A stretch of DNA of 64,000 nucleotides from Aromatoleum buckelii (GTDB lineage: Bacteria > Pseudomonadota > Gammaproteobacteria > Burkholderiales > Rhodocyclaceae): assembly GCF_012910785.2 (NCBI RefSeq), contig NZ_WTVH02000009.1, positions 496,001-560,000 on the forward strand. The letters are read 5' to 3'. How positions within the stretch are numbered: the first letter of the stretch is position 1; each line of letters begins with the position of its first letter. Below the pieces are notes generated by a model. That model saw only the letters and a list, made by a program, of their open reading frames with translations. It searched no databases and was not told the DNA's origin. Below, piece by piece: positions 1 to 64,000 of this stretch. The position numbers and the translations under genes were made by a program.

Positions 1-952
1 GCTGATGCTGATCGCGTTGCTGTATCTGTTCATGGAAGCGGGGGGCAGTTTCAACATCCTCGACTGGCACCAGCTGCCGCTCGGGATGGGGCCGCAAACG
101 CTGATTTTCTGGGCTTTCCTCATCGCGTTCGCGGTGAAGGTGCCGATGTGGCCGGTTCATACGTGGCTGCCCGATGCGCACGTCGAGGCGCCGACCGGGG
201 GTTCGGTGGTGCTGGCGGCCATCGCGCTGAAGCTGGGTGCCTACGGTTTCCTGCGTTTCTCGCTGCCGATCGTCCCGGACGCGGCCCAGGCGATGGCCCC
301 GATGATGATTGCGCTGTCACTGATCGCGGTGATCTATATCGGCTTCGTCGCTCTCGTGCAGACGGACATGAAGAAGCTGGTCGCCTACTCGTCGATCTCG
401 CACATGGGCTTCGTCACGCTCGGGTTCTTCATGTTCAACACCATCGGCCTCGAGGGGGCGCTGGTGCAGATGATTTCGCACGGCTTCGTCTCGGGCGCGA
501 TGTTCCTTTGCATCGGCGTGCTCTACGACCGCATGCACTCGCGCAACATCGCCGATTACGGCGGCGTGGTGAAGGTGATGCCGAAGTTCGCCGCGTTCTT
601 CATGCTGTTTGCGATGGCCAACGCCGGACTGCCCGGCACCAGCGGCTTCGTGGGCGAATTCATGGTCGTTCTCGGTGCGGTCCAGTTCAATTTCTGGGTC
701 GCGTTCGGCGCAGCGATCACGCTGATTCTTGGCGCTGCATACACTCTCTGGATGTACAAGCGCGTGATGTTCGGCGTGATCGGCAACAACCACGTGGCCC
801 AGCTGAATGACATCGACGGGCGAGAGTTCGCGTTTCTCGGGGTCCTGGCCCTGTGCGTGCTGGCAATGGGCTTGTACCCATACCCCTTTACCGAAGTCAT
901 GCATGCTTCGGTCAATGAACTCCTGCGGCACGTTGCCGTAAGCAAGCTCTAA
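1..952 (+). CDS. nuoM: NADH-quinone oxidoreductase subunit M (partial)
   Basis: This is the C-terminal part of the proton-pumping antiporter-like subunit M of complex I in the inner membrane. The reading frame is open from the left edge (frame starts at base 2), so the true start lies outside the window. The segment KVPMWPVHTWLPDAHVEAPT, with its conserved Lys in a membrane helix, is typical of NuoM/N/L subunits, and the visible part is a run of hydrophobic helices. It is followed by nuoN after 36 bases, the usual end order of a nuo operon. Identification as NuoM rather than NuoL rests on this position and on the short C-terminus without NuoL's long lateral helix. Confidence 0.95.
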   Translation, partial: LMLIALLYLFMEAGGSFNILDWHQLPLGMGPQTLIFWAFLIAFAVKVPMWPVHTWLPDAHVEAPTGGSVVLAAIALKLGAYGFLRFSLPIVPDAAQAMAPMMIALSLIAVIYIGFVALVQTDMKKLVAYSSISHMGFVTLGFFMFNTIGLEGALVQMISHGFVSGAMFLCIGVLYDRMHSRNIADYGGVVKVMPKFAAFFMLFAMANAGLPGTSGFVGEFMVVLGAVQFNFWVAFGAAITLILGAAYTLWMYKRVMFGVIGNNHVAQLNDIDGREFAFLGVLALCVLAMGLYPYPFTEVMHASVNELLRHVAVSKL

Positions 953-988
953 TCGAGCGGGCGAGACTTTTTTCGGACTGGTCAGAAG

Positions 989-2458
989 ATGAATTTTGTT
1001 ATTCCGGACTTCTACCCCGCGGCGGCCGAGATTTTTGTTGCCGTGATGGCGCTCATCGTCATGATGGCAACGACCTTTGCGCGTGGGATTGCGCGCGGTC
1101 TGGCCTATTATCTGACCCAGGCAACCCTGGTCGCCGCCGCGTTCATCACGATTGGAACGATGGACGGTGAGGTCACGTTGACTTTCAGCAACATGTTCAT
1201 CTCGGACCTGATGGGCGATTTCCTCAAGGTGATGATCTACTTCACCGTCGCAATCGCCCTGCTGTACGGGCGAGGCTATCTCGCCGACCGCAACATCGAT
1301 CGTCCCGAATACTATCTGCTCACGCTGCTGATGACGCTCGGCATGATGGTGATGGTTACGTCGAACCACATGTTGTCGCTTTACATCGGACTGGAGATGA
1401 TGTCGCTGTCGCTTTACGGGATGGTGGCGTTCGACCGCGAGTCGGCTCGTTCGACCGAAGCGGCGATGAAGTATTTCGTGCTCGGCGCGCTCGCGTCCGG
1501 CCTGCTGCTGTACGGCATGTCGATGGTTTATGGTGCGACCGGCAGTCTTGAGTTCTCGGGAATCGCGCAGTCGATCTATCACCAGGCCGCGAACAGGACC
1601 GTGCTGCTGTTCGGCGTGGTGTTCCTGGTCGCGGGAATCGCGTTCAAGCTGGGGGTGGTGCCTTTCCACATGTGGGTGCCTGACGTCTATCAAGGCGCGC
1701 CGACGGCCGTGACGCTGATGATCTCGTCGGCACCCAAGCTTGCCGCGTTTGCGATGACGATGCGGTTGCTCGTGTATGGCCTGTTCGAGCTGGCGGAACA
1801 GTGGCAGTCGATGCTGATGTTCCTCGCCGTGCTGTCGATCATTCTCGGCAACTTCGCGGCGATCGCCCAATCCAGCATCAAGCGGATGCTGGCGTATTCG
1901 GGCATTTCGCACATGGGCTTCGTGCTGCTGGGCCTGCTTTCCGGCGTGGTCGAGGGCGACCGCCATTTCGCGCTCAACGCCTACAGTTCGGCGATGTTCT
2001 ACGCCGTGTCGTACGTGATCATGAGCCTCGCGTCGTTCGGAATGGTGATCCTGCTGTCGCGGGCGGGGTTCGAGGCCGAGAATATCGACGACTTCAAGGG
2101 CCTGAACAAGCGCAGTTCCTGGTTCGCCGCAATGATGATGGTCGTCATGTTCTCGATGGCGGGCATCCCGTTCTTCATCGGATTCTTCGCGAAACTGGCC
2201 GTGCTCCAGGCGGTCGTCGCAGCGGGCTATGTGTGGCTCGCCGTGCTGGCCGTGGTGATGTCGGTGGTCGGCGCGTATTACTACCTGCGCGTCGTGAAGG
2301 TCATGTATTTCGATGAACCCGCCGACTCCGCGCCGATTCGTGCTCCGGCCGAAGTCCGCGTGATGCTCTCGGCCAACGGTCTGGCGATCGCGGTACTCGG
2401 CCTGCTGCCCCAGGGGCTGATGTCGGTCTGCGCCTATGCCTTGCTCGCCTCCCTCTGA
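989..2458 (+). CDS. nuoN: NADH-quinone oxidoreductase subunit N
   Basis: This encodes the 489-residue antiporter-like subunit N of complex I, which helps couple NADH oxidation and quinone reduction to proton pumping in the inner membrane. The protein is almost wholly hydrophobic, with about 14 predicted helices. It carries the family segment [17 protein letters not shown] near residue 225, including the conserved region around a helix-breaking proline, and a Lys/His-rich central stretch with the segment [14 protein letters not shown]. Its length is normal for the family. It is the last nuo gene: the start codon of a Nudix hydrolase lies inside its final codons. Confidence 0.97.
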
Positions 2459-3023
2459 GCGGGACCCCCTCGAAGAACTCGAACTCGATTCCGAGCGGGT
2501 TTTCGACGGGGCATTGCTGGAGGTCAGACGCGATCGCGTCAGCCTCCCCGATGGGGCGGAATCGCTGCGCGAATATGTGCGGCATCCGGGCGCGGTGGTG
2601 GTGCTCGCAGTGCTTCCCGACGGCGGGCTGCTGTTCGAGCGCCAGTATCGCTACCCGCTTCGGCGGGCCTTTCTCGAGTTGCCGGCCGGAAAGATCGATG
2701 CCGGCGAAGACCTGCTGAGTTGTGCTCGCCGGGAACTGCGCGAAGAGACCGGTTACGAGGCGGACGAATGGCAGTACCTGGGTGTTATGCACCCGTGCAT
2801 CGGCTATTCGGACGAACGCATCGAGATTTTTCTCGCACGCGGCCTCACGCATGTCGGTACCGCCCTCGACGACGGGGAGTTTCTCGAGGTCCTGACCCTT
2901 TCCGTCGAGGAGGCACTCGAGGCGGCCCAGGAGGGACGCATCACGGACGCCAAGAGCATCGTTGCGCTGTTCCGGGGTTTTCGTGCGCTGGGCCTGGCGG
3001 TGGGACCGGCGGGCGGCAGCTGA
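2436..3023 (+). CDS. Nudix hydrolase, ADP-ribose pyrophosphatase type
   Basis: This 195-residue protein should cleave nucleoside diphosphate derivatives, most likely ADP-ribose to AMP and ribose 5-phosphate. The Nudix box is complete at about residues 87-109 (G-x5-E-x7-REL-x-EE-x-G-Y); its glutamates bind the catalytic magnesium ions. The upstream segment [19 protein letters not shown] is typical of the NudF/ADP-ribose branch. The ATG overlaps the last 23 bases of nuoN in another frame, so the two are probably translationally coupled. An ADP-ribose hydrolase beside complex I may serve NAD turnover, but that link is inferred from position only. A strong hairpin terminator follows. Confidence 0.85.
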
Positions 3024-3076
3024 AAGGTCTCGAGGCAACCCTGCCTAGCTGTGCCGCTTGTTCCTTTGCGATCACC

Positions 3077-3108
3077 AAAAGCCCGCGAGTTTCCGCTCGC
3101 GGGCTTTT
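3077..3108. terminator. Bidirectional rho-independent terminator
   Basis: A perfect 13-bp inverted repeat (AAAAGCCCGCGAG and its complement, 6-base loop) carries an A-run on the left arm and a T-run on the right arm. It can therefore end transcripts from both sides. It sits between the convergent Nudix hydrolase (plus strand) and nrdJ (minus strand). Confidence 0.92.
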
Positions 3109-3118
3109 GTTTTGCTCC

Positions 3119-6010
3119 TCAGCCGCAGGTCCCGACGGCACCGCAGGCGGTGCAGAAATCGCAACCGTCCTTGCGGATCACCGAATAATTCCCGCATTCG
3201 GCGCACAGCGCACCCTGCATGACTTTCGGGTCGCTGTTCTCGCGCGGCGCCTCGAGAATACCCATCTCGCGGACCGGATAGCCTTTTTCATCGAGAACGC
3301 CGAGCATCGCGTAGCGGTGGATGATCAAGCGTGCCATGTACGCGACGGTGCTCGGATAGTTCTGCTGACGCTTTGTCCCCGGCACGAAGGCCATGAAGTC
3401 GCCGAGGGGTTCGGGGTAGTTCAGCAGCTTGCGCAGCTTCATGCCGATCCACGCCGGGTCCATGACCCGCATGTCGAGCGACAGGATGCGGGTCAGCCCG
3501 TCCAGCGCCCGGGGGTAATTGCCGGAGAGCCACAGCGAATACGGCCGAGTGACGCCTACCGAGAAGTCGTCCTGGGCCGGTAGCGTGATCTCCTTCATCC
3601 CGAGCACGAAGTCTTCGCCGGTAGCGGGGTTCTGGATGTCGACAGTCCAGGACAGCGTGCCGTCGGTGCCGGTCTTCGGCTCCTGCAGGCTGAACAGCGT
3701 GTCGAGCACTGGCGTGGGGCCCTCGACAGCGAGTGCGCCGAGCCGTTCGCAACGATAGCGCACGACCTGAGCGAACGCGGAAACAACACCCGGGAAGAGT
3801 TTTTTCTCCCCGTGAGGCGGGAACGGCATTTCGAACGACTTTTCGCCGATCGTCATGGCCAGCGTCTCGAGCTTCAGTTTGAGCCAGCCGTGGTCGTTGG
3901 CGCGCATGTCCATCGACAGCGTCTTGGCGACTGCGCCGAGGCCGCGCGGCTGGTCGGCGCCGTTGACCCAGACTTCGAACGGGAAACCGCTGATGCCTTG
4001 GGTTTCGGTTTCGATGTGGCCGACGAACAGCGCGAATTCCCCTTGCGGCGTACCGAGCATGTAGGTCCACGCGAGGTTGCCGTCGGGCAGTTCGGGGCGG
4101 CCGGGCCAGCGCAGGCTCGACAGCACCGGCGCGGGCAGGCTCTTGATCGCCAGGCGCTTGTTCGGCCCGGAGAATTCGATGTCCTGCGGTTGCTTCGGTC
4201 CGGCGGAGGGCGTCACCGACAGCACCGAGCCCAGCACCGAGTTCGGGCGATAGGTCGCCAGACCCTTGAGACCGGCTTTCCATGCCGACAGGTAGAGGTC
4301 CTCGAACTCGGCATATGGGTAGTCTTCCGGCACGTTCACGGTCTTCGAGATCGACGTGTCGACGTACGGCGCGACCGCTGCGACCATGTCCTTGTGCGCC
4401 TGCGCGGAAATTTCGAGAGCGGTGACGAAATAGGGCGGAAGCTCGTCGATATTGCCGCCGAGGTGCTTGAAGAGCCGCCACGCGTAGTCCTCGACCGCGT
4501 ATTCCTTGTAAGTCCCGTCGGCCATGCGCTTGCGGCGCGTGTAGGTGTAGGAGAACGGCGGCTCGATGCCGTTCGACGCGTTGTCGGCAAAAGCGAGCGA
4601 GATCGTGCCGGTGGGGGCAATCGAGAGAAGGTGGGAATTGCGCAGCCCGTGCTTGCGGATCTTGTCCTTGAGGTCGGCGGGCAGGCGCGATGCGAAGTTG
4701 CCGCCCGACAGGTACAGGTCGGCGTTGAACAGCGGGAAAGCCCCGCGCTCCTTCGCAAGCTCGATCGACGCGAGGTAGGCGCGGTCTCGCATGTACTCCG
4801 AAATCTTTGTCGCCATGGCGCGCGCTTCGGGCGAGTCGTAGCGTTTGCACAGCATGATCAGCGCGTCGCCAAGTCCCGTGAAGCCGAGGCCGACGCGCCG
4901 TTTCGACTGCGCTTCGTTCTCCTGTTGCGCCAACGGCCAATGCGTGACGTCGAGCACGTTGTCGAGCATGCGGATCGCGACGTCGACGACCTTGCCGAAC
5001 GCCGGGTAATCGAATTCCGCCTTGTCGGTGAAAGGGTGCTTGACGAACGGCGTGAGATTGATCGAACCGAGGTCGCAGCAGCCGTATGGCGGCAGCGGCT
5101 GCTCGGCGCAGGGGTTCGTCGCTTCGATCGTCTCGCAGTAGTGAAGGTTGTTGTCCTGGTTCATTCGGTCGAGAAACAGGATTCCCGGCTCGGCGTGGTC
5201 GTACGTGGAACGCATGATCTGGTCCCACAGCTCGCGCGCGGGCAGCTTGCGGTAGACCCACAGGCCGTCGTCGCGCTGGTAGGCGCCGGCCGCTTTCAGT
5301 TCCTCGATCGGTTCGGCCTTGTGCGCGAGTTCGACGTCGGCATCGGTGTCGACAGCCTTCATGAACGCGTCGGTCACGCCCACCGAGATATTGAAGTTGG
5401 TCAGGTCGCCATGATCCTTGGCGTGAATGAATTCCTCGATGTCCGGATGGTCGCAGCGCAGCACACCCATCTGGGCACCGCGACGGGCGCCTGCCGATTC
5501 GACGGTTTCGCAGGAACGATCGAACACGCGCATGTAGGAAACCGGGCCGGAGGCATTGGAAAGCGTGCCCCGGACCAGCGCGCCCTTGGGCCGGATGCTG
5601 GAAAAGTCGTAGCCGACTCCGCCGCCGCGGCGCATCGTTTCTGCTGCCTGTGCGAGGGCGGTATAGATTCCGGGGCGCCCATCGACTGCTTCGGTCACCG
5701 AATCCCCGACCGGCTGGACGAAGCAGTTGATCAGCGTTGCCTGAAGATTCGTTCCGGCAGCGCTGTTGATGCGGCCGGCGGGCACGAAGCCTTTTTCCTG
5801 GGCTTCGAGAAATTTCGCTTCCCAGTGCGGGCGCTTGTCTTCGGCTTCGACAGTCGCCAGCGCCCGTGCCACCCGGGCGCGCACTTCGCCCACGCTCCGT
5901 TCATCACCCTTGGCGTATTTTTCGACCAGGACTTCGCCGGAAATCTCCTGCGGCGCCAGCGTGGATGTGTCGGTCTTGCCCTTGGCCTGATGATGGATAG
6001 CGATGCTCAT
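3119..6010 (-). CDS. nrdJ: Adenosylcobalamin-dependent ribonucleotide reductase (class II)
   Basis: This 963-residue cytosolic enzyme reduces ribonucleotides to deoxyribonucleotides using adenosylcobalamin as radical source, so it works with or without oxygen. The class II signatures are present: [20 protein letters not shown] near residue 300, the segment [20 protein letters not shown], and an early active-site cysteine in [13 protein letters not shown]. The C-terminal third holds two related TSCPD-type segments (each with a variant of LS-M-D-MR). The tail is cysteine-rich (CAEC, CDFC, CGAVGTC) and is likely the redox shuttle and/or a zinc site. The gene stands alone between two non-coding stretches. 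Candidate NrdR boxes lie upstream. Confidence 0.95.
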
Positions 6011-6407
6011 GGTCTTTTTTGGAGTTGTCTGAAGGTGATCGAAGAATAGCGTGTAAAAGCCGATAAGGCAAAAAAATAAAAGTGTTAAAAAACAAGATCT
6101 TGATGTTTATTTCGGTATGTCAACCGCTAGATTTGCACTATATGTAGTAGGTCTGGTGAGGGCGTTTTTCCCCCGGATCCCGCTTCCCGCAAGGGTCTTG
6201 CGGGGTTCTGCCGGAAGCGGTGGCGGAGGTCCGGTGAAAAGAATTCCTGCCGCCTCGGTGTCCGGCCGAATGCGAAAAGACGGCTATGGTCTGCTGACCT
6301 GGAACGACCCGGGCGATCCTGCCCGCAACGTGATTCGGGCAACTGCGTGGTCCGGAGGATCGTCACGAGGCGGAGTTCCTCCGCAGCGAACCACGTTTCC
6401 GTCTTGC
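6011..6407. other. Gene-free stretch between nrdJ and the CDF gene
   Basis: About 400 bases carry no convincing gene. The nrdJ-proximal 80 bases are AT-rich and hold the nrdJ leader and promoter region. A short hairpin (6186-6204, arms CCCGCAAG) has no T-run and is not a convincing terminator. I looked for a cobalamin riboswitch on the minus strand and found no B12-box core with the expected surrounding helices. Confidence 0.6.
6090..6150 (-). promoter_or_regulatory. Candidate tandem NrdR boxes and -35 element of nrdJ
   Basis: Two palindromic 16-mers lie upstream of nrdJ. The distal one (6135-6150, core ACTATATGTAGT) matches the NrdR consensus acaCwAtATaTwGtgt at about 13 of 16 positions. 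The proximal one (6090-6105, core CAAGATCTTG) keeps the core bases. A minus-strand TTGACA (6118-6123) lies between them. NrdR is the known repressor of ribonucleotide reductase genes and binds paired boxes. The centre-to-centre spacing here is 45 bp, not the commonly reported 31-32 bp, so the proximal box is less certain. Confidence 0.5.
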
Positions 6408-7361
6408 TCAGCGAGATCCGGGGGGAGGGCTCGCCGCGGACTTCGGCCCGGGAGGGCGCGATGAAAACGTGACGATCTGGCCTGGCAAGGGTTCAGGCTG
6501 GAGCGTTGCATGGTGGATGTCGAATTGCTCGGCGAGGAGCCGTTGCAGCGCCACGAGGCTTGTTGGCCACGCTTGCGATGAGTGCAGGACGACATGCGCC
6601 GAAAGTGCGACATGGTTCGAGTCGAGGCTCCACACATGCAGGTCGTGAATCGAATGCACTCCTTCGACTTCCGCCATCGCGTGACCGATGGCCCCGAGTG
6701 AGAGATTGTCCGGCACACCTTCGAGCAGCGTGTGGGTCGCCACGCGAAGCAGTTTCAGCGTCGAGGCGAGGATCAGTCCGCAGATCAGCATCGACAGCAG
6801 GGGGTCGGCGGGGTACCAGCCGGTATAAAGGATTACGATCCCGGACGCGAGTGCGGCGACAGAGCCAAGCAGATCGCCGAACACGTGAAGCAGCGCGGCA
6901 CGTGTGTTCAGATCGCCTTCGCCGCGCGACAGCATCCACGCGACGATCACGTTGATCGCCAGCCCCAGCGCGGCGACGCCGATCACGGTGCCGGCTTCCA
7001 CCGGCTGCGGCGTGATCAGGCGCTCGATCGCGTGCCACGCGATCAGCGCCACGACGAACAGCATGAACAGTCCGTTGAGCATCCCCGCCAGAGTCTCGAC
7101 GCGGCGCAGTCCATAGGTGTGCCGGGGGCTGGAGGGACGGCGAGCCAATATGCTCGCCGCGGTCGCCAGTGCCAGGGCGAGGCTGTCGGTGAGCATGTGT
7201 CCTGCGTCCCCGAGCAGCGCCAGCGACCCTGACCACCAGCCTGCCATGGCCTCGACTGCGGCAAAGCCCAAAGTCATTGCGAGCGCCCAGGGCAAGGCGC
7301 GGTTGGGGTGTCCGTCGGGATGGAGGGCCTCGCCATGCCCGTGGTGCGCGTGATCGTGGAT
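6408..7361 (-). CDS. Cation diffusion facilitator (zinc-type) exporter, apparent ATC start
   Basis: This inner-membrane proton-coupled divalent cation exporter (Zn, possibly Co/Cd) is related to CzcD/ZitB. A His-rich N-terminus (HDHAHHGHGEALHPDGHPN) precedes six hydrophobic helices. The metal-site pairs HMLTD in helix 2 and HVFGD in helix 5 fit the zinc-type H-x3-D pattern, and a cytosolic C-terminal domain follows. Start choice: a perfect AGGAGG (7368-7373) sits 6 bases before codon ATC (7359-7361), exactly where homologues begin. No ATG, GTG, TTG or CTG lies in frame between that point and a far-upstream ATG whose extra 61 residues would be antisense to the neighbouring gene. The 317-residue product assumes this non-canonical start. 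Confidence 0.85.
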   Translation of the reverse strand: MHDHAHHGHGEALHPDGHPNRALPWALAMTLGFAAVEAMAGWWSGSLALLGDAGHMLTDSLALALATAASILARRPSSPRHTYGLRRVETLAGMLNGLFMLFVVALIAWHAIERLITPQPVEAGTVIGVAALGLAINVIVAWMLSRGEGDLNTRAALLHVFGDLLGSVAALASGIVILYTGWYPADPLLSMLICGLILASTLKLLRVATHTLLEGVPDNLSLGAIGHAMAEVEGVHSIHDLHVWSLDSNHVALSAHVVLHSSQAWPTSLVALQRLLAEQFDIHHATLQPEPLPGQIVTFSSRPPGPKSAASPPPGSR

Positions 7362-7521
7362 CGCCGTCCTCCTGTTCGTCGTTGTCGGAAGGTGCTCCCG
7401 CGTTCCCCTGCAGGGATGCCTAGAATGAGTATGTTTCGTGCTCGATCCTCGCCGGGTCACTGGGGCGAGCGTGCAAGATCGCCCGGAGGCGAGAGTCCGG
7501 ACGGGCAACCGGAGTCGAAGT

Positions 7522-8373
7522 ATGCGCATTGTTTCGTGGAACATTCAATAGGGCCGCGGCGCGGACGGGCGCGTCGACCTGGCCCGGACCGTCGCCGCGA
7601 TCCATGACATCGGCGATGCGGAGGTGATCTGCCTGCAGGAAGTGGCGCAGAATTTCCCCGGTCTCAAAGGCGGCAACTGCGAAGATGAAGTGGCGCTCCT
7701 GGCTGCGGCCTTCCCGGGCCATGAAGCGATATATGGGGCGGGCGTCGATGTGCCCGATGGGGCCGGCGGGCGGGCGCGTTTCGGCAACCTGATGCTGTCG
7801 CGGCCGGAGGTCGGCGCCGTATTCCGGCATCTGCTTCCGTGTCCTGCCGACCCGGGACAGCCCGCGATGCAGCGCTGCTGCGTCGAGGCCGTACTGCAGG
7901 CGCCGTGGGGCCCGGTCCGCGTTCTGACGACGCATCTCGAATACTATTCCGCGCGACAGCGCGGGGCGCAGGTGGCCATGTTGCGGGCGCTGCAGAAGGA
8001 GGTTGCCGGACACGCCGGCGCCGACCCTGGCGGCGGGGACGTCAGCCCGGCTTTTGCGGCACGGCGCCGGCCGGTGACCGCAGTCGTCTGCGGAGACTTC
8101 AATTGTGAGCCCGGATCCGGCGCCTACACGCTGATGTCGGCGGATATCGCGTTACACGTCCCGGCGTGGCGGGACGCCTGGCGCGTCAAGCATGGCAGCC
8201 GCGCACATGACCCGACGGTCGGCCTTCACGGTGCCGAGTGGCCGGGACGGGCCTATTGTTGCGATTACGCCTGGGTGTCGGAGGATCTCGCTGCCCGTGT
8301 CGCGAAAGTGGAAGTGTACGCAGCGACTCCGGCGTCCGACCATCAGCCGCTGGTGCTCGAGTTGAACGATTGA
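7522..8373 (+). pseudogene. Endonuclease/exonuclease/phosphatase family gene with early amber codon
   Basis: The frame starts at ATG 7522 after a GGAG at 7511-7514 and reads MRIVSWNIQ, the classic N-terminal strand of this metal-dependent phosphoesterase family. Codon 10 is TAG (7549-7551), where relatives have Trp. The frame then continues without interruption to 8373. Downstream motifs are intact: CLQEV (metal-binding Glu), GDFN, and SDHQPL (catalytic Asp-His). A restart at GTG 7624 would lose the Asn of WN, a metal/substrate ligand. It is thus either a recently inactivated gene, an amber readthrough, or a base error in the sequence. The substrate is unknown; relatives are annotated only as DNase I-like or phosphatase-like. 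Confidence 0.8.
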
Positions 8374-8382
8374 CGACGGTCT

Positions 8383-9177
8383 TCAGCCGGCCGGCGCGGC
8401 CGGCAGCACGAGGTCGCGATACGCGTGCCAGCTCGCGTGGCCGACGATCGGCATCAGCACCACCAGCCCGAGATGGAAGGTCATGAATCCGATCACCGTC
8501 AGGCCGGCGATCAGGAACGCCCAGAGGATCATCGCGCTTGGGTTGCGCATCAGTGCACCGACGCTCGTCAACATCGACGAAATCGCATCCTGGTTGCGGT
8601 CGAGCATCAACGGCACGGAAATCACGCTGACGGCGAACACGATCGTCGCAAAGATCAGGCCGACGCCGAAATAAACGAGCAGGAACTCGAGGTTGTCGAG
8701 GGCCAGCAACTGCGTCAGAAAACCTGACAGGTTCGGCATCTCGTTAGTGTAGAACAGCGCGAACACGACCATCGAGGCGCGCGCCCAGACGAGGAACACG
8801 ATGCCCAGCACGACGGCGAAAATGCCGATGTTGCCAGCGTTACGCTTCCACACCGTCAGGGTCGGAAGGAGCGCGCAGGCCGCGCCTTGCTCGCGCCGCC
8901 GGCTGATCTCGTACAGGCCCATCGCGAGAAACGGCCCGAGCAGGAGAAAACCCGACGTGAGGGCGACGGTGTAGGCATAAGCGTGCTCGAAAACCATCGT
9001 GACGAGCAATCCCATCGCGGCAAAGCAGAATCCGTAGAACAGGCTCGGGATCGGACACGCGCGGAAATCCGCCCAGCCGCTCCTGAGCCAGTGCAGCGGC
9101 GCCCCCGCTCCGACGTCCCGGACAACGGGAAACGCCCACTCCTCGGTTCCCAGCTTGACATCCTCCGGCTGCGACAT
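8383..9177 (-). CDS. DUF2189 integral membrane protein
   Basis: This 264-residue membrane protein has about six hydrophobic segments, including one near residue 45 (FYGFCFAAMGLLVTMVF) and a C-terminal pair ending in MPIVGHASWHAYRDLV. That ending and the N-terminal LRSGWADFRACPIPSLFYGF are typical of the DUF2189 family of predicted inner-membrane proteins. The family has no established function; some members lie near cytochrome or copper genes, which is not the case here. The start ATG at 9177 follows a strong purine-rich AGGAGAGAG. It is convergent with the broken nuclease gene, with only 9 bases between their stops. Confidence 0.85.
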   Translation of the reverse strand: MSQPEDVKLGTEEWAFPVVRDVGAGAPLHWLRSGWADFRACPIPSLFYGFCFAAMGLLVTMVFEHAYAYTVALTSGFLLLGPFLAMGLYEISRRREQGAACALLPTLTVWKRNAGNIGIFAVVLGIVFLVWARASMVVFALFYTNEMPNLSGFLTQLLALDNLEFLLVYFGVGLIFATIVFAVSVISVPLMLDRNQDAISSMLTSVGALMRNPSAMILWAFLIAGLTVIGFMTFHLGLVVLMPIVGHASWHAYRDLVLPAAPAG

Positions 9178-9240
9178 CTCTCTCTCCTGTTGTGGACTTT
9201 GTTGTCGATGCAGCGCACGGATTGCCTCTTTGTCTTGTTG

Positions 9241-10050
9241 TCAGCGGCGGGTGAGGAAGCTCCGTATGGCATTGCCCACTGCATCGGGGGCCTCCGCCAG
9301 CATTGCGTGCCCGGCACGAGGAATGGATATCATACGTGCGCCGTCCGTTACCCCGGCAAGCGCTTCGTGCAGGGGTTTGACTGCGCGCCGCGGAGTCATC
9401 TGGTCGCGCTCGGCGCAGAGCAGCAGCGTCGGGCAGCGGACCGCTGCGGCAGCCGCGAGACCCCCTTCGTAGGCGTTGCAGGCGCCGAGGTCGATGGCCA
9501 GCACGCTGTCGCCCTGTCGTTCCATGAGTCGGCGATTCAGTCCAGTGAGCGAGATTCCCGGTACCGCGCTCGCCCCGAGCTGCGACGCGAAAGTGTAGGA
9601 CCAGTGGTTGATCATCGCGTGGGCTGCGGCCCGGTCACCGTTTGCGGCGGACAGCAGCGGTTCGGCAACCGGCATCGGCGCGACACTTCCGAGCAGAATC
9701 AGCTGCGTGGCGCGATCAGGGAACTGTGCCGCAGCCTGCAGCGCGACGAGCGACCCCATGCTGTGACCGGCAATGGCGGCACGCCGGACGCCGGCCGCAT
9801 CGAGCAGTGCCCCGAGCCAGTCTGCGAGCGCTTCGATCGACGCGAGCGGGGCGCCGCCCGAGCGCCCATGTCCGGGGAGATCCGGGACGAGCACCGAAAA
9901 GCCGTGGCGCGCGAGGTGGCGCGCCTGGAAGTTCCACACGCTGTGATCGTGAGCGGCGCCATGCAGCAGCACGACGACCGGCTGCGCGGGCGCGAAACTC
10001 TGCCCGCCCGTATAGATGAAGACCGGGAGCCCGGATACCGTCAGCTGCAC
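9241..10050 (-). CDS. Alpha/beta hydrolase
   Basis: This 269-residue serine hydrolase-fold protein has its full catalytic set: oxyanion segment LLHGAAHD near residue 30, nucleophile elbow GHSMGS near residue 95, an acid in CAERDQMTP, and the terminal His in RAGHAMLAEAPD. I place the start at GTG 10050, 5 bases after the stop of the upstream MetY-like gene and 9 bases after GGAGG (10060-10064). It thus follows that gene in one operon. The substrate is not evident; lactonase, esterase and C-C hydrolase activities all occur in this fold. Coupling to a homocysteine-type protein hints at a thioester or lactone substrate, but that is speculation. Confidence 0.85.
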   Translation of the reverse strand: MQLTVSGLPVFIYTGGQSFAPAQPVVVLLHGAAHDHSVWNFQARHLARHGFSVLVPDLPGHGRSGGAPLASIEALADWLGALLDAAGVRRAAIAGHSMGSLVALQAAAQFPDRATQLILLGSVAPMPVAEPLLSAANGDRAAAHAMINHWSYTFASQLGASAVPGISLTGLNRRLMERQGDSVLAIDLGACNAYEGGLAAAAAVRCPTLLLCAERDQMTPRRAVKPLHEALAGVTDGARMISIPRAGHAMLAEAPDAVGNAIRSFLTRR

Positions 10051-10055
10051 CGTCT

Positions 10056-11360
10056 CTATCCTCCGACCACCCGGCTCGCCGCATACAATCCGCGGTCGAG
10101 GTCTTCGATCAGGTCGTCGATGTGCTCGAGCCCCACCGACAGTCGCAGCGTGCCTTCGCCGATCCCGGCGGCAGCGAGCGCGGCGGCGGACAGGCGGCAA
10201 TGGGTCGTGCTCGACGGGTGGCTCACGAGCGACTTGGCATCGCCGACGTTCGCCAAGTGCGAGAACACTTTCAGGCTCTCGATGAAGGCGCGGGCGGCCT
10301 CGCGTCCGCCGGTCAGCTCGAAGGACAGGACCGCTCCCGCGCCATCCGGCAACAGCCGGCTCGCCAGCTCGTGATCGGCGTGGGTCGCGAGTCCGGGATA
10401 CGCGACTCGTGCGACGATCGATTGACGGGTAAGGTGGGCGGCGACGGTTCGCGCATTCGCGACGTGCGCACGCATCCGCAGCGGCAGCGTCTCGATGCCC
10501 TGGAGGATCTGGAATGCGTTCATCGGCGAGAGACAGGCGCCGAAGTCCGGCAGCGCCTCGCACCGAACGCGCAGCAGGAAAGCCGCGACCGGAGATTCCT
10601 CGCTGAAATCCATGCCGTGAAAGCCGTCGTACGGCTCGGTCAGCGTCGGGAAGAGGCCCGACTGCTCCCAGTCGAACCGCCCGCTATCGACGAGCAGGCC
10701 GCCGACGGCGACGCCGTGGCCGCCGAGAAACTCGGTGGCCGAATGCAGGACCAGATCTGCGCCGAGCGACAACGGGCGCTGCAGGCAGGGGGTGACCAGC
10801 GTCGCATCGACGAGCAGCGGGACGCGGCGGGCATGGGCGATCGCGGCGACGGCGGGAATGTCGAGCACCTCGAGGCCGGGATTGCCGAGCGCCTCGCCGA
10901 ACAGGAGCCGGGTTTCGGGCCTGATCGCGTCACGCCATTCGTCGGGGCGGCGTGGATCGACGAAAGTCGTCTGGATACCGAAGCGCGGCAGCGTGTGGGC
11001 CAGCAGATTGCGGGCTGCGCCGCCTAGCGAACGCGACGCGACAACGTGATTGCCGGCTCCCATCAGCGTCGTGATCGCGACATGCAGTGCCGCTTGGCCG
11101 CTCGCCAGCGCAATCGCGCCGATTCCCCCTTCCAGGGCGGAGATGCGCTCCTCGAGGACTGCGCTGGTCGGATTCGAGAGGCGCGTATCGACGTGCCCGG
11201 GGCGCTCGTGGTTGAACAGCGCCGCGGCGTGATCGGCATCCGGAAAGACGTAGCCGGCGGTGAAATAAATCGGTGTCGCGCGCGCGCCGAAGGCCGGGTC
11301 AGGGAACTGCCCTGCATGCAGGGCGAGCGTCTCGGGGGCAGGGGGTCCGTACTGGGTCAT
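10056..11360 (-). CDS. MetY-like Cys/Met-metabolism family protein lacking the PLP lysine
   Basis: This 434-residue protein aligns in style from end to end with O-acetylhomoserine sulfhydrylase, the PLP enzyme that makes homocysteine. The C-terminal half ([35 protein letters not shown]) is close to canonical. Active-site positions differ: the Schiff-base Lys of HSATK is Glu210 ([11 protein letters not shown], codon GAG at 10731-10733); the phosphate-binding Tyr of YTR is Asp58; the ring-stacking Tyr of LYGG is Gly; and VDNTFATPY reads VDATLVTPC. The Asp that pairs with the PLP nitrogen (Asp185) is kept. The frame is unbroken and lies in an operon with a DUF465 gene and a hydrolase, so a non-catalytic role seems likelier than simple decay. 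Confidence 0.85.
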
Positions 11361-11389
11361 TGGCGGCCCGGAATCCTCGTCATCCGGCT

Positions 11390-11605
11390 TCAGGCCCGCT
11401 CGTCGGGTTCGAGCATGCGTTCGACGACGGCGATCCGGTCTTTCAGGGCGAGCTTGCGCTTCTTGAGGCGGCGCAGCAGCAATTCATCTTCCTGGGGCGA
11501 CGCATCGAGGTGGCTGATCGCCTCGTCGAGGTCACGATGCTCGGCCCTGAGTTCGGCCAGCCTCACCTGCAGGCTGGTAACGTTGTCGAATGCTTCCTCG
11601 CTCAT
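11390..11605 (-). CDS. Small DUF465 (YdcH-type) protein
   Basis: This 71-residue protein is highly charged and helical, with the DUF465 pattern LRAEHRDLDEAISHLDA then DELLLRRLKKRKLALKDRI, probably two helices in a coiled hairpin. No biochemical function is established for the family. The start ATG at 11605 is the natural one; longer upstream reading lacks family similarity. It is the first gene of a likely operon with the MetY-like gene (29 bases downstream) and the hydrolase. Confidence 0.85.
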   Translation of the reverse strand: MSEEAFDNVTSLQVRLAELRAEHRDLDEAISHLDASPQEDELLLRRLKKRKLALKDRIAVVERMLEPDERA

Positions 11606-11885
11606 CGTATACCTGTTCAATTTAAGGGGATTGCATGCGGTCCGGGCGGCGGGGCCGGTAACGCCGGATGGTATGCCGCAGAACGGGCAATGACAACTCC
11701 GGCCGGGCTTTCGGAAGCGCGGAACTGCGCCAGCGGCGACGGGGGATGCGGGATCGGGGGCCGTGTCGGGCACGAAAATGGCGAGCGATGCCGCCGGTTG
11801 CCTCGCTCCGCCATTCGTGTCAGGCTCGCGTCCGAATTGCGTCCGCCCCGTTCGCCGCTTTCCGCCATTGCCGAGTCGTTCCACA

Positions 11886-13094
11886 ATGATTCCCCGACGC
11901 TTCCCCGCCTGGTCCCTGCTGTGTGCCGCGCTGCTTCCGTTTCACGCCGACGCGCAGGAGTCCTTTCCTCGCTGCCTCGAAGAGTTGCGCGGTATGGCCG
12001 CCACGCACGACATCGCACCGCCAACTTTCGAGCAACATGTGGCCAGGCTCGAACCGGACATGGCGGTGATCGGCTTGCTCGACTACCAGCCCGAATTCCA
12101 CACGCCGATCTGGGACTATCTGGCAGGACTGGTGGACGACGAACGCGTCGCCGACGGCCGTGCGATGGCGGTCCAATGGGCCGGGACGCTGCAGGACATC
12201 GAAGCGCGATATGGCGTCGATCCCGCTACCGTCGTTGCGGTGTGGGGCGTCGAGAGCAACTTCGGGCGCAATTTCGGCAAACGCCCGCTGCTCGTTTCGC
12301 TCGCAACCCTGTCCTGCTTCGGTCGGCGCCAGGACTACTTTCGCGGTGAGTTCTTCACGGCGCTGAAAATCCTCGAGGATGGCCACGTCGCCCCGGAGCG
12401 CCTTGCCGGTTCGTGGGCCGGGGCGTTCGGCCACACGCAGTTCATGCCTTCGACTTTCCGGCGCGTCGCAGTCGATTTCGACGGCGACGGCCGGCGCGAC
12501 CTGATCGACAGCATTCCTGACGCGCTCGCCTCGACGGCGAACTTCCTGCGCGAGGCGGGCTGGCAGACGGGCCGGCCATGGGGTTTCGAAGTCGCTCTCC
12601 CGCCCGACTTCGACGCCGCCGGCCTGGCCGGGCGCCGCAACAAGCGGCCACTGTCCGAATGGGTCGCACTGGGCGTGCGTCGCGCGGACGGAAGCGCGAT
12701 CGAGCCGGGCGCCGAAGCCGCGGGCCTGCTGCTCCCTGCCGGCGAGCAGGGCCCGGCGTTCCTCGTCCTGCGCAATTTCGATGCGCTGTACTCCTATAAC
12801 GCGGCCGAAAGCTACGCGCTCGCGATCGCCCATTTGTCCGATCGCCTTCGCGGCGGAGAGCCGTTCCGCACCTCGTGGCCGACCGACGACCCGGGGTTGT
12901 CCCGCGCCGAGCGGCGCGAAGTGCAGACATTGTTGTCGCAGCTCGGCTACGACGCAGGAGAGGCCGACGGCGCGCTCGGTGCCCGTTCACGCGCAGCGGT
13001 GCAGCAGTTCCAGCGCGGGCAGGGGCTCGACCCTGACGGCCGCGCCGGTCGGCGGGTGCTCGAACTGCTGAGAAAGGCGTACGCTGAGCGCTGA
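11886..13094 (+). CDS. Lytic murein transglycosylase, MltB type, with peptidoglycan-binding domain
   Basis: This 402-residue periplasmic enzyme cleaves glycan strands of peptidoglycan to give 1,6-anhydro-muropeptides. A signal peptide covers about residues 1-23 (cleavage near ADA-QES). The SLT-type-2 domain spans about residues 25-325 with catalytic Glu123 in GVESNFGRNFG and the segment WAGAFGHTQFMPST. A C-terminal peptidoglycan-binding domain (LLSQLGYDAGEADGALGARS) covers about residues 340-400. I chose ATG 11886 because it gives a proper signal peptide. No lipobox Cys follows the signal peptide, so unlike E. coli MltB it is probably soluble. Confidence 0.9.
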   Translation: MIPRRFPAWSLLCAALLPFHADAQESFPRCLEELRGMAATHDIAPPTFEQHVARLEPDMAVIGLLDYQPEFHTPIWDYLAGLVDDERVADGRAMAVQWAGTLQDIEARYGVDPATVVAVWGVESNFGRNFGKRPLLVSLATLSCFGRRQDYFRGEFFTALKILEDGHVAPERLAGSWAGAFGHTQFMPSTFRRVAVDFDGDGRRDLIDSIPDALASTANFLREAGWQTGRPWGFEVALPPDFDAAGLAGRRNKRPLSEWVALGVRRADGSAIEPGAEAAGLLLPAGEQGPAFLVLRNFDALYSYNAAESYALAIAHLSDRLRGGEPFRTSWPTDDPGLSRAERREVQTLLSQLGYDAGEADGALGARSRAAVQQFQRGQGLDPDGRAGRRVLELLRKAYAER

Positions 13095-13146
13095 CGACCG
13101 GCTATCGCATTCCTGCGAGCCTTTGCCGAAGAACTGGATGCCCATC

Positions 13147-13707
13147 GTGAACAAAGCCTTTGTGACAGAAAACGACGGCGCCGACGATGACGACGACGTA
13201 CCCGTCGCGGTGCGCCTGCCGGTCGGTGCGAAAAACTACATGACGCGCCGTGGCTACGAGAGCCTGCGCCGCGAACTCGATCACCTCGTCCGCGTCGAGC
13301 GGCCGAAGATGGTCGAAACCGTCGCCTGGGCGGCGTCGAACGGCGACCGCTCCGAGAATGGCGATTACATCTACGGCAAGAAACGGCTGCGCGAGATCGA
13401 CCGGCGCATCCGTTTCCTGATCAAGCGCATCGAAAGTGCCGAAGTCGTCGATCCCGCCGACCAGCGGGAAATCGACCAGGTGTTTTTCGGCGCGACGGTC
13501 AGCATCGTCGACATCGATAGTGACGACGACAGCGAGCAGACCTGGCAGATCGTCGGCGTCGACGAGGCCGACGCCAGCGCCGGCCGGATCAGCTGGATCT
13601 CCCCGCTCGCACGGGCACTGCTCAAGGCGCGCGAAGGCGACGTCGTGCGCTTCATGAGTCCGGCCGGGCCGCGCGAGATCGAAGTGGTCGAGATCCGCTA
13701 CGTCTGA
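13147..13707 (+). CDS. greB: Transcription elongation factor GreB
   Basis: This factor enters the RNA polymerase secondary channel and promotes cleavage of backtracked RNA. The N-terminal coiled coil carries the acidic tip in AASNGDRSENGDYIYGKKR, the GreA/B motif, and the C-terminal FKBP-like domain has VFFGATV and ISPLARALLKAREGD. KNYMTRRGYESLRREL marks the GreB branch. I chose GTG 13147 because the product then starts (V/M)NKAFVTEND, the conserved GreB N-terminus. ATG 13138, three codons upstream, is the main alternative. It carries an acidic stretch (DDDDD) before the core, seen in other beta-proteobacterial GreB proteins. Confidence 0.92.
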   Translation: MNKAFVTENDGADDDDDVPVAVRLPVGAKNYMTRRGYESLRRELDHLVRVERPKMVETVAWAASNGDRSENGDYIYGKKRLREIDRRIRFLIKRIESAEVVDPADQREIDQVFFGATVSIVDIDSDDDSEQTWQIVGVDEADASAGRISWISPLARALLKAREGDVVRFMSPAGPREIEVVEIRYV

Positions 13708-13720
13708 TCTCGTGCGGGGG

Positions 13721-13749
13721 CTTGAAATCCGGGGTCTCCGCTCCCATCT
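13721..13749 (+). promoter_or_regulatory. Sigma-32 (RpoH) heat-shock promoter of htpG
   Basis: CTTGAAA at 13721-13727 and TCCCATCT at 13742-13749, separated by 14 bases, match the RpoH consensus CTTGAAA / CCCCATNT with permitted spacing. Predicted transcription starts near 13756, 27 bases before the htpG ATG. Control of htpG by RpoH is established in other proteobacteria. Confidence 0.8.
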
Positions 13750-13772
13750 GCTGCGCGTTAATCAGCAGATGG
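13744..13772. promoter_or_regulatory. Palindrome with 10-9-10 geometry over the htpG -10 region
   Basis: A perfect inverted repeat (CCATCTGCTG, 9-base spacer, CAGCAGATGG) covers the -10 element and predicted start site of htpG and ends at the ribosome-binding GGAG. The 9-base spacer equals that of CIRCE (TTAGCACTC-N9-GAGTGCTAA), the HrcA operator, but the arm sequence is different. It is a plausible repressor operator. Because the left arm would not be transcribed from the sigma-32 promoter, an RNA hairpin role is less likely. Confidence 0.55.
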
Positions 13773-13782
13773 AGTTCACGCA

Positions 13783-15729
13783 ATGACCACCGAGCACGCC
13801 GCAGGCGCTCAGACCCTCAATTTCCAGGCCGAGGTGAAGCAGCTGCTTCACCTGATGATCCACTCGCTGTACTCGAACCGCGAGATATTCCTGCGCGAAC
13901 TGATTTCGAACGCGTCGGACGCGTGCGACAAGCTGCGTTTCGAAGCGCTCGACAAGCCGGAGCTGTTCGAAGGCGACAGCGAGCTGGCGATCCGCATCGG
14001 CTTCGACAGCGATGCGAAGACGGTCACCGTGTCGGACAACGGCATCGGCATGAGCCGCGATGAAGTGATCGCGCACCTCGGCACGATCGCCAAATCCGGC
14101 ACCAAGGAATTCTTCTCGCAGCTCACCGGCGACCAGAAGAAGGACGCGCACCTGATCGGCCAGTTCGGCGTCGGCTTCTACTCGGCGTTCATCGTCGCCG
14201 ACAAAGTGACGGTGGTCACCCGCCGCGCGGGCTTGCCGGCGACCGAAGGCGTGAAGTGGGAATGCGCGATGACTGGCGACGCGGCGGGCGAATACACCGT
14301 CGAAGCGATCGACAAAGCGGCTCGCGGCACCGAGATCACGCTGCACCTGCGCGAAGGCCAGGAAGACCTGCTGTCGGGATGGAAGCTGCGCGGTCTGATC
14401 CGCAAGTATTCGGACCACATCGTCCAGCCGATCCTGATGAAGAAGGAAGAGTGGGACAAGGACAAGAACGAGCAGGTCACGACCGACGAAGACGAGACGG
14501 TCAACCAGGCGAACGCGCTGTGGACCCGCTCGCGGAACGACATCACCGAAGAGGAGTACAAGGGCTTCTACAAGCACGTCGGGCACGACTTCGACGAGCC
14601 GCTGGCCTGGACGCACGCGCGCGTCGAAGGCCGCCACGAATACACGCAGCTGCTCTACATCCCGTCGCACGCGCCGTTCGACATGTGGGACCGCAACGCG
14701 CGCCACGGCATCAAGCTCTACGTCAAGCGCGTGTTCATCATGGACGACGCCGAGAAGCTGATGCCCGCCTATCTGCGCTTCGTGCGCGGCGTCGTCGATT
14801 CGAGTGATCTGCCGCTCAACGTGTCGCGCGAAATCCTGCAGGAAAGCAAGGACATCGACACCATCCGCTCGGGCTGCACGAAGAAAGTGCTGGGCCTGCT
14901 CGAGAGCCTCGCGACGAGCGACGACGCTGCCGACAGGGAGAAGTACGCGACTTTCTGGAAGGAATTCGGCCGTGTGCTGAAGGAAGGCGTCGGCGAGGAT
15001 TTCGCGAACAAGGACAAGATCGCCGGGCTGCTGCGCTTCGCCTCCACGCATGCCGACACACCGGATGAAGTCGTGTCGCTCGCCGATTACATCGGCCGCA
15101 TGAAGGAAGGCCAGGACAAGATCTATTACGTCACCGCCGAATCGTTCAACGCGGCGAAGAACAGCCCGCATCTCGAAATCTTCCGCAAGAAGGGCATCGA
15201 GGTGTTGCTCTTGACCGACCGGATCGACGAGTGGGTCATCGGCAACCTGCCGGAATTCGACGGCAAGCCGCTGGTGTCTGTTGCGAAAGGGGGGCTCGAC
15301 CTCGGCAAGCTCGAAGACGAGGCGGAGAAGAAGGAAACCGAGAAGGCCGCCGACGAGTACAAGGAACTGCTCGAGAAGATGAAAACGAGCCTCGGCGAAC
15401 GCGTCAAGGAAGTCCGCGTCACGCACCGCCTGACCGATTCGCCAGCCTGTCTCGTCGCCGACGAGCACGACGTCGGGATGAACCTGGCGCGGATCCTGAA
15501 AGCCGCCGGCCAGCAGGCACCGGCGTCGAAACCGATCCTCGAGATCAACCCGCAGCACCCGGCCGTGATGCGTCTGAAATACGAGGAACGCCAGTTCGAC
15601 GACTGGGCGGCGGTGCTGTTCGACCAGGCATTGCTTGCCGAGGGCGGCACGCTCGACGACCCGGCGACGTTCGTGAAACGGATCAATCAGTTGATGATGG
15701 CGATGGGCGGTTCAGCCGGCGCCGACTGA
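13783..15729 (+). CDS. htpG: Chaperone HtpG (Hsp90)
   Basis: This 648-residue ATP-dependent cytosolic chaperone has the GHKL ATPase signatures [20 protein letters not shown] (residues 27-46), [12 protein letters not shown] (about 86-97) and [11 protein letters not shown] (about 127-137). The middle domain ([13 protein letters not shown]) and dimerisation domain follow, and the length is normal for bacterial HtpG. It lacks the eukaryotic charged linker and MEEVD tail, as expected. It has its own heat-shock promoter, a palindrome over that promoter, and a strong terminator downstream, so it is monocistronic. Confidence 0.97.
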
Positions 15730-15764
15730 GCGCCGCAGCGGGCGGCGCGCCCGCGTGATGCGAC

Positions 15765-15800
15765 AACGCCACGTACCGGTGCGGTAGGTGGCGTTTTTTT
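15765..15800 (+). terminator. Rho-independent terminator of htpG
   Basis: The hairpin arms AACGCCAC (15765-15772) and GTGGCGTT (15788-15795) extend inward with one mismatch, and a run of T follows. It lies 36 bases after the htpG stop and separates it from the convergent ClC gene. Confidence 0.9.
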
Positions 15801-17208
15801 ATTTCACGGAACTGCGACTGCCGGCGGACAGCATTGCGCTTTCGCGCTGCACCTGGGCAGTGGCCTGGCGCAGAGCCGGATACGAGAGCGCGTGGTAGAG
15901 CGGGATCGGTGCAACCGACTTCGAGAAGGCGTGAGACACGACTGCCGTCGCCATCAGCGGCAGCAGCATCTCGTGGTTCGCAGTCATCTCCATGACGATG
16001 ACGAAGGACGTGATCGGCGTCTGCGTCATGCCGGCGAGGAACGCGACCATGCCGAGAACCAGGATCACGGCGCTGTGTTCCTCGGGCAAAAGGATCGCGA
16101 GGTCGGCGCCCAGGCCGGCGCCGACGGCGAGTGCCGGAGCGAAGATGCCGGCCGGAATGCGGCTGAGGAACGCGAGCCAGATCGCGGCCATCTTCGCGAT
16201 CAGGAAGTAGAACGGCAGCGTCGCGGAGCCTTCGAGCGCGGCCTTCGATTCGGCATAGCCGGTGCCATACGTAACGCCGCCGCTCATCAGGCCGATGATC
16301 GCGGTGCCGAGGCCGCAGGCGGCGGCGAAGGCGATCGGCCGGCTGCGCGAGAATTCCCCGATCGTGCCGGGCAGTCCGCGCGAGGACGCGATCAGCAGGC
16401 GGCTGAAGAGTCCGCCCAGCACGCCGCCCGCGGCACCGCACATCAATACCGGCCAGATCCCGGCGGGCCACGTCAGGGCTGCGGGCGTGCGCCCGAAGTA
16501 CGTGTAGTTGCCGAGCACGCCGAGCGACATCAGCCCGGCGAAGATCACGGCGATGAGCGTTGTGCTGTTCGCGTGAAAGGGCCGGTGGCGGCACATTTCC
16601 TCGATCGCGAACATGATGCCGCCGAGCGGGGTGTTGAACGCGGCGGCGATGCCGGCGCCGCTGCCGGCGACGATCAGGTCGCGGCTTGACGCGATGCGCG
16701 CCTTCTTGCGTCCGGCGAGCATGTGCATGACCGAGGCGCCGATCTGCACGGAAGGCCCTTCCCGGCCGATCGAACCCCCCGACAGGAGTCCGCCCAGCGT
16801 CAGCACGACTTTCGCGATCGCGATCCGAAACGACAGCAGTTTGTGGCGAATGCGCCGATCGTCGGTCATCGACGCGGCGATCGCTTGCGGGATACCGCTT
16901 CCTTGCGTGCCGGGGAAAAATCGCCGGGCGATCCAGGCCATCGCCGCGAAGCCGGCGGGAGCGATCAGCAGGGACAGCCACGGCGACACGTTCATGAGGT
17001 GTTGATGGGCGTCGATGGCGAGATCCGCGCCGATCGCGAAGAGGATCGCAATGAGACCGGCCAGCAGCGCTGCGCCGACGAGCAGGATGCGCTTGCCCCA
17101 ACGGCCGACCGACAGCCACGGCAACGCATAGCGTCGGCCGCCCCGGGCAAACTGCCGCATGGCGCGGCCGGAAGGGGTTTCGTTACCGCCTGGCGAATCG
17201 AAGGACAC
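15799..17208 (-). CDS. ClC-family chloride channel or H+/Cl- antiporter
   Basis: This 469-residue inner-membrane anion transporter has the ClC selectivity segments: GSGIPQ (residues 103-108), GREGP (149-152 region, gating Glu150), and GIFAPALAVGAG. The internal proton-glutamate region IEEM is present, which favours an exchanger. The position of the central ion-coordinating Tyr of E. coli ClC (context DNYQL) reads ANHEM, so His replaces Tyr. There are no C-terminal CBS domains. E. coli members act in acid resistance; the role here is unknown. It is divergent from a marR-type gene 265 bases away. Confidence 0.9.
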   Translation of the reverse strand: MSFDSPGGNETPSGRAMRQFARGGRRYALPWLSVGRWGKRILLVGAALLAGLIAILFAIGADLAIDAHQHLMNVSPWLSLLIAPAGFAAMAWIARRFFPGTQGSGIPQAIAASMTDDRRIRHKLLSFRIAIAKVVLTLGGLLSGGSIGREGPSVQIGASVMHMLAGRKKARIASSRDLIVAGSGAGIAAAFNTPLGGIMFAIEEMCRHRPFHANSTTLIAVIFAGLMSLGVLGNYTYFGRTPAALTWPAGIWPVLMCGAAGGVLGGLFSRLLIASSRGLPGTIGEFSRSRPIAFAAACGLGTAIIGLMSGGVTYGTGYAESKAALEGSATLPFYFLIAKMAAIWLAFLSRIPAGIFAPALAVGAGLGADLAILLPEEHSAVILVLGMVAFLAGMTQTPITSFVIVMEMTANHEMLLPLMATAVVSHAFSKSVAPIPLYHALSYPALRQATAQVQRESAMLSAGSRSSVK

Positions 17209-17430
17209 GATGAGAGGAGTCAGTCAGTGTGCTGGACAGTCGCCCCACGCTCGGCGGCCGGCGATGAAAGTGAAAAAAACGTGCTCTGCACGGGGAAAGG
17301 GGCTGTTTAGATTCCTGCTTACCATGTTCTCGTACATATCGGGAAAGGTGTCGTCTTTTACCCAAAATAGGGTACGGAGGGAATCCCCTTTCCGCTACGA
17401 TACCCGCGGCGTGTGCAGCTATTAAATGTT

Positions 17431-17459
17431 TTGACAAATATTTCCCGAATAAATATAGT
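17431..17459 (+). promoter_or_regulatory. Sigma-70 promoter and embedded inverted repeat before the marR-type gene
   Basis: TTGACA (17431-17436), a 17-base spacer and TATAGT (17454-17459) form a near-consensus promoter. Inside the spacer and -10 lies the inverted repeat ATATTT-N7-AAATAT (17438-17456), a good place for an autoregulatory MarR operator. Predicted transcription starts around 17466, only about 8 bases before the ATG. The GGAG at 17461-17464 would then be left out, so the mRNA may be almost leaderless. Confidence 0.65.
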
Positions 17460-17473
17460 TGGAGCCCTGATTC

Positions 17474-17989
17474 ATGTCGCAAGAGCAGTCTTCGGCCTTG
17501 ACAAAATCCCCGGAACGCAAGTCATCGGTTTCGCCCTTGTCGGTTTTGCAGCGTTTTCGCGTACTCATCCGCACTGCGCAGCGTCATTCGCAGTGGATCG
17601 AGCGCAAAAGCGGTGTCACCGGTGCGCAGTTGTGGGCGTTGCAGGAACTCAATGAAGCGGAGGGGCTGCGAGTCGGGGAACTGGCGGGGAGAATGGCGCT
17701 ACACCAGTCGACCGCGTCGAACATGGTGGACAAGCTCGAGTCGGCAAAGCTGATCCGGAAGGAACGCACGAGCGTCGATCAGCGCGTCGTTCGACTGTAC
17801 CTGACCGAGGCAGGGCGCGATCTGCTCAAGCGTTCTCCGTCGCCCGCCCGCGGAGTGCTGCCCGAGGCGCTGCGCCTGCTCGACGAAGATGCGCTGATGC
17901 GCCTGCAACGTGAACTCGACAGTCTGCTGCGGCAGATCAAGGATCTGGACGAAGGCTTCGGCATGCAGCCTTTGCCCTTTACCGAGTAG
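17474..17989 (+). CDS. MarR-family transcriptional regulator
   Basis: This 171-residue predicted dimeric winged-helix DNA-binding protein has its core at residues 30-150. The recognition helix segment is LAGRMALHQSTASNMVDKLE, followed by the wing (IRKERTSVDQRVVRLYLTEAG). MarR proteins usually repress their own gene and a neighbour and are released by small aromatic or oxidative ligands. The nearest candidate targets are itself and the divergent ClC gene. No ligand can be read from the sequence. A palindrome in its promoter is a candidate operator, and a terminator follows the gene. Confidence 0.9.
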   Translation: MSQEQSSALTKSPERKSSVSPLSVLQRFRVLIRTAQRHSQWIERKSGVTGAQLWALQELNEAEGLRVGELAGRMALHQSTASNMVDKLESAKLIRKERTSVDQRVVRLYLTEAGRDLLKRSPSPARGVLPEALRLLDEDALMRLQRELDSLLRQIKDLDEGFGMQPLPFTE

Positions 17990-18048
17990 CAAACCGCGCC
18001 GGCGGTCTATCCCGGCAGTGTCTTGCGAACGTGCGGACAGCAGTTTGA

Positions 18049-18075
18049 AAGCGGCCTTCGGGCCGCTTCTTTTTT
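18049..18075 (+). terminator. Rho-independent terminator of the marR-type gene
   Basis: A perfect 8-bp stem (AAGCGGCC / GGCCGCTT) with a stable TTCG tetraloop is followed by a T-rich run. It ends 4 bases before the stop codon of the convergent VWA gene. Confidence 0.9.
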
Positions 18076-18079
18076 GCCA

Positions 18080-19258
18080 TTACTGCTTCTTCGACAACTG
18101 CTGCATCGCCCGCTCGAGACCGCCGAGCGTCATCGGAAACATCCTCCCGCCCATGATCTGGTCGACGATCTCGATCGACTTGCGGTACGGCCACAGGTGC
18201 TCCGGTTCGGGGTTGAGCCACGCCGCAGCGGGCCAGGTGTCGAGCAGGCGGCGCAGCCACGCCGCGCCCGGCTCGCTGTTCATGTGTTCGATCGAACCGT
18301 GCGGGTGCAGGATCTCGTATGGGCTCATTGTCGCGTCGCCGACGAAAATCAGCTTGTAGTCGGGGCCGTAGCGGTGGAGCAGATCGGAAACGGCGATGTT
18401 CTCGCTGTGGCGCCGCGAGCTGTCGCGCCAGACTTTTTCGTAGACGCAGTTGTGGAAATAGAAATACTCGAGGTGCTTGAACTCGCTGCGGCACGCCGAG
18501 AACATCTCCTCGCAGACCTTGATATGGTCGTCCATCGAGCCGCCGACGTCGAGAAACAGCAGCACTTTCACCGCGTTGTGCCGTTCCGGGCGCATCATCA
18601 GATCGAGCCAGCCGGCGTTTCGTGCCGTCGCGGCGATGGTTCCATCCAGGTCGAGTTCGTCGGCTGCGCCTTGCCGCGCAAACCGCCGCAGCCGCCGCAG
18701 AGCGACCTTGATGTTGCGGGTGCCGAGTTCGACCGAATCATCGAGGTTGCGGTATTCGCGCTTCTCCCAGACCTTGATCGCCGTCCGGTTGCCCGCTGAT
18801 TCGCCACCGACGCGGATGCCTTCCGGGTGGTAGCCGTTGTTGCCGAACGGCGAGCTGCCACCGGTGCCGATCCATTTCGACCCTCCCTGATGACGCTCTT
18901 TCTGCTCGCCGAGGCGCTTGCGGAACTCTTCCATCAGCTTGTCCCAGCCGAGCTTTTCGAGCTTCGCCTTGTCCTCGGGCGAAAGATGCTTCTTCATCAT
19001 CGCCTGCAGCCATTCCTGCGGCAGCTCGGCTTCGAGCCCCGGAATCTCGGTGATTCCGTTGAAGTAGCTCCCGAACGCCGCGTCGAAACGGTCGTAGTGG
19101 GATTCGTCCTTGACGAGGCAGGTGCGGGCGTAGAAATAGAATTCGTCGATGCTGTGGCTGCAGGCGCCGTCACGCAGTCCTTCGAGGAGCGTCAGGAACT
19201 CGCGGGTGGACACTTTGAGCTGGCCCGCTTTCAAATGCAGGAAAAAGTCGATAAGCAT
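18080..19258 (-). CDS. VWA domain protein, CoxE-like partner of a MoxR ATPase
   Basis: This 392-residue cytosolic protein has a C-terminal von Willebrand A domain. The metal-site motif is DVGGS (LLFLDVGGSMDD, near residue 222), and later residues FVGDATMSPYEI fit the distal MIDAS loop. The N-terminal half is helical and specific to this family. Genes of this kind sit beside MoxR AAA ATPases and act together to remodel or insert cofactors into target proteins (CbbQ/CbbO, NorQ/NorD are studied relatives). ATG 19258 gives the natural start MLIDFFLHLK. It follows the MoxR gene on the same strand with 125 bases between. The target is not known. Confidence 0.88.
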   Translation of the reverse strand: MLIDFFLHLKAGQLKVSTREFLTLLEGLRDGACSHSIDEFYFYARTCLVKDESHYDRFDAAFGSYFNGITEIPGLEAELPQEWLQAMMKKHLSPEDKAKLEKLGWDKLMEEFRKRLGEQKERHQGGSKWIGTGGSSPFGNNGYHPEGIRVGGESAGNRTAIKVWEKREYRNLDDSVELGTRNIKVALRRLRRFARQGAADELDLDGTIAATARNAGWLDLMMRPERHNAVKVLLFLDVGGSMDDHIKVCEEMFSACRSEFKHLEYFYFHNCVYEKVWRDSSRRHSENIAVSDLLHRYGPDYKLIFVGDATMSPYEILHPHGSIEHMNSEPGAAWLRRLLDTWPAAAWLNPEPEHLWPYRKSIEIVDQIMGGRMFPMTLGGLERAMQQLSKKQ

Positions 19259-19383
19259 GATCTGCTCCGTTCCCGAAATCGCCCGGGCGCCCGATTTCGA
19301 GCGCCCGGGGAAGACTTCGAGATGATTTCTTGTGGCGAGCGCAGTGGCGATGCCGGGAAAACAGTGGGGCAAACGCCCTGACG

Positions 19384-20226
19384 TCAGCGGTTGCTGCGCG
19401 CCATGAACACCAGCCGTTCGAACAGGTGAAGGTCCTGCTCGTTCTTCAGCAGTGCGCCGGCAAGCGGCGGGACTACGGCCTTCTGGTCCTTTGCCCGCAG
19501 CGCTTCGGGCGGAATGTCCTCGGCGACGAGGAGCTTGAGCCAGTCGATCAGCTCCGATGTCGACGGCTTCTTCTTCAGCCCCGGGACGTCGCGCAGGCCG
19601 AAGAACACTTCCAGTGCCTCGCGCAGCAGGTCGCGCTTGAGTCCCGGGAAATGGACGTCGACGATGCGCTGCATCGTGTCGCGATCGGGGAAGCGGATGT
19701 AATGGAAAAAGCAGCGGCGCAGGAACGCGTCCGGCAGCTCTTTTTCGTTGTTCGACGTGATGAAGACGATCGGACGATGACGCGCGCGCACCGTCTCGCG
19801 AGTCTCGTAGACGTGGAACTCCATGCGGTCGAGTTCGCGCAGCAGGTCGTTCGGGAATTCGATATCCGCCTTGTCGATCTCGTCGATCAGGACGACTGTC
19901 GGCGTTTCGGCGTCGAACGCCTGCCACAGCACGCCCTTGAGGATGTAGTTGGCAATGTCCTTGACGCGGTCTTCGCCGAGTTGCGAGTCGCGCAGACGGG
20001 ACACCGCATCGTATTCGTACAGCCCCTGCTGGGCCTTGGTCGTCGACTTGATGTGCCACTGCAGTAGCGGAACGCCGAGCGCGTCGGCGACCTGCTCGGC
20101 CAGCATGGTCTTGCCGGTGCCCGGTTCGCCCTTGATCAGCAGCGGGCGCTGCAGTTTGATCGCGGCGTTGACTGCCAGCATCAGGTCGGGAGTGGTGACG
20201 TAGTCTTGTGAACCTTCGAAGCGCAT
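19384..20226 (-). CDS. MoxR-family AAA+ ATPase
   Basis: This 280-residue AAA+ ATPase has Walker A GEPGTGKT (about residues 33-40), Walker B VVLIDEIDKAD (near residue 100), a sensor-1 region (IVFITSNNEKELPDAFLRR, with arginine finger candidates) and a lid domain. MoxR proteins are chaperone-like ATPases working with VWA proteins; the partner VWA gene is next on the same strand. I chose ATG 20226 (MRFEGSQDYV), which matches the usual N-terminus and follows a purine-rich site. No target enzyme operon is adjacent; the divergent neighbours are cytochrome genes. Confidence 0.92.
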   Translation of the reverse strand: MRFEGSQDYVTTPDLMLAVNAAIKLQRPLLIKGEPGTGKTMLAEQVADALGVPLLQWHIKSTTKAQQGLYEYDAVSRLRDSQLGEDRVKDIANYILKGVLWQAFDAETPTVVLIDEIDKADIEFPNDLLRELDRMEFHVYETRETVRARHRPIVFITSNNEKELPDAFLRRCFFHYIRFPDRDTMQRIVDVHFPGLKRDLLREALEVFFGLRDVPGLKKKPSTSELIDWLKLLVAEDIPPEALRAKDQKAVVPPLAGALLKNEQDLHLFERLVFMARSNR

Positions 20227-20331
20227 CGGGAAATCCTCTGAGTAAACCGGACCGATTATAGGGCCAGCCTGCGCGGGCAAGGGCGCGCCGGATTGACGGA
20301 TTTACGGAGTTTTTCGAAGAATGACAGGTAT

Positions 20332-20359
20332 TTGCATTCCGCTTTAGGCGACGTAGAAT
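20332..20359 (+). promoter_or_regulatory. Candidate sigma-70 promoter of the cytochrome c pair
   Basis: TTGCAT (20332-20337), a 16-base spacer and TAGAAT (20354-20359) lie 48 bases before the first cytochrome ATG. It is a reasonable but not strong match. It sits in the 180-base gap divergent from the MoxR gene. Confidence 0.4.
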
Positions 20360-20406
20360 TTTTTGCGGCCGTTTCAGCCATACTTAAAACAACCCGAGGA
20401 GACGCC

Positions 20407-20739
20407 ATGCACGGACGACATTTGCTCATCGCCGCCTGTCTTGCGCTGAGTGGACCCGCCGCGTCGGCGCTGGAAGGCGACGCAGAAGCTGCCCAGGCCA
20501 AGACTTCGATGTGCATGGGGTGTCATGGCATTCCGGGCTATCGTACCGCGTTCCCGGATGTCTACCCGGTGCCGAAGCTCGGCGGGCAGCATGCGGCCTA
20601 CCTCGTGCGCGCACTGCAGGCGTATCGCGACGGCGAACGCAGCCATCCGACGATGCGCGCGATTGCCGCGAGCCTGTCGGAGCAGGACATGGCGGACCTT
20701 GCGGCCTACTACAGCGTCGCGGGAGGAGAGGCGCAATGA
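20407..20739 (+). CDS. Small monoheme cytochrome c (c553 type)
   Basis: This 110-residue periplasmic electron carrier has a signal peptide (about residues 1-21, ending ASA-LEG) and one heme site CMGCH. A C-terminal Met ligand candidate lies in SHPTMRAIAASLSEQDMADLAAYY. That ending helix is typical of cytochrome c553/c4-domain proteins. Its TGA overlaps the ATG of the next cytochrome gene (ATGA), so both are translated together. The heme lies after CMGCHGIPGY rather than the usual CHG-x-DG. Confidence 0.9.
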   Translation: MHGRHLLIAACLALSGPAASALEGDAEAAQAKTSMCMGCHGIPGYRTAFPDVYPVPKLGGQHAAYLVRALQAYRDGERSHPTMRAIAASLSEQDMADLAAYYSVAGGEAQ

Positions 20740-21062
20740 TGATGCGAAATATCACCCTCCCGGCGCTGGCGGCCCTTGCGCTGGCAGGTTTCCCCGCACA
20801 CGCGGGCGATCCTGCCGCAGGCAAGGAAAAGTCGACGGTCTGCGCAGCGTGCCACGGCCCGGACGGCAACAGTCCGTCGCCGGAATTTCCGCGCCTGGGC
20901 GGGCAATACGAAGACTATCTCTACCAGGCGCTGCTCGACTACAAGACGGGCAGGCGAAAGAATCCGATCATGGCGGCCCAGGTCGAGAACCTGTCGCCTG
21001 CCGATCTGGGCGATCTTGCAGCGTACTTCGCCAGCCAGAGCGGCCTGTACCAGAAACGGTGA
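20736..21062 (+). CDS. Small monoheme cytochrome c (c553 type), second copy
   Basis: This 108-residue secreted monoheme cytochrome has a signal peptide ending near AHA-GDP, heme site CAACHG with PDGN after it, and a C-terminal segment NPIMAAQVENLSPADLGDLAAYFA giving the axial Met. It overlaps the preceding cytochrome gene by 4 bases and is related to it, as if a two-domain cytochrome c4 had been split into two proteins. The start lies in the run ATGATGATG; the first ATG (20736) is best placed behind GGGAGGAG. Confidence 0.92.
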   Translation: MMMRNITLPALAALALAGFPAHAGDPAAGKEKSTVCAACHGPDGNSPSPEFPRLGGQYEDYLYQALLDYKTGRRKNPIMAAQVENLSPADLGDLAAYFASQSGLYQKR

Positions 21063-21086
21063 GCGCGAAGGGGAGGGGCACGCCGG

Positions 21087-21518
21087 CTAGTTCGAGCGTG
21101 CCCGGCGCAAGACACACGAAACGTAAGCCGGGCCGTCCGGTTGGGCGTTGTTGCGCTGCGCGTCGAAGAGCGTTTCGCCGAGGCATTCGAGCACGTCGTG
21201 GAGCGCATCGTGACGGTTGCCACGCCGGCGCTGGCACGCTTCGAACGCGGCGCGCAGGCCGGGCGGCTGGTCGATCGACAGTTGCTCCTCGATCGCGAGG
21301 TGGAACGACAGGTGCAGGAACGGGTTGATCTGTCCGTCCTCCGGCAGGAAATCGCGCGACAGCGAATCGGGGTCTTCGAGCAGTGCCTGATATTCGGGAT
21401 GCAGGAGCACGAGGTCGGAGGCGATGTGTTCGAGCGGCGTCAGTACTTCCTTCGCCTGATGTTTCCGCCAGCTTTCGATGAAGAAGCTGCGTACCTGGTC
21501 ACGTGAGGGATTGAACAT
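21087..21518 (-). CDS. DUF1841 protein
   Basis: This 143-residue soluble protein has the DUF1841 pattern: MFNPSRDQVRSFFIESWRKH at the start, then HPEYQALLEDPD and INPFLHLSFHLAIEEQLSIDQP. The conserved His residues (HLSFHLAIEEQ) are arranged as in a DinB-like or metal-binding helix, but no function is established. The start ATG 21518 comes 23 bases after the stop of nth on the same strand, so it is probably the last gene of the rnf-nth operon. Confidence 0.85.
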   Translation of the reverse strand: MFNPSRDQVRSFFIESWRKHQAKEVLTPLEHIASDLVLLHPEYQALLEDPDSLSRDFLPEDGQINPFLHLSFHLAIEEQLSIDQPPGLRAAFEACQRRRGNRHDALHDVLECLGETLFDAQRNNAQPDGPAYVSCVLRRARSN

Positions 21519-21541
21519 CTTTTGGACTCGGTTGCTCTGGG

Positions 21542-22174
21542 TTAAACGGTCTTGTCGCGGAACTCGCACAGGTCGCGCACTCGGCAATCTTTGCAGCGCG
21601 GCTTGCGCGCCGTGCAGACGTAGCGCCCGTGCAGGATCAGCCAGTGATGGGCATTGTGCAGGTATTCCTTCGGCACCCGACGCATCAGAGCCTGCTCGAC
21701 GGCGAGAACATCCTTGCCGGGAGCCAGGCCGGTGCGATTCGCGACGCGGAAAATATGAGTGTCGACCGCCATCACCGGTTCGCCGAAAACAGTGTTCAAC
21801 ACGACGTTGGCGGTCTTACGGCCGACGCCGGGTAGCGCTTCGAGAGCTTCGCGGCTACGCGGCACTTCGCCGCCGTGGCGCTCGAGCAGTAGCCGCGACA
21901 GCGCGACGACGTTTTTCGCCTTGTTGCGGTAAAGGCCGATCGACCTGAGGTGTGCGGCAACATTTTCCTCCCCGAGGCTCAGCATCGCTTCGGGAGTCGG
22001 GGCGACAGCGAACAACTCGCGGGTCACCAGGTTCACGCTCTTGTCGGTGGCCTGTGCCGAAAGCACCACGGCAACCAGCAGCTGGAAGGGCGACCCGTAC
22101 TCGAGCTCCGTCGTCGGGCTCGGATTCGCCGCAGCCAGGCGGTGGAAAAATTCACGAATCGCGTCGCGTTTCAT
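21542..22174 (-). CDS. nth: Endonuclease III
   Basis: This 210-residue DNA glycosylase/AP lyase removes oxidised pyrimidines. The helix-hairpin-helix segment LPGVGRKTANVVL holds catalytic Lys120, and VDTHIFR holds Asp138, at the same numbers as in E. coli. The iron-sulfur loop has Cys187, 194, 197 and 203 (C-x6-C-x2-C-x5-C). It begins 9 bases after rnfE, the same rnf-nth arrangement known from E. coli. Confidence 0.97.
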   Translation of the reverse strand: MKRDAIREFFHRLAAANPSPTTELEYGSPFQLLVAVVLSAQATDKSVNLVTRELFAVAPTPEAMLSLGEENVAAHLRSIGLYRNKAKNVVALSRLLLERHGGEVPRSREALEALPGVGRKTANVVLNTVFGEPVMAVDTHIFRVANRTGLAPGKDVLAVEQALMRRVPKEYLHNAHHWLILHGRYVCTARKPRCKDCRVRDLCEFRDKTV

Positions 22175-22183
22175 CCGGCCGGT

Positions 22184-22882
22184 TCAGGGCGCCGCCGAAG
22201 CCGGGGCAGCCCCTTCGCTGTCGCTCGCCGGGCGCGCTGGCTTGCCGACTGCCGCACGCATGCGGATCCGGTTCGACAGCGCGATCAGGCAGCCGAGCGT
22301 AAAGAACGCGCCAGGGGGCAGCACGCCGATCAGGAAACCGGGGTAATCGTCGCCGAACACCGCCAGCGGAGACAGGCCCGGGATCAGCATTTCGATCCCC
22401 GAAAACAGCGTGCCGCTGCCGACCAGTTCGCGAATGCCGCCGAGCACGCCGAGCAGCCACACCAGCCCGAGTCCCATCATGATTCCGTCGACGGTGGACG
22501 ACACCGGATCGTTCTTTGCCGCGTACGCCTCGACCCGCGCGAGGACGATGCAGTTCGTGACGATCAGCGGAATGAAGATGCCCAGCACCAGGTAGAGATC
22601 GTGCAGGTAGGCGTTGAACGCGAGGTCAACGACCGTCGTCAGCGCGGCGATGATCAGGATGAACACCGGGATCCGGATCTCGTACGGGATGAAGTTGCGC
22701 AGCGACGCGACGGCGAAGTTCGACACGGCCATCACGACCACGGTCGCGAGCCCGAGGCTCACGGCATTGACGACGCTCGTGCTGACCGCGAGGATCGGAC
22801 ACAGGCCGAGCAGCTGCACCAGGCCGGTGTTCTGCTTCCACAGGCCATTCCACGCGTTTTCACGAAAAGTCTGGAGATTCAT
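22184..22882 (-). CDS. rnfE: Rnf electron transport complex subunit E
   Basis: This 232-residue inner-membrane subunit of the ferredoxin:NAD+ oxidoreductase (Rnf) has about six helices. It is homologous to RnfA and to NqrD and has inverted topology relative to RnfA. The conserved half-site LGLCPILAVS and the segment PLIVTNCIVLARVEA carry the cysteines that ligate an intramembrane iron-sulfur centre in RnfA/E. The C-terminal tail after residue 210 is Ala/Pro-rich and variable. It follows rnfG by 13 bases and precedes nth by 9. Confidence 0.96.
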   Translation of the reverse strand: MNLQTFRENAWNGLWKQNTGLVQLLGLCPILAVSTSVVNAVSLGLATVVVMAVSNFAVASLRNFIPYEIRIPVFILIIAALTTVVDLAFNAYLHDLYLVLGIFIPLIVTNCIVLARVEAYAAKNDPVSSTVDGIMMGLGLVWLLGVLGGIRELVGSGTLFSGIEMLIPGLSPLAVFGDDYPGFLIGVLPPGAFFTLGCLIALSNRIRMRAAVGKPARPASDSEGAAPASAAP

Positions 22883-22895
22883 TGCTGTTTTTCCA

Positions 22896-23558
22896 TCAGA
22901 TCGCGCTGCCGGTGGACGCGGCAAACAGCGCATCGCGGTGCTCGGCTGCATATTCGAGGACCCGCCCCGTCGCGTTCGTCACGGCACGTGCACTGATCGT
23001 CGCGCCGATGCGATATGCGAAGATGCCGCCGTCGCGCTTGACTTTCCACTGCACGGGCGCAACCTCCGCGAACGACATCCCGGCGAATTGACCAATCCAC
23101 GGCTGCGTCTTGTTGCGATCCTTTCTGGGGTCGATGTAGTCACCGAGCCCCGGCGTTTCCTTGTGCGCGGTCACGCGAACACCGCCGAGGCGGCCGTCGG
23201 CGCCGACCGCAACGACGAGCTGGATCTTGCCGCCGTAGCCGTCGGGCGCGGCCGCTTCGAACACGAGGGCCGCAGGAACGCCGGCGCGACGCGCGCGATA
23301 GATGCGCCCGCCCCGGTCAAGGCCCAGCTCGGGCGTCGGTCCGGCGGCGACGAAGTCTTCGAGGAGCGTGTTGTCGTAGCTGCCCGGCGGAAGCACGTCG
23401 TTGATCAGGCGCATCTTCTGCTCCTGCTCGGACGCTTCGATCGCCGGCCGGGTCGTGCGGTACATCTGCGACATCATCGCGGTGAAGGCGAGCGTGAACA
23501 CAATCATGATGCCGGCAGTGCGCAGCGAGGTACGGGTGGCGGTATAGCGGTCGCTCAT
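22896..23558 (-). CDS. rnfG: Rnf electron transport complex subunit G
   Basis: This 220-residue protein has one N-terminal membrane helix (about residues 14-33) and a periplasmic flavin domain. The Thr in GATISARAVTNA is the expected covalent FMN attachment site via a phosphoester bond. ATG 23558 overlaps the rnfD stop by 4 bases (ATGA), so translation is coupled. Confidence 0.96.
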   Translation of the reverse strand: MSDRYTATRTSLRTAGIMIVFTLAFTAMMSQMYRTTRPAIEASEQEQKMRLINDVLPPGSYDNTLLEDFVAAGPTPELGLDRGGRIYRARRAGVPAALVFEAAAPDGYGGKIQLVVAVGADGRLGGVRVTAHKETPGLGDYIDPRKDRNKTQPWIGQFAGMSFAEVAPVQWKVKRDGGIFAYRIGATISARAVTNATGRVLEYAAEHRDALFAASTGSAI

Positions 23559-24562
23559 GGCCGGCTCCCACGATGACCGAACACCACTGGTTGCGTCTTC
23601 ATGTCGATCAGCGGCACGCAGAGGTTCATCAGCAGCACGGCAAACGCGATGCCTTCGGGGAAGGCGCCGAATACCCGGATCAGGTAGGCAATGACTGCGA
23701 TGCCGGCGGCGAAGATCAGCTTGCCGCGCGGCGTCGTCGCACCGGAAACGGGGTCGGTGACGATGAAGAACGCAGCAAGCATTGCGCCGCCGCTGGCGAG
23801 GTGGAACAGCGGCGGCGCGAAGCGCGCGGGTTCCGCGAGCCAGAAGATGCCCGACACGACGGCGAGCGTCGCGATGAACGCGACCGGCATGTGCCAGGTG
23901 ATGATGCGACGCGCGAGCAGGAACAGACCCCCCGCAAAATAGCCAAGCGCCAGCCATTCCCATCCGCGGCCGCCGACGGCGCCGAACGTGCCGCTTTGCT
24001 GCAGCACGCTCTCGACGCTCGCGCCGCTTGTCCGCAGCCCGGTGCGCATCGCGTCGAGCGCCGTCGCGCCGGTGATCGCGTCGAGCTGCCGGGCACCGCC
24101 GAGCACGAGGTCGAGCTGCGTCTGGAAGTCGATCTGTCCGGCCGGCGGCCATTGCGACATCAGCGACGGGAACGCGACGATCATCGCGCAATACGCGACC
24201 ATCGCGGGGTTGAACGGATTCTGGCCGAGCCCGCCATAGAGATGCTTGACCGCGACGATCGCGATCAGCACGCCGAGCACCGTGACCCACCACGGCAGGA
24301 TCGGCGGAAAGCACAGGACGACGAGCCACGCGGTGACGACGGCCGACAGGTCCGACAGCGCCGGGGCGACCGGCCGCTTGCGCAGCATGAGGATCAGCGC
24401 TTCGGCGGCGAGCGCGGTCACGGTCGCGATCAGCAGGTTGACGACGACGACCGAGGCGACCTGCACGACGTAGGCGGTGACGCCGGGAAGAAGCGCGAGC
24501 AGCACCGCGAGCATCACGCTCTGGACGCTCGCGGGCTTGCGGATGTAGGGAGAATGGATCAT
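23555..24562 (-). CDS. rnfD: Rnf electron transport complex subunit D
   Basis: This 335-residue polytopic membrane subunit is homologous to NqrB. It includes GLGQNPFNPAMVAYC and the covalent FMN motif SGATTP (in DPVSGATTPRGK, Thr acceptor). The C-terminus contains the family segment FGAFPEGIAFAVLLMN. ATG 24562 lies directly after the rnfC stop (2 bases), and the gene overlaps rnfG at its end. Confidence 0.96.
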   Translation of the reverse strand: MIHSPYIRKPASVQSVMLAVLLALLPGVTAYVVQVASVVVVNLLIATVTALAAEALILMLRKRPVAPALSDLSAVVTAWLVVLCFPPILPWWVTVLGVLIAIVAVKHLYGGLGQNPFNPAMVAYCAMIVAFPSLMSQWPPAGQIDFQTQLDLVLGGARQLDAITGATALDAMRTGLRTSGASVESVLQQSGTFGAVGGRGWEWLALGYFAGGLFLLARRIITWHMPVAFIATLAVVSGIFWLAEPARFAPPLFHLASGGAMLAAFFIVTDPVSGATTPRGKLIFAAGIAVIAYLIRVFGAFPEGIAFAVLLMNLCVPLIDMKTQPVVFGHRGSRP

Positions 24563-24564
24563 GT

Positions 24565-26211
24565 TCAGAAGGTTGCGTCGCTGTCGTGCAGGTGCGGCTG
24601 CTCGCGCCGGCTGGCGATGTCCGGTTGTGTGCCCGGTCCGCCCGCGTGAGAGGTGGCCGTATTTGCTGATTCGGTCGTCCCCGCCTGCTGCTTGGCGCGG
24701 GCGAGCGCTGCCGCGATGAGGACTTTTTTCGGGTCGTCTCCGGCTGCGGCGTCGGTCCCGGCGGCCGACCCGCTCAGCTTGGCTCGCGTTTCGGCAGCTT
24801 TCGCCGCGAGTTTGGCAGCTTTTTCTTCCTTTTCCCGCTCCTGCCGATAGTTGCGGAACTCGAACCGCTCGCGCGCCTGATCGGACGCCTTGAGCTCGCG
24901 CTCGCGTGCCCAGATCTCGCTCTTCGAAAAGCGGAAATAATCGACGAGCGGAATGTGCGAAGGGCAAACGAAGGCGCAGGAGCCGCATTCGATGCAGTCG
25001 AAGAGGTGATATTCCTGCGCTTTGCCGACGTTCTTCGCACGCGAGAACCAGTACAGTTCGAACGGCTGCAGGTCCGCGGGGCACGCGCGCGCGCACGCGC
25101 CGCAGCGGATGCACGGCAACTCGGGCGGCGGGGGTGGGAACAGCGCCGGCGACGCGGCAATGATGCAGTTGCTCGTCTTGCCGATCGGCACCGACAGGTC
25201 GGCAATGGTAATGCCCATCATCGGGCCGCCCATCAGATAGCGGTCGGTGTCCGGTTTCGGCGTCGCGAGCGCGAGCAGCGTCTCGACGGGGGTGCCGACG
25301 AGTACTTCATAGTTGCCCGGATGGCTGACGTTGCCGGTCAGCGTCACGACGCGCGACACCAGCGGTTCGCCGTGGTGGATCGCGCGGTGGACGGCATGGG
25401 CCGTGCCGACGTTGAAGCACTGCACGCCGAATTCCGTGCCGAGCTTGCCGTGGGCGATTTCGATGCCGGTCAGCACGCGGATCAGCTGCTTTTCGCCGCC
25501 TGCGGGGTACCGAGTGGGAATCGCGATGATCTCGACGGGTGCGGGGAAGTCCGCTGCGGCTTCGCGCATCGCCCGGATCGCTTCGGGCTTGTTGTCCTCG
25601 ATGCCGACGAGCGTGCGGCGTGCGCCGATCAGTTCGTGCAGGATCGCCGCGCCGGAAACGATCTCGGCGGCGCGCTCGCGCATCAGCCGGTCATCACAGG
25701 TGATCCACGGCTCGCATTCGGCGCCGTTGATGATCAGGGTTTCGATGCCGTGGCCGTTGCCGAGCTTGATGTGGGTCGGAAAACCGGCGCCGCCCATGCC
25801 GACAATGCCGCACGTGCTCAGGTACCGGAGCGCTGCTTCGCGCGAGACGGCACGGTGGTCGAATGCGCGGCGCTCGATCCATTCGTCCTTGCCGTCGGGC
25901 TCGATGACGACCGCCAGCGTGTCGAGGCCCGACGCATGAGCCATCGCGCAGGGAGCGATGCCTACGACCGTGCCGGACGTCGAGGCGTGGACGTCGGTAC
26001 CGAGCGGACCTTCGCCGGCGCCGATGCGTTCGCCCTTCCGCACGCGCTGACCGGGCGCGACGAGGCAGCGGGCGGCTGAGCGCACGCTCTGGCGCAGCGG
26101 AATCGTGAGGCGCGGCGGCAGCGGTGCGGCAGCGATCGGTAGGGATGAGGACTCGTTCTTGTGGGAATCCGGCTTGACGCCGCCGTGAAAGTTGAACAGA
26201 CGGGCGATCAT
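24565..26211 (-). CDS. rnfC: Rnf electron transport complex subunit C
   Basis: This 548-residue cytoplasmic subunit carries the NADH site with FMN and two [4Fe-4S] clusters. It has an N-terminal RnfC barrel (FNFHGGVKP), a flavin/NADH domain like that of complex I NuoF ([12 protein letters not shown] near residue 140), and the ferredoxin motifs [12 protein letters not shown] and [12 protein letters not shown]. The last 120 residues form a charged Ala/Lys-rich extension that is variable in the family. It overlaps rnfB by 4 bases. Confidence 0.97.
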
Positions 26212-26759
26212 GCCGCGGACCTCAGATCAAACACCGGGTATTTCCATTTCCAGGTCTCGAGCGTTTCCGGGAGGGGCGTCATCGCGATGCAATCGACGGG
26301 GCAGGGCGCGACGCATAGTTCGCAGCCGGTGCATAGCGCCGGGACGACCGTATGCATGTGCTTCGCCGCTCCGACGATGGCATCGACGGGGCAGGCCTGG
26401 ATGCACAGCGTGCAGCCGATGCACAGTTGCTCGTCGATCCGCGCGACCGATTTGGGTTTTTCCTCGCCATGCTCTTCGGACAGCGGCTTGAATTCGCGCC
26501 CGAGGAGGTCGGCGAGTTTGCGTATGCCCTCCTCGCCGCCCGGCGGGCACTGGTTGATGTCGGCTTCGCCGTTCGAAATCGCTTCCGCATACGGCTTGCA
26601 GCCGGGGTAGCCGCACTGGCCACACTGGGTCTGCGGAAGGATCGCATCGATTTTTTCGACCAGCGGATTGCCTTCGACCTTGAAGCGGATCGACGCATAG
26701 CCCAGTGCTGCGCCGAGCACGATGGCAATCCCGGTCATGACGAGGAGGGCGGTCAGCAT
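26208..26759 (-). CDS. rnfB: Rnf electron transport complex subunit B
   Basis: This 183-residue electron-entry subunit has one N-terminal membrane helix (about residues 4-25). An ASKHA-type [4Fe-4S] site follows (CGQCGYPGC then CPPGG), then a two-cluster ferredoxin domain with [12 protein letters not shown] and [12 protein letters not shown]. It accepts electrons from or delivers them to soluble ferredoxin. It lies 92 bases downstream of rnfA. Confidence 0.97.
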
Positions 26760-26851
26760 GATGAAATGTCGCTCAGTGAGGCGCAGCAGCGTAAACGTTC
26801 GCGCCCGCCCGCGTGTTGCGTCTTGTCAGGAGTGGGTAAGTTGATTTTCAA

Positions 26852-27436
26852 TTACTGAAACCGGTCCAGGCCCGCGAAGCCCATGAACGCGAGGCTCATG
26901 AATCCGGCGGTGATCATCGCGATCGCGGTTCCCTTGAAGGGCGCGGGGACGTCGGCGCCGTCAAGGCGTTCGCGGATGCCGGCGAACAGGATCAGCGCGA
27001 GCGTGAATCCGATCGACGAGCCGAAGCCGAACAGCAGCGACTCGAGCAGGTTGTAGTCGAGCGCGACGCTCAGCAGCGGGACGCCGAGCACTGCGCAGTT
27101 CGTCGTGATCAGCGGCAGGTAGATCCCCAGCACCTGGTGCAGCAGCGGACTCGTCTTCTGGATCACCAGCTCGGTAAGCTGCACGATCGCCGCGATGACG
27201 ACGATAAACGACAGCGTGCGCAGGTAGGCGAGGTCGTACGGCTGCAGCAGGTAGTGGTCGATCAGGTAGCTCGTGCCCGAGCCGAGCGTCAGCACGAACG
27301 TCGTCGCCGCACCCATGCCGATCGCCGTTTCGAGTTTTTTCGACACCCCCATGAACGGACACAGCCCGAGGATGCGGACGAAAACGACGTTGTTGACCAG
27401 GACCGCGCCGATGACGACAAAGATGTAACTACTCAT
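26852..27436 (-). CDS. rnfA: Rnf electron transport complex subunit A
   Basis: This 194-residue inner-membrane subunit has six helices and is the partner of RnfE. Conserved half-sites [11 protein letters not shown] and [15 protein letters not shown] bear the Cys residues for the shared membrane iron-sulfur centre. It is the first gene of rnfABCDGE-nth. In nitrogen fixers of this group Rnf supplies low-potential ferredoxin for nitrogenase; the window shows no nif genes, so that role here is only a possibility. Confidence 0.97.
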
Positions 27437-27540
27437 GATCCAGTACCGGGTGTAATCGCGGGATTATCGCCGCCATCAGTCCGCTGCTCAAGCGTGGTCG
27501 GGTTATAGGCTTATGCCCATTCGTGCCGCTTGGCGGCCGG

Positions 27541-28593
27541 TCAGGCGCCGAAGGAAGCGGATGCGGCGGCGCGGCCGGAGACGACGAAGTCCGTCGTCGC
27601 CCGCACGCATTCCCCGATGAGGGATGGGCCGCGGTAAATGAGGCCGCTGTACACCTGTACCAGCGAGGCTCCGGCAGCGAGCTTCGCGCAGGCGCCACGT
27701 CCGTCAAGGACGCCGCCGGCCGCGATGATCGGCAGTTCGCCGGCGAGCGCCCGGGAGAGCTGCACGACGACCGCGGTGGAGGCTTCGAAGACCGGCGCGC
27801 CCGACAGCCCGCCCTGCTGTTCGGCGTAGCGCACGCCCTGGACCTTGTCCCGCGCGATCGTGGTGTTCGTCGCGATCACGCCGTCGATGCGGTGGCGGCG
27901 CAGCGCGTCGGCGATGTTGGTGACCTGAGCCGGCTCGAGATCGGGAGCGATCTTGAGCGTCAGCGGCACGTAACGCCCGTGCCTGTCCGCCAGCTGCTGC
28001 TGGCGTGCCTTAAGCCGGCCGAGGAGGTCGTCGAGCTCGGATTCGCCCTGCAGTTGCCGCAGGTTCTTCGTGTTCGGCGACGAGATATTGACGGTGACGT
28101 AGCTTGCCAGCGGGTAGACCTTGTCGAGGCAGGCAAGGTAATCGTCGGCCGCGCGCTCGATCGGCGTGTCGAAGTTCTTGCCGATGTTGATGCCGAGGAT
28201 GCCCCGGTATTTTGCCGCCCTGACGTTCGCGACCAGCGCATCGACGCCGTGATTGTTGAAACCCATGCGGTTGATGATCGCGCGCACTTCAGGCAGGCGG
28301 AACATCCGCGGGCGGGGGTTGCCGGGCTGAGGGCGCGGCGTGATCGTGCCGATCTCGAGGAAACCGAAGCCGAGGCGCGCGAGACCATCGATCGCCTCGC
28401 CGTTCTTGTCGAGGCCGGCGGCCAGGCCGATGCGGTTCGGAAAGCGCAGCCCCATGACGTCGACGGGGTCCGATTCCGCCGGGGTTCCGGCGGGCAGAAC
28501 GCGTCCGAAGAAATGGAGCGCGGCGAGGGAGAGTTCGTGGGCGGTTTCCGGGTCGAGCGAAAACAGCAGCGGGCGGGCGATGTCGTAGAGCAT
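27541..28593 (-). CDS. pyrD: Dihydroorotate dehydrogenase, quinone type (class 2)
   Basis: This 350-residue membrane-associated flavoenzyme oxidises dihydroorotate to orotate with quinone as acceptor, in pyrimidine synthesis. The N-terminal amphipathic helices ([20 protein letters not shown]) are class 2 specific. FMN-binding and catalytic segments include [26 protein letters not shown], and [11 protein letters not shown] with the class 2 catalytic Ser. It is the last gene of the fbpC-aat-bpt-pyrD strand run, 71 bases after bpt. Confidence 0.97.
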
Positions 28594-28664
28594 CGCGGGA
28601 TTTTACCGGTTTGGAGGTCGCCTCGCTCCAGGGTTTTTGCTCACTGCGCCGTGGCCCCGTCTCC

Positions 28665-29405
28665 TTACTCGGAGGCGCGATCGCGCAGCGGATCGATGTC
28701 GCGCCATTCTCCGCGCAGCCGGCCCTCGAGCGGATGGAAACGGACTTTGTAAGTCATCTTGCGGCTTTCCTTGATCCAGTAGCCGAGATAGAGGTACGGC
28801 AGCTTGAGGCGGCGGCACACTTCGATCTGCCACAGGATGCCGTACGTGCCGTAGCTCGCGTGCGTCTGGTCCGGATCGTAGAACGTATACACGCTCGACA
28901 GGCCGTCGCTGAGCCGGTCGATGACGCTCACCATGCGCAGCGCGTCGCCTTCACGGAATTCGACGAGGCGGGTGTCCACATGACTCTGCAGCAGAAAGTG
29001 CGCGTACTGCTCGCGGTTGTCCTGGTCCATTCCGCCACCGGCATGGCGCGACGCCTGGTAGCGCTGGTAGAGCGCGTAATGCTCCTCGGAATACGCGAGC
29101 GGCTGCTCGTTGGCGCGCAGCTCGTGGTGCATTTTCCAGGCGCGACGCTGGCTGCGGTCGGGTTCGAAGCGCTTGACCGGGATCCGGACCGGCACGCAGG
29201 CCCGACAGTGGTCGCAGTACGGGCGGTAGGTGAACATGCCGCTGCGGCGAAAGCCGTTGCGCACCAGCTCGCTATACACCGGCGTATCGATCAGATGGCC
29301 GGGCGTCGCGACCTGCGAGCGCGCGACACGGTCCGACAGATAGGAACACGTATAGGGCGCCGTGGCGTAAAACTGGATCAGCGCGTAGGGATAGTCCTTT
29401 TGCAT
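28665..29405 (-). CDS. bpt: Aspartate/glutamate leucyltransferase (N-end rule)
   Basis: This 246-residue cytosolic enzyme transfers Leu from Leu-tRNA to proteins with N-terminal Asp or Glu, marking them for ClpS/ClpAP. It belongs to the ATE1-related family: the N-terminal Cys set ([17 protein letters not shown]), and the C-terminal segment [24 protein letters not shown] are characteristic. ATG 29405 ([18 protein letters not shown]) is the natural start, 10 bases after aat. Pairing with aat joins both bacterial N-end rule transferases in one operon. Confidence 0.93.
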
Positions 29406-29415
29406 GTTCGATCCG

Positions 29416-30129
29416 TCATGAGAAATTTCGCGAAATCTCCGCCGCTCCCTCGCAGCTCCAGTGTCCAGGCCCGGGGCCTTCATTCGTCCAGCTTGCCAGG
29501 CCGGCGCAAAACCTGGCGCGCGGCATCTCTTCGGCGCCGAGCGACAGCAGGTGGGCTGTTGTCATCTGGCAGTCGATCGCGGCGAAGCCGAGCCGTTGCA
29601 AATGTACCGCGAGGTGAGCGAGCGCCACTTTCGATGCGTCGTTTCGGCGACTGAACATCGATTCGCCGAAAAACGCCCTTCCCAACGCGATGCCGTACAA
29701 CCCGCCGACGAGAGTCCCATCGACCCACGATTCGACACTGTGCGCATATCCGAGTTCGTGCAGGCGCAGATAGGCTTGCCGGATTTCGGTGCTGATCCAC
29801 GTTCCGCCGCCAGGCTCGCGGGGTTCGGCGCACGCGGCAATGACGTCGGCGAAGGCGGTGTCGAAGCGGACTTCGAAGCGTTGCTGCCGGAGCGTGCGGC
29901 GCAGCGAGCGGCTGATCCTGAGATGCGCGGGGATCAGCACCAGTCGCGGGTCGGGGCTCCACCACAGGATGGGCTGGTCTTCGGTGTACCACGGGAAGAT
30001 TCCCCGCCGGTACGCAGCCAGCAGCCACGCCGGCGAAAGCTCGCCTCCCGCGGCGAGCAGGCCATCCGGATCCTCGAGCGCCTGCTCGACAGGCGGAAAA
30101 TCCGGTCGTCCCGCGAGCCAGGGAATCAT
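29416..30129 (-). CDS. aat: Leucyl/phenylalanyl-tRNA-protein transferase
   Basis: This 237-residue enzyme adds Leu or Phe to N-terminal Lys or Arg of proteins. The signature residues are present: [57 protein letters not shown], and [19 protein letters not shown]. Its ATG overlaps the stop of fbpC (ATGA), and bpt follows 10 bases later. Confidence 0.96.
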
Positions 30130-31244
30130 GCCGCGACGTGGACGAGCCGGTGCTCCTGGCGAGTGTGCACCGCGTCTTGCGAGTCTTTCTGGAACGTGAC
30201 GACGTGATCGACATCGAGGCGGATGCCGATTTTCTCGCCGATCGCGTGATTGTGATGGCTCGGCACCAGCGACAACACCCGCGCGCCGCTCGCCAGCCGC
30301 AACGTATACAGAATGTCTGCCCCGCGAAACGCCTTGTGCACGACTTCGGCCTTCATCGCGCTGGCATCGTCATGGACGATGTCGTCGGGGCGCAACAGCA
30401 CTTCCACCGTGCAGTCGCGGTCGCAGTTCGCGCAGCCGATCCCGCACTCGACGGGGATCGCGCTGTTGAGGACGCCGAGTTCGACTTTCACTTGGTGATC
30501 GTTCAGCACCAGGCCGGGCAGGAACACGCCCTGGCCGATGAAGTCCGCGACGAAACGGTTCGCGGGCCGGTGGTACAGGTTGTATGGCGTGTCCCATTGC
30601 TGGATGCGCCCTTCGTTCATGATGCCGATCTCGTCGGCGACCGCGAAAGCTTCGTTCTGGTCATGGGTCACGAGAATCGCCGTGGTGCGCGTTGCCTTGA
30701 TGATGTCGCGCACTTCGTGCGACAGGCGCTCGCGCAGTTCCACGTCGAGATTCGAGAACGGTTCGTCGAGCAGCAACAGGCTCGGGCGCGGAGCCAGCGC
30801 GCGCGCCAGGGCCACGCGCTGCTGCTGGCCGCCGGACATTTCGTGCGGGTACTTGTGGCCCTGATGGTCGAGGCCAACGATGCGGAGCAGTTCGGCGACG
30901 CGTTCGCGCCGCTGCGTCTTGTCCATGTCGCGCAGGCCGAACGCGATGTTTTCCGCAACCGAGAGGTGAGGGAACAACGCGTAGTCCTGGAACACCATGC
31001 CGATCCGGCGACGTTCCGGAGGCAGGTGGTGGCCCTTGCCGCTGACGACCACGCCATCGAGCCGAATTTGGCCTGCCGCCACCGGTTCGAAGCCGGCGAT
31101 GCACCGCAGCACCGTGGTCTTGCCGCAACCGGAAGGCCCCAGCAGACATCCGATGCTGCCTTTTTCGAGTCGCAAGGAGAGCTTGCGCACGACGCGCTGA
31201 GCGCCGTAGGCGAGGTCGATGTCGGCGAGTTCAAGGTGAGACAT
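30126..31244 (-). CDS. fbpC: Ferric iron ABC transporter ATPase with C-terminal cysteine cluster
   Basis: This 372-residue ATPase energises import of periplasmic Fe3+ by an Fbp system. Walker A GPSGCGKT (37-44), signature SGGQQ (137-141) and Walker B LLLLDEP (156-162) are intact. The C-terminal TOBE regulatory region holds Cys267, Cys271, Cys274 and Cys278 in CGIGCANCDRDC, a tight four-Cys group that could bind iron, zinc or an iron-sulfur cluster. LLRPDDIVHDDAS after it is typical of Fe/thiamine-type ATPases. ATG 31244 gives the normal start MSHLELADI. The permease gene fbpB is divergent; the binding protein fbpA is about 14 kb away. aat overlaps its end. Confidence 0.92.
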   Translation of the reverse strand: MSHLELADIDLAYGAQRVVRKLSLRLEKGSIGCLLGPSGCGKTTVLRCIAGFEPVAAGQIRLDGVVVSGKGHHLPPERRRIGMVFQDYALFPHLSVAENIAFGLRDMDKTQRRERVAELLRIVGLDHQGHKYPHEMSGGQQQRVALARALAPRPSLLLLDEPFSNLDVELRERLSHEVRDIIKATRTTAILVTHDQNEAFAVADEIGIMNEGRIQQWDTPYNLYHRPANRFVADFIGQGVFLPGLVLNDHQVKVELGVLNSAIPVECGIGCANCDRDCTVEVLLRPDDIVHDDASAMKAEVVHKAFRGADILYTLRLASGARVLSLVPSHHNHAIGEKIGIRLDVDHVVTFQKDSQDAVHTRQEHRLVHVAA

Positions 31245-31277
31245 GACGGATCCGATACGGTAGAGGATTTCGCACGG

Positions 31278-31321
31278 ATCATTATTGCATCGCGGCAATC
31301 CAAATGCGATCAATTATAATT
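31278..31321. promoter_or_regulatory. Divergent fbpC/fbpB control region with possible Fur half-sites
   Basis: This AT-rich patch lies in a GC-rich surround. It holds ATCATTAT (31278-31285, complement ATAATGAT, as in half of a Fur box) and a second AT-rich stretch including a perfect TATAAT (31315-31320). The TATAAT is a good -10 for fbpB, with a start near 31327. No clear -35 is seen. Fur control would be expected for iron import but the match is partial. Confidence 0.35.
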
Positions 31322-31372
31322 CGTCACAGTTTGCTGCGCGGAAGGGTCCGCGGCACCGTGCGCGGGAGTGTG

Positions 31373-33055
31373 ATGAAGTTGCTAGGAGGGCTGGAGAGGC
31401 TGGTACGGGATGCATCGTGGCTGACGCTCGGCGCGCTTCTCATCGCCGTGCTGATCGCGACGCCGGTGATATCGGTATTCTCGAACGTCTTCACCGGAGG
31501 CACTTCCGGGACCTGGTCGCACCTCGCAAGCACGGTGTTGCCCGAGTTCATTCGCAATACCGTGATCCTGTGCCTCGGCGTCGGGCTGGGCGTCGCGAGC
31601 ATCGGGATCACGACGGCCTGGCTGACGACGATGCTCGATTTTCCGGGGCGGCGTTTTTTCCAGTGGGCACTCGTCCTGCCGCTTGCGGTTCCGGCTTATG
31701 TGATGGCCTATGTCTATACCGATTTCCTGCAGTTCGTCGGGCCGGTGCAAAGCTGGCTGCGCGAGACGTTCGGCTGGCGCGCCGGACAATACTGGTTTCC
31801 CGACGTGCGCACACCGGGCGGCGCGGTCGCGATGTTCATGTTCGTGCTCTACCCGTACGTCTATCTGCTCGCCCGCACCGCGTTCCTCGAGCGGGCTTCG
31901 GGCATGCTCGAAGCCGGACGTTCGCTCGGCCTCGGGCCGTGGGGCTGTTTCTTCCGCGTGTCGCTGCCGCTGGCGCGCCCGGCGGTGATTGCCGGCACCG
32001 CGCTGGCCCTGATGGAGACGCTGGCCGACTTCGGCACGGTTGCCTATTTCGGCGTGCAGACTTTCACGACCGGCATCTACCGGGCGTGGTTTTCGCTCGG
32101 CGACCGCATCGCCGCGGCGCAGCTGTCGGCGGCGTTGCTGGCGTTTGTCGTGCTCGTCCTCGTGCTCGAACACGCCAGCCGAGGCCGCGCGCGCTTCAAC
32201 AACACGTCACGCCAGCAGACGACGCCAGTTCCGATCCGTCTGTCGCCGCTTGTCGGGATGATGGCGGCGCTCGCCTGCTTCATGCCGCTGCTGCTGGGTT
32301 TTCTGCTGCCGGCCGGGCTGTTGCTCGACATGGCGTTCTCGGACGGGGACGTCCAGTTCGGCCCGCGCTTTCTCCACCTCGCGCGCAACAGTTTCGTCCT
32401 CGCCTCGGTGACGTCGGTGCTCGCAGTGTTGCTGGCCGTGGTGCTCGCGTACGCCGCGCGGCTCGCCCGTTCGCGACTGCCGCAGATGTTCAACCGGGTC
32501 GTCGGCCTCGGCTATGCGGTGCCCGGGTCGGTGATCGCGGTCGGCGTGCTGATCCCGGTGACGCGCCTCGACACCCAGCTCGCGGCGTGGTGGCAGGACG
32601 TGTTCGGCGTCAATCCCGGGCTGTTGCTGACCGGAGGCATCGCGGCGCTCGTGTATGCTTATCTGACGCGCTTCCTCGCGGTGGCCCTGCACACGGTGGA
32701 TTCGAGCCTCGGCAAGATCACTTCCAGCATGGACGACGCGTCGCGTTGCCTCGGGCTCGGACGGTTCCAAACCCTGCGTCGGGTCCATGTGCCGATCCTG
32801 CGCGGCAGTCTCCTGACGGCGGGCCTGCTGGTTTTCGTCGATGTGATGAAGGAACTTCCGGCCACGCTGGTGATGAGGCCGTTCAATTTCGACACGCTGG
32901 CGACGCAGGCGCACACGCTCGCAGCGGATGAACGCCTGACCGAAGCTTCGACGGCAGCCCTGACGATCGTGGCGGTCGGCCTGTTGCCGATGTTCCTGAT
33001 TTCGCGCCAGATCGTCCGCGGGCGACGACGCACGCTGGAGGAAGCAGAAGTCTAG
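31373..33055 (+). CDS. fbpB: Ferric iron ABC transporter permease (fused two-domain)
   Basis: This 560-residue inner-membrane permease has about 12 helices made from two related halves. Each carries an EAA-type loop that contacts the ATPase: EAGRSLGLGPWGCFFRVSLP (residues about 178-197) and a second around DASRCLGLGRFQTLRRVHVP. This FbpB-type fusion serves as both halves of the channel. The start ATG 31373 lies behind GGGAG; the in-frame ATG at 31304 is upstream of the predicted transcription start and would add non-hydrophobic residues. The N-terminal helix begins at SWLTLGALL. Confidence 0.92.
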   Translation: MKLLGGLERLVRDASWLTLGALLIAVLIATPVISVFSNVFTGGTSGTWSHLASTVLPEFIRNTVILCLGVGLGVASIGITTAWLTTMLDFPGRRFFQWALVLPLAVPAYVMAYVYTDFLQFVGPVQSWLRETFGWRAGQYWFPDVRTPGGAVAMFMFVLYPYVYLLARTAFLERASGMLEAGRSLGLGPWGCFFRVSLPLARPAVIAGTALALMETLADFGTVAYFGVQTFTTGIYRAWFSLGDRIAAAQLSAALLAFVVLVLVLEHASRGRARFNNTSRQQTTPVPIRLSPLVGMMAALACFMPLLLGFLLPAGLLLDMAFSDGDVQFGPRFLHLARNSFVLASVTSVLAVLLAVVLAYAARLARSRLPQMFNRVVGLGYAVPGSVIAVGVLIPVTRLDTQLAAWWQDVFGVNPGLLLTGGIAALVYAYLTRFLAVALHTVDSSLGKITSSMDDASRCLGLGRFQTLRRVHVPILRGSLLTAGLLVFVDVMKELPATLVMRPFNFDTLATQAHTLAADERLTEASTAALTIVAVGLLPMFLISRQIVRGRRRTLEEAEV

Positions 33056-33097
33056 TCGCCGCGGTGAGACCGCGCTCTTAACGATGTGGAGTAGGAC

Positions 33098-33409
33098 ATG
33101 AAAGTACTGATGTGGTGTGACAACTTGGCGACCCGCAGGGACCTGGAAGCGGCGTGGATGGCAGCCGGATTGACGGTGCTCAAGAAAAACACGACCGAGG
33201 TGCCGGACTGTATCGTCATCGACATGGCGGTGCGCAACCCGTGCGTGCGCATCGCCGAACTTCGTGCGGCGCATCCGCAGGTCGACATCATCGCGTTCGC
33301 GTCCAAGTTCGACGCCGAGGCGTTTGCGGCAGCCCAGGAGGCTGGCGCCACCGAAATGGCCGCGCAAAACTCGATCGTGGAGCGGGTCACACGGCGCGCG
33401 CCCAAGTGA
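33098..33409 (+). CDS. Hypothetical small protein resembling a degenerate receiver domain
   Basis: I do not recognise a named family for this 103-residue protein. The order of elements looks like a shortened CheY-type fold: strand MKVLMWCDN, a helix, strand CIVIDMAV with an Asp in the usual phosphorylation strand, a helix RIAELRAAHPQVDIIAFAS, then AAAQEAGATEMAAQNSIVERV, like the end of a receiver. The acidic pair of the first strand is CDN, only one Asp, and the conserved Lys is missing, so phosphorylation is doubtful. It has GGAG upstream (33088-33092 region) and lies 42 bases after fbpB, so it may be cotranscribed. Confidence 0.7.
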   Translation: MKVLMWCDNLATRRDLEAAWMAAGLTVLKKNTTEVPDCIVIDMAVRNPCVRIAELRAAHPQVDIIAFASKFDAEAFAAAQEAGATEMAAQNSIVERVTRRAPK

Positions 33410-33513
33410 ACAGGGTGGGCCGGCTGCTGTCATGTCACCGGTTTGTGGTCTGTTCGACACAAACAGGGCGACTTTGAAAGCATGAATTCAGCGAACGATG
33501 AGATAATGCCGCG

Positions 33514-33879
33514 ATGAACGCACCACAACCGACTTCCCCTCGCCGCCGCATGCAGGAACTCCTGGAGATCCCTGATAGCCAGCGCACCGAGGCCGAGTGG
33601 GACGAACTCATCGAACTCGAAATTTCAATGGCTCCGGGCAACCGTGAAGGCGCTCCGCAGCCGGGCGCCCGGCGCATGGATTCGGGAACGGGAGGGCCGC
33701 GCAAGCCGGGGCGGCACGCGAAACCGGGCAGCGGCCAGCCGCGCTCCGGGCCACAGGGCCCGAGACCTCCGGCCCAGCCGAAACCGCAGGGCCAGGCGAA
33801 ACCGGCCGAAGACGGGCAACCCAGAAAACCGGCAAGAAAGTTCCGCAAGCGGCCGCCGAAGGAAACGCCGCCGCAATAA
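33514..33879 (+). CDS. Hypothetical protein with acidic helix and Pro/Lys/Gly-rich tail
   Basis: This 121-residue protein of unknown function has two parts. Residues 1-45 form a likely helical head (RRRMQELLEIPDSQRTEAEWDELIELEISMAPGNR). Residues 46-121 form a disordered, strongly basic tail with repeated GPRKPG, PKPQGQAKP and PARKFRKRPPKE. Such tails bind nucleic acid or acidic partners, but nothing here proves it. The coding bias and start context (ATG after an AT-rich GAGATAATG) support a real gene. It is convergent with the end of the gsp operon, 20 bases away. Confidence 0.65.
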   Translation: MNAPQPTSPRRRMQELLEIPDSQRTEAEWDELIELEISMAPGNREGAPQPGARRMDSGTGGPRKPGRHAKPGSGQPRSGPQGPRPPAQPKPQGQAKPAEDGQPRKPARKFRKRPPKETPPQ

Positions 33880-33899
33880 GAGTATCGCCGGCATCCCCT

Positions 33900-34646
33900 T
33901 CAGGGGAACATGATCCTGATCATCCCCGGTTTGTCGCCGCGGGCCGCGTTGCGGTTCATGATGTTGGGGATCCGGTCGACGATTTCGGGGTCTCCCTCGA
34001 CCGTGCCTGCGAACGAACCCGTGCCGTTCCGGTCCAGCTCGCCGCGACCGGCAACACGAATGCTCCCTGTCACCGTGTCGAGTTCGAGCGCCGTTCGATC
34101 GCCGACGAGCCGCAGCGTGAGCAGATAGTCGCCGAAATGTTGCCCAGGCACGATATCGACGCCCGCATCCCGCCATGTGATTCGCAGTTCCCCGTTGCAC
34201 CGGCCTCGCCAGTCGCACGCGATTGCGGGTGCCGAGAATCGGGCATTGCCGCGCCACCCGGCTCGTGAGGCGGGGTGCGGAATCGCGTCGGCGACAAGCG
34301 CCGCCGGCAGGTCGAGATCGAGTCCGGACAGATCTGCACCTGTTACGGAGAACAGCAGTTGCGCCAGCGGCCTGCCTTGCTCTCCGAGTTGCAGTGACAG
34401 CGCGCTCCCGGTGGTGCCGAAGCGCCAAGTGACCGGGCGCACCGCGCGAAGTTGGCGCCGCCCGTCCGAAGTGGCGAGCGTCCCGCTGCCGCGCCAAAAA
34501 CTGCCTTCGGCGGCGGCAATCCGAAGGCGTCCGTCACTGGCGGATGCGACGACATGGTCCATGAGGCTCGCAGGCAGGCGCAGCAGCACCAGCGCAAAAC
34601 CCAGCAGCGCAAAACCCAGCAGCACAAAGAGCGCGAGCTTTTTCAT
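33900..34646 (-). CDS. gspN: Type II secretion system protein N
   Basis: This 248-residue inner-membrane protein has one N-terminal helix (residues 2-23) and a periplasmic domain with GspN features: RLPASLMDHVVASASDGRLRIAAAEGSFWRGSG at the start and the ending NGTGSFAGTVEGDPEIVDRI. GspN is an accessory part of type II secretion, not required in all species. It is the last gene of the gspC-N operon. The start ATG overlaps the gspM stop by 4 bases. Confidence 0.9.
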   Translation of the reverse strand: MKKLALFVLLGFALLGFALVLLRLPASLMDHVVASASDGRLRIAAAEGSFWRGSGTLATSDGRRQLRAVRPVTWRFGTTGSALSLQLGEQGRPLAQLLFSVTGADLSGLDLDLPAALVADAIPHPASRAGWRGNARFSAPAIACDWRGRCNGELRITWRDAGVDIVPGQHFGDYLLTLRLVGDRTALELDTVTGSIRVAGRGELDRNGTGSFAGTVEGDPEIVDRIPNIMNRNAARGDKPGMIRIMFP

Positions 34647-35131
34647 CGCTCCGGGGTTGCTGCGCGTGCCAGGTCGATGTCGACGCTCAACGTATCGCCT
34701 TGGGCGGAAACAATTGCGCGCTGCGGGCGCAAACCCAGTTCCCTGTGCATGTCCGCGAGCCATTCGATCAGCTCGTCGAAATCGGCGACTCCCCGCACCT
34801 GCAGCGTTTCCCCGGACAGGGCGATCGACAGCGGCAGTGCGCGCGATGCGGCAGCGGCTCGCGCAGCCTCGAGCACCGTCGGCATCGCCGGAGCTGCCGG
34901 AAGTGGTGTCCGGCTCAACCGCTGCAGTTCGGCCGCATCTTCCTGCATGCGCGCGAGTTCGCTGCGCGCTTCGGGCAGGCGCCGGGCGAGCTCTGCGCGT
35001 GCGTCCCAGACTTGGTCCGCGACGTGGAAAAGCGCGCTCGCGCTGACGACGATTGCCGCGACCGCGAGCAGCTGCCGTTCGCGCGGCGAGCGCGTCGCGA
35101 CTACAACTGCGATGCGGGTTAGCGGGTTCAT
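34643..35131 (-). CDS. gspM: Type II secretion system protein M
   Basis: This 162-residue bitopic membrane protein has a membrane helix at about residues 20-38 (LLAVAAIVVSASALFHVAD) and a periplasmic ferredoxin-like domain (TLQVRGVADFDELIEWLADMHRELG). It pairs with GspL on the inner-membrane platform. It overlaps gspL at the start and gspN at the end by 4 bases each. Confidence 0.92.
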   Translation of the reverse strand: MNPLTRIAVVVATRSPRERQLLAVAAIVVSASALFHVADQVWDARAELARRLPEARSELARMQEDAAELQRLSRTPLPAAPAMPTVLEAARAAAASRALPLSIALSGETLQVRGVADFDELIEWLADMHRELGLRPQRAIVSAQGDTLSVDIDLARAATPER

Positions 35132-36345
35132 GGCTGGTTCTTCCTCGAAAGCATCAGGCTCGGTGCTGCGTCGCCGGTGCTTCGAACAACGTAGCCCAGC
35201 AATGCGAAGCGCTTTTCCAGCACGGCGACCTCGCTTGCCGCGGCTGCATCGAGCGTGAGTTTCAGCTGCCCTGCTTCGTAGTCGAGGGTACGCACTGAAG
35301 CGGGAGCCGCGCTGCCGCCGATCTCGGTGTACGCCCACAGTAGCGCGAGCAGGTCATCTTCGCGAAGTTCGCCGTGCAGGCTGCGGGCTTCATCCAGATG
35401 GCGGCGCAACTGCAGCGCGGGGGCGATCGCCGGCGTGTCGGGGACAGCGGTGACGAAGAGCCGGCGCATGCGCTCTTCGATGCCGTCGAGCTCGTGGCGC
35501 TGCCACAGCACGAAGGCAAGGTTCACTGCGACGAACACCGCTACCGAGACGGCGGCGAGAATCAGCGGACGGCGCACTGCCTGCCGCGCAGCCGACCCCC
35601 GCTGCGAGGGGGCGAACTCGCCGTGCAGCAGATCGGCACTCCCAGCCGGCGTCTCCCACCATCGATACGCCGACCCGGCCTCGACCCTCAATCCGGCCAC
35701 CGCCCCGGCAAGGGCTGCCGGCTCGACGCTTCCCGGCGCCGTGGGTGCGCGCCGGACCTCCAGGGCATCCGGTTCGGCGCCGCTCGCGCGGGCCTGCAGG
35801 AGCGCATGCGCGAGGATATCGGCGAGCGCGCCCGCATCGGCGACGAACGCATGCGTCGCGTCGACACGCAGGATGCCTCCGCCAGTCGGGCCGAGCGCCA
35901 ACGTCCAGCTCGATCCGGCATCGGGGACCGCCTGCAGTTCGGCGACCGCGCGCAGCGGCACGCGGCCGACTTCGGCGAGCCGGGCGAGCACGGTGCGAAG
36001 CCGCGCGCGGCTGATCACCAGCACGCCCGCCTCGAGCCCTGCGCCCTCGCCGCGCTGATGCGTCACCGCGAGGTGCTGCGCATCCACGTCCTTCAGCAGC
36101 TGGGTTTCGAGCGCGTAGCGCAGCAGCCGCTCCTGTTCGCGGCGCGCTGCTTTCGGAATGCGGGTCTCGAACGCGCTGCATTGGGCGCCGCCCAGCACGA
36201 GCTCGCAGTGCGGCACGGCCGGCCAGTGCGCCGGTTCCGAGCGACCTTCCTGCACGATCCGATTGCGCTCGTCGAGCAGCACCCACGGCGCTGACGGGAT
36301 GACAGGCCAGGTTTCGTCGATATAGATGATCAGTCGTTGGGTCAT
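35128..36345 (-). CDS. gspL: Type II secretion system protein L
   Basis: This 405-residue assembly-platform protein has a cytoplasmic actin-like domain (residues about 1-240), which recruits the GspE ATPase. One membrane helix follows (about 260-280, LILAAVSVAVFVAVNLAFVLW), then a periplasmic ferredoxin-like domain that pairs with GspM. LIIYIDETWPVIPSAPWVLLDE is the usual N-terminal strand region. It overlaps gspK and gspM by 4 bases each. Confidence 0.93.
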   Translation of the reverse strand: MTQRLIIYIDETWPVIPSAPWVLLDERNRIVQEGRSEPAHWPAVPHCELVLGGAQCSAFETRIPKAARREQERLLRYALETQLLKDVDAQHLAVTHQRGEGAGLEAGVLVISRARLRTVLARLAEVGRVPLRAVAELQAVPDAGSSWTLALGPTGGGILRVDATHAFVADAGALADILAHALLQARASGAEPDALEVRRAPTAPGSVEPAALAGAVAGLRVEAGSAYRWWETPAGSADLLHGEFAPSQRGSAARQAVRRPLILAAVSVAVFVAVNLAFVLWQRHELDGIEERMRRLFVTAVPDTPAIAPALQLRRHLDEARSLHGELREDDLLALLWAYTEIGGSAAPASVRTLDYEAGQLKLTLDAAAASEVAVLEKRFALLGYVVRSTGDAAPSLMLSRKNQP

Positions 36346-37262
36346 AGGATGCGTTGCCACAGGATGGTGGGCCAGGTTTCGCGGCGATCCAACAGTACTT
36401 CCATGCGGACCACCGCGCTGCCGAAACCGGATCGCCCGATGACGGCGAAGTGACGGCTCCTGACGTCGAGCCCCGTCCCGGGGGCCTGCGCGCCGGCCGG
36501 CAGACGCGCCGAAAAATCCGCCAGATCGCGGAACCACGCGCGCTCGCGCTCGGCGACAAGGATGCGTGCGTCATTGAGTTCGAGATCGGCGACGACCGCG
36601 GCCAGCACTTCGGCCGGTGCGGTGTTGACGTTGATCCGGGTCGGCGCCGGCAGCGCAGTGACGAAAGGGGTGAGCCGATCGACGAGTGCTTCGTCGAAAC
36701 CGGCGACGAGGCGAAGCTCCGCTGCATCGAGCAGTGACCCGTTTCCCCCCGACGCGCGCAGGCCGGATGACGCTATTCCGTTTTTTTCCTCATTGGTCGT
36801 GCTGCCGCCGATCCAGTCGACGACGGCGTGGGCGAGCCGCCCGGCGTCTGCCGGCGCGACGCCGAGCGTTGCCAGCAGCCGCCCGAACTGCGCCAGCGCG
36901 ACCGGGTCGGCCTTGCCGTCGGGCATCAGATTGTTCAGGTTGAAAAGGCCGGAGCGGTCGTGGATCTCGCCGCCGACTTCGCCGTCGCCGACCGGCGTCG
37001 GTGGCACGCGCACTGCCCACATTTCGTGCGCGTGATCGACGTTCGTGCGCTTGAAATCGTCCGCCAGCACGTTGCGCGCCCAGTCCACTGCGCCGCGGGC
37101 GAGCAGCCGCGCCTGGGCCTGGTCCTGGCGGCCGGCGACGCTGTCGAGCGAGCGGCCGAAATCGCCGAGTAGCGCGGCCGTCAGTCCGGCGGCGAGCGCG
37201 ACGCTGAGCAGCGCAAGGATCACGGCCGCGCCGTGCTGGGAACCGGTGTCAGCGCAGCGCAT
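36342..37262 (-). CDS. gspK: Type II secretion system minor pseudopilin K
   Basis: This 306-residue minor pseudopilin caps the tip of the pseudopilus with GspI and GspJ. The N-terminal helix after the predicted peptidase site (QHG-AAVILALLSVALAAGL) is followed by the large GspK domain with INVNTAPAEVLAAV and DRSGLFNLNN. The glutamate at position 5 of mature pilins is absent, as usual for GspK. It overlaps gspJ by 14 bases and gspL by 4. Confidence 0.95.
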   Translation of the reverse strand: MRCADTGSQHGAAVILALLSVALAAGLTAALLGDFGRSLDSVAGRQDQAQARLLARGAVDWARNVLADDFKRTNVDHAHEMWAVRVPPTPVGDGEVGGEIHDRSGLFNLNNLMPDGKADPVALAQFGRLLATLGVAPADAGRLAHAVVDWIGGSTTNEEKNGIASSGLRASGGNGSLLDAAELRLVAGFDEALVDRLTPFVTALPAPTRINVNTAPAEVLAAVVADLELNDARILVAERERAWFRDLADFSARLPAGAQAPGTGLDVRSRHFAVIGRSGFGSAVVRMEVLLDRRETWPTILWQRIL

Positions 37263-37803
37263 ACAGGCGGGTCAGGGTGCCGGCCCCGGGCAGGTCGAGC
37301 TGCAGTTCGACGCCAGCGGGAACACTGCCGGGGCTGGACTCGGGCGGCCAGTGATCGAGCCATCCGGCGCTGCCGAGAAAGCGCCAGCGCACGGCGCTGA
37401 CCGTGTCGAGGAGCGTATTGACCCGGGGGGGGGCGTGCGCATCGCGTCCGGGCCAGCGCAGCCATTCGAAGCGCGCCCCTGCATGACGGAACGCGATGCG
37501 GCGCGGCGTATCCGCGGAGGACAGGCTGAGGAGCCGCAGTTCGCTGTCGTCGCCCCTGCGCTGCAGTTCGATCGCCGCAGCCCCGCCCGCGACCGGGCGG
37601 GGTGCGGCGAGCTGCTGCAGGTCGGTCTCGATGAGGTTCAGCGCGCGCTCGACTGCGCGCCAGCGTTCGAGCTCGCCACCGAGCCGCTGCCGGCTGTCGA
37701 TCAGTTGCGCCGTGCCGCGGTAAGTCAGCGTGCCGAGCACCGCGAACACCGCCAGCGCGACGATCAGTTCGATCAGCGTGAGTCCGTGCGGGCGGGGGGT
37801 CAT
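37249..37803 (-). CDS. gspJ: Type II secretion system minor pseudopilin J
   Basis: This 184-residue minor pseudopilin has a short leader (MTPRPHG) and then the class III signal helix LTLIELIVALAVFAVLGTLTYRG, including Glu5 of the mature chain. TAQLIDSRQRL and the C-terminal beta domain with VELQLDLP are typical of GspJ. It overlaps gspI by 4 bases and gspK by 14. Confidence 0.94.
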   Translation of the reverse strand: MTPRPHGLTLIELIVALAVFAVLGTLTYRGTAQLIDSRQRLGGELERWRAVERALNLIETDLQQLAAPRPVAGGAAAIELQRRGDDSELRLLSLSSADTPRRIAFRHAGARFEWLRWPGRDAHAPPRVNTLLDTVSAVRWRFLGSAGWLDHWPPESSPGSVPAGVELQLDLPGAGTLTRLYALR

Positions 37804-38168
37804 CGCAGCGGCCTGACGACGAAACCGGAAAACTCTGCAAGCGCGGCGGGTTCGGCTTCGCCGAACACTCGCACTTCGACGCGGCGGAACAGCGGGTTCG
37901 GCGTCGCGTGGACTTCTTCGCGCCACCGGTAGCTGCGGCCGGCCTGTATTGCCTGTCCTTCGTTGCGCCCGAGCGCCGGCCACGCCGCGGTCGCGCGCAG
38001 TTCGGCGAGGCGGTTTTGCGCGACCCAGCCGGCCAGCGTGCGCTCCTTGAGCGCTGCGCTCGACTGCGCGGTATTGCCGACCGCGCGCAGCGCCGAAGTC
38101 ATCGCGACCGCGAGGATCGCGAGCGCGACGACGCATTCGAGCAGCGTGAAGCCCTCGATGCGCTTCAC
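37800..38168 (-). CDS. gspI: Type II secretion system minor pseudopilin I
   Basis: This 122-residue minor pseudopilin nucleates the tip complex. Leader MKRIEG is followed by FTLLECVVALAILAVAMTSALRAV (peptidase site G-F, Glu5). The segment AGWVAQNRLAELRA is the GspI signature region. It overlaps gspH and gspJ by 4 bases each. Confidence 0.95.
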   Translation of the reverse strand: MKRIEGFTLLECVVALAILAVAMTSALRAVGNTAQSSAALKERTLAGWVAQNRLAELRATAAWPALGRNEGQAIQAGRSYRWREEVHATPNPLFRRVEVRVFGEAEPAALAEFSGFVVRPLR

Positions 38169-38686
38169 GCGTCACGCTCCCGTGCGCGCTGCTCGATGAC
38201 TGCCCCGGTTTCGCTGCCCGACAGCGTGATATCGCCTTCGGGAGTGTGCAGCACCAATTCGAAGCGCGGTGCGCGGGTGCCGAACACGAGGCGCTCGGCT
38301 GATCGGCCCTCGACGCGCAATTCCCAGTGCATCTGCTGCGGCAGGAGTTTTTCCGCGAACACGGGAGGCTCGTCGAACGCGACCCAGCGGCCGTCCGCGT
38401 CGAGGGTGCTGAAGCGATAGCCGTCCGGCAGCAACTCCATCGCGATCGGCCGGCCGCGCACCTGCGCGCGCTCGGCGCTGGCTTCCAGTACCCAGCGCAG
38501 GCGCTCGGCGGCGAACTCCGAATCCCGACCACGCAGCGCGTCGAGTCCGAGCGACGCCCCGGCGACGGCGATACCGATGACGATCATCACCACCAGCAGC
38601 TCGACGAGCGTGAAACCGCTCACCGTGTGGTGGCCGCACCGCCTCGCGGCGCGCCGCTCAGAGATTCCAGGAGCCGATGTCGGCAT
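38165..38686 (-). CDS. gspH: Type II secretion system minor pseudopilin H
   Basis: This 173-residue minor pseudopilin begins with an unusually long basic leader (24 residues, ending HHTVSG) before FTLVELLVVMIVIGIAVAGA. The body has the GspH domain (WVLEASAERAQVRGRPIAMELLPDGYRF). The ATG at 38686 overlaps the 3' end of gspG by 29 bases. No nearer ATG would leave a working leader, so the long leader is probably real. Confidence 0.92.
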   Translation of the reverse strand: MPTSAPGISERRAARRCGHHTVSGFTLVELLVVMIVIGIAVAGASLGLDALRGRDSEFAAERLRWVLEASAERAQVRGRPIAMELLPDGYRFSTLDADGRWVAFDEPPVFAEKLLPQQMHWELRVEGRSAERLVFGTRAPRFELVLHTPEGDITLSGSETGAVIEQRARERDA

Positions 38687-39101
38687 CGAAACCTTCGCCG
38701 CCGGGCGTGCCGTCCGCGCCCAGGCTCATCACATCAACGTCGCCCTGCAGCCCGGGATTGAGATACTGGTAGGGTGCACCCCAAGGATCGTTCGGCAGAC
38801 GTTCGAGGTAGGACTTCCAGTTGTCCGGCTGCGGCGCCGCAGCGGGGCGCTCGACGAGCGCCGGCAGGCCTTGTTCGTTGGTCGGGTAGCGGCGGTTGTC
38901 AAGCTTGTAGAGTTTCAGCGCCTGCATCAGCGAGGCGATGTCCTGCTTCGCGGCGACGACGCGGGCCTCGTCGGGCCGGCTCATGACGCGCGGCACGACC
39001 AGCGCGGCGAGCACGCCGAGGATGACGATGACGATCATCACTTCGATGAGCGTGAAGCCGCGGCAGCGGTGGCAGCGGGGGAGGGTGGAGCGGTGCGGCA
39101 T
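38658..39101 (-). CDS. gspG: Type II secretion system major pseudopilin G
   Basis: This 147-residue major pseudopilin makes up the shaft of the pseudopilus. Leader MPHRSTLPRCHRCRG precedes FTLIEVMIVIVILGVLAALVVPRVM. The calcium-site C-terminus GADGTPGGEGFDADIGSWNL and NDPWGAPYQYLNPG are diagnostic. It follows gspF by 7 bases. Confidence 0.97.
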   Translation of the reverse strand: MPHRSTLPRCHRCRGFTLIEVMIVIVILGVLAALVVPRVMSRPDEARVVAAKQDIASLMQALKLYKLDNRRYPTNEQGLPALVERPAAAPQPDNWKSYLERLPNDPWGAPYQYLNPGLQGDVDVMSLGADGTPGGEGFDADIGSWNL

Positions 39102-39108
39102 TGTTCGC

Positions 39109-40311
39109 TTACCTCAGCAGGGTGTTGATTTCGATGATCGGCTGCATCACCGCGAGCACGATCGCGAGCACCAGCGCGCCCATCGCGAGCAGCAGCGCGG
39201 GTTCGAGCAGGCTCGTCAGCACGGCGGTGCGGTTTTCCAGTTCCTGCTGCTGCAGCCGTGCGGCGCGTTCGAGCAGCTCGTCGAGGCGGCCGGTCGCTTC
39301 GCCGTTCGCGATCATGTGGATCAGCAGCGGCGGAAACGCCGCGGTGGCGCCGAGCGCGCGCGCGAGGCCGTGGCCTTCGCGCACGCGCTCGGCTGCGTCG
39401 CGCACCGCGTCCTGCAGCGGCAGGCGCGTCATCACTTCGCGGCCCGCGTCGAGCGCCGGCAGCAGCGGCACGCCGCTGCCGGTGAGGATCGCCAGCGTGC
39501 TCGCAAAGCGCGTCGCGTCGAGCGTGCGCAGATGGCGGCCGAGCACCGGCAGGCGCAGCAGCCGTGCGTCCCAGCGCCGTTGCACCGAAGAATTGCGCAG
39601 CAGCAGGCGGGCCCACAGCCCCAGGCCGCCGGTGCCGACGAGAACCAGCCAACCCCATTCGCGCAGGAAAGCGGACAGGCCGATCATCGCGCGCGTCAGG
39701 AGCGGCAGCGCCTGCCGGCTGTGCTGGAACACCGTGACCACCTGCGGCACCACGTAAGTCATCAGGCCGACCACGACGAGCAGCGCGACGGCCGCGACGA
39801 TCGCCGGGTACAGCAGCGCCTGCAGCGTCTTCTGGCGCAACGCGCTGCGCCGCTCGAGGTAGTCGGCGAGCTGCATCATCACGCCGGGCAGCTCGCCGGA
39901 CTGCTCACCCGCGGCGACCGAGGCGCGGTAGATCGTCGGGAACGCAGCCGGGTAGCGCTCGAGTGCGGCGCGCAGGCCGTAGCCGGCGAGGATCTCGGAG
40001 CGCACGCCGGCGAGGATCTGGCGCGTCGCTTCGCGCTCCGCCTGTTCGATCAGCGCGGCAAGCGACGCATCGACGGTGAGGCCGGATGCGAGCAGCGTCG
40101 CCCATTGGCGCGACAGCAGCGTGAGCTCGGCGTCACGCAGCCGGCCCGGCCTGCGTTGATGTCCGGTGGAACCGCGCACGTTCGCCACGTCCAGCGGATA
40201 CAGGCCGCGCTCGCGCAGCAGGCCGCGTGCGGCGCGGGCGGTATCGGCTTCGAGCACGCCGGCGCTTTCACGTCCGGCGTCATCGACGGCGCGGTAGCGG
40301 AACGCAGTCAT
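39109..40311 (-). CDS. gspF: Type II secretion system inner-membrane protein F
   Basis: This 400-residue polytopic platform protein has two repeated cytoplasmic GspF domains (about residues 65-185 and 270-390) and three membrane helices. MTAFRYRAVDDAGRESAGVLEADT is the usual N-terminus. SRQWATLLASGLTVDASLAAL and SGVPLLPALDAGREVM mark the two repeats. It lies 6 bases after gspE. Confidence 0.96.
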   Translation of the reverse strand: MTAFRYRAVDDAGRESAGVLEADTARAARGLLRERGLYPLDVANVRGSTGHQRRPGRLRDAELTLLSRQWATLLASGLTVDASLAALIEQAEREATRQILAGVRSEILAGYGLRAALERYPAAFPTIYRASVAAGEQSGELPGVMMQLADYLERRSALRQKTLQALLYPAIVAAVALLVVVGLMTYVVPQVVTVFQHSRQALPLLTRAMIGLSAFLREWGWLVLVGTGGLGLWARLLLRNSSVQRRWDARLLRLPVLGRHLRTLDATRFASTLAILTGSGVPLLPALDAGREVMTRLPLQDAVRDAAERVREGHGLARALGATAAFPPLLIHMIANGEATGRLDELLERAARLQQQELENRTAVLTSLLEPALLLAMGALVLAIVLAVMQPIIEINTLLR

Positions 40312-40317
40312 GGGGCG

Positions 40318-41787
40318 TCAGTCCTTCGTCACCCGCAGCAGCTCTTCGGCCGACGTGAGGCCGTCCGCGACGTACCGCAGGCCGTCATCGCGCAGGCTGC
40401 GCGTACCGGCGCAGCGGGCGTGGCCGCGCAGCTGCGCTTCGTCCGCGCCGTCATGGATCAGCCGCGCCAGGGCCTCGTCCGTGACGAGCAGTTCATAGAG
40501 GCCGCTGCGGCCGCTGTAGCCGGTGTGGCTGCAGGCGGGGCACGCGCGCGCGGTCCACAGCGTCGCCGGGCATGCATCGCCGAAGGCGGCAGCCGCTGCG
40601 GCGGTGGCCGGCGCCGTGTCGCGACATGCCGGGCACAGGCGGCGCACCAGCCGCTGCGCGAGCACGCCGCGCAAAGTCGAGGCGAGCAGGAACGGTTCGA
40701 CGCCCATGTCGACGAGGCGCGTGACGGCCGACGGCGCGTCGTTGGTGTGCAGCGTCGCGAGCACGAGATGGCCGGTGAGGCTCGCCTGCACCGCGATCTG
40801 CGCGGTTTCGAGGTCGCGGATCTCGCCGATCATGATGATGTCCGGGTCCTGGCGGAGGATCGCCCGCAGCGCCTTCGCGAACGTCAGGTCGATGCGCGGA
40901 TTGGCCTGGATCTGGCCGACGCCCGGCAGGTCGTATTCGACCGGGTCCTCGACCGTGACGATGTTCATCCGCGCGGCGTCCATCGACTGGATTGCCGCAT
41001 ACAGCGTCGTGCTCTTGCCGGAGCCGGTCGGCCCGGTCACGAGCACGATGCCATGCGGCTGGCCAAGCAGCGTGCCGAACGATGCGCGCGTGTCCGCAGC
41101 CATGCCGAGCGCGTCGAGCCCGAGCTGCGCGTTGCTCTTGTCGAGCAGGCGCAGCACGATGCGCTCGCCGTGCGTCGTCGGCAGCGTCGACACCCGCACG
41201 TCGACCTGGCGGCCAGCGAGCCGCAGGCCGATGCGACCGTCCTGCGGCAGGCGTTTTTCGGCGATGTCGAGGTTCGCCATGATCTTGATGCGCGACGCCA
41301 TCGCCGCGTGCAGGCCCCGATGCACTTCAACGATGTCGCGCAAGATGCCGTCGCGGCGCAGGCGCACCAGCGAGCGGCGCTCGTACGGCTCGATGTGGAT
41401 GTCCGAGGCGCCGTCCCGCACCGCCTGCGTCAGCAGCGCATTGATCATGCGGATGATCGGCGCGTCGTCCTGGCTGTCGAGAAGATCGGCGACCGCCGGC
41501 AGTTCGGTAATCAATTTGGACAGATCGACGTCCTGCCCTGCGTCGGCGATGACTTCGGCAGCGCTGCTGTCGGTGCCGTTGTATGCGTCGGCGAGCCGTG
41601 CCTCGAACACGGTGTGCGCGACGCGCGTGATCGAGACCGGGACGCCGAGCGTGCGGCGCACTTCGGCGAGCGCGGTGAGGCTTGCGTCGTCGCGCAGCAC
41701 GAGTTCGGCCGACGCATCGCTGCGGCCGGCGACGAGTATGCCGTGTGTGCTGGCAAAGCCGTATGGCAGGGGGGCGGCGTCAATCAC
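40318..41787 (-). CDS. gspE: Type II secretion system ATPase E
   Basis: This 489-residue hexameric secretion ATPase drives pseudopilus assembly. Walker [13 protein letters not shown] and Walker [13 protein letters not shown] are complete, as are the Asp box [18 protein letters not shown] and His box [10 protein letters not shown]. The zinc-binding CPAC / CPAC pair, 31 residues apart, is present near the C-terminus. I place the start at GTG 41787, overlapping the gspD stop by 4 bases (GTGA), giving [12 protein letters not shown]. It contacts GspL. Confidence 0.94.
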
Positions 41788-43943
41788 GGGTTGACCCGTG
41801 CCGGACTCCGGCCCGGCTGCGCTGGGGTGGTGACGAAGGGCGCCGGCGCGAAGCGGCCGGGCGCGTGCGACACTGGGACGGCAGGGGCCGGGGTGCTGGG
41901 CGCGGGCAGCTCCGGCGGCGTGTTCTCGCCGCGCAGCAGCGCGTCCGGTGTGGCGACGTTGCGCTGCTGTCCGATGATGTAGTCGTAGCGCGCGTTGGTG
42001 ATCGTCGAGTAGCTGTCGCGGTCGCGCAGGATCACCGGCCGCAGGAACACGACGAGGTTCGTCTTCGTGCGCCGTCGCGTGTCGTAGCGGAACAGGCTGC
42101 CCGCGAACGGGATGTCGCCCAGCAGCGGCACTTTTTCCTCGCCGGAGCTGTAGTCGTCCTCGACCAGCCCGCCGAGCGCGATGATCGCGCCGTCGTCGAC
42201 GAGTACGGTCGACTGGATTGAACGCTTGTTGGTCGTCGGCCCGGCCGAGTCGTCGAGGGTCGGCACGACCGACGAGGCTTCCTGGTAGATGTCGAGCCGG
42301 ATCGCGCCGCCTTCGGAAATCTGCGGCCGCACCTCGAGGGTCAGGCCGACGTCGCGGCGTTCGATCGTCTGGAACGGATTCGCCGGCGTCGTGCCGCCGC
42401 CGGTATTGGTATATTGGCCGGTGATGAACGGTAGGTTGCGGCCGACGACGATCTTCGCCCCTTCGTTGTCGAGCGTGACCAGGCTCGGCGTCGACAGGAT
42501 GTTGGTGCGGCTGTCGGTTTCGAGAAAGCGCGCCAGCAGGCTGAGGTTGAAGACTTCGACCATCTGCCCGTTGATCGGAACTTTCACCGTGCCGCCGCCG
42601 AGCAGGAAGTTCATCCCCTTGCCGACCGAGCCGATGTTCTGCGCCGCGCCGATGATGTTCTGCCCGGCACCGCCGAAGTTCGTGCCGCCGAAAAAAGTCG
42701 AACTGCTGCCGGCGCCAGGGGTGTTCGCGCTCTGCCACTGGATGCCGAACTCGGCGGCGCGCTCGGTCGAGATCTCGGCGATTAGCGCCTCGATATACAC
42801 CTGCGCGCGGCGCCGGTCGAGCAGGTCGATGACGTGGCGCAGGTTGCGGTAGATCGCTTCTGGCGCGACGATGATGAGCGCGTTATTGACAGGATCGGCC
42901 TGGATCATGCCGCCGCGTTCGGAGGCGTTGCCCTGTTCCGGCGAGGGGCGATACGTCGCCGGAGCGAGGCCGGCGCCCTGCGTCGTCATGCGGTCGGGCG
43001 TCGACGCCCCCAGCGGTCCGGACGAGGCACTGCTGTCGCTCGTGGAGGATGCCGAACCGTCACCGGCAAGCGCGCCGTTCAGCGTCTGCGCGACTTTCGT
43101 CGCCTCGGCGTTCTTCAGGTAGACAACATGGATGTTGCCGCCTGCGCCGGGACGGTCGAGCGACGCGACGAGCTGGCGCAGCGCGCTGATGCGGGAGGGA
43201 TTTTCGGTTCTGACGAGCAGGCTGTTGGTGCGCGCATCGGGCACGACCTGCACGCGCTGGCTTGCATCCGCGGCGTTCGCCCCGCTGCCGTTCCCGGTTC
43301 CGTCGTTCATCAGGCGGTTCAGCGTCGCGGCCAGGTCGACCGCTGCCGCGTGCCTGAGTTCGAGCACGTGAACGTCGCCCTGCGGAACGTCCACCGAATC
43401 GATGATGCGTGCGATCCGTGCGACGTTGTCGGCATAGTCGGTCACCACCAGCACGTTGTTCGACGGGAAGGCGGTAACAGTGTTGTTCGGCGACACCAGC
43501 GGGCGCACGACAGCGAGCATCTGCGTGACCGATTCGTTGCGCATCGGGAAGACCTGCGTGACGAGGCTGTCGCCCCGTCCGCGCAGTACCTCCTTGCCGA
43601 CTGGCACGCCGTGCAGCTTGGCGTCGGCCTCGGGCACGATCTTCGTCACGCCCGGTCCTTCGACCGCGGTATAGCCCTGCAGCCGCAGCGCCGACAACAG
43701 GATCTGGTATGACAGGTCGCGCGACACCGGCGTGTTCGTGACGATGTTGAGCGTGCCCTTGACGCGCGGATCGATGAGGAAATTCTTCCCCGATATCTTG
43801 CCGATGGCCTTGATGACGGCGTCGATCTCGGCGTTCGCGAAATTCAGCGACACCGTCTCGTCCTGCGCGGTGAGCGCAAGCGGGGAAAGGGAAAGCAGGC
43901 CGAGCGTCAATAGCAGGCCGCGCGCGCGAGTCGTCAGGGTCAT
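41784..43943 (-). CDS. gspD: Type II secretion system secretin D
   Basis: This 719-residue outer-membrane secretin forms the exit channel. It has a signal peptide (residues 1-25, ending LTA-QDE), N0-N3 periplasmic domains ([16 protein letters not shown] in N0; two [18 protein letters not shown]-type repeats), and the secretin core with [34 protein letters not shown]. The N3 domain carries a Ser/Ala/Gly-rich insertion around residues 300-345. The C-terminal Pro/Ala-rich tail could be the pilotin (S) region. ATG 43943 gives the signal peptide. Confidence 0.96.
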
Positions 43944-43956
43944 GGGCACGGGTAGG

Positions 43957-44454
43957 CTAGCGGTCCGGTTTTGCGGTGGTGGTGGCGACAGGGGGGGAGC
44001 TACCGGGCGATTGCGGCACTTCCAGATGGAGCGTCCTGGTGATGCCGCTGCGTTCGATCTCGACGCGGTCGGCATGGATCCGCGCGAGCCGGGTATCCGG
44101 TGCGAGCGTTTCCCCTTCGGTCGCGGGGATGACGCTGCCGCCTTCGGGTTTCAGCAGCGCGAAACCCCGGTCGCTACCGAATCCGGTCGCGATGCCGATG
44201 AGCGCGTATGCGGGGCTGTCGGTCGTCGCGCCGGAAGCGGTGCGCGTCTCGATGGCGAGCGGCGCGCTGTCGACGATCTTCCGTGCTGCCGTTGCCGGAT
44301 CGGCCGAGGAACGGAAGGTGGCCGAGATATTCCCGGGAGCGGCAAAAAGCAGGAAAGAATCCGCTGCGACCCACGCCGAAACCGATAATGCAGCGATCCA
44401 TGCGAACGTCGCCGGCCAGCGACCGAATCGCATGGAGAAAAAACGTTTGAGCAT
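43957..44454 (-). CDS. gspC: Type II secretion system protein C
   Basis: This 165-residue bitopic protein links the inner platform to the secretin. It has one N-terminal membrane helix (about residues 16-36) and a short periplasmic HR domain (YALIGIATGFGSDRGFALLKPEGGSVIPATEG). There is no C-terminal PDZ or coiled-coil domain, so it is short for a GspC, as also seen in several beta-proteobacteria. It is the first gene of gspCDEFGHIJKLMN; gspD starts 13 bases later. Confidence 0.88.
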   Translation of the reverse strand: MLKRFFSMRFGRWPATFAWIAALSVSAWVAADSFLLFAAPGNISATFRSSADPATAARKIVDSAPLAIETRTASGATTDSPAYALIGIATGFGSDRGFALLKPEGGSVIPATEGETLAPDTRLARIHADRVEIERSGITRTLHLEVPQSPGSSPPVATTTAKPDR

Positions 44455-44534
44455 CGGGAGCGACGTGCGGCCTTGAACGAAGGGCGCATATTACTCCTTC
44501 GTTTGCGCGTGCAGGAATACGGTAGAGAATGACG

Positions 44535-44559
44535 AAAAAAAGCCGCCCTGCAGGGCGGC
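44535..44559 (-). terminator. Rho-independent terminator of fbpA
   Basis: The perfect palindrome GCCGCCCTGCAGGGCGGC (44542-44559) is followed on the minus strand by seven T residues. It lies 27 bases after the fbpA stop and isolates it from the gsp operon. Confidence 0.9.
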
Positions 44560-44586
44560 CACGGTATCAGCAATACCGGATATCGT

Positions 44587-45606
44587 TTAGCGGAAACCGG
44601 CGCGGTCGTAGATGCGCTGGGCTTCGGCCGCGGTCTTGGCCAGATCGCCGACAGGCAGCCTATCCGCCTTGAAGTCGCCGAGCGCGTCGAGGGCAGGGTT
44701 CGTGACTTTCACGGTCTTGACCACCGGCCATTCATTGTTGCCGTCGGCGAAATACTTCTGCGCACTGTCGGACGCGAGGTATTCGAGGAACTTGACGGCG
44801 GCAGCCTTGTTCGGGGCGTGCTTCAGCATCCCGGCGCCGGAGATGTTGATGTGCGTGCCCCAGGTCTTCTGGTTCGGCCACACCGCGCCGATCTTCGCGA
44901 CAACGGCCTTGTCCTCTTCCTTCGTCGAATTCATCAGCCGCGCGAGGTAGTAGCTGTTCGCGATCGCGACACCGCACTCACCGGCGGCAACCGCCTTGAT
45001 CTGGTCGGTATCGCCGCCTTTCGGCGCGCGGGCGAAGTTCGCAACGAGATCGCGTGCCCACTTCTCGGTCTTCTCGGCCCCTTCGTGATTGATCATCGCA
45101 GCGCCGAGAGAAATGTTGTACGGATGGCTGCCGGAGCGCGTGCAGACCTTGCCTTTCAGCTCGGGGCTGGCAAGGCTGGCGTAGGTCTGGACCTGTTCGG
45201 GTTTCACCGTTTCCTTATTGTAGACGATCACGCGCGCGCGGGTCGAATACGAGAACCAGTTGTCGGTGCGCAGGTGGTCCGGGATCCGCTCTTCGAGCAT
45301 CTTCGACTTCACCGGGGCGAAGACGCCGAGCTCGTCGGCCTTTGCCAGGCGCGATGCGTCGACGGTGATGAACACGTCGGCCGGGCTGTTCGCGCCTTCA
45401 TTGCGGATCCGCTCCAGCAGCTCGTCTTCCTTGCCCTCGATGCGGTTGATCTTGATGCCGGTCTGCTTCGTGAAGTCCTGGTAGAGGGCTTCGTCGGTCT
45501 GGTAGTGACGGGCCGAGTAGAGGTTCAGCTCGTTGTCCGCCGCGTGCGCCTGGACAGCGACCAGGCCGAGGCCGATCAGGATGGAGGCAAGGAGGGTCTT
45601 CTTCAT
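44587..45606 (-). CDS. fbpA: Ferric iron ABC transporter, periplasmic binding protein
   Basis: This 339-residue periplasmic iron-binding protein of the FbpA/FutA type has a signal peptide ending near AHA-ADN. The N-terminal strand LNLYSARHYQTDEALYQDF and iron-ligand Tyr pair NSYYLARLMN are diagnostic, and SGSHPYNISLGAAMI is another conserved segment. It delivers Fe3+ to the FbpB/FbpC pair encoded about 12-14 kb upstream. It is divergent from the DUF2325 gene across a region with two Fur-type boxes and has its own terminator. Confidence 0.95.
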   Translation of the reverse strand: MKKTLLASILIGLGLVAVQAHAADNELNLYSARHYQTDEALYQDFTKQTGIKINRIEGKEDELLERIRNEGANSPADVFITVDASRLAKADELGVFAPVKSKMLEERIPDHLRTDNWFSYSTRARVIVYNKETVKPEQVQTYASLASPELKGKVCTRSGSHPYNISLGAAMINHEGAEKTEKWARDLVANFARAPKGGDTDQIKAVAAGECGVAIANSYYLARLMNSTKEEDKAVVAKIGAVWPNQKTWGTHINISGAGMLKHAPNKAAAVKFLEYLASDSAQKYFADGNNEWPVVKTVKVTNPALDALGDFKADRLPVGDLAKTAAEAQRIYDRAGFR

Positions 45607-45642
45607 GACTTGGCGCCTTTGTGTGTGATTCGACGTCGGCAT

Positions 45643-45712
45643 AATAACGATAACAATTCGCAGTTGCAATCCATTCGTATTAGCGGCAATATGGATGCGA
45701 ATAATTCTCAAC
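45643..45712. promoter_or_regulatory. Two Fur-type boxes between fbpA and the DUF2325 gene
   Basis: Box 1 (45643-45661) matches the Fur 19-mer GATAATGATAATCATTATC at about 13 of 19 positions and lies 37 bases upstream of the fbpA start. Box 2 (45694-45712) is centred on the palindrome GAAT-A-ATTC and reads TGCGAATAATTCTCA, one base off the TGAGAATNATTCTCA form. It lies 12 bases before the DUF2325 start. Iron-repressed divergent expression is the natural reading. Confidence 0.65.
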
Positions 45713-45724
45713 AAGGAGATTCGC

Positions 45725-46060
45725 ATGAACGCCCTGATCGTCGGCGCCGACCGCCTCGGCAACATCCCGGACGTCCTCGCGGGGTTCGGCATCCGCATCG
45801 CGGCACACGTCAGCGGGCGCGACAGCGCGCATCAGCGCCGCAGCGCACCGTTGCCGGCCGGCATCCAGATGGTGATCCTGTTTACCGATTTTCTCGGACA
45901 TAACGTGATGCAGCGTTTCCGCGAGGCCGCCAGCCGCGAAGGGGTGATGCTGGTGTGCTGCCGCCGGTCGGTATGCGCGCTGCAGCAGGCGCTTGGACGC
46001 CGCATCGAGCAGGCCGACTGCGAAGGCTGCCGGGGCGGTTGCGCGACGCGCAGGAAGTGA
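45725..46060 (+). CDS. DUF2325 protein, probably iron-regulated
   Basis: This 111-residue cytosolic protein has a Rossmann-like N-terminal half of the DUF2325 family (MNALIVGADRLGNIPDVLAGFGI, then QMVILFTDFLGHNVMQRFREAA). It ends with cysteine-rich tails: CCRRSVCAL and CEGCRGGC. The arrangement suggests metal binding, although no function is established for the family. ATG 45725 follows AAGGAG. A Fur-type box lies 12 bases upstream and fbpA is divergent, so it may serve iron uptake or use; this is inference. Confidence 0.85.
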   Translation: MNALIVGADRLGNIPDVLAGFGIRIAAHVSGRDSAHQRRSAPLPAGIQMVILFTDFLGHNVMQRFREAASREGVMLVCCRRSVCALQQALGRRIEQADCEGCRGGCATRRK

Positions 46061-46072
46061 GCGGGGCTGCCG

Positions 46073-46639
46073 CTAGCGGGGCAGCATCGCGTCGGCTTCC
46101 GGCAGCAGGCGACGCGCGCCGTTGAAACGCTGGCTCCAGTAACGCTCCCCAATCTCGTCGATGCGCACCCGGCCGCCACTTGCCGGCGCATGCAGGAAGC
46201 GTCCCTCGCCCATGTAGATGCCGACGTGCGAGAACGTGCGGCGCATGGTGTTGAAGAACACCAGGTCGCCCGGTTTCAGGTCCTGCAGGCCCACCTTGTC
46301 GCCGAGGCGCGCCATTTCTCGCGCGGTGCGCGGAAGATTCAGCCCGAGCGCGTTACGGAACACGTTCTGCACGAGGCCGCTGCAGTCGAGCCCGGTCGCG
46401 GGAGAATTCCCGCCGAAGCGGTAGCGGATGCCCAGATACTCCATCCCTTGGTTCATCAGTTCCTGAGCGGCATTGCCGTAGCGCTCGATCAGGTCGACAG
46501 AACCGTTCTCTGCACGGGCATCGCTTTCTTCCACCGCTGCCGCAGGCGTCGCAGCGAATGCGAGGGCGATCAGCAGCGCGGCGAGGACGCCGATGCGAGA
46601 CAGCGTCCCGCATTGGGCAGCGCCCGGATGTTTCATCAT
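46073..46639 (-). CDS. NlpC/P60 family cell-wall endopeptidase
   Basis: This 188-residue secreted peptidoglycan hydrolase has a signal peptide (residues about 1-35, ending AAA-VEE). The NlpC/P60 domain shows the catalytic Cys in GLDCSGLVQNVF, His in FSHVGIYMG, and the third His in FLHAPASGG. It probably cleaves D-Glu-meso-Dap bonds. No lipobox is seen. The start is in ATGATG (46634-46639); its first ATG overlaps the end of the exonuclease-like gene by 4 bases. Confidence 0.9.
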   Translation of the reverse strand: MMKHPGAAQCGTLSRIGVLAALLIALAFAATPAAAVEESDARAENGSVDLIERYGNAAQELMNQGMEYLGIRYRFGGNSPATGLDCSGLVQNVFRNALGLNLPRTAREMARLGDKVGLQDLKPGDLVFFNTMRRTFSHVGIYMGEGRFLHAPASGGRVRIDEIGERYWSQRFNGARRLLPEADAMLPR

Positions 46640-47280
46640 GTCTGTCGTCTCAGATGGCGGCACGAGCGCTCTAGTTCTGCGAGGCTGCGCGGAGTGTTGA
46701 GTCCGAGCGCGAGCGCGCGTGCCTGGGCGGCGAGCATCAGCTGGGCGATCGCCCACGCGTCGCCGAGTGCATGGTGGCGCTGGAAAGTCTCGATTCCGAA
46801 CGCTTTCATCCAGTCCGCGAGGCGGGCGGGACGATCGATGAGTTCGCCGTACAGGGCCGGCAGCAGCCAGTGAAGATCGAGCCAGGTCCATTCCGGCTTG
46901 ATCCCGAGGTGTTCGCCGAGGGCGCGTTCGAGCAGGGTGCGGTTGAAGCCTGCATTGAAAACCACGACTGGACCCGCCCCGGAGAAAGTCAGCAGGTTGA
47001 TCAGCGCGGTCGCCGGGTCGGGTTCGAGTCGCGCGTAATAACTCGCGGTCGGCGACAGCAGTCCGCCATCGACTGCGATCGCGCCTACCGCGAGGAGGCG
47101 GGCGGCGTCCAGATCCAGCCCGGTCGCCTCGGTATTGACGATGACGTAGCGGGCTTCGAAGTGCGCGACGCCCAGATCCGGCTCGGGCGCGGCCTGCCAG
47201 TGCGCGAGCGTCTCGCGCAGCGCGATGTCGAGCGCAGTGATGTCGGCCCTGTTCGAGAGCAGTCGCGTGAGCCAGTTCAT
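46636..47280 (-). CDS. DnaQ/RNase T-like exonuclease, probably inactive
   Basis: This 214-residue protein has the 3'-5' exonuclease fold. Of the DEDDh metal ligands, motif I should read D-x-E but reads Asn49-Thr-Glu51 (NTEATGLD). Motif II has Asn113 where Asp is expected (FNAGFNRTLLE). Motif III keeps His170 and Asp174 (HHALGDAWA). The linker between motifs I and II is also short. Two lost ligands should abolish ordinary two-metal catalysis. The gene overlaps the stop of the cNMP/CBS/nucleotidyltransferase gene by 4 bases; that pairing with a DnaQ-like exonuclease recurs in other proteobacteria. A binding or regulatory role seems likely. Confidence 0.82.
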   Translation of the reverse strand: MNWLTRLLSNRADITALDIALRETLAHWQAAPEPDLGVAHFEARYVIVNTEATGLDLDAARLLAVGAIAVDGGLLSPTASYYARLEPDPATALINLLTFSGAGPVVVFNAGFNRTLLERALGEHLGIKPEWTWLDLHWLLPALYGELIDRPARLADWMKAFGIETFQRHHALGDAWAIAQLMLAAQARALALGLNTPRSLAELERSCRHLRRQT

Positions 47281-49175
47281 AGCTGGTAGTCGAGCTTCAG
47301 CCGGAGCTGGAGCTTGCGAGCCTGGCGAAACGCTTCCTTGAGGATGCGACGGTCGAGTTCGTTGAGGTCGTCGGGATTGATGCGATTGTCGCCCGGTGAA
47401 TCGTGTTCGGTTTCGAGATGCTGCGAGCGCAGGCGCAGCAACTGGATGAAGTGGAAGCCGTCGATCAGCGCTGCGATTTCCTCGGCTTGCATTCCCATCT
47501 TCGCGCCGGCCTGGCGCAGGCGCTGAACGGTGCTGCTCGACGCGACGCCGGTGCGCAGCGCGAGGATGCGGGCGACGTCGACAAACAGGCGGGCGCCGCA
47601 CTTTTTCAGGTCGATCGTGCCGTCGTCGTCCAGGACAAAATCGCGGATGCGGCCGAGCGGCGGGACGACCTGCAGCGCGTTCACCGCCATCATGCGCAGG
47701 AAAGCGGTATTCGCTCGCGCGGTATTGTTCAGCCATGTGCGCAGCTGGTCGCCCAGCCGTTCGTTGCCGCACAGCACACGGTAATCGAAGAAAATCGACG
47801 CATTGAGGAGCGCCTGCGGGTCCGGTTGGCGGATCCAGTCGCCGAAACGCCCTCGCCATTCCTCGACCGTCAGGCATAGCTCCGGGTTGCTCGCCATGAT
47901 GTTGCCCTTGCACAACGGGAAGCCGCAGGCCGCGAGGTTTTCGTTCACCTCCCTGCCGAATGCGAGCAGGCGCTTGCGCACGGCTTCCCTGTCTGCGTTC
48001 GGCGGGCTGACGAAAATCACGCCGTTGTCCTGGTCCGACGACAGGGTCTGTTCATGCCGTCCTTCCGAGCCGAACGCGAGCCAGGCGTAATCGATGCCGT
48101 GGATGTCGTGGCTGGCAGAGGCGAGATCGATGATGCGCCGCGTGAGCGCATCGTTGAGCGCGGAGATGAATTGGGTCAGTTGTTCGGCGCCGACGCCCTG
48201 GGCGATCAGGTTCAGCGCGAGCTGGCGAATGTCGCGGCTCGCCCGGTGCAGCCCCTCGACATCCGCCGCGCCTTCGATGCCGGCTCGAACCTGGCGCAGG
48301 CTGATGCGCTGCAGCGAGAACAGGTCCCGCTCGGACACCACTCCCTTGAGCCTGTCGTCGCTGTCGGTGACGAGCAGGTGGCGCACGCCGTGCGTTGCCA
48401 TCTCGAGCGCTGCGTCGTACGCCGACGCCGAGGCTGGCATTTGGTGGGGATCACGAGTCATGACCTCGCTGATCGGGCGCTGCAGGTCGATCGCCGGCAA
48501 AACGATGCGCGACAGCAGGTCGCTCTGCGTGAGGATGCCGATCGGGTGCTGTTCGGCGTCGACGATGACCATGCAGCCGAGGCGCATTTCGGACATCTTT
48601 TCGAGCGCGGCGCGGATCGACGTGCGGGGTGGGACGAAGATCGCTTCGTTCTTCACAAGTTCGCCCAGCGGCGTCGTCATCGTCTGTTGCTCGGCGGCGC
48701 GCTGCGCGAAGCTGGTCTGCAGCTGCTGGCGCGACTGGTTGAGCAGGCTGGCGATGTACTGGGTGCAGAACAGGTGGAACACCGGGCTCATCTGCATGAG
48801 CTTGAGAAAATCCTCGGCCGGCAGCTGGTAGATGAAGCTGTCCTCGACGGCGACGTAGCTGTTCGTCGACGGGCGCTGCGCGGAGATCGCGCCGATCGGA
48901 AAGCATTCGCCCGGCCCGAGCGTCATCGTCGTGTAATCCGTGACCGTTGCCGGGCTGAACTGGCGCGCCTGCACCTTGCCGCGCTGGACGATATGGAAAT
49001 GCCGCGGCTGCCCCATTTCCGGCGTCAGGATCTCGCTGCCCCGGGCATGAAATGCCAGCACTGCGCGCTCGGCGAGGAAGTCGAGCGCGAGCGGCTCCAT
49101 CCCGTTGAAGGGCGAGAAGCGCTTGAGAAAATCCGAGCTGGCGCCGATCAACATCCCGGCGGCGGTGGCGGTCAT
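47277..49175 (-). CDS. cNMP-binding, CBS and DUF294 nucleotidyltransferase-like signalling protein
   Basis: This 632-residue cytosolic multidomain protein has a cyclic-nucleotide-binding-like barrel at about residues 15-145. Two CBS domains follow at about 170-300 (SIRAALEKMSEMRLGCMVIVD; PISEVMTRDPHQMP). Then comes a GlnD-like nucleotidyltransferase domain with FGSEGRHEQTLSSDQDNG, and a C-terminal DUF294 helical domain. CBS domains usually sense adenine nucleotides. The reaction of this family is unproven. ATG 49175 follows GGAAGAG; a GTG at 49190 is a weaker alternative. It is cotranscribed with the exonuclease-like and NlpC genes. Confidence 0.9.
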   Translation of the reverse strand: MTATAAGMLIGASSDFLKRFSPFNGMEPLALDFLAERAVLAFHARGSEILTPEMGQPRHFHIVQRGKVQARQFSPATVTDYTTMTLGPGECFPIGAISAQRPSTNSYVAVEDSFIYQLPAEDFLKLMQMSPVFHLFCTQYIASLLNQSRQQLQTSFAQRAAEQQTMTTPLGELVKNEAIFVPPRTSIRAALEKMSEMRLGCMVIVDAEQHPIGILTQSDLLSRIVLPAIDLQRPISEVMTRDPHQMPASASAYDAALEMATHGVRHLLVTDSDDRLKGVVSERDLFSLQRISLRQVRAGIEGAADVEGLHRASRDIRQLALNLIAQGVGAEQLTQFISALNDALTRRIIDLASASHDIHGIDYAWLAFGSEGRHEQTLSSDQDNGVIFVSPPNADREAVRKRLLAFGREVNENLAACGFPLCKGNIMASNPELCLTVEEWRGRFGDWIRQPDPQALLNASIFFDYRVLCGNERLGDQLRTWLNNTARANTAFLRMMAVNALQVVPPLGRIRDFVLDDDGTIDLKKCGARLFVDVARILALRTGVASSSTVQRLRQAGAKMGMQAEEIAALIDGFHFIQLLRLRSQHLETEHDSPGDNRINPDDLNELDRRILKEAFRQARKLQLRLKLDYQL

Positions 49176-49291
49176 GGGGCTCTTCCGCACAAAAAAACCC
49201 GCGCATTATAGGCCGCGTACCCGTTAATCGGGATGATCCGGAAATGTTTCAGAGGCGGACGTGCGCCCGCCGGTGCGGCGAGCGCACGCGG

Positions 49292-50698
49292 TTACAGCAC
49301 TTCGGCCGCGTGATCCGCGAGCCGCGAACGTTCGCCGCGCTGCAGCGTGATGTGGCCCGAGTGCAGCCAGTCCTTGAATCGATCGACGACGAAAGTCAGG
49401 CCCGAGCTGCCTTCGGTCAGATAGGGCGTGTCGATCTGCGCGATGTTGCCGAGGCACACGACCTTGGTGCCGGGGCCCGCGCGCGTGATCAGCGTTTTCA
49501 TCTGCTTCGGCGTCAGGTTCTGCGCCTCGTCGATGATCAGGAACTTGTTGATGAAAGTGCGCCCGCGCATGAAGTTCAGGCTCTTGATCTTGATGCGGCT
49601 GCGGATCAGGTCGCGTGTCGCGGCGCGGCCCCAGTCGCCGCCTTCGCCGGCCGTGCCGTTCAATACGTCGAGGTTGTCCTCGAGCGCACCCATCCACGGC
49701 GCCATTTTCTCTTCCTCGGTGCCGGGCAGGAAGCCGATGTCCTCGCCAACCGGCACGGTCACGCGCGTCATGATGATTTCGGAATAGCGCTTGGCTTCGA
49801 GCACCTGGGTGAGGCCGGCAGCCAGTGTCAGCAGCGTCTTGCCGGTGCCGGCCTGGCCGAGCAGCGTGACGAAGTCGATTTCCGGGTTCATCAGCAGGTT
49901 GAACGCGAAATTCTGCTCGCGATTGCGCGCCGTGATGCCCCACACGTTGTTCTTGGTGTGCGCGTAGTCGACCAGCGTTTCGAGCAGCACGCTGCGGCCG
50001 TCGCGCTCCTTCACCCACGCCTGCAGCGGCGCCTCGCCGTTCTGGAACAGGAACTCATTGACCAGCAGTTCCGGGGCCAGTGGACCGCTGAGGCGGTAAT
50101 AGGTGCGGCTGTCCTCTTTCCACGATTCCATGCCCTTGCCGTGGGTGTCCCAGAAGTCGGGCGGCAGTTCACGCCAGCCGCTGTAGAGGAGGTCCGTGTC
50201 CTCCAGCACCTTGTCGTTGAAGTAATCCTGCGCATCAAGGCCCAGTGCGCGGGCCTTGATGCGCATGTTGATGTCCTTGGAGACGAGGATCACCGGGCGC
50301 TGCGGGAAGCGCTCGGCCAGGTGCATCACGACCGCGAGGATGTGGTTGTCGCCTTTCGCGGTGGGCAGCGCGGCGGGCAGTGCGACGTTGATCGCTTCGG
50401 TCTGCAGGAACAGCTTGCCGGTCGCGAGCCCCCGCGACGGGCCCTCGAGGGCGATGCCCGCGTGGATGTCGTCCGGGCTCCCGCTGACGATGTCGTCCAT
50501 CATGCGGCTCGCCTGGCGAGCATTGCGGGCGACTTCGGACATCCCCTTCTTGTTCGCGTCGAGTTCCTCGAGCGTCATGATCGGGACGAAGAGGTCATGT
50601 TCCTCGAAGCGATAGAGGCTCGTCGGATCGTGCATCAGCACGTTGGTGTCGAGGACGAACAGCTTGGTCTTCTGGGTGCGGGGCGCGCGTTTGGTCAT
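49292..50698 (-). CDS. PIN-PhoH fusion protein (PhoH2 type)
   Basis: This 468-residue cytosolic protein has an N-terminal PIN nuclease domain (LDTNVLMHDP, EELD, VSKDINMRIKA supply the acidic residues; about residues 12-150). A C-terminal PhoH ATPase follows with Walker A GQAGTGKTLLT and Walker B FLIIDEAQNLTPKQMKT (about residues 250-455). PhoH2 proteins of this form are ATP-dependent RNA helicase/ribonucleases in actinobacteria. Phosphate-starvation control cannot be judged here. Confidence 0.93.
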   Translation of the reverse strand: MTKRAPRTQKTKLFVLDTNVLMHDPTSLYRFEEHDLFVPIMTLEELDANKKGMSEVARNARQASRMMDDIVSGSPDDIHAGIALEGPSRGLATGKLFLQTEAINVALPAALPTAKGDNHILAVVMHLAERFPQRPVILVSKDINMRIKARALGLDAQDYFNDKVLEDTDLLYSGWRELPPDFWDTHGKGMESWKEDSRTYYRLSGPLAPELLVNEFLFQNGEAPLQAWVKERDGRSVLLETLVDYAHTKNNVWGITARNREQNFAFNLLMNPEIDFVTLLGQAGTGKTLLTLAAGLTQVLEAKRYSEIIMTRVTVPVGEDIGFLPGTEEEKMAPWMGALEDNLDVLNGTAGEGGDWGRAATRDLIRSRIKIKSLNFMRGRTFINKFLIIDEAQNLTPKQMKTLITRAGPGTKVVCLGNIAQIDTPYLTEGSSGLTFVVDRFKDWLHSGHITLQRGERSRLADHAAEVL

Positions 50699-50734
50699 GG
50701 AGTGCGGAGCAGGTGGGAGGGAGGCCGGCCGGAT

Positions 50735-51199
50735 CTAAAGGGTGGTGACGAAGTCGAGCACTTCCTGGGCGTGTCCCGGCACCTTGACGGCGCGCCATTC
50801 GCGGCCGATCGCGCCGTCGGCGTCGAGGACGAAAGTGCTGCGCTCGATGCCGCGCACCGTTTTGCCGTACATGTTCTTCATCTTGATGACGCCAAAGGCG
50901 CTGCAGGCGACTTCGTCGGGGTCGGAGATCAGCTCGAACGGCAGCGCGAGCTTGGCCTTGAAGTTTTCGTGCGACTTGAGGCTGTCGCGCGAGATGCCGA
51001 AGACTTCGCAGCCGGCGGCACGAAACGCCGCGTAGTGATCGCGGAAGTCCGCCGTTTCATTCGTGCATCCGGGTGTGCTGTCCTTCGGATAGAAGTACAG
51101 CACGACCTTGCTGCCGCGCAGAGCGGCCAGCGCAACGGTCGTTCCGCCCGTGGCGGGCAGGCTGAAGTCGGGGGTGGACGAAGTGTCGCTTGCGCTCAT
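50735..51199 (-). CDS. bcp: Peroxiredoxin Bcp, 1-Cys type
   Basis: This 154-residue thiol peroxidase removes H2O2 and organic hydroperoxides. The peroxidatic Cys45 sits in PKDSTPGCTNE. The usual resolving Cys five residues later (C50 in E. coli) is Ala50, so an external thiol or a distant Cys must complete the cycle. Arg and Thr active-site residues (ISRDSLKSHENF region) are kept. ATG 51199 gives MSASDTSSTPDFSLPATGG. Confidence 0.92.
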   Translation of the reverse strand: MSASDTSSTPDFSLPATGGTTVALAALRGSKVVLYFYPKDSTPGCTNETADFRDHYAAFRAAGCEVFGISRDSLKSHENFKAKLALPFELISDPDEVACSAFGVIKMKNMYGKTVRGIERSTFVLDADGAIGREWRAVKVPGHAQEVLDFVTTL

Positions 51200-51283
51200 G
51201 GACCCTCCAGCGAAAATGGATGGCTGCAGCGTAGCGGACAAACGTTGCAGCTGACAATGCGCGCCGGAAGGCGGGCGCGGCGT

Positions 51284-51658
51284 TCAGGGCGCGTCGAAAA
51301 TCAGTGCGGCCGCGACGGCGCGACCTTCGGTGGCGAGAATATTGTAGGTGCGGCACGCCGCAGCGAGGTCCATGACTTCGTAGCCGATGCCGGCGTCGAT
51401 CAGCGGGCGCAGCACGCGTGGCGACGGAAAGCGCAGCCGCGCACCGGTGCCGAGAAGGACGACTTCGGGTCCGAGGTCGCGCAGGGCGACGAAATCGTCG
51501 GCAGCAAGGTCGTCGAAACCGGCCGCTTCCCACGCCAGCACGCGCTCGCTCGTCACGATGAGGTTGCCCTCGTGGCGCACCTTGTTGACCATCACGTGGT
51601 CGGCGGCGTAGCCGGTGAAGAGATTGAGGTTCGGGTTCTGTTCGAGATTCAGCTTCAT
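51284..51658 (-). CDS. Mth938-like (DUF498/NDUFAF3) protein
   Basis: This 124-residue protein belongs to the Mth938 domain family. Typical segments are EGNLIVTSERVLAWEAAGFDDL, GPEVVLLGTGARLRFPSP and GIGYEVMDLAAACRTYNILATEGR. The eukaryotic relative NDUFAF3 is a complex I assembly factor; in bacteria the function is not established. Divergent from alaA. The ATG at 51658 starts MKLNLEQNPNLNLFTGY. Confidence 0.9.
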   Translation of the reverse strand: MKLNLEQNPNLNLFTGYAADHVMVNKVRHEGNLIVTSERVLAWEAAGFDDLAADDFVALRDLGPEVVLLGTGARLRFPSPRVLRPLIDAGIGYEVMDLAAACRTYNILATEGRAVAAALIFDAP

Positions 51659-51827
51659 GACGGTTCGCTCGGTCGGCAAAATTGCCGGGGGGGGCCGGCT
51701 TGGATAAGATAGCTTCTTTTGGCTCGCCGGTCCGGCACGAGGCATTCTACCCCGGCGAGCGAAAACCTTGCGCGCCACTGCCGTGGTGCGGAGTAGCCAG
51801 ATCATGCGAAAGAAAGGACGGATTGCG

Positions 51828-53126
51828 ATGAGCCTCGAGCCGAAACTACGTGTTGCCCCCCTGGTGGCGGAAACCCAAGCCTCCCCCCTGGCACCCGACA
51901 CGAGGATGGTGCGCAAGTCCGCGAAACTCGCCAACGTCTGCTACGACATCCGCGGGCCGGTGCTGGTCAAGGCCAAGCAGATGGAGGACGAAGGGCACAA
52001 GATCATCAAGCTGAACATCGGCAACCTCGCCGCGTTCGGCTTCGATGCGCCCGAGGAGATCCAGCTCGACATGATCCGCAACCTGCCGAATTCGGCCGGC
52101 TATTCGGACTCGAAAGGCATCTTCGCGGCGCGCAAGGCGGTAATGCACTACACGCAGCAAAAGCACATCAAGGGCGTGACGCTCGAAGACATCTACATCG
52201 GCAACGGCGTGTCCGAGCTGATCGTGATGGCGATGAACGCGCTGCTGAACATCGGCGACGAGGTGCTCGTGCCGGCGCCCGATTACCCGTTGTGGACTGC
52301 CGCGGTAAGCCTGTCGGGCGGCACGCCGGTGCATTACATCTGCGACGAAGCCAACGAATGGCTGCCCGACCTCGACGACATGCGCGCCCGCATCACGCCG
52401 AACACGCGCGCGATCGTCGTCATCAACCCCAACAACCCCACCGGCGCGCTGTATCCCGACCACATCCTGCAAGGCATCGTCGACATCGCCCGGGAGCACG
52501 GCCTGATCCTCTACGCCGACGAGGTGTACGACAAGGTGCTGTACGACGGCGCGACGCACCGGTCGATGGGTTCGTTCTCCGAGGACGTGCTGACGATCCT
52601 CTTCAACGGCCTGTCGAAGAACTACCGTTCGTGCGGCTACCGCGCCGGATGGATGGTCGTGTGCGGCGACAAGCGCCACGCGCAGGACTACATCGAAGGG
52701 CTCAACATGCTCGCGTCGATGCGGCTGTGTGCGAACGTTCCCGGCCAGTATGCGATCCAGACCGCGCTCGGCGGCTACCAGAGCATCGACGATCTGGTCG
52801 CGGAGGGCGGGCGCATGCGCCGTCAGCGCGACCTCGCGCACGAGCTGATCAGCGCGATCCCGGGCGTCAGCTGCGTCAAGCCGAAAGCGACGCTGTACAT
52901 GTTTCCGAAGCTCGACCCGAAGTTTTACCCGATCGAGGACGACCAGGCGTTCATCGCCGAACTGCTCGAAGAAGAGCGCGTGCTGCTCGTGCAGGGCAGC
53001 GGCTTCAACTGGCCATACCCGGATCATTTCCGGCTCGTGTTCCTGCCGCACGAGGACGACCTGCGCGACGCCATCGCACGGATCGCGCGCTTCCTCGAGC
53101 AGTACCGCAAGCGGCACGCCACCTGA
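51828..53126 (+). CDS. alaA: Alanine transaminase, AlaA type
   Basis: This 432-residue PLP aminotransferase (class I) makes alanine from pyruvate and glutamate. The PLP lysine is Lys264 in NGLSKNYRSCGYRAGW; NPNNPTGALY and YADEVYDKVLYDG supply the other cofactor contacts. KSAKLANVCYDIRGPV and LNIGNLAAFGFDAPEE are typical AlaA. I chose ATG 51828, behind AAAGGA; an in-frame ATG at 51804 would add eight residues. It is followed by hom after 78 bases, a common beta-proteobacterial arrangement. Confidence 0.93.
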   Translation: MSLEPKLRVAPLVAETQASPLAPDTRMVRKSAKLANVCYDIRGPVLVKAKQMEDEGHKIIKLNIGNLAAFGFDAPEEIQLDMIRNLPNSAGYSDSKGIFAARKAVMHYTQQKHIKGVTLEDIYIGNGVSELIVMAMNALLNIGDEVLVPAPDYPLWTAAVSLSGGTPVHYICDEANEWLPDLDDMRARITPNTRAIVVINPNNPTGALYPDHILQGIVDIAREHGLILYADEVYDKVLYDGATHRSMGSFSEDVLTILFNGLSKNYRSCGYRAGWMVVCGDKRHAQDYIEGLNMLASMRLCANVPGQYAIQTALGGYQSIDDLVAEGGRMRRQRDLAHELISAIPGVSCVKPKATLYMFPKLDPKFYPIEDDQAFIAELLEEERVLLVQGSGFNWPYPDHFRLVFLPHEDDLRDAIARIARFLEQYRKRHAT

Positions 53127-53204
53127 GCGGATTCCGCCTCAACCGTGGCACCCACTCGACTCACTCAGCCCAATTCCCAACCGAATCTTATCGAACGAGC
53201 TTTT

Positions 53205-54515
53205 ATGAAACCGATCAATGTTGGCCTGCTGGGCATCGGTACCGTCGGCGGCGGTACCTTCACCGTTCTGAAGCGCAACGAGGAAGAAATCACCCGTCGC
53301 GCCGGTCGCCCGATCCGCATCACCGCAGTGGCTGACAAGAATCTCGAACTCGCGCGCACGGTCGCAGGCAGCGGCGTACGACTGACCGACGACGCGTTCT
53401 CGGTCGTCGCCGACCCGGAAATCGACATCGTCGTCGAACTGATTGGCGGCTACGGCGTCGCGAAGGAACTGGTGCTGAAAGCGATCGAGAACGGCAAGCA
53501 CGTCGTCACGGCGAACAAGGCGCTGCTCGCGGTGCACGGCAACGAGATCTTCGCCGCGGCGCAGAAAAAGGGCGTCATGGTCGCGTTCGAAGCCGCGGTC
53601 GCCGGCGGCATCCCGATCATCAAGGCGCTGCGCGAAGGCCTGTCGGCGAACCGCATCCAGTGGCTCGCCGGCATCATCAACGGCACGACGAACTTCATCC
53701 TGTCCGAGATGCGCGACAAGGGGCTGCCGTTCGCCGACGTGCTCAAGGAGGCGCAGGCGCTCGGCTATGCCGAGGCCGACCCGACTTTCGACATCGAAGG
53801 TGTCGATGCCGCGCACAAGGCGACGATCATGAGCGCGATCGCGTTCGGCGTGCCGATGCAGTTCGAGGCCGCGCACGTCGAAGGCATTACGAACCTCGAC
53901 AGCGTCGATATCGCCTACGCCGAACAGCTCGGCTACCGCATCAAGCTGCTCGGCATCTCGCGCATGCGCCCCGAAGGCATCGAACTGCGCGTGCACCCGA
54001 CGCTGATTCCGGCCAGGCGCCTGATCGCGAACGTCGAGGGGGCGATGAACGCCGTCGTCGTCCATGGCGACGCGGTCGGCGCGACGCTGTATTACGGCAA
54101 GGGCGCCGGCGCCGAGCCGACTGCAAGCGCGGTGATCGCCGACCTCGTCGATGTCACCCGCCTGCACACCGCGGACCCCGAGCATCGCGTGCCGCATCTC
54201 GCTTTCCAGCCCGACCAGGTGCGCGGCCTCAAGGTGCTGCCGATCGAAGAGGTCGTGACCTCGTATTACCTGCGCATGCGCGTCGAGGACAAACCGGGCG
54301 TGCTCGCCGACATCACACGCATCCTCGCCGACAGCGGCATCTCGATCGAAGCGATGATCCAGAAGGAAGCGCCGGAAGGCACGTCGCAGACCGACATCAT
54401 CATGCTGACCCACATCACGATCGAGAAGAACGCCAACGCCGCGATCGCGAAGATCGAAGCCCTGCCGGTCGTGCAGGGCAGCATCACGCGCCTGCGCATG
54501 GAAAGCCTGCAGTAA
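53205..54515 (+). CDS. hom: Homoserine dehydrogenase
   Basis: This 436-residue NAD(P)-dependent enzyme reduces aspartate semialdehyde to homoserine, for Thr and Met. The Rossmann start GLLGIGTVGGGTF, the active region VANKALLA / EAAVAGGIPIIKAL / GIINGTTNFILSEM, and catalytic Lys in the AHKATIMS segment are clear. A C-terminal ACT domain (about residues 355-430, MRVEDKPGVLADITRILADSGIS) suggests feedback by threonine. thrC is normally next, but here two unrelated genes intervene. Confidence 0.96.
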   Translation: MKPINVGLLGIGTVGGGTFTVLKRNEEEITRRAGRPIRITAVADKNLELARTVAGSGVRLTDDAFSVVADPEIDIVVELIGGYGVAKELVLKAIENGKHVVTANKALLAVHGNEIFAAAQKKGVMVAFEAAVAGGIPIIKALREGLSANRIQWLAGIINGTTNFILSEMRDKGLPFADVLKEAQALGYAEADPTFDIEGVDAAHKATIMSAIAFGVPMQFEAAHVEGITNLDSVDIAYAEQLGYRIKLLGISRMRPEGIELRVHPTLIPARRLIANVEGAMNAVVVHGDAVGATLYYGKGAGAEPTASAVIADLVDVTRLHTADPEHRVPHLAFQPDQVRGLKVLPIEEVVTSYYLRMRVEDKPGVLADITRILADSGISIEAMIQKEAPEGTSQTDIIMLTHITIEKNANAAIAKIEALPVVQGSITRLRMESLQ

Positions 54516-54525
54516 GCGCGGCGTC

Positions 54526-54551
54526 AAAAAAACGCCCCGGCTACCGGGGCG
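54526..54551 (-). terminator. Terminator facing the aldehyde dehydrogenase gene (distal)
   Basis: The hairpin CGCCCCGG-CTA-CCGGGGCG (54533-54551) is followed on the minus strand by seven T residues. On the plus strand there is no T-run, so it mainly stops minus-strand transcripts before they run into hom. Confidence 0.85.
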
Positions 54552-54641
54552 CAAGCGGATCGTCCGGGGCCAGGTGGAGGAGACCGGACCCGTGCAGCGG
54601 CGATCCGCGCAACAGCGGCCCGCGAGCCGCGGGAATGTGAC

Positions 54642-54677
54642 AAAAATGCGGAACCGGGAGGTTTCCCGGTCGCCGCA
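54642..54677 (-). terminator. Terminator of the aldehyde dehydrogenase gene (proximal)
   Basis: Stems TGCGG and ACCGGGA (54647-54659) pair with TCCCGGT and CCGCA (54664-54677), followed on the minus strand by TTTTTG. It is 30 bases after the stop. With the distal one it forms a tandem pair. Confidence 0.8.
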
Positions 54678-54706
54678 TCCCAACCCGGCCGGGCGCGGAA
54701 ACCCCG

Positions 54707-56131
54707 CTAAGCCTTCATGATCTTCAGCGTCTGGATCGAGGTGTATTCCTCGAGCCCGTAGCGGCCGAACTCGACGCCCAGGCCCGACTGCTTGACCCCG
54801 CCGAACGGCGCGTCGGGCTGCACGGCGCCGTGCTCGTTCACCCACGCCGTGCCGCATTCGAGGCGCAACGCGAGCTCCGCGGCTTTCGCCCGGTCTTTCG
54901 ACCAGATCGAGCCGCCCAGCCCGTTTTCATTGTCGTTCGCGCGCGCGATCACTTCCTCGATGTCCGAGTAGCGGATCACCGGCAGCACCGGGCCGAACTG
55001 CTCCTCGTCGACGACGCGCATGCCGTCCTTCGCGTCCGCGATCACCGTCGGCTCGAAGAAGAAGCCGCCGCCGCTGCGGGCCTTGCCGCCGGACAGGATG
55101 CGTGCGCCATGCGCGCACGCGTCCTCGACGAGTTCCTGCACGAAATCCATCTGCGCCTTGTTCTGCACCGGTCCGAGCTGCGTGCCTTCGACCAGTCCGT
55201 CGCCGACGACCGTCTCCTTGGCGATACGCGCCAGCTCCGCACACACTTCTTCGTAGATGCTGTCGTGCACGTAGAGGCGCTTGAGGCACGCGCAAGTCTG
55301 GCCATTGTTGTGGAAGCCGACGCCGAAGAGCTTCGGCGCGATCGCCTTCGGGTCGACGTCCGGCAGCACGATTCCGGCATCATTGCCGCCGAGTTCGAGC
55401 GTGAGCCGCTTCAGGTTGCCGGCAGCGTTCTGCATGATGTTCTTGCCGGTCGGCGTCGAACCGGTGAACACGATCTTGTTGATGTCCGGGTGCTTCGCGA
55501 TCGCCGAGCCGACGCCGGATTCGCCGGTGACGATGTTCAGCACGCCCGGCGGCAGGATCGCATTGGCGAGCTCGACGAAACGGATCGTCGCGGTCGGCGT
55601 CATGCCCGACGGCTTGATGACGACCGTGTTGCCTGCACGCAGCGCCGGGATCACGTGCCAGATCGCGATCATCAGCGGCCAGTTCCACGGCGTGATCGAG
55701 CCGACCACGCCGAGCGGCTTGCGATGCACTTCGATGCGCGCATCGTCATTGTCCTGGATCACCTCGACGGGCAGTTCGAGGTCGGCGGTGACGTGCGTCC
55801 ACGCGATCGCGCCCCCGACTTCCATCCCCGACCCGACGCCGTTCAGTCCGCCGAGCGGCTTGCCGGCCTCTTTCGTGACCAGTTCCATCAGCTCCGGCAT
55901 GTGCGCTTCGAGTGCCGCGCCGAGCGCGTGCATCAGGCGCTTGCGCTCGGCGTCCGGAGTGCGGCTCCAGCCGGGGAACGCCGCGCGGGCGGCGGCGACA
56001 GCCTGGTCGACGTGCGAGGCGTCGCCCGCCTGCACGCGCGCGAACACTTCCCCTGTCGCTGGATTCACGACGTCGAAGGTGCTGCCGGCACGCACCGGCT
56101 TGCCGTTGATGATCATGTCGAAAACCTGCAT
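54707..56131 (-). CDS. NAD(P)-dependent aldehyde dehydrogenase
   Basis: This 474-residue enzyme oxidises an aldehyde to its acid. The catalytic set is complete: Cys280 (NNGQTCACLKR), Glu246 (LELGGND), Asn150 (TPWNWP) and Lys173 (VIKPSG). Its style is that of broad-range ALDH family members that act on aromatic or short aliphatic aldehydes; the substrate cannot be read from sequence. ATG 56131 follows GAAGGAGAC. Minus-strand and monocistronic, with two tandem terminators downstream, it lies between hom and thrC with the divergent chemoreceptor gene. Confidence 0.92.
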   Translation of the reverse strand: MQVFDMIINGKPVRAGSTFDVVNPATGEVFARVQAGDASHVDQAVAAARAAFPGWSRTPDAERKRLMHALGAALEAHMPELMELVTKEAGKPLGGLNGVGSGMEVGGAIAWTHVTADLELPVEVIQDNDDARIEVHRKPLGVVGSITPWNWPLMIAIWHVIPALRAGNTVVIKPSGMTPTATIRFVELANAILPPGVLNIVTGESGVGSAIAKHPDINKIVFTGSTPTGKNIMQNAAGNLKRLTLELGGNDAGIVLPDVDPKAIAPKLFGVGFHNNGQTCACLKRLYVHDSIYEEVCAELARIAKETVVGDGLVEGTQLGPVQNKAQMDFVQELVEDACAHGARILSGGKARSGGGFFFEPTVIADAKDGMRVVDEEQFGPVLPVIRYSDIEEVIARANDNENGLGGSIWSKDRAKAAELALRLECGTAWVNEHGAVQPDAPFGGVKQSGLGVEFGRYGLEEYTSIQTLKIMKA

Positions 56132-56501
56132 CTCGTCTCCTTCACGCTTGCGTCGAAGCGAATTGTTGTAAGTCACCAGCCATCGCGGCGGGCGATGGTC
56201 GCAAGCCTATGGGACGCGGCACGCACAGTGTTATCCGAGATCGGCAAGAGCGCGTTCGCGGCGGCCGGATAGGCGCCCCTCGCGGCCCGGGATGGCGACC
56301 CGATCCTGTCCGCTCCACGTCCTCCGACGCTCGGACGCGCGGCAAACAGGGAACGGACGCTCGCGCAGATCTCCTGTCGATCCGCTAAAGATTGCGTGGA
56401 AACGGACGATAGACAGGATCAGGCGGGAGATTGACGGCCGCGTCTTCGAACTGGACAACTGCGCCGTCGATGCATTCCGAAAACAAGACCCAGGAGACTT
56501 C
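56132..56501. other. Divergent control region between ALDH and chemoreceptor genes
   Basis: This 370-base gap holds no convincing gene. It includes the ribosome-binding site of the ALDH gene at its left end, an inverted repeat CCATCGC / GCGATGG around 56181-56198, the sigma-28 style promoter at 56386-56412, and the AGGAGA site of the chemoreceptor at 56492-56497. Confidence 0.6.
56386..56412 (+). promoter_or_regulatory. Sigma-28 (FliA) style promoter of the chemoreceptor gene
   Basis: TAAAGATT (56386-56393), an exact 11-base spacer and GACGATAG (56405-56412) match the FliA consensus TAAAGTTT-N11-GCCGATAA at 13 of 16 positions. It lies 89 bases before the ATG of the chemoreceptor gene. FliA promoters commonly drive late flagellar and chemotaxis genes. 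Confidence 0.75.
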
Positions 56502-58019
56502 ATGAATTCGAATCCGCGCAGCGGTCTTGCTGCATCCCTGTTCCCATTTCTGCGCAAAGGCCGTGACGAGAGGTCGCGCTCGCTGGCGGATCTGAGTGGT
56601 GAAAGACCGGATATCGGCGAGAAAGCGACCGGAGTGCGAAGCGGTTTTGTCGCGCAGGTCCGGGAGACGATCGCCGCGCTGCGTGGCAAAGGCTCGAGCA
56701 TCGCTGTCGAGGCGGCGAAACTGAACCTGCGCATTCATCAGACCACCGTCAGTGCGAACCGCCAGCGTGAGCTCGCAGCGCTGGTTTTCGATGCGAGTCA
56801 GACCACTCGCGCAGCCGTTTCGCGGGTGAGCGCCCACGCCGACGAGATCGACGTGGCGACCGCAGCGAACCTGGAGGCGGTGCAGACCAACTATCGGGAA
56901 CTGCTCGACGTCGCCGAACGCATCAGCGGGATCAGCGAGAAAGTGCAGTCTTTCGACCGCATCGTTGCCGAGCTGAACAATCATTCGGCAAAGATCCGGG
57001 ATATCGGGCTGCTGATCAATCACATTTCGGACCAGACCAACCTGCTGGCGCTCAATGCGGCGATCGAAGCGGCGCGCGCCGGCGAATCGGGTCGGGGGTT
57101 CGCAGTGGTTGCGGATGAAGTCCGCAAGCTCGCGGAAAAGGTCAAGGTCGCGACCGGTGTCATCACCGAGAACTCGGACCAGATGCTCGGCCTCGTCGCC
57201 GACACCGAAGTCGAAACGCGCGGCATTGCCGACGACTCGGAGCTGGCACGGCAGGTGGTGCAGAAGTCTTCGGCGAATTTCGCGCTGATGATCGGAGAAT
57301 TGCAGCGCGTCGGCGCCCAGATGAAAGTCATCACCCATTCGATTCACGAGATCCGCAACACCAACGAGACGGTGCATGAGCGAGTGAACGAAATCAACTC
57401 GCTGTCGGGGCAGGTGTCGACGCAAATGCTCGAATCGGAACGCTTCTCGAAGGACCTCCGGGAGCATACCGAAGGCCTTCACGCGCTGTCGTCGCGCTTT
57501 CGCATTGGCGAGTCGGCCTACGACAGGTTGGCGGCGGTGGCCGAGGCAAGCCGCAACGAGATGGTCGCGTTCCTCGAGGACAAGGCGCGCACGCTGAACA
57601 TATTCGATACCCGCTACCAGCCGATCCCGAACACGCACCCGCCGAAATTCCACACCAGCTACGACATGGCGATCGGCAAGGAGCTGCAGGATATTTACGA
57701 GCGCGCGCTCGAAAGCTTCCCCGGCCTGGCGTTCTGCGCGGCGGTCGATACGAACTGCTACATGCCCGTCCATAACCGGCGTTTTTCGGCGGAGCCGAAC
57801 GGCGACCCCGAGCATGACCTGCTGTTCAGCCGGCAAAAGCGCATCTACGACGATCCGACATGCCGCCGCGCGCTCGCCAACACGGGGCACGCGCTGCTGC
57901 AGACTTACGTGCGCGACACCGGCGAGGTGCTGTGCGATCTTTCGCTGCCGCTCGTCGTCGGCGGCCGCCACTGGGGCGCCTATCGCTTCGGCTTCGCGCC
58001 GGCGCTGCTGCAGGACTGA
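56502..58019 (+). CDS. Soluble methyl-accepting chemotaxis protein with C-terminal sensor domain
   Basis: This 505-residue receptor-like protein has the MCP signalling hairpin (about residues 172-212, [20 protein letters not shown] then [17 protein letters not shown]), which docks CheW and CheA. No membrane helix is visible, so it should be cytosolic. The last ~130 residues form a separate domain with conserved His, Cys and Arg ([25 protein letters not shown]-type, [27 protein letters not shown]); such domains occur at the C-terminus of other MCPs but their ligand is not generally known. ATG 56502 lies behind AGGAGA. A sigma-28 style promoter precedes it. Confidence 0.9.
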
Positions 58020-58167
58020 AGCGGGAGCCGTGCGGTCGCGGCGCGTGGACTGGGTGCGTCCGCTGACGGATAATGCGGCCCTTGTGCCGCCGTAGGGCCT
58101 GGGCCCCGGCGCTCTGGCGGCCCGCCGCCCGTTCCATTTGAACCTGCTGATCTGAAGGACTCCCACC

Positions 58168-59607
58168 GTGAAGTATCTCTCCACGCGCGGCCACGCCGCG
58201 CGACCCGAGTTCTGCGACATTCTGCTCGGCGGTCTTGCGCCGGATGGCGGGCTGTATCTTCCCGAGAGCTATCCGCAGATCTCGCGCGCCGAGCTCGACG
58301 CATGGCGCTCGCTGCCGTATGCGGATCTCGCGTTCGCGATCCTGTCGAAGTTCGTCACCGACATTCCCGCCGCCGACCTGAAGGCGATCTGCGACCGGAC
58401 CTACACTGCGGACGTTTATCGCTTTGCGCGTGCGGGCGACGATGCCGCCGAGATCACGCCGGTGCATTGGCTCGAAGCCGGCAAGCTCGGTCTGCTGGAA
58501 CTGTCGAACGGCCCGACGCTCGCGTTCAAGGACATGGCGATGCAGCTGCTCGGCAACCTGTTCGAGTACGTCCTCGAGCGCCGCGGCGAGACCATCAACA
58601 TCCTCGGCGCGACTTCCGGCGATACCGGTTCGGCGGCCGAATACGCGATGCGCGGCAAGCACGCCGTGCGCGTCTTCATGCTGTCGCCACACGGCAAGAT
58701 GAGCGCTTTCCAGCGCGCGCAGATGTATTCCCTGCAGGACGAGAACATCCACAACATCGCCGTCACCGGCATGTTCGACGACGCGCAGGACATCGTGAAA
58801 ACGGTTTCGAACGATGCGGCGTTCAAGGCGAAGTACAAGATCGGCGCGGTCAATTCGATCAACTGGGCGCGCGTTGCGGCGCAGATCGTCTATTACTTCA
58901 AAGGCTATTTCGCCGCGACGCGGTCGAACGACGAACAGGTCGCCTTCTGCGTGCCGTCAGGCAATTTCGGCAACATCTGCGCCGGTCACATCGCCCGCCA
59001 GATGGGCCTGCCGATCGCGCGGCTGATCCTCGCGACGAACGAAAACGACGTGCTCGACGAGTTTTTCCGCACCGGCGTCTATCGTCCGCGCAAGGCTGCC
59101 GAAACGCACGTCACGTCGAGCCCGTCGATGGACATTTCCAAGGCGTCGAACTTCGAGCGCTTCGTGTTCGACCTCGTCGGGCGCGACCCGAAGCGCGTCG
59201 CCGAACTCTGGAAAGCGGTCGATGCCGGCGGCGCCTTCGACCTGTCGACATCCGCCGATTTCGCCCGCATCGGCGATTTCGCGTTCGTGTCCGGCTGCAG
59301 CTCGCATGCGGGGCGTGTCGCGACGATCCGCAAGGTGTTCGAGCAATACGGCACGATGATCGACACGCACACCGCCGACGGCGTCAAGGTCGCCTGGGAC
59401 CTTACCAGCAGCGTGCCGGAGGGCGTGCCGTTGCTGGTGCTCGAAACCGCGTTGCCGGCGAAGTTCGCCGAAACGATCCGCGAAGCGCTCGGGCGCGAGC
59501 CGGAGCGTCCGGCCGAGCTCGAAGGCATCGAGAAACTGCCGCAGCGCGTCGAACTCATGGCGCCCGACGTCGAGGCGGTCAAGCGCTTCATCGCCGAGCG
59601 CGTGTAG
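58168..59607 (+). CDS. thrC: Threonine synthase
   Basis: This 479-residue PLP enzyme converts phosphohomoserine to threonine. Lys121 in LAFKDMAMQLLG is the Schiff-base lysine; GATSGDTGSAAEYAMRG binds the phosphate, and VPSGNFGNICAG and the N-terminal STRGHAARPEFCDILLGGLAPDGGLY are typical of the long (type I) form. The start is GTG 58168, behind GAAGGA. It is separated from hom by about 3.65 kb containing an aldehyde dehydrogenase and a chemoreceptor. Confidence 0.96.
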   Translation: MKYLSTRGHAARPEFCDILLGGLAPDGGLYLPESYPQISRAELDAWRSLPYADLAFAILSKFVTDIPAADLKAICDRTYTADVYRFARAGDDAAEITPVHWLEAGKLGLLELSNGPTLAFKDMAMQLLGNLFEYVLERRGETINILGATSGDTGSAAEYAMRGKHAVRVFMLSPHGKMSAFQRAQMYSLQDENIHNIAVTGMFDDAQDIVKTVSNDAAFKAKYKIGAVNSINWARVAAQIVYYFKGYFAATRSNDEQVAFCVPSGNFGNICAGHIARQMGLPIARLILATNENDVLDEFFRTGVYRPRKAAETHVTSSPSMDISKASNFERFVFDLVGRDPKRVAELWKAVDAGGAFDLSTSADFARIGDFAFVSGCSSHAGRVATIRKVFEQYGTMIDTHTADGVKVAWDLTSSVPEGVPLLVLETALPAKFAETIREALGREPERPAELEGIEKLPQRVELMAPDVEAVKRFIAERV

Positions 59608-59707
59608 CTCCGGCAGAGCGAGGCCGTGAGCGGGCGTCCATCGCGGCCTCTGGCGGCTGCCCGTGCGGAGGGCGGCTGCTGCGGTCCTGTCTATTAACCC
59701 GGCAGGC

Positions 59708-59781
59708 AAATACCGTTCGGGCTGAGCCTGTCGAAGCCCTGCCAATGCCCTTCGACAGGCTCAGGGCGAACGGTTGTATTT
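59708..59781. repeat. Intergenic palindromic repeat (REP-like)
   Basis: Two arms of 24 bases (59713-59736 and 59750-59773) are reverse complements at 22 of 24 positions around a 13-base loop; flanking AAATA / TATTT extend the stem. The core GCCTGTCGAAG with its complement CTTCGACAGGC is a motif I know from many dispersed intergenic palindromes in GC-rich proteobacteria. It lies between the convergent thrC and nadC and may also act as a terminator or mRNA stabiliser. Only one copy is in this window. Confidence 0.8.
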
Positions 59782-59814
59782 GATTGCCGCCTTAATAAAG
59801 TGAAGCAGCGGGCC

Positions 59815-60663
59815 TCATTCCTCGACATGGCGCAGCGACAGGTCGATCGCCCGGACGTCCTTCGTCAGACTGCCGATCGAAATACGGTCCACGCCCGTTT
59901 CGGCGATCGCGCGCACTTTTTCCAGATTCACTCCGCCCGATGCTTCGAGCTCGGCGCGCCCGTCGGCGATGCGCACGGCTTCGCGCATCGTCTCGAGGCT
60001 CATGTTGTCGAGCAGGATCATCTTCGCGCCCGCGTCGAGCGCTTCATGAAGCTCCTCGAGCGTCTCGACTTCGATCTCGATGAACACGTTCGACGGCGCG
60101 ATCGCCTGGGCCTGCTCGATGACGCGCGCGATGCTGCCGGCGGCGATGATGTGGTTTTCCTTGACCAGGATGCCGTCGTAGAGTCCGACGCGGTGGTTCA
60201 CACCGCCGCCCACCGTCACCGCGTATTTCTGCGCCAGGCGCAGCCCGGGCAAGGTCTTGCGGGTGTCGACGATCTTCGCCCGGGTGCCGGCGATCGCGTC
60301 GACGAAACGTCGGGTCGTCGTCGCGGTCGCTGAAAGCAACTGCAGAAAATTCAACGCGGTGCGCTCGGCGGTGAGCAGCACGCGGGCGCTTGCGACGACT
60401 TCGCACAGCACCTGGCCCGGTTCGATCCGGTCACCGTCGCGGACATGCCAGACGACCGCGGCAGCCGGGCTCATCACCTCGAACGCGGCGTCGAACCACG
60501 CGGTGCCGCACAGGACCGCCGCTTCGCGCGTGATGACGCGACCGCGTGCGTCGGTTTCCCACGGGATCAGACGCGCGGTGAGGTCGCCCGTGCCGACATC
60601 TTCCGCCAGCGAGGCGGCGACGTTGCGCTGGATTTCGATGCGTAGCTGTTGTGACAGATTCAT
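59815..60663 (-). CDS. nadC: Nicotinate-nucleotide pyrophosphorylase (quinolinate phosphoribosyltransferase)
   Basis: This 282-residue enzyme makes nicotinate mononucleotide from quinolinate and PRPP in NAD synthesis. Segments RTALNFLQLLSATATTTRRFVD, DTRKTLPGLRLAQKYAVTVGGGVNHR and IEIEVETLEELHEAL hold the binding Arg, Lys and Glu residues, and EASGGVNLEKVRAIAETGVD the phosphate loop. The ATG is at 60663. It is the nearest of the minus-strand genes to the repeat; no nadA or nadB is adjacent. Confidence 0.96.
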   Translation of the reverse strand: MNLSQQLRIEIQRNVAASLAEDVGTGDLTARLIPWETDARGRVITREAAVLCGTAWFDAAFEVMSPAAAVVWHVRDGDRIEPGQVLCEVVASARVLLTAERTALNFLQLLSATATTTRRFVDAIAGTRAKIVDTRKTLPGLRLAQKYAVTVGGGVNHRVGLYDGILVKENHIIAAGSIARVIEQAQAIAPSNVFIEIEVETLEELHEALDAGAKMILLDNMSLETMREAVRIADGRAELEASGGVNLEKVRAIAETGVDRISIGSLTKDVRAIDLSLRHVEE

Positions 60664-60694
60664 TGGCGTCGGCCTCCGAAGTGGAGCGGGGATT

Positions 60695-61651
60695 CTAGCG
60701 GTTCCGTCCCTTCGATGGCGCGAATCTCGTTTGTGCCGGCGCGGGTTCGGGTGCCGTGGCAAGCGCCTCCTGCCGACGCTGCGCGGTACGTCGGCCATCG
60801 ATAGCAATCAGCACACCTGCGCCGCCGATCGTAAGGATGCCGACCAGTCCCCAACCATCCGGCAACTGGCCGAAGCCGAACCAGCCGATAAGGGTCGCCC
60901 ACAGCAGCTGCACGTACAGGATCGGTGACAGCATCGAAGCCGGGGCGTCGCGGAACGCGCGGATCAGCAGGAAATGGCCGCAGCCGCCGTAGATGCCGAG
61001 CGATGCGATCAGCAGCGCATCGAGCGGTCCGGGCATCGGGCCCTCCCACAACCACGGCAGCGCTAGGCTCGTGGCGGCAGTGCCGACCAGCGCCGTGTAG
61101 AACAGCATGTTGACCGGGGTTTCGGTTGGGGAAAGCTGGCGGGTGAGAATCTGGTAGGCCGCGTAGCTCACGGCCGCGCCGAGGGCGAGGGCCACGCCTT
61201 CGGCCACCAGCGCGCCGCCGGGCCGGGCAATCAGCAGGACGCCGACGAAACCGGTCACGACGGCCACCCAGCGCAGCGGGCCGATGCGTTCGCCGAGCAG
61301 CGGTCCCGCCATCAGGGTGACCATCAGCGGCGCGGCAAAGACGATCGCGGTCGTCTCGGCCAGCGGCATCACCTGCAGCGCCGTGATATTGAAGAACGTC
61401 ACGGCGAGCAGGCAGGTGGCGCGAACGATCTGCCGTCCCGGCCGCTTCGTCGTGATGAGCTTCAGCCGCATCGACGGCGCCAGGAACACCACCATCAGCA
61501 GGAAGTGCAGCGCATAGCGCGACCACACCAGCATCGGGACCGGGTAGGTCGCGGCGAGGCGTTTGGCGGTGGCGTCGAGGAGCACGAACAGGAACAGCGC
61601 GCCGAGAAGCAGCATGATGCTGCGCAGCGCATGGGGGTGAGTGTCGGGCAT
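60695..61651 (-). CDS. EamA/DMT-family transporter
   Basis: This 318-residue inner-membrane protein has ten predicted helices in two EamA repeats (GALFLFVLLDATAKRLA near the start; GAAVSYAAYQILTRQLS in the second half). This family exports or imports amino acids, nucleosides or other small metabolites; no substrate can be named. The first 12 residues and the last 35, after DGRRTAQRR, are polar. It lies 31 bases upstream of nadC on the same strand. Confidence 0.88.
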   Translation of the reverse strand: MPDTHPHALRSIMLLLGALFLFVLLDATAKRLAATYPVPMLVWSRYALHFLLMVVFLAPSMRLKLITTKRPGRQIVRATCLLAVTFFNITALQVMPLAETTAIVFAAPLMVTLMAGPLLGERIGPLRWVAVVTGFVGVLLIARPGGALVAEGVALALGAAVSYAAYQILTRQLSPTETPVNMLFYTALVGTAATSLALPWLWEGPMPGPLDALLIASLGIYGGCGHFLLIRAFRDAPASMLSPILYVQLLWATLIGWFGFGQLPDGWGLVGILTIGGAGVLIAIDGRRTAQRRQEALATAPEPAPAQTRFAPSKGRNR

Positions 61652-61738
61652 GGGGCGGGGACTCGATTATTGTGGAGGCAGACACGCGGAAGTCCCGGAT
61701 CGAAGCACGCCGGCGCAGTATTTTCGCCCGCCGGTTTC

Positions 61739-62989
61739 CTAATTCCTGCTGCCTTCGACAAGGTAGTCGAGACGACCGCGCGGGGCGAGGTATTCGACGG
61801 TTTCGACCGGAAGCTTTGCGGCGCTCAATGCCGATTCGATGGTCAGCTCGGCGTCGCGCAGGTCGATCAGCAGTGCCTCGGAGCGCGGAATGTCCGGGTC
61901 GTACAGCATCACCAGTGGGTGGAGCAGGTCGGCGGCGTTGGTTTCGACGACCATGCCGACGCTGCCGTTCGACAAGGCAACGAAAGTTCCCGGTGGGTAA
62001 ACTCCGAGTGTCTTGATGAACAGTTGCATCATCTGCTGGTCATGGCGGGCGGCCTCGTTGCGGAACATCTGCCGCAGCGCTTCGGCCGGCGCTTTCGCTT
62101 CGCGCAGGTCGAACGGATTGCACAGGTTGTCGTAGCGATTAGCGATCGCTGCAATGCGGGCGAGACGGGGAATCCTTTCCGCCACGAGGTGATTTGGAAA
62201 TCCGCTGCCGTCGCAATGCTCGTGATGACAGGCGATGATGTTCTTGACCGGCACGGGCAACTCGCGCAGCCCGCTGACCGCCTTGATGCCGTAGCCGACG
62301 TGGGCGCGGTAGAACTCCTCTTCCGGAGCAGTGCGCCGACTGCTGCGCAGAATGCGCGACGGGACGTCCTGCTTGCCCACATCGTGAAGGAGCCCACCGA
62401 GACCGAGCTGCCTCATTTCCTCGTCGGGCAGCTGCAGCGTCTTGCCCAGCATCAGCGAAAGGCCCATCACGTTCAGCGCGTGAAAGGCGAGACCGCCTTC
62501 GCGGCTCTTCTGGCTGACGAGATGGATGACCATGTTCTCGGTGCCGACCAGTTTTTCGACGATCCCGCCGACTAGGGCGCAAGCGTGGCGGTGGGCGTCC
62601 TGTGGGCGGGCGAGCAGGGAGCGGAAAATGTCGCCCGCCGCGATGGCCTGCTGCTCGAACTGCCGTTCCCGGCGCGCCAGGCCTTCGCGCTGCTGTCGCA
62701 CCCGCTCGAGGCGCATGCGTTTTTCGTCTTGCATGCCGGCGAGCGCTGCCCGGCCGAAATCCGGCTCCGGTCCGCTGGCGTTTCCGGCAGGGCATTCGGG
62801 GAGCGGTTCGACGGTACTGCGTGCAGGGTCCCACTCGACCGAGACGATCCCCATTTCGCGCATAGCCTGGATCTGCCGTTCGCTCGAAAGGCAGAACCGG
62901 TTCAGCAGGAACGGGTGTTTCATCCATCCGTGTCCGGCGAGCGAGACGAATATTCCGGGCTGGAGGCGATCGACGCTGATTTGCGGCAT
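61739..62989 (-). CDS. HD-GYP domain protein with DUF3391 N-terminus
   Basis: This 416-residue likely cyclic-di-GMP phosphodiesterase has an N-terminal DUF3391 region (VDRLQPGIFVSLAGHGWMKHPFLLNRF; about residues 5-110) and an HD-GYP domain. The metal ligands are GLLHDVGKQDVP and HHEHCDGSGFPNHL. The GYP signature reads GFP here, and the segment between HHE and GFP is otherwise standard. There is no receiver domain. A role in biofilm or motility control is typical for the family. Confidence 0.92.
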   Translation of the reverse strand: MPQISVDRLQPGIFVSLAGHGWMKHPFLLNRFCLSSERQIQAMREMGIVSVEWDPARSTVEPLPECPAGNASGPEPDFGRAALAGMQDEKRMRLERVRQQREGLARRERQFEQQAIAAGDIFRSLLARPQDAHRHACALVGGIVEKLVGTENMVIHLVSQKSREGGLAFHALNVMGLSLMLGKTLQLPDEEMRQLGLGGLLHDVGKQDVPSRILRSSRRTAPEEEFYRAHVGYGIKAVSGLRELPVPVKNIIACHHEHCDGSGFPNHLVAERIPRLARIAAIANRYDNLCNPFDLREAKAPAEALRQMFRNEAARHDQQMMQLFIKTLGVYPPGTFVALSNGSVGMVVETNAADLLHPLVMLYDPDIPRSEALLIDLRDAELTIESALSAAKLPVETVEYLAPRGRLDYLVEGSRN

Positions 62990-63071
62990 GAAAGGCGAAT
63001 GTCGGGACGAGCGCCGATTCTAGCAGCGCACCGGGCGCGCTTCCGACATCGCATCAGGTCCGTTGAGACTT

Positions 63072-64000
63072 TCAGCGCCCCCGGGCAGCCTTCACGATCC
63101 AGCCGTTGAATACGCCACGCGCGGCTTCGGCGACTTCGCTCGCGGTCAGGCCGATCGGGCCGATCCCTTCGCGGGCAAGGCGGTCGGCAGCCGCACCATG
63201 CAGATGCACCGCCGCAAGCAGCGCCGAACGGGCGGGCCAGCCCTGGGCGAGCAGGCTGGCGATCAGGCCGGTCAGCACGTCTCCCATGCCCGCGCTCGCC
63301 ATGCCGGGATGGCCGGTGGTGTTGATGAACCATTGTCCTGTCGTCGTCGCAAGGACGCTGCCGCCTCCCTTGATCACGACGTCGGCGCGAAAGCGCGTCG
63401 ACAGTTCGAGCGCCGAGGCAACGCGGTCAGCTTGCACGACAGCGGTGCCGATGCCGAGGAGGCGACCGGCTTCGCCGGGGTGGGGGGTAAGCACGGTTGG
63501 AGCTTCGCGCGCGGCGACCTGCGCTTTCAAGTGTGGCGTCTCGGCCAGCAGGTTGAGCGCGTCGGCGTCGAGCAGCAGGGGGCGATCGGAGCGGACCGCA
63601 CGCTCGAGCAGCGCCAGCGCGGCTGCGCTGGTACCTAGGCCGGGCCCGAGTGCGAGGACGCTGGCCTGTTCGAGAACCTGTTCCGGCCGCTTCAGCATCA
63701 GTTCGGGCTGGGTGTTGTCGACGGGGAGCGCGTGATCGTCGACGAGCCCGACATACACCCGGCCGCTTCCGAGTTTCAGCGCCGCGCGGCCCGCGAGCAG
63801 CGCTGCGCCGGTCATCCCCGGTGCGCCGCCGATGATGCCGACGTCGCCGTAGCTGCCTTTGTGGGTGTTTTGTCGTCGCGGCTGCAGGAACTCCCGCATC
63901 ATCGCAGGGCGGATCTCGAATCCCGGCGGCGAAACCCAGGCAGCGGGGTCGATGTCGAGCCGATGGACGTGCACCGTGCCGGCGCAGTCCGGCCCGTCGA
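63072..64000 (-). CDS. nnr: Bifunctional NAD(P)H-hydrate epimerase/dehydratase (partial)
   Basis: The visible part is the C-terminal ADP-dependent NAD(P)H-hydrate dehydratase domain, which repairs hydrated NAD(P)H. The ribokinase-like core shows KGSYGDVGIIGGAPGMTGAALLAGRA, LGPGLGTS, LTPHPGEAGRLLG and the nucleotide-site glycine-rich GHPGMASAGMGDVLTG. At the window edge the frame continues upstream as DGPDCAGTVHVHRLDID, the linker to an N-terminal epimerase domain, so the gene is cut at 64000 and the GTG at 63974 is not the true start. It lies 82 bases upstream of the HD-GYP gene on the same strand. Confidence 0.92.
   Translation of the reverse strand, partial: DGPDCAGTVHVHRLDIDPAAWVSPPGFEIRPAMMREFLQPRRQNTHKGSYGDVGIIGGAPGMTGAALLAGRAALKLGSGRVYVGLVDDHALPVDNTQPELMLKRPEQVLEQASVLALGPGLGTSAAALALLERAVRSDRPLLLDADALNLLAETPHLKAQVAAREAPTVLTPHPGEAGRLLGIGTAVVQADRVASALELSTRFRADVVIKGGGSVLATTTGQWFINTTGHPGMASAGMGDVLTGLIASLLAQGWPARSALLAAVHLHGAAADRLAREGIGPIGLTASEVAEAARGVFNGWIVKAARGR

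Follow-up and report, generated by a model that had tools for sequence, protein, structure and literature searches.

Serine palmitoyltransferase includes a subunit, LCB1 (SPTLC1), that has the fold of a PLP enzyme without the lysine and that forms a regulatory heterodimer with the active subunit. Bacterial pseudoenzymes of PLP-dependent families are, to our knowledge, rarely recognised as such, since annotation calls them enzymes. (Titles and the first parts of abstracts of the open-licence papers listed revealed no such pseudoenzyme of the MetY type, and the terms "O-acetylhomoserine" and "pseudoenzyme" never occurred together in one open-licence paper.) A further precedent comes from trypanosomatids, in which a dead paralogue of deoxyhypusine synthase activates its paralogue as a heterotetramer, as described in the part of PMC3663545 used here.

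Functions of the residues discussed below come from methionine gamma-lyase (MGL), for which we rely on part of one report (PMC9307983). In the Citrobacter freundii enzyme, Lys210 binds PLP, whose phosphate is held by Tyr58 and Arg60, and Lys210 is also contacted by Tyr58 from the adjacent subunit. The most likely general acid is Tyr114 in the Pseudomonas putida enzyme, which corresponds to residue 113 here. Residues 11 to 229 of the C. freundii chains match residues 11 to 229 of the protein described here, and therefore the numbers 58, 60, and 210 are identical in both.

The window analysed here is a stretch of 64,000 nucleotides from Aromatoleum buckelii. Its reverse strand encodes a MetY-like protein of 434 residues at positions 10056 to 11360, with no internal stop codon; the first-pass annotation of this DNA had noted a MetY-like protein with an intact frame at these positions. 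The protein matches Pfam PF01053 (the Cys/Met metabolism PLP fold) at 394.8 bits. It also matches NCBIfam NF006004 (PRK08134) over residues 1 to 431 at 755.5 bits, above the curated cutoff of 636, and so belongs to the family named "O-acetylhomoserine aminocarboxypropyltransferase." Upstream, and probably in the same transcription unit, is a small gene for a DUF465 (PF04325) protein (positions 11390 to 11605, reverse strand, with an inferred ATG start). Downstream is a gene for an alpha/beta hydrolase (positions 9241 to 10050, reverse strand), assigned from matches to Pfam Abhydrolase families. Across the 17 genomes of the genus these genes lie in a constant order (DUF465, metY, hydrolase, and then a gene for a membrane protein), except that DUF465 is unseen in one (G003), where the contig ends. 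A search of the 64-kb window against Rfam at the gathering score gave no riboswitch or other RNA match, and a PHROGs search at 1e-10 gave no phage-family match.

Five of these 17 genomes (G000, the window genome; G005; G007; G008; and G011) encode Glu210 and Asp58 in place of the lysine and tyrosine, and the remaining 12 encode Lys210 and Tyr58. These five group together as a single clade in the metY tree, and again in a tree built from three neighbour genes, each time with 100% ultrafast bootstrap support. The A. anaerobium protein is 93% identical to the window protein, and the A. anaerobium locus contains that of G008. G005 is probably A. aromaticum EbN1. Others have distinguished an "EbN1 group" (A. 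anaerobium, A. aromaticum, A. buckelii, and A. bremense) from a "CIB group," as set out in part of PMC7825797, and the five-genome clade would correspond to the former.

Wider sampling gave the same picture. Residues were read at 111 of 115 loci (the best 30 together with the best 80 listed), comprising 100 distinct sequences and including one paralogue, L002; the four left out (L003 to L006) are part-matches to paralogues. Six of these 111 listed loci are from the clade, and the other 105 all have Lys210, Tyr113, Gly115, and Arg271. A class-wide search gave matches in 82 of 229 genomes; among the best 30 further loci 29 have the lysine, and the remaining one is the window itself.

Alignment identified 84 columns that are invariant across 34 rows of the lysine type. 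All five clade genomes differ at six: Y58D, Y113G or Y113C, G115A, K210E, R271P, and I380S. Codon 210 (10731 to 10733; this and the following codons are on the reverse strand) is GAG, and the SAT-K motif that carries the Schiff-base lysine of working PF01053 enzymes ends in glutamate throughout the clade; the 105 other listed loci have lysine. Codon 58 (11187 to 11189) is Asp in all five genomes, replacing the tyrosine that contacts the neighbouring subunit's lysine and binds the phosphate of PLP; Tyr is present in all 104 readable loci listed outside the clade, and one further locus does not span the site. Codon 113 (11022 to 11024), at the site of the probable general acid in MGL, is Gly in four clade genomes and Cys in one; the others listed all have Tyr (105 of 105). 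Both active-site tyrosines thus are absent. Codon 115 (11016 to 11018) encodes Ala, and codon 271 (10548 to 10550) Pro, where the 105 other listed loci have Gly and Arg, respectively. Codon 380 (10221 to 10223) is Ser; the listed lysine-type loci have Ile in 104 cases and Cys in one.

Several of these changes had been noticed beforehand. Codon reading confirms that HSATK has become HSATE, with Glu210 encoded by the GAG at 10731 to 10733; the motif DTRLSNPT does contain Asp58; and LYGG indeed reads LGGA, within LGGAARNL (Gly113 and Ala115). The list was incomplete in lacking R271P and I380S. The rest of the protein had been called canonical, which holds for LRLSVG; the stretch [16 protein letters not shown] likewise is present, but with Ser380 where 104 of 105 listed lysine-type loci have Ile. 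VDATLVTPC, also proposed as a loss at the cofactor site, was rejected: this motif is in 11 of the 12 lysine-keeping genomes of the genus, and the other (G013, locus L015) has VDATLVSPC. More distant lysine-type relatives have VDATL, VDATF, VDSTF, or VDNTF forms. Since it is common to lysine-type relatives, VDATLVTPC is a subfamily trait and no loss.

Other active-site residues remain. Asp185, Ser207, Thr209, Ser367, and Arg406 (whose roles are taken partly from the portion of PMC9307983 used here and partly from general knowledge) are present at all six clade loci, from five genomes, and Gly88 and Gln89 likewise are retained at every clade locus. By our estimate, the constancy of Glu210 and Asp58 within the clade says little at the present divergence. 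Further invariant residues have been lost within the clade: R60S, A90S, P161F, D374E, H381D, A383S, H387L, and D416N. (The A. anaerobium orthologue, L036, has the extra conserved-site changes R60S, P161F, and H387L.) With invariance defined from 32 outgroup rows, the seven from Aromatoleum being excluded, one or more clade members have a change at 14 of 84 sites, and the other 70 are untouched. The same site set shows no change (0 of 84) in 11 lysine-type genomes of the genus, G010 being left out, although the number of variable sites is similar: 70 of 434 in the clade and 63 of 434 in the lysine-type genomes. Fisher tests of clade against lysine-type genomes gave P = 7e-5 by sites, and P = 0.003 for the variable sites within each set; these values are a guide only, because the test ignores shared ancestry.

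The predicted structure suggests that the fold is unchanged. AlphaFold models of the window protein and of a matched lysine-type orthologue have mean pLDDT values of 88.4 and 90.3, respectively, and nearly identical elements; these computed models cannot prove the fold, because the input alignments consist mostly of lysine-type relatives. The predicted helix preceding R271P ends at residue 269, versus 273 in the lysine-type orthologue, and confidence over residues ~271 to 280 is 71 versus 85. The best PDB matches to the predicted fold are MetY-type and related gamma-synthase structures, with TM scores of about 0.9.

Selection on metY was evaluated with a codon model (our own script; GY-type, F3x4) on 13 of 20 taxa. 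The clade dN/dS was estimated at 0.1145, compared with 0.031 in the background and 0.068 on the stem. Fixing the clade value at 1 cost 147 lnL units (2 delta lnL about 293), and fixing it at the background value cost 29. Single clade tips gave 0.075 to 0.152, and 1 was rejected by about 10 to 28 lnL units in each; the G007 fit stopped short of the optimum. In a site-class run on 12 of 20 taxa, background and clade values were 0.000 and 0.068 for sites invariant in 30 outgroup rows; 0.001 and 0.057 for sites at least 90% conserved; and 0.046 and 0.150 for the rest. Neutrality was rejected for each of the three classes.

Among genes with usable fits, metY has the highest clade/background ratio, 3.7. 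The nine controls, drawn from two other loci and including the paralogues metZ and metY2, gave ratios of 0.73 to 2.43, and the hydrolase gave 2.2; such comparisons between genes are approximate, because the controls were fitted on other taxon sets (11 to 13 taxa). (Labels of the control genes are mostly our own reading.) Clade dN/dS for these controls spanned 0.013 to 0.173, and the metY value falls inside this range. Control gene M61, found in two clade genomes and no others, was skipped. The membrane-protein neighbour was dropped as a codon-model control because its fits were inconsistent, the more constrained model lying 133 lnL units below M0.

By pairwise counts, the dN/dS of metY averages 0.178 over the 10 pairs within the clade and 0.071 over the 55 pairs among the 11 lysine-type genomes of the genus; corresponding values are 0.227 and 0.175 for the hydrolase, and 0.079 and 0.119 for the membrane protein. 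Clade metY proteins are 77.4 to 78.4% identical to those of three other-genus genomes and G010, whereas lysine-type metY proteins are 84.7 to 88.0% identical. For the hydrolase the excess is milder, at 1 to 4 points. Evolution of metY thus sped up on the lineage leading to the clade. Computation thus places metY in the clade under strong purifying selection, relaxed about 3.7-fold: relaxed beyond the usable controls, yet evolving as slowly as ordinary working genes.

How should such a gene be classified? A pseudogene would have a disrupted frame or neutral dN/dS; all five clade genomes have an uninterrupted metY frame, at a mean pairwise dS of about 0.22 (the G005 frame is two residues shorter at the end), and neutrality is rejected. 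A pseudoenzyme has an enzyme fold, here a predicted one, without an essential catalytic residue, and selection retains its gene after the loss, as the clade dN/dS of 0.11 indicates (1 being rejected, with relaxation against lysine-type relatives). The first-pass annotation had read the gene as an established pseudoenzyme, and the shared changes, open frames, and rejection of neutrality in the clade argue for that part of its interpretation. It had named a change confined to this strain as grounds for refutation, and the five-genome distribution runs counter to that.

Our preferred explanation is that the protein is a pseudoenzyme, fixed in the clade, that lacks the PLP Schiff base and is retained for a non-catalytic binding role; we consider this probable. 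With the PLP chemistry gone and the protein retained, such a role is the most economical account. On the branch to the five Aromatoleum genomes six invariant residues were replaced, among them the Schiff-base lysine and two active-site tyrosines. From known chemistry, an internal aldimine with PLP would be impossible without Lys210, and an aspartate near the phosphate subsite should further disfavour PLP. Most invariant positions stay, as do Gly88, Asp185, Ser207, Thr209, Ser367, and Arg406, and in the computed rates purifying selection keeps the protein. A folded and probably homo-oligomeric protein would then work by binding, with its altered pocket or its surface holding a ligand or partner. 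Sulfhydrylase chemistry presumably would be done by lysine-keeping paralogues, such as metY2 (PRK06084) and metZ. Tentatively, the EbN1-group MetY homologue might have lost the whole of its PLP chemistry on one branch and might now, with its acidic pocket, serve in ligand sensing or in regulation.

The main rival is slow decay, because constraint on metY is weaker than formerly, as the high clade/background ratio indicates, and because more invariant residues are falling. Catalysis would have been lost once paralogues made the gene redundant, and the gene would persist because too little time has passed. Fresh changes at invariant sites inside the clade fit this explanation, and so does the adjoining hydrolase gene, which is relaxed as well and is frameshifted in one clade genome. 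However, dN/dS both in the clade and in its single tips is far from 1, all five frames have stayed open at the observed dS, and 70 of 84 invariant sites are intact. These observations make slow decay unlikely.

A special case of the preferred explanation holds that the protein is a non-catalytic subunit that regulates an active paralogue. Candidates exist, since the window genome encodes three paralogues with the lysine; the first-pass annotation had suggested looking for a genuine metY elsewhere in the genome. These are metY2, which is a PRK06084-like MetY (789.7 bits, cutoff 790; TIGR01326, 655.9 bits, cutoff 495.1); metZ (NF006003, 704.9 bits, cutoff 522); and a relative of 413 residues. 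The gene for the last, a Cys/Met-family member (L136:5316-6554; C4:325315-326553 in its own genome), has a match in every clade genome, and the other 12 genomes of the genus have none at E 1e-140; it passed no NCBIfam cutoff among the best 25 of 40 families. On the other side, the closest paralogue is only 47% identical to the MetY-like protein. Moreover, a mixed catalytic dimer would harm the partner's site too, because Tyr58 acts in the neighbour's active site (PMC9307983, in the part used here). Co-acceleration of metY2 with the pseudoenzyme was considered and set aside: its stem dN/dS is 0.072 versus a background of 0.0087 (loci L187 to L199), a raised value that we give no weight because identities to five outgroups show no consistent acceleration. 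A regulatory subunit of this kind seems improbable.

Alternatively, the protein might be a neofunctionalised enzyme, in which an acidic pocket (Asp58, Asp185, and Glu210) supports metal-assisted, acid-base-assisted, or some other chemistry that needs no Schiff base. In favour of this, the clade members share specific substitutions, and residues of the ligand type stay; but R60S and P161F in A. anaerobium suggest that the pocket is loosely held. We regard a new catalytic activity as quite doubtful.

Translational coupling would retain the metY frame merely so that ribosomes reach the downstream hydrolase gene. The metY stop codon and the apparent hydrolase start are within about 10 bases of each other in the five clade genomes. 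Coupling would preserve the frame and not the amino-acid sequence, whereas dN/dS is 0.11, and this explanation therefore is very hard to sustain. (The hydrolase start, at window positions 10048 to 10050, is an apparent GTG in the clade, and ATG is there in lysine-type genomes of the genus.) Sequencing error or a mutation in a single strain has a negligible chance of accounting for changes on which five genomes agree, and the five chromosomal variants found on resequencing A. aromaticum EbN1 at 300-fold, as given in part of PMC9765128, all lie outside the metY coordinates in G005, if G005 is EbN1.

The hydrolase itself had been proposed to act together with the pseudoenzyme, a partnership for which we find nothing past adjacency. 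Each of the 20 genomes compared has the two genes side by side, and 15 of these genomes are of the lysine type; the metY-hydrolase link therefore is older than the loss of the lysine. By our reading, the Ser-Asp-His triad residues of the hydrolase are present in four of the five clade genomes, the window genome included. In G007 (L120), a frameshift ~36 residues before the end leaves the catalytic His outside the main frame, a possible assembly error; metY in this genome is open though the hydrolase is frameshifted.

Because the loss occurred on one branch of one genus, with 12 lysine-keeping genomes as controls, the transition from enzyme to non-enzyme is open to direct study. If the protein is a sensor or regulator, it would provide a genus-scale case of an enzyme that became a binding protein, and the 12 congeneric genomes that retain the enzyme form would act as natural controls. 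The clade includes the model organism A. aromaticum EbN1 if it is indeed the EbN1 group. The gene also exemplifies a problem of annotation, in that a pseudoenzyme passes NCBI's curated cutoff for O-acetylhomoserine aminocarboxypropyltransferase; metabolic models should not list it as a methionine enzyme.

How do the known systems compare? Like LCB1/SPTLC1, the window protein retains a PLP-enzyme fold though the lysine is absent. LCB1 forms a heterodimer, and the loss of Tyr58 argues against such an arrangement here. The fold of deoxyhypusine synthase differs from the PLP-enzyme fold of the window protein. The trypanosomatid paralogue resembles it in being catalytically dead yet retained by cells; that paralogue forms a heterotetramer with its active counterpart (PMC3663545, in part). 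C. freundii MGL and the MetY structures 8sf6, 7kb0, and 4kam share its predicted fold, but MGL carries PLP on Lys210 (PMC9307983, in part) and the window protein has no such lysine. Closest are the lysine-keeping PRK08134 (NF006004) orthologues of Aromatoleum and other Rhodocyclales. The window protein is 78 to 82% identical to the 12 orthologues within the genus, which share its DUF465 (except G003) and hydrolase neighbours and, in 11 of 12, VDATLVTPC. They differ in having Lys210, Tyr58, Tyr113, Gly115, Arg271, and Ile380.
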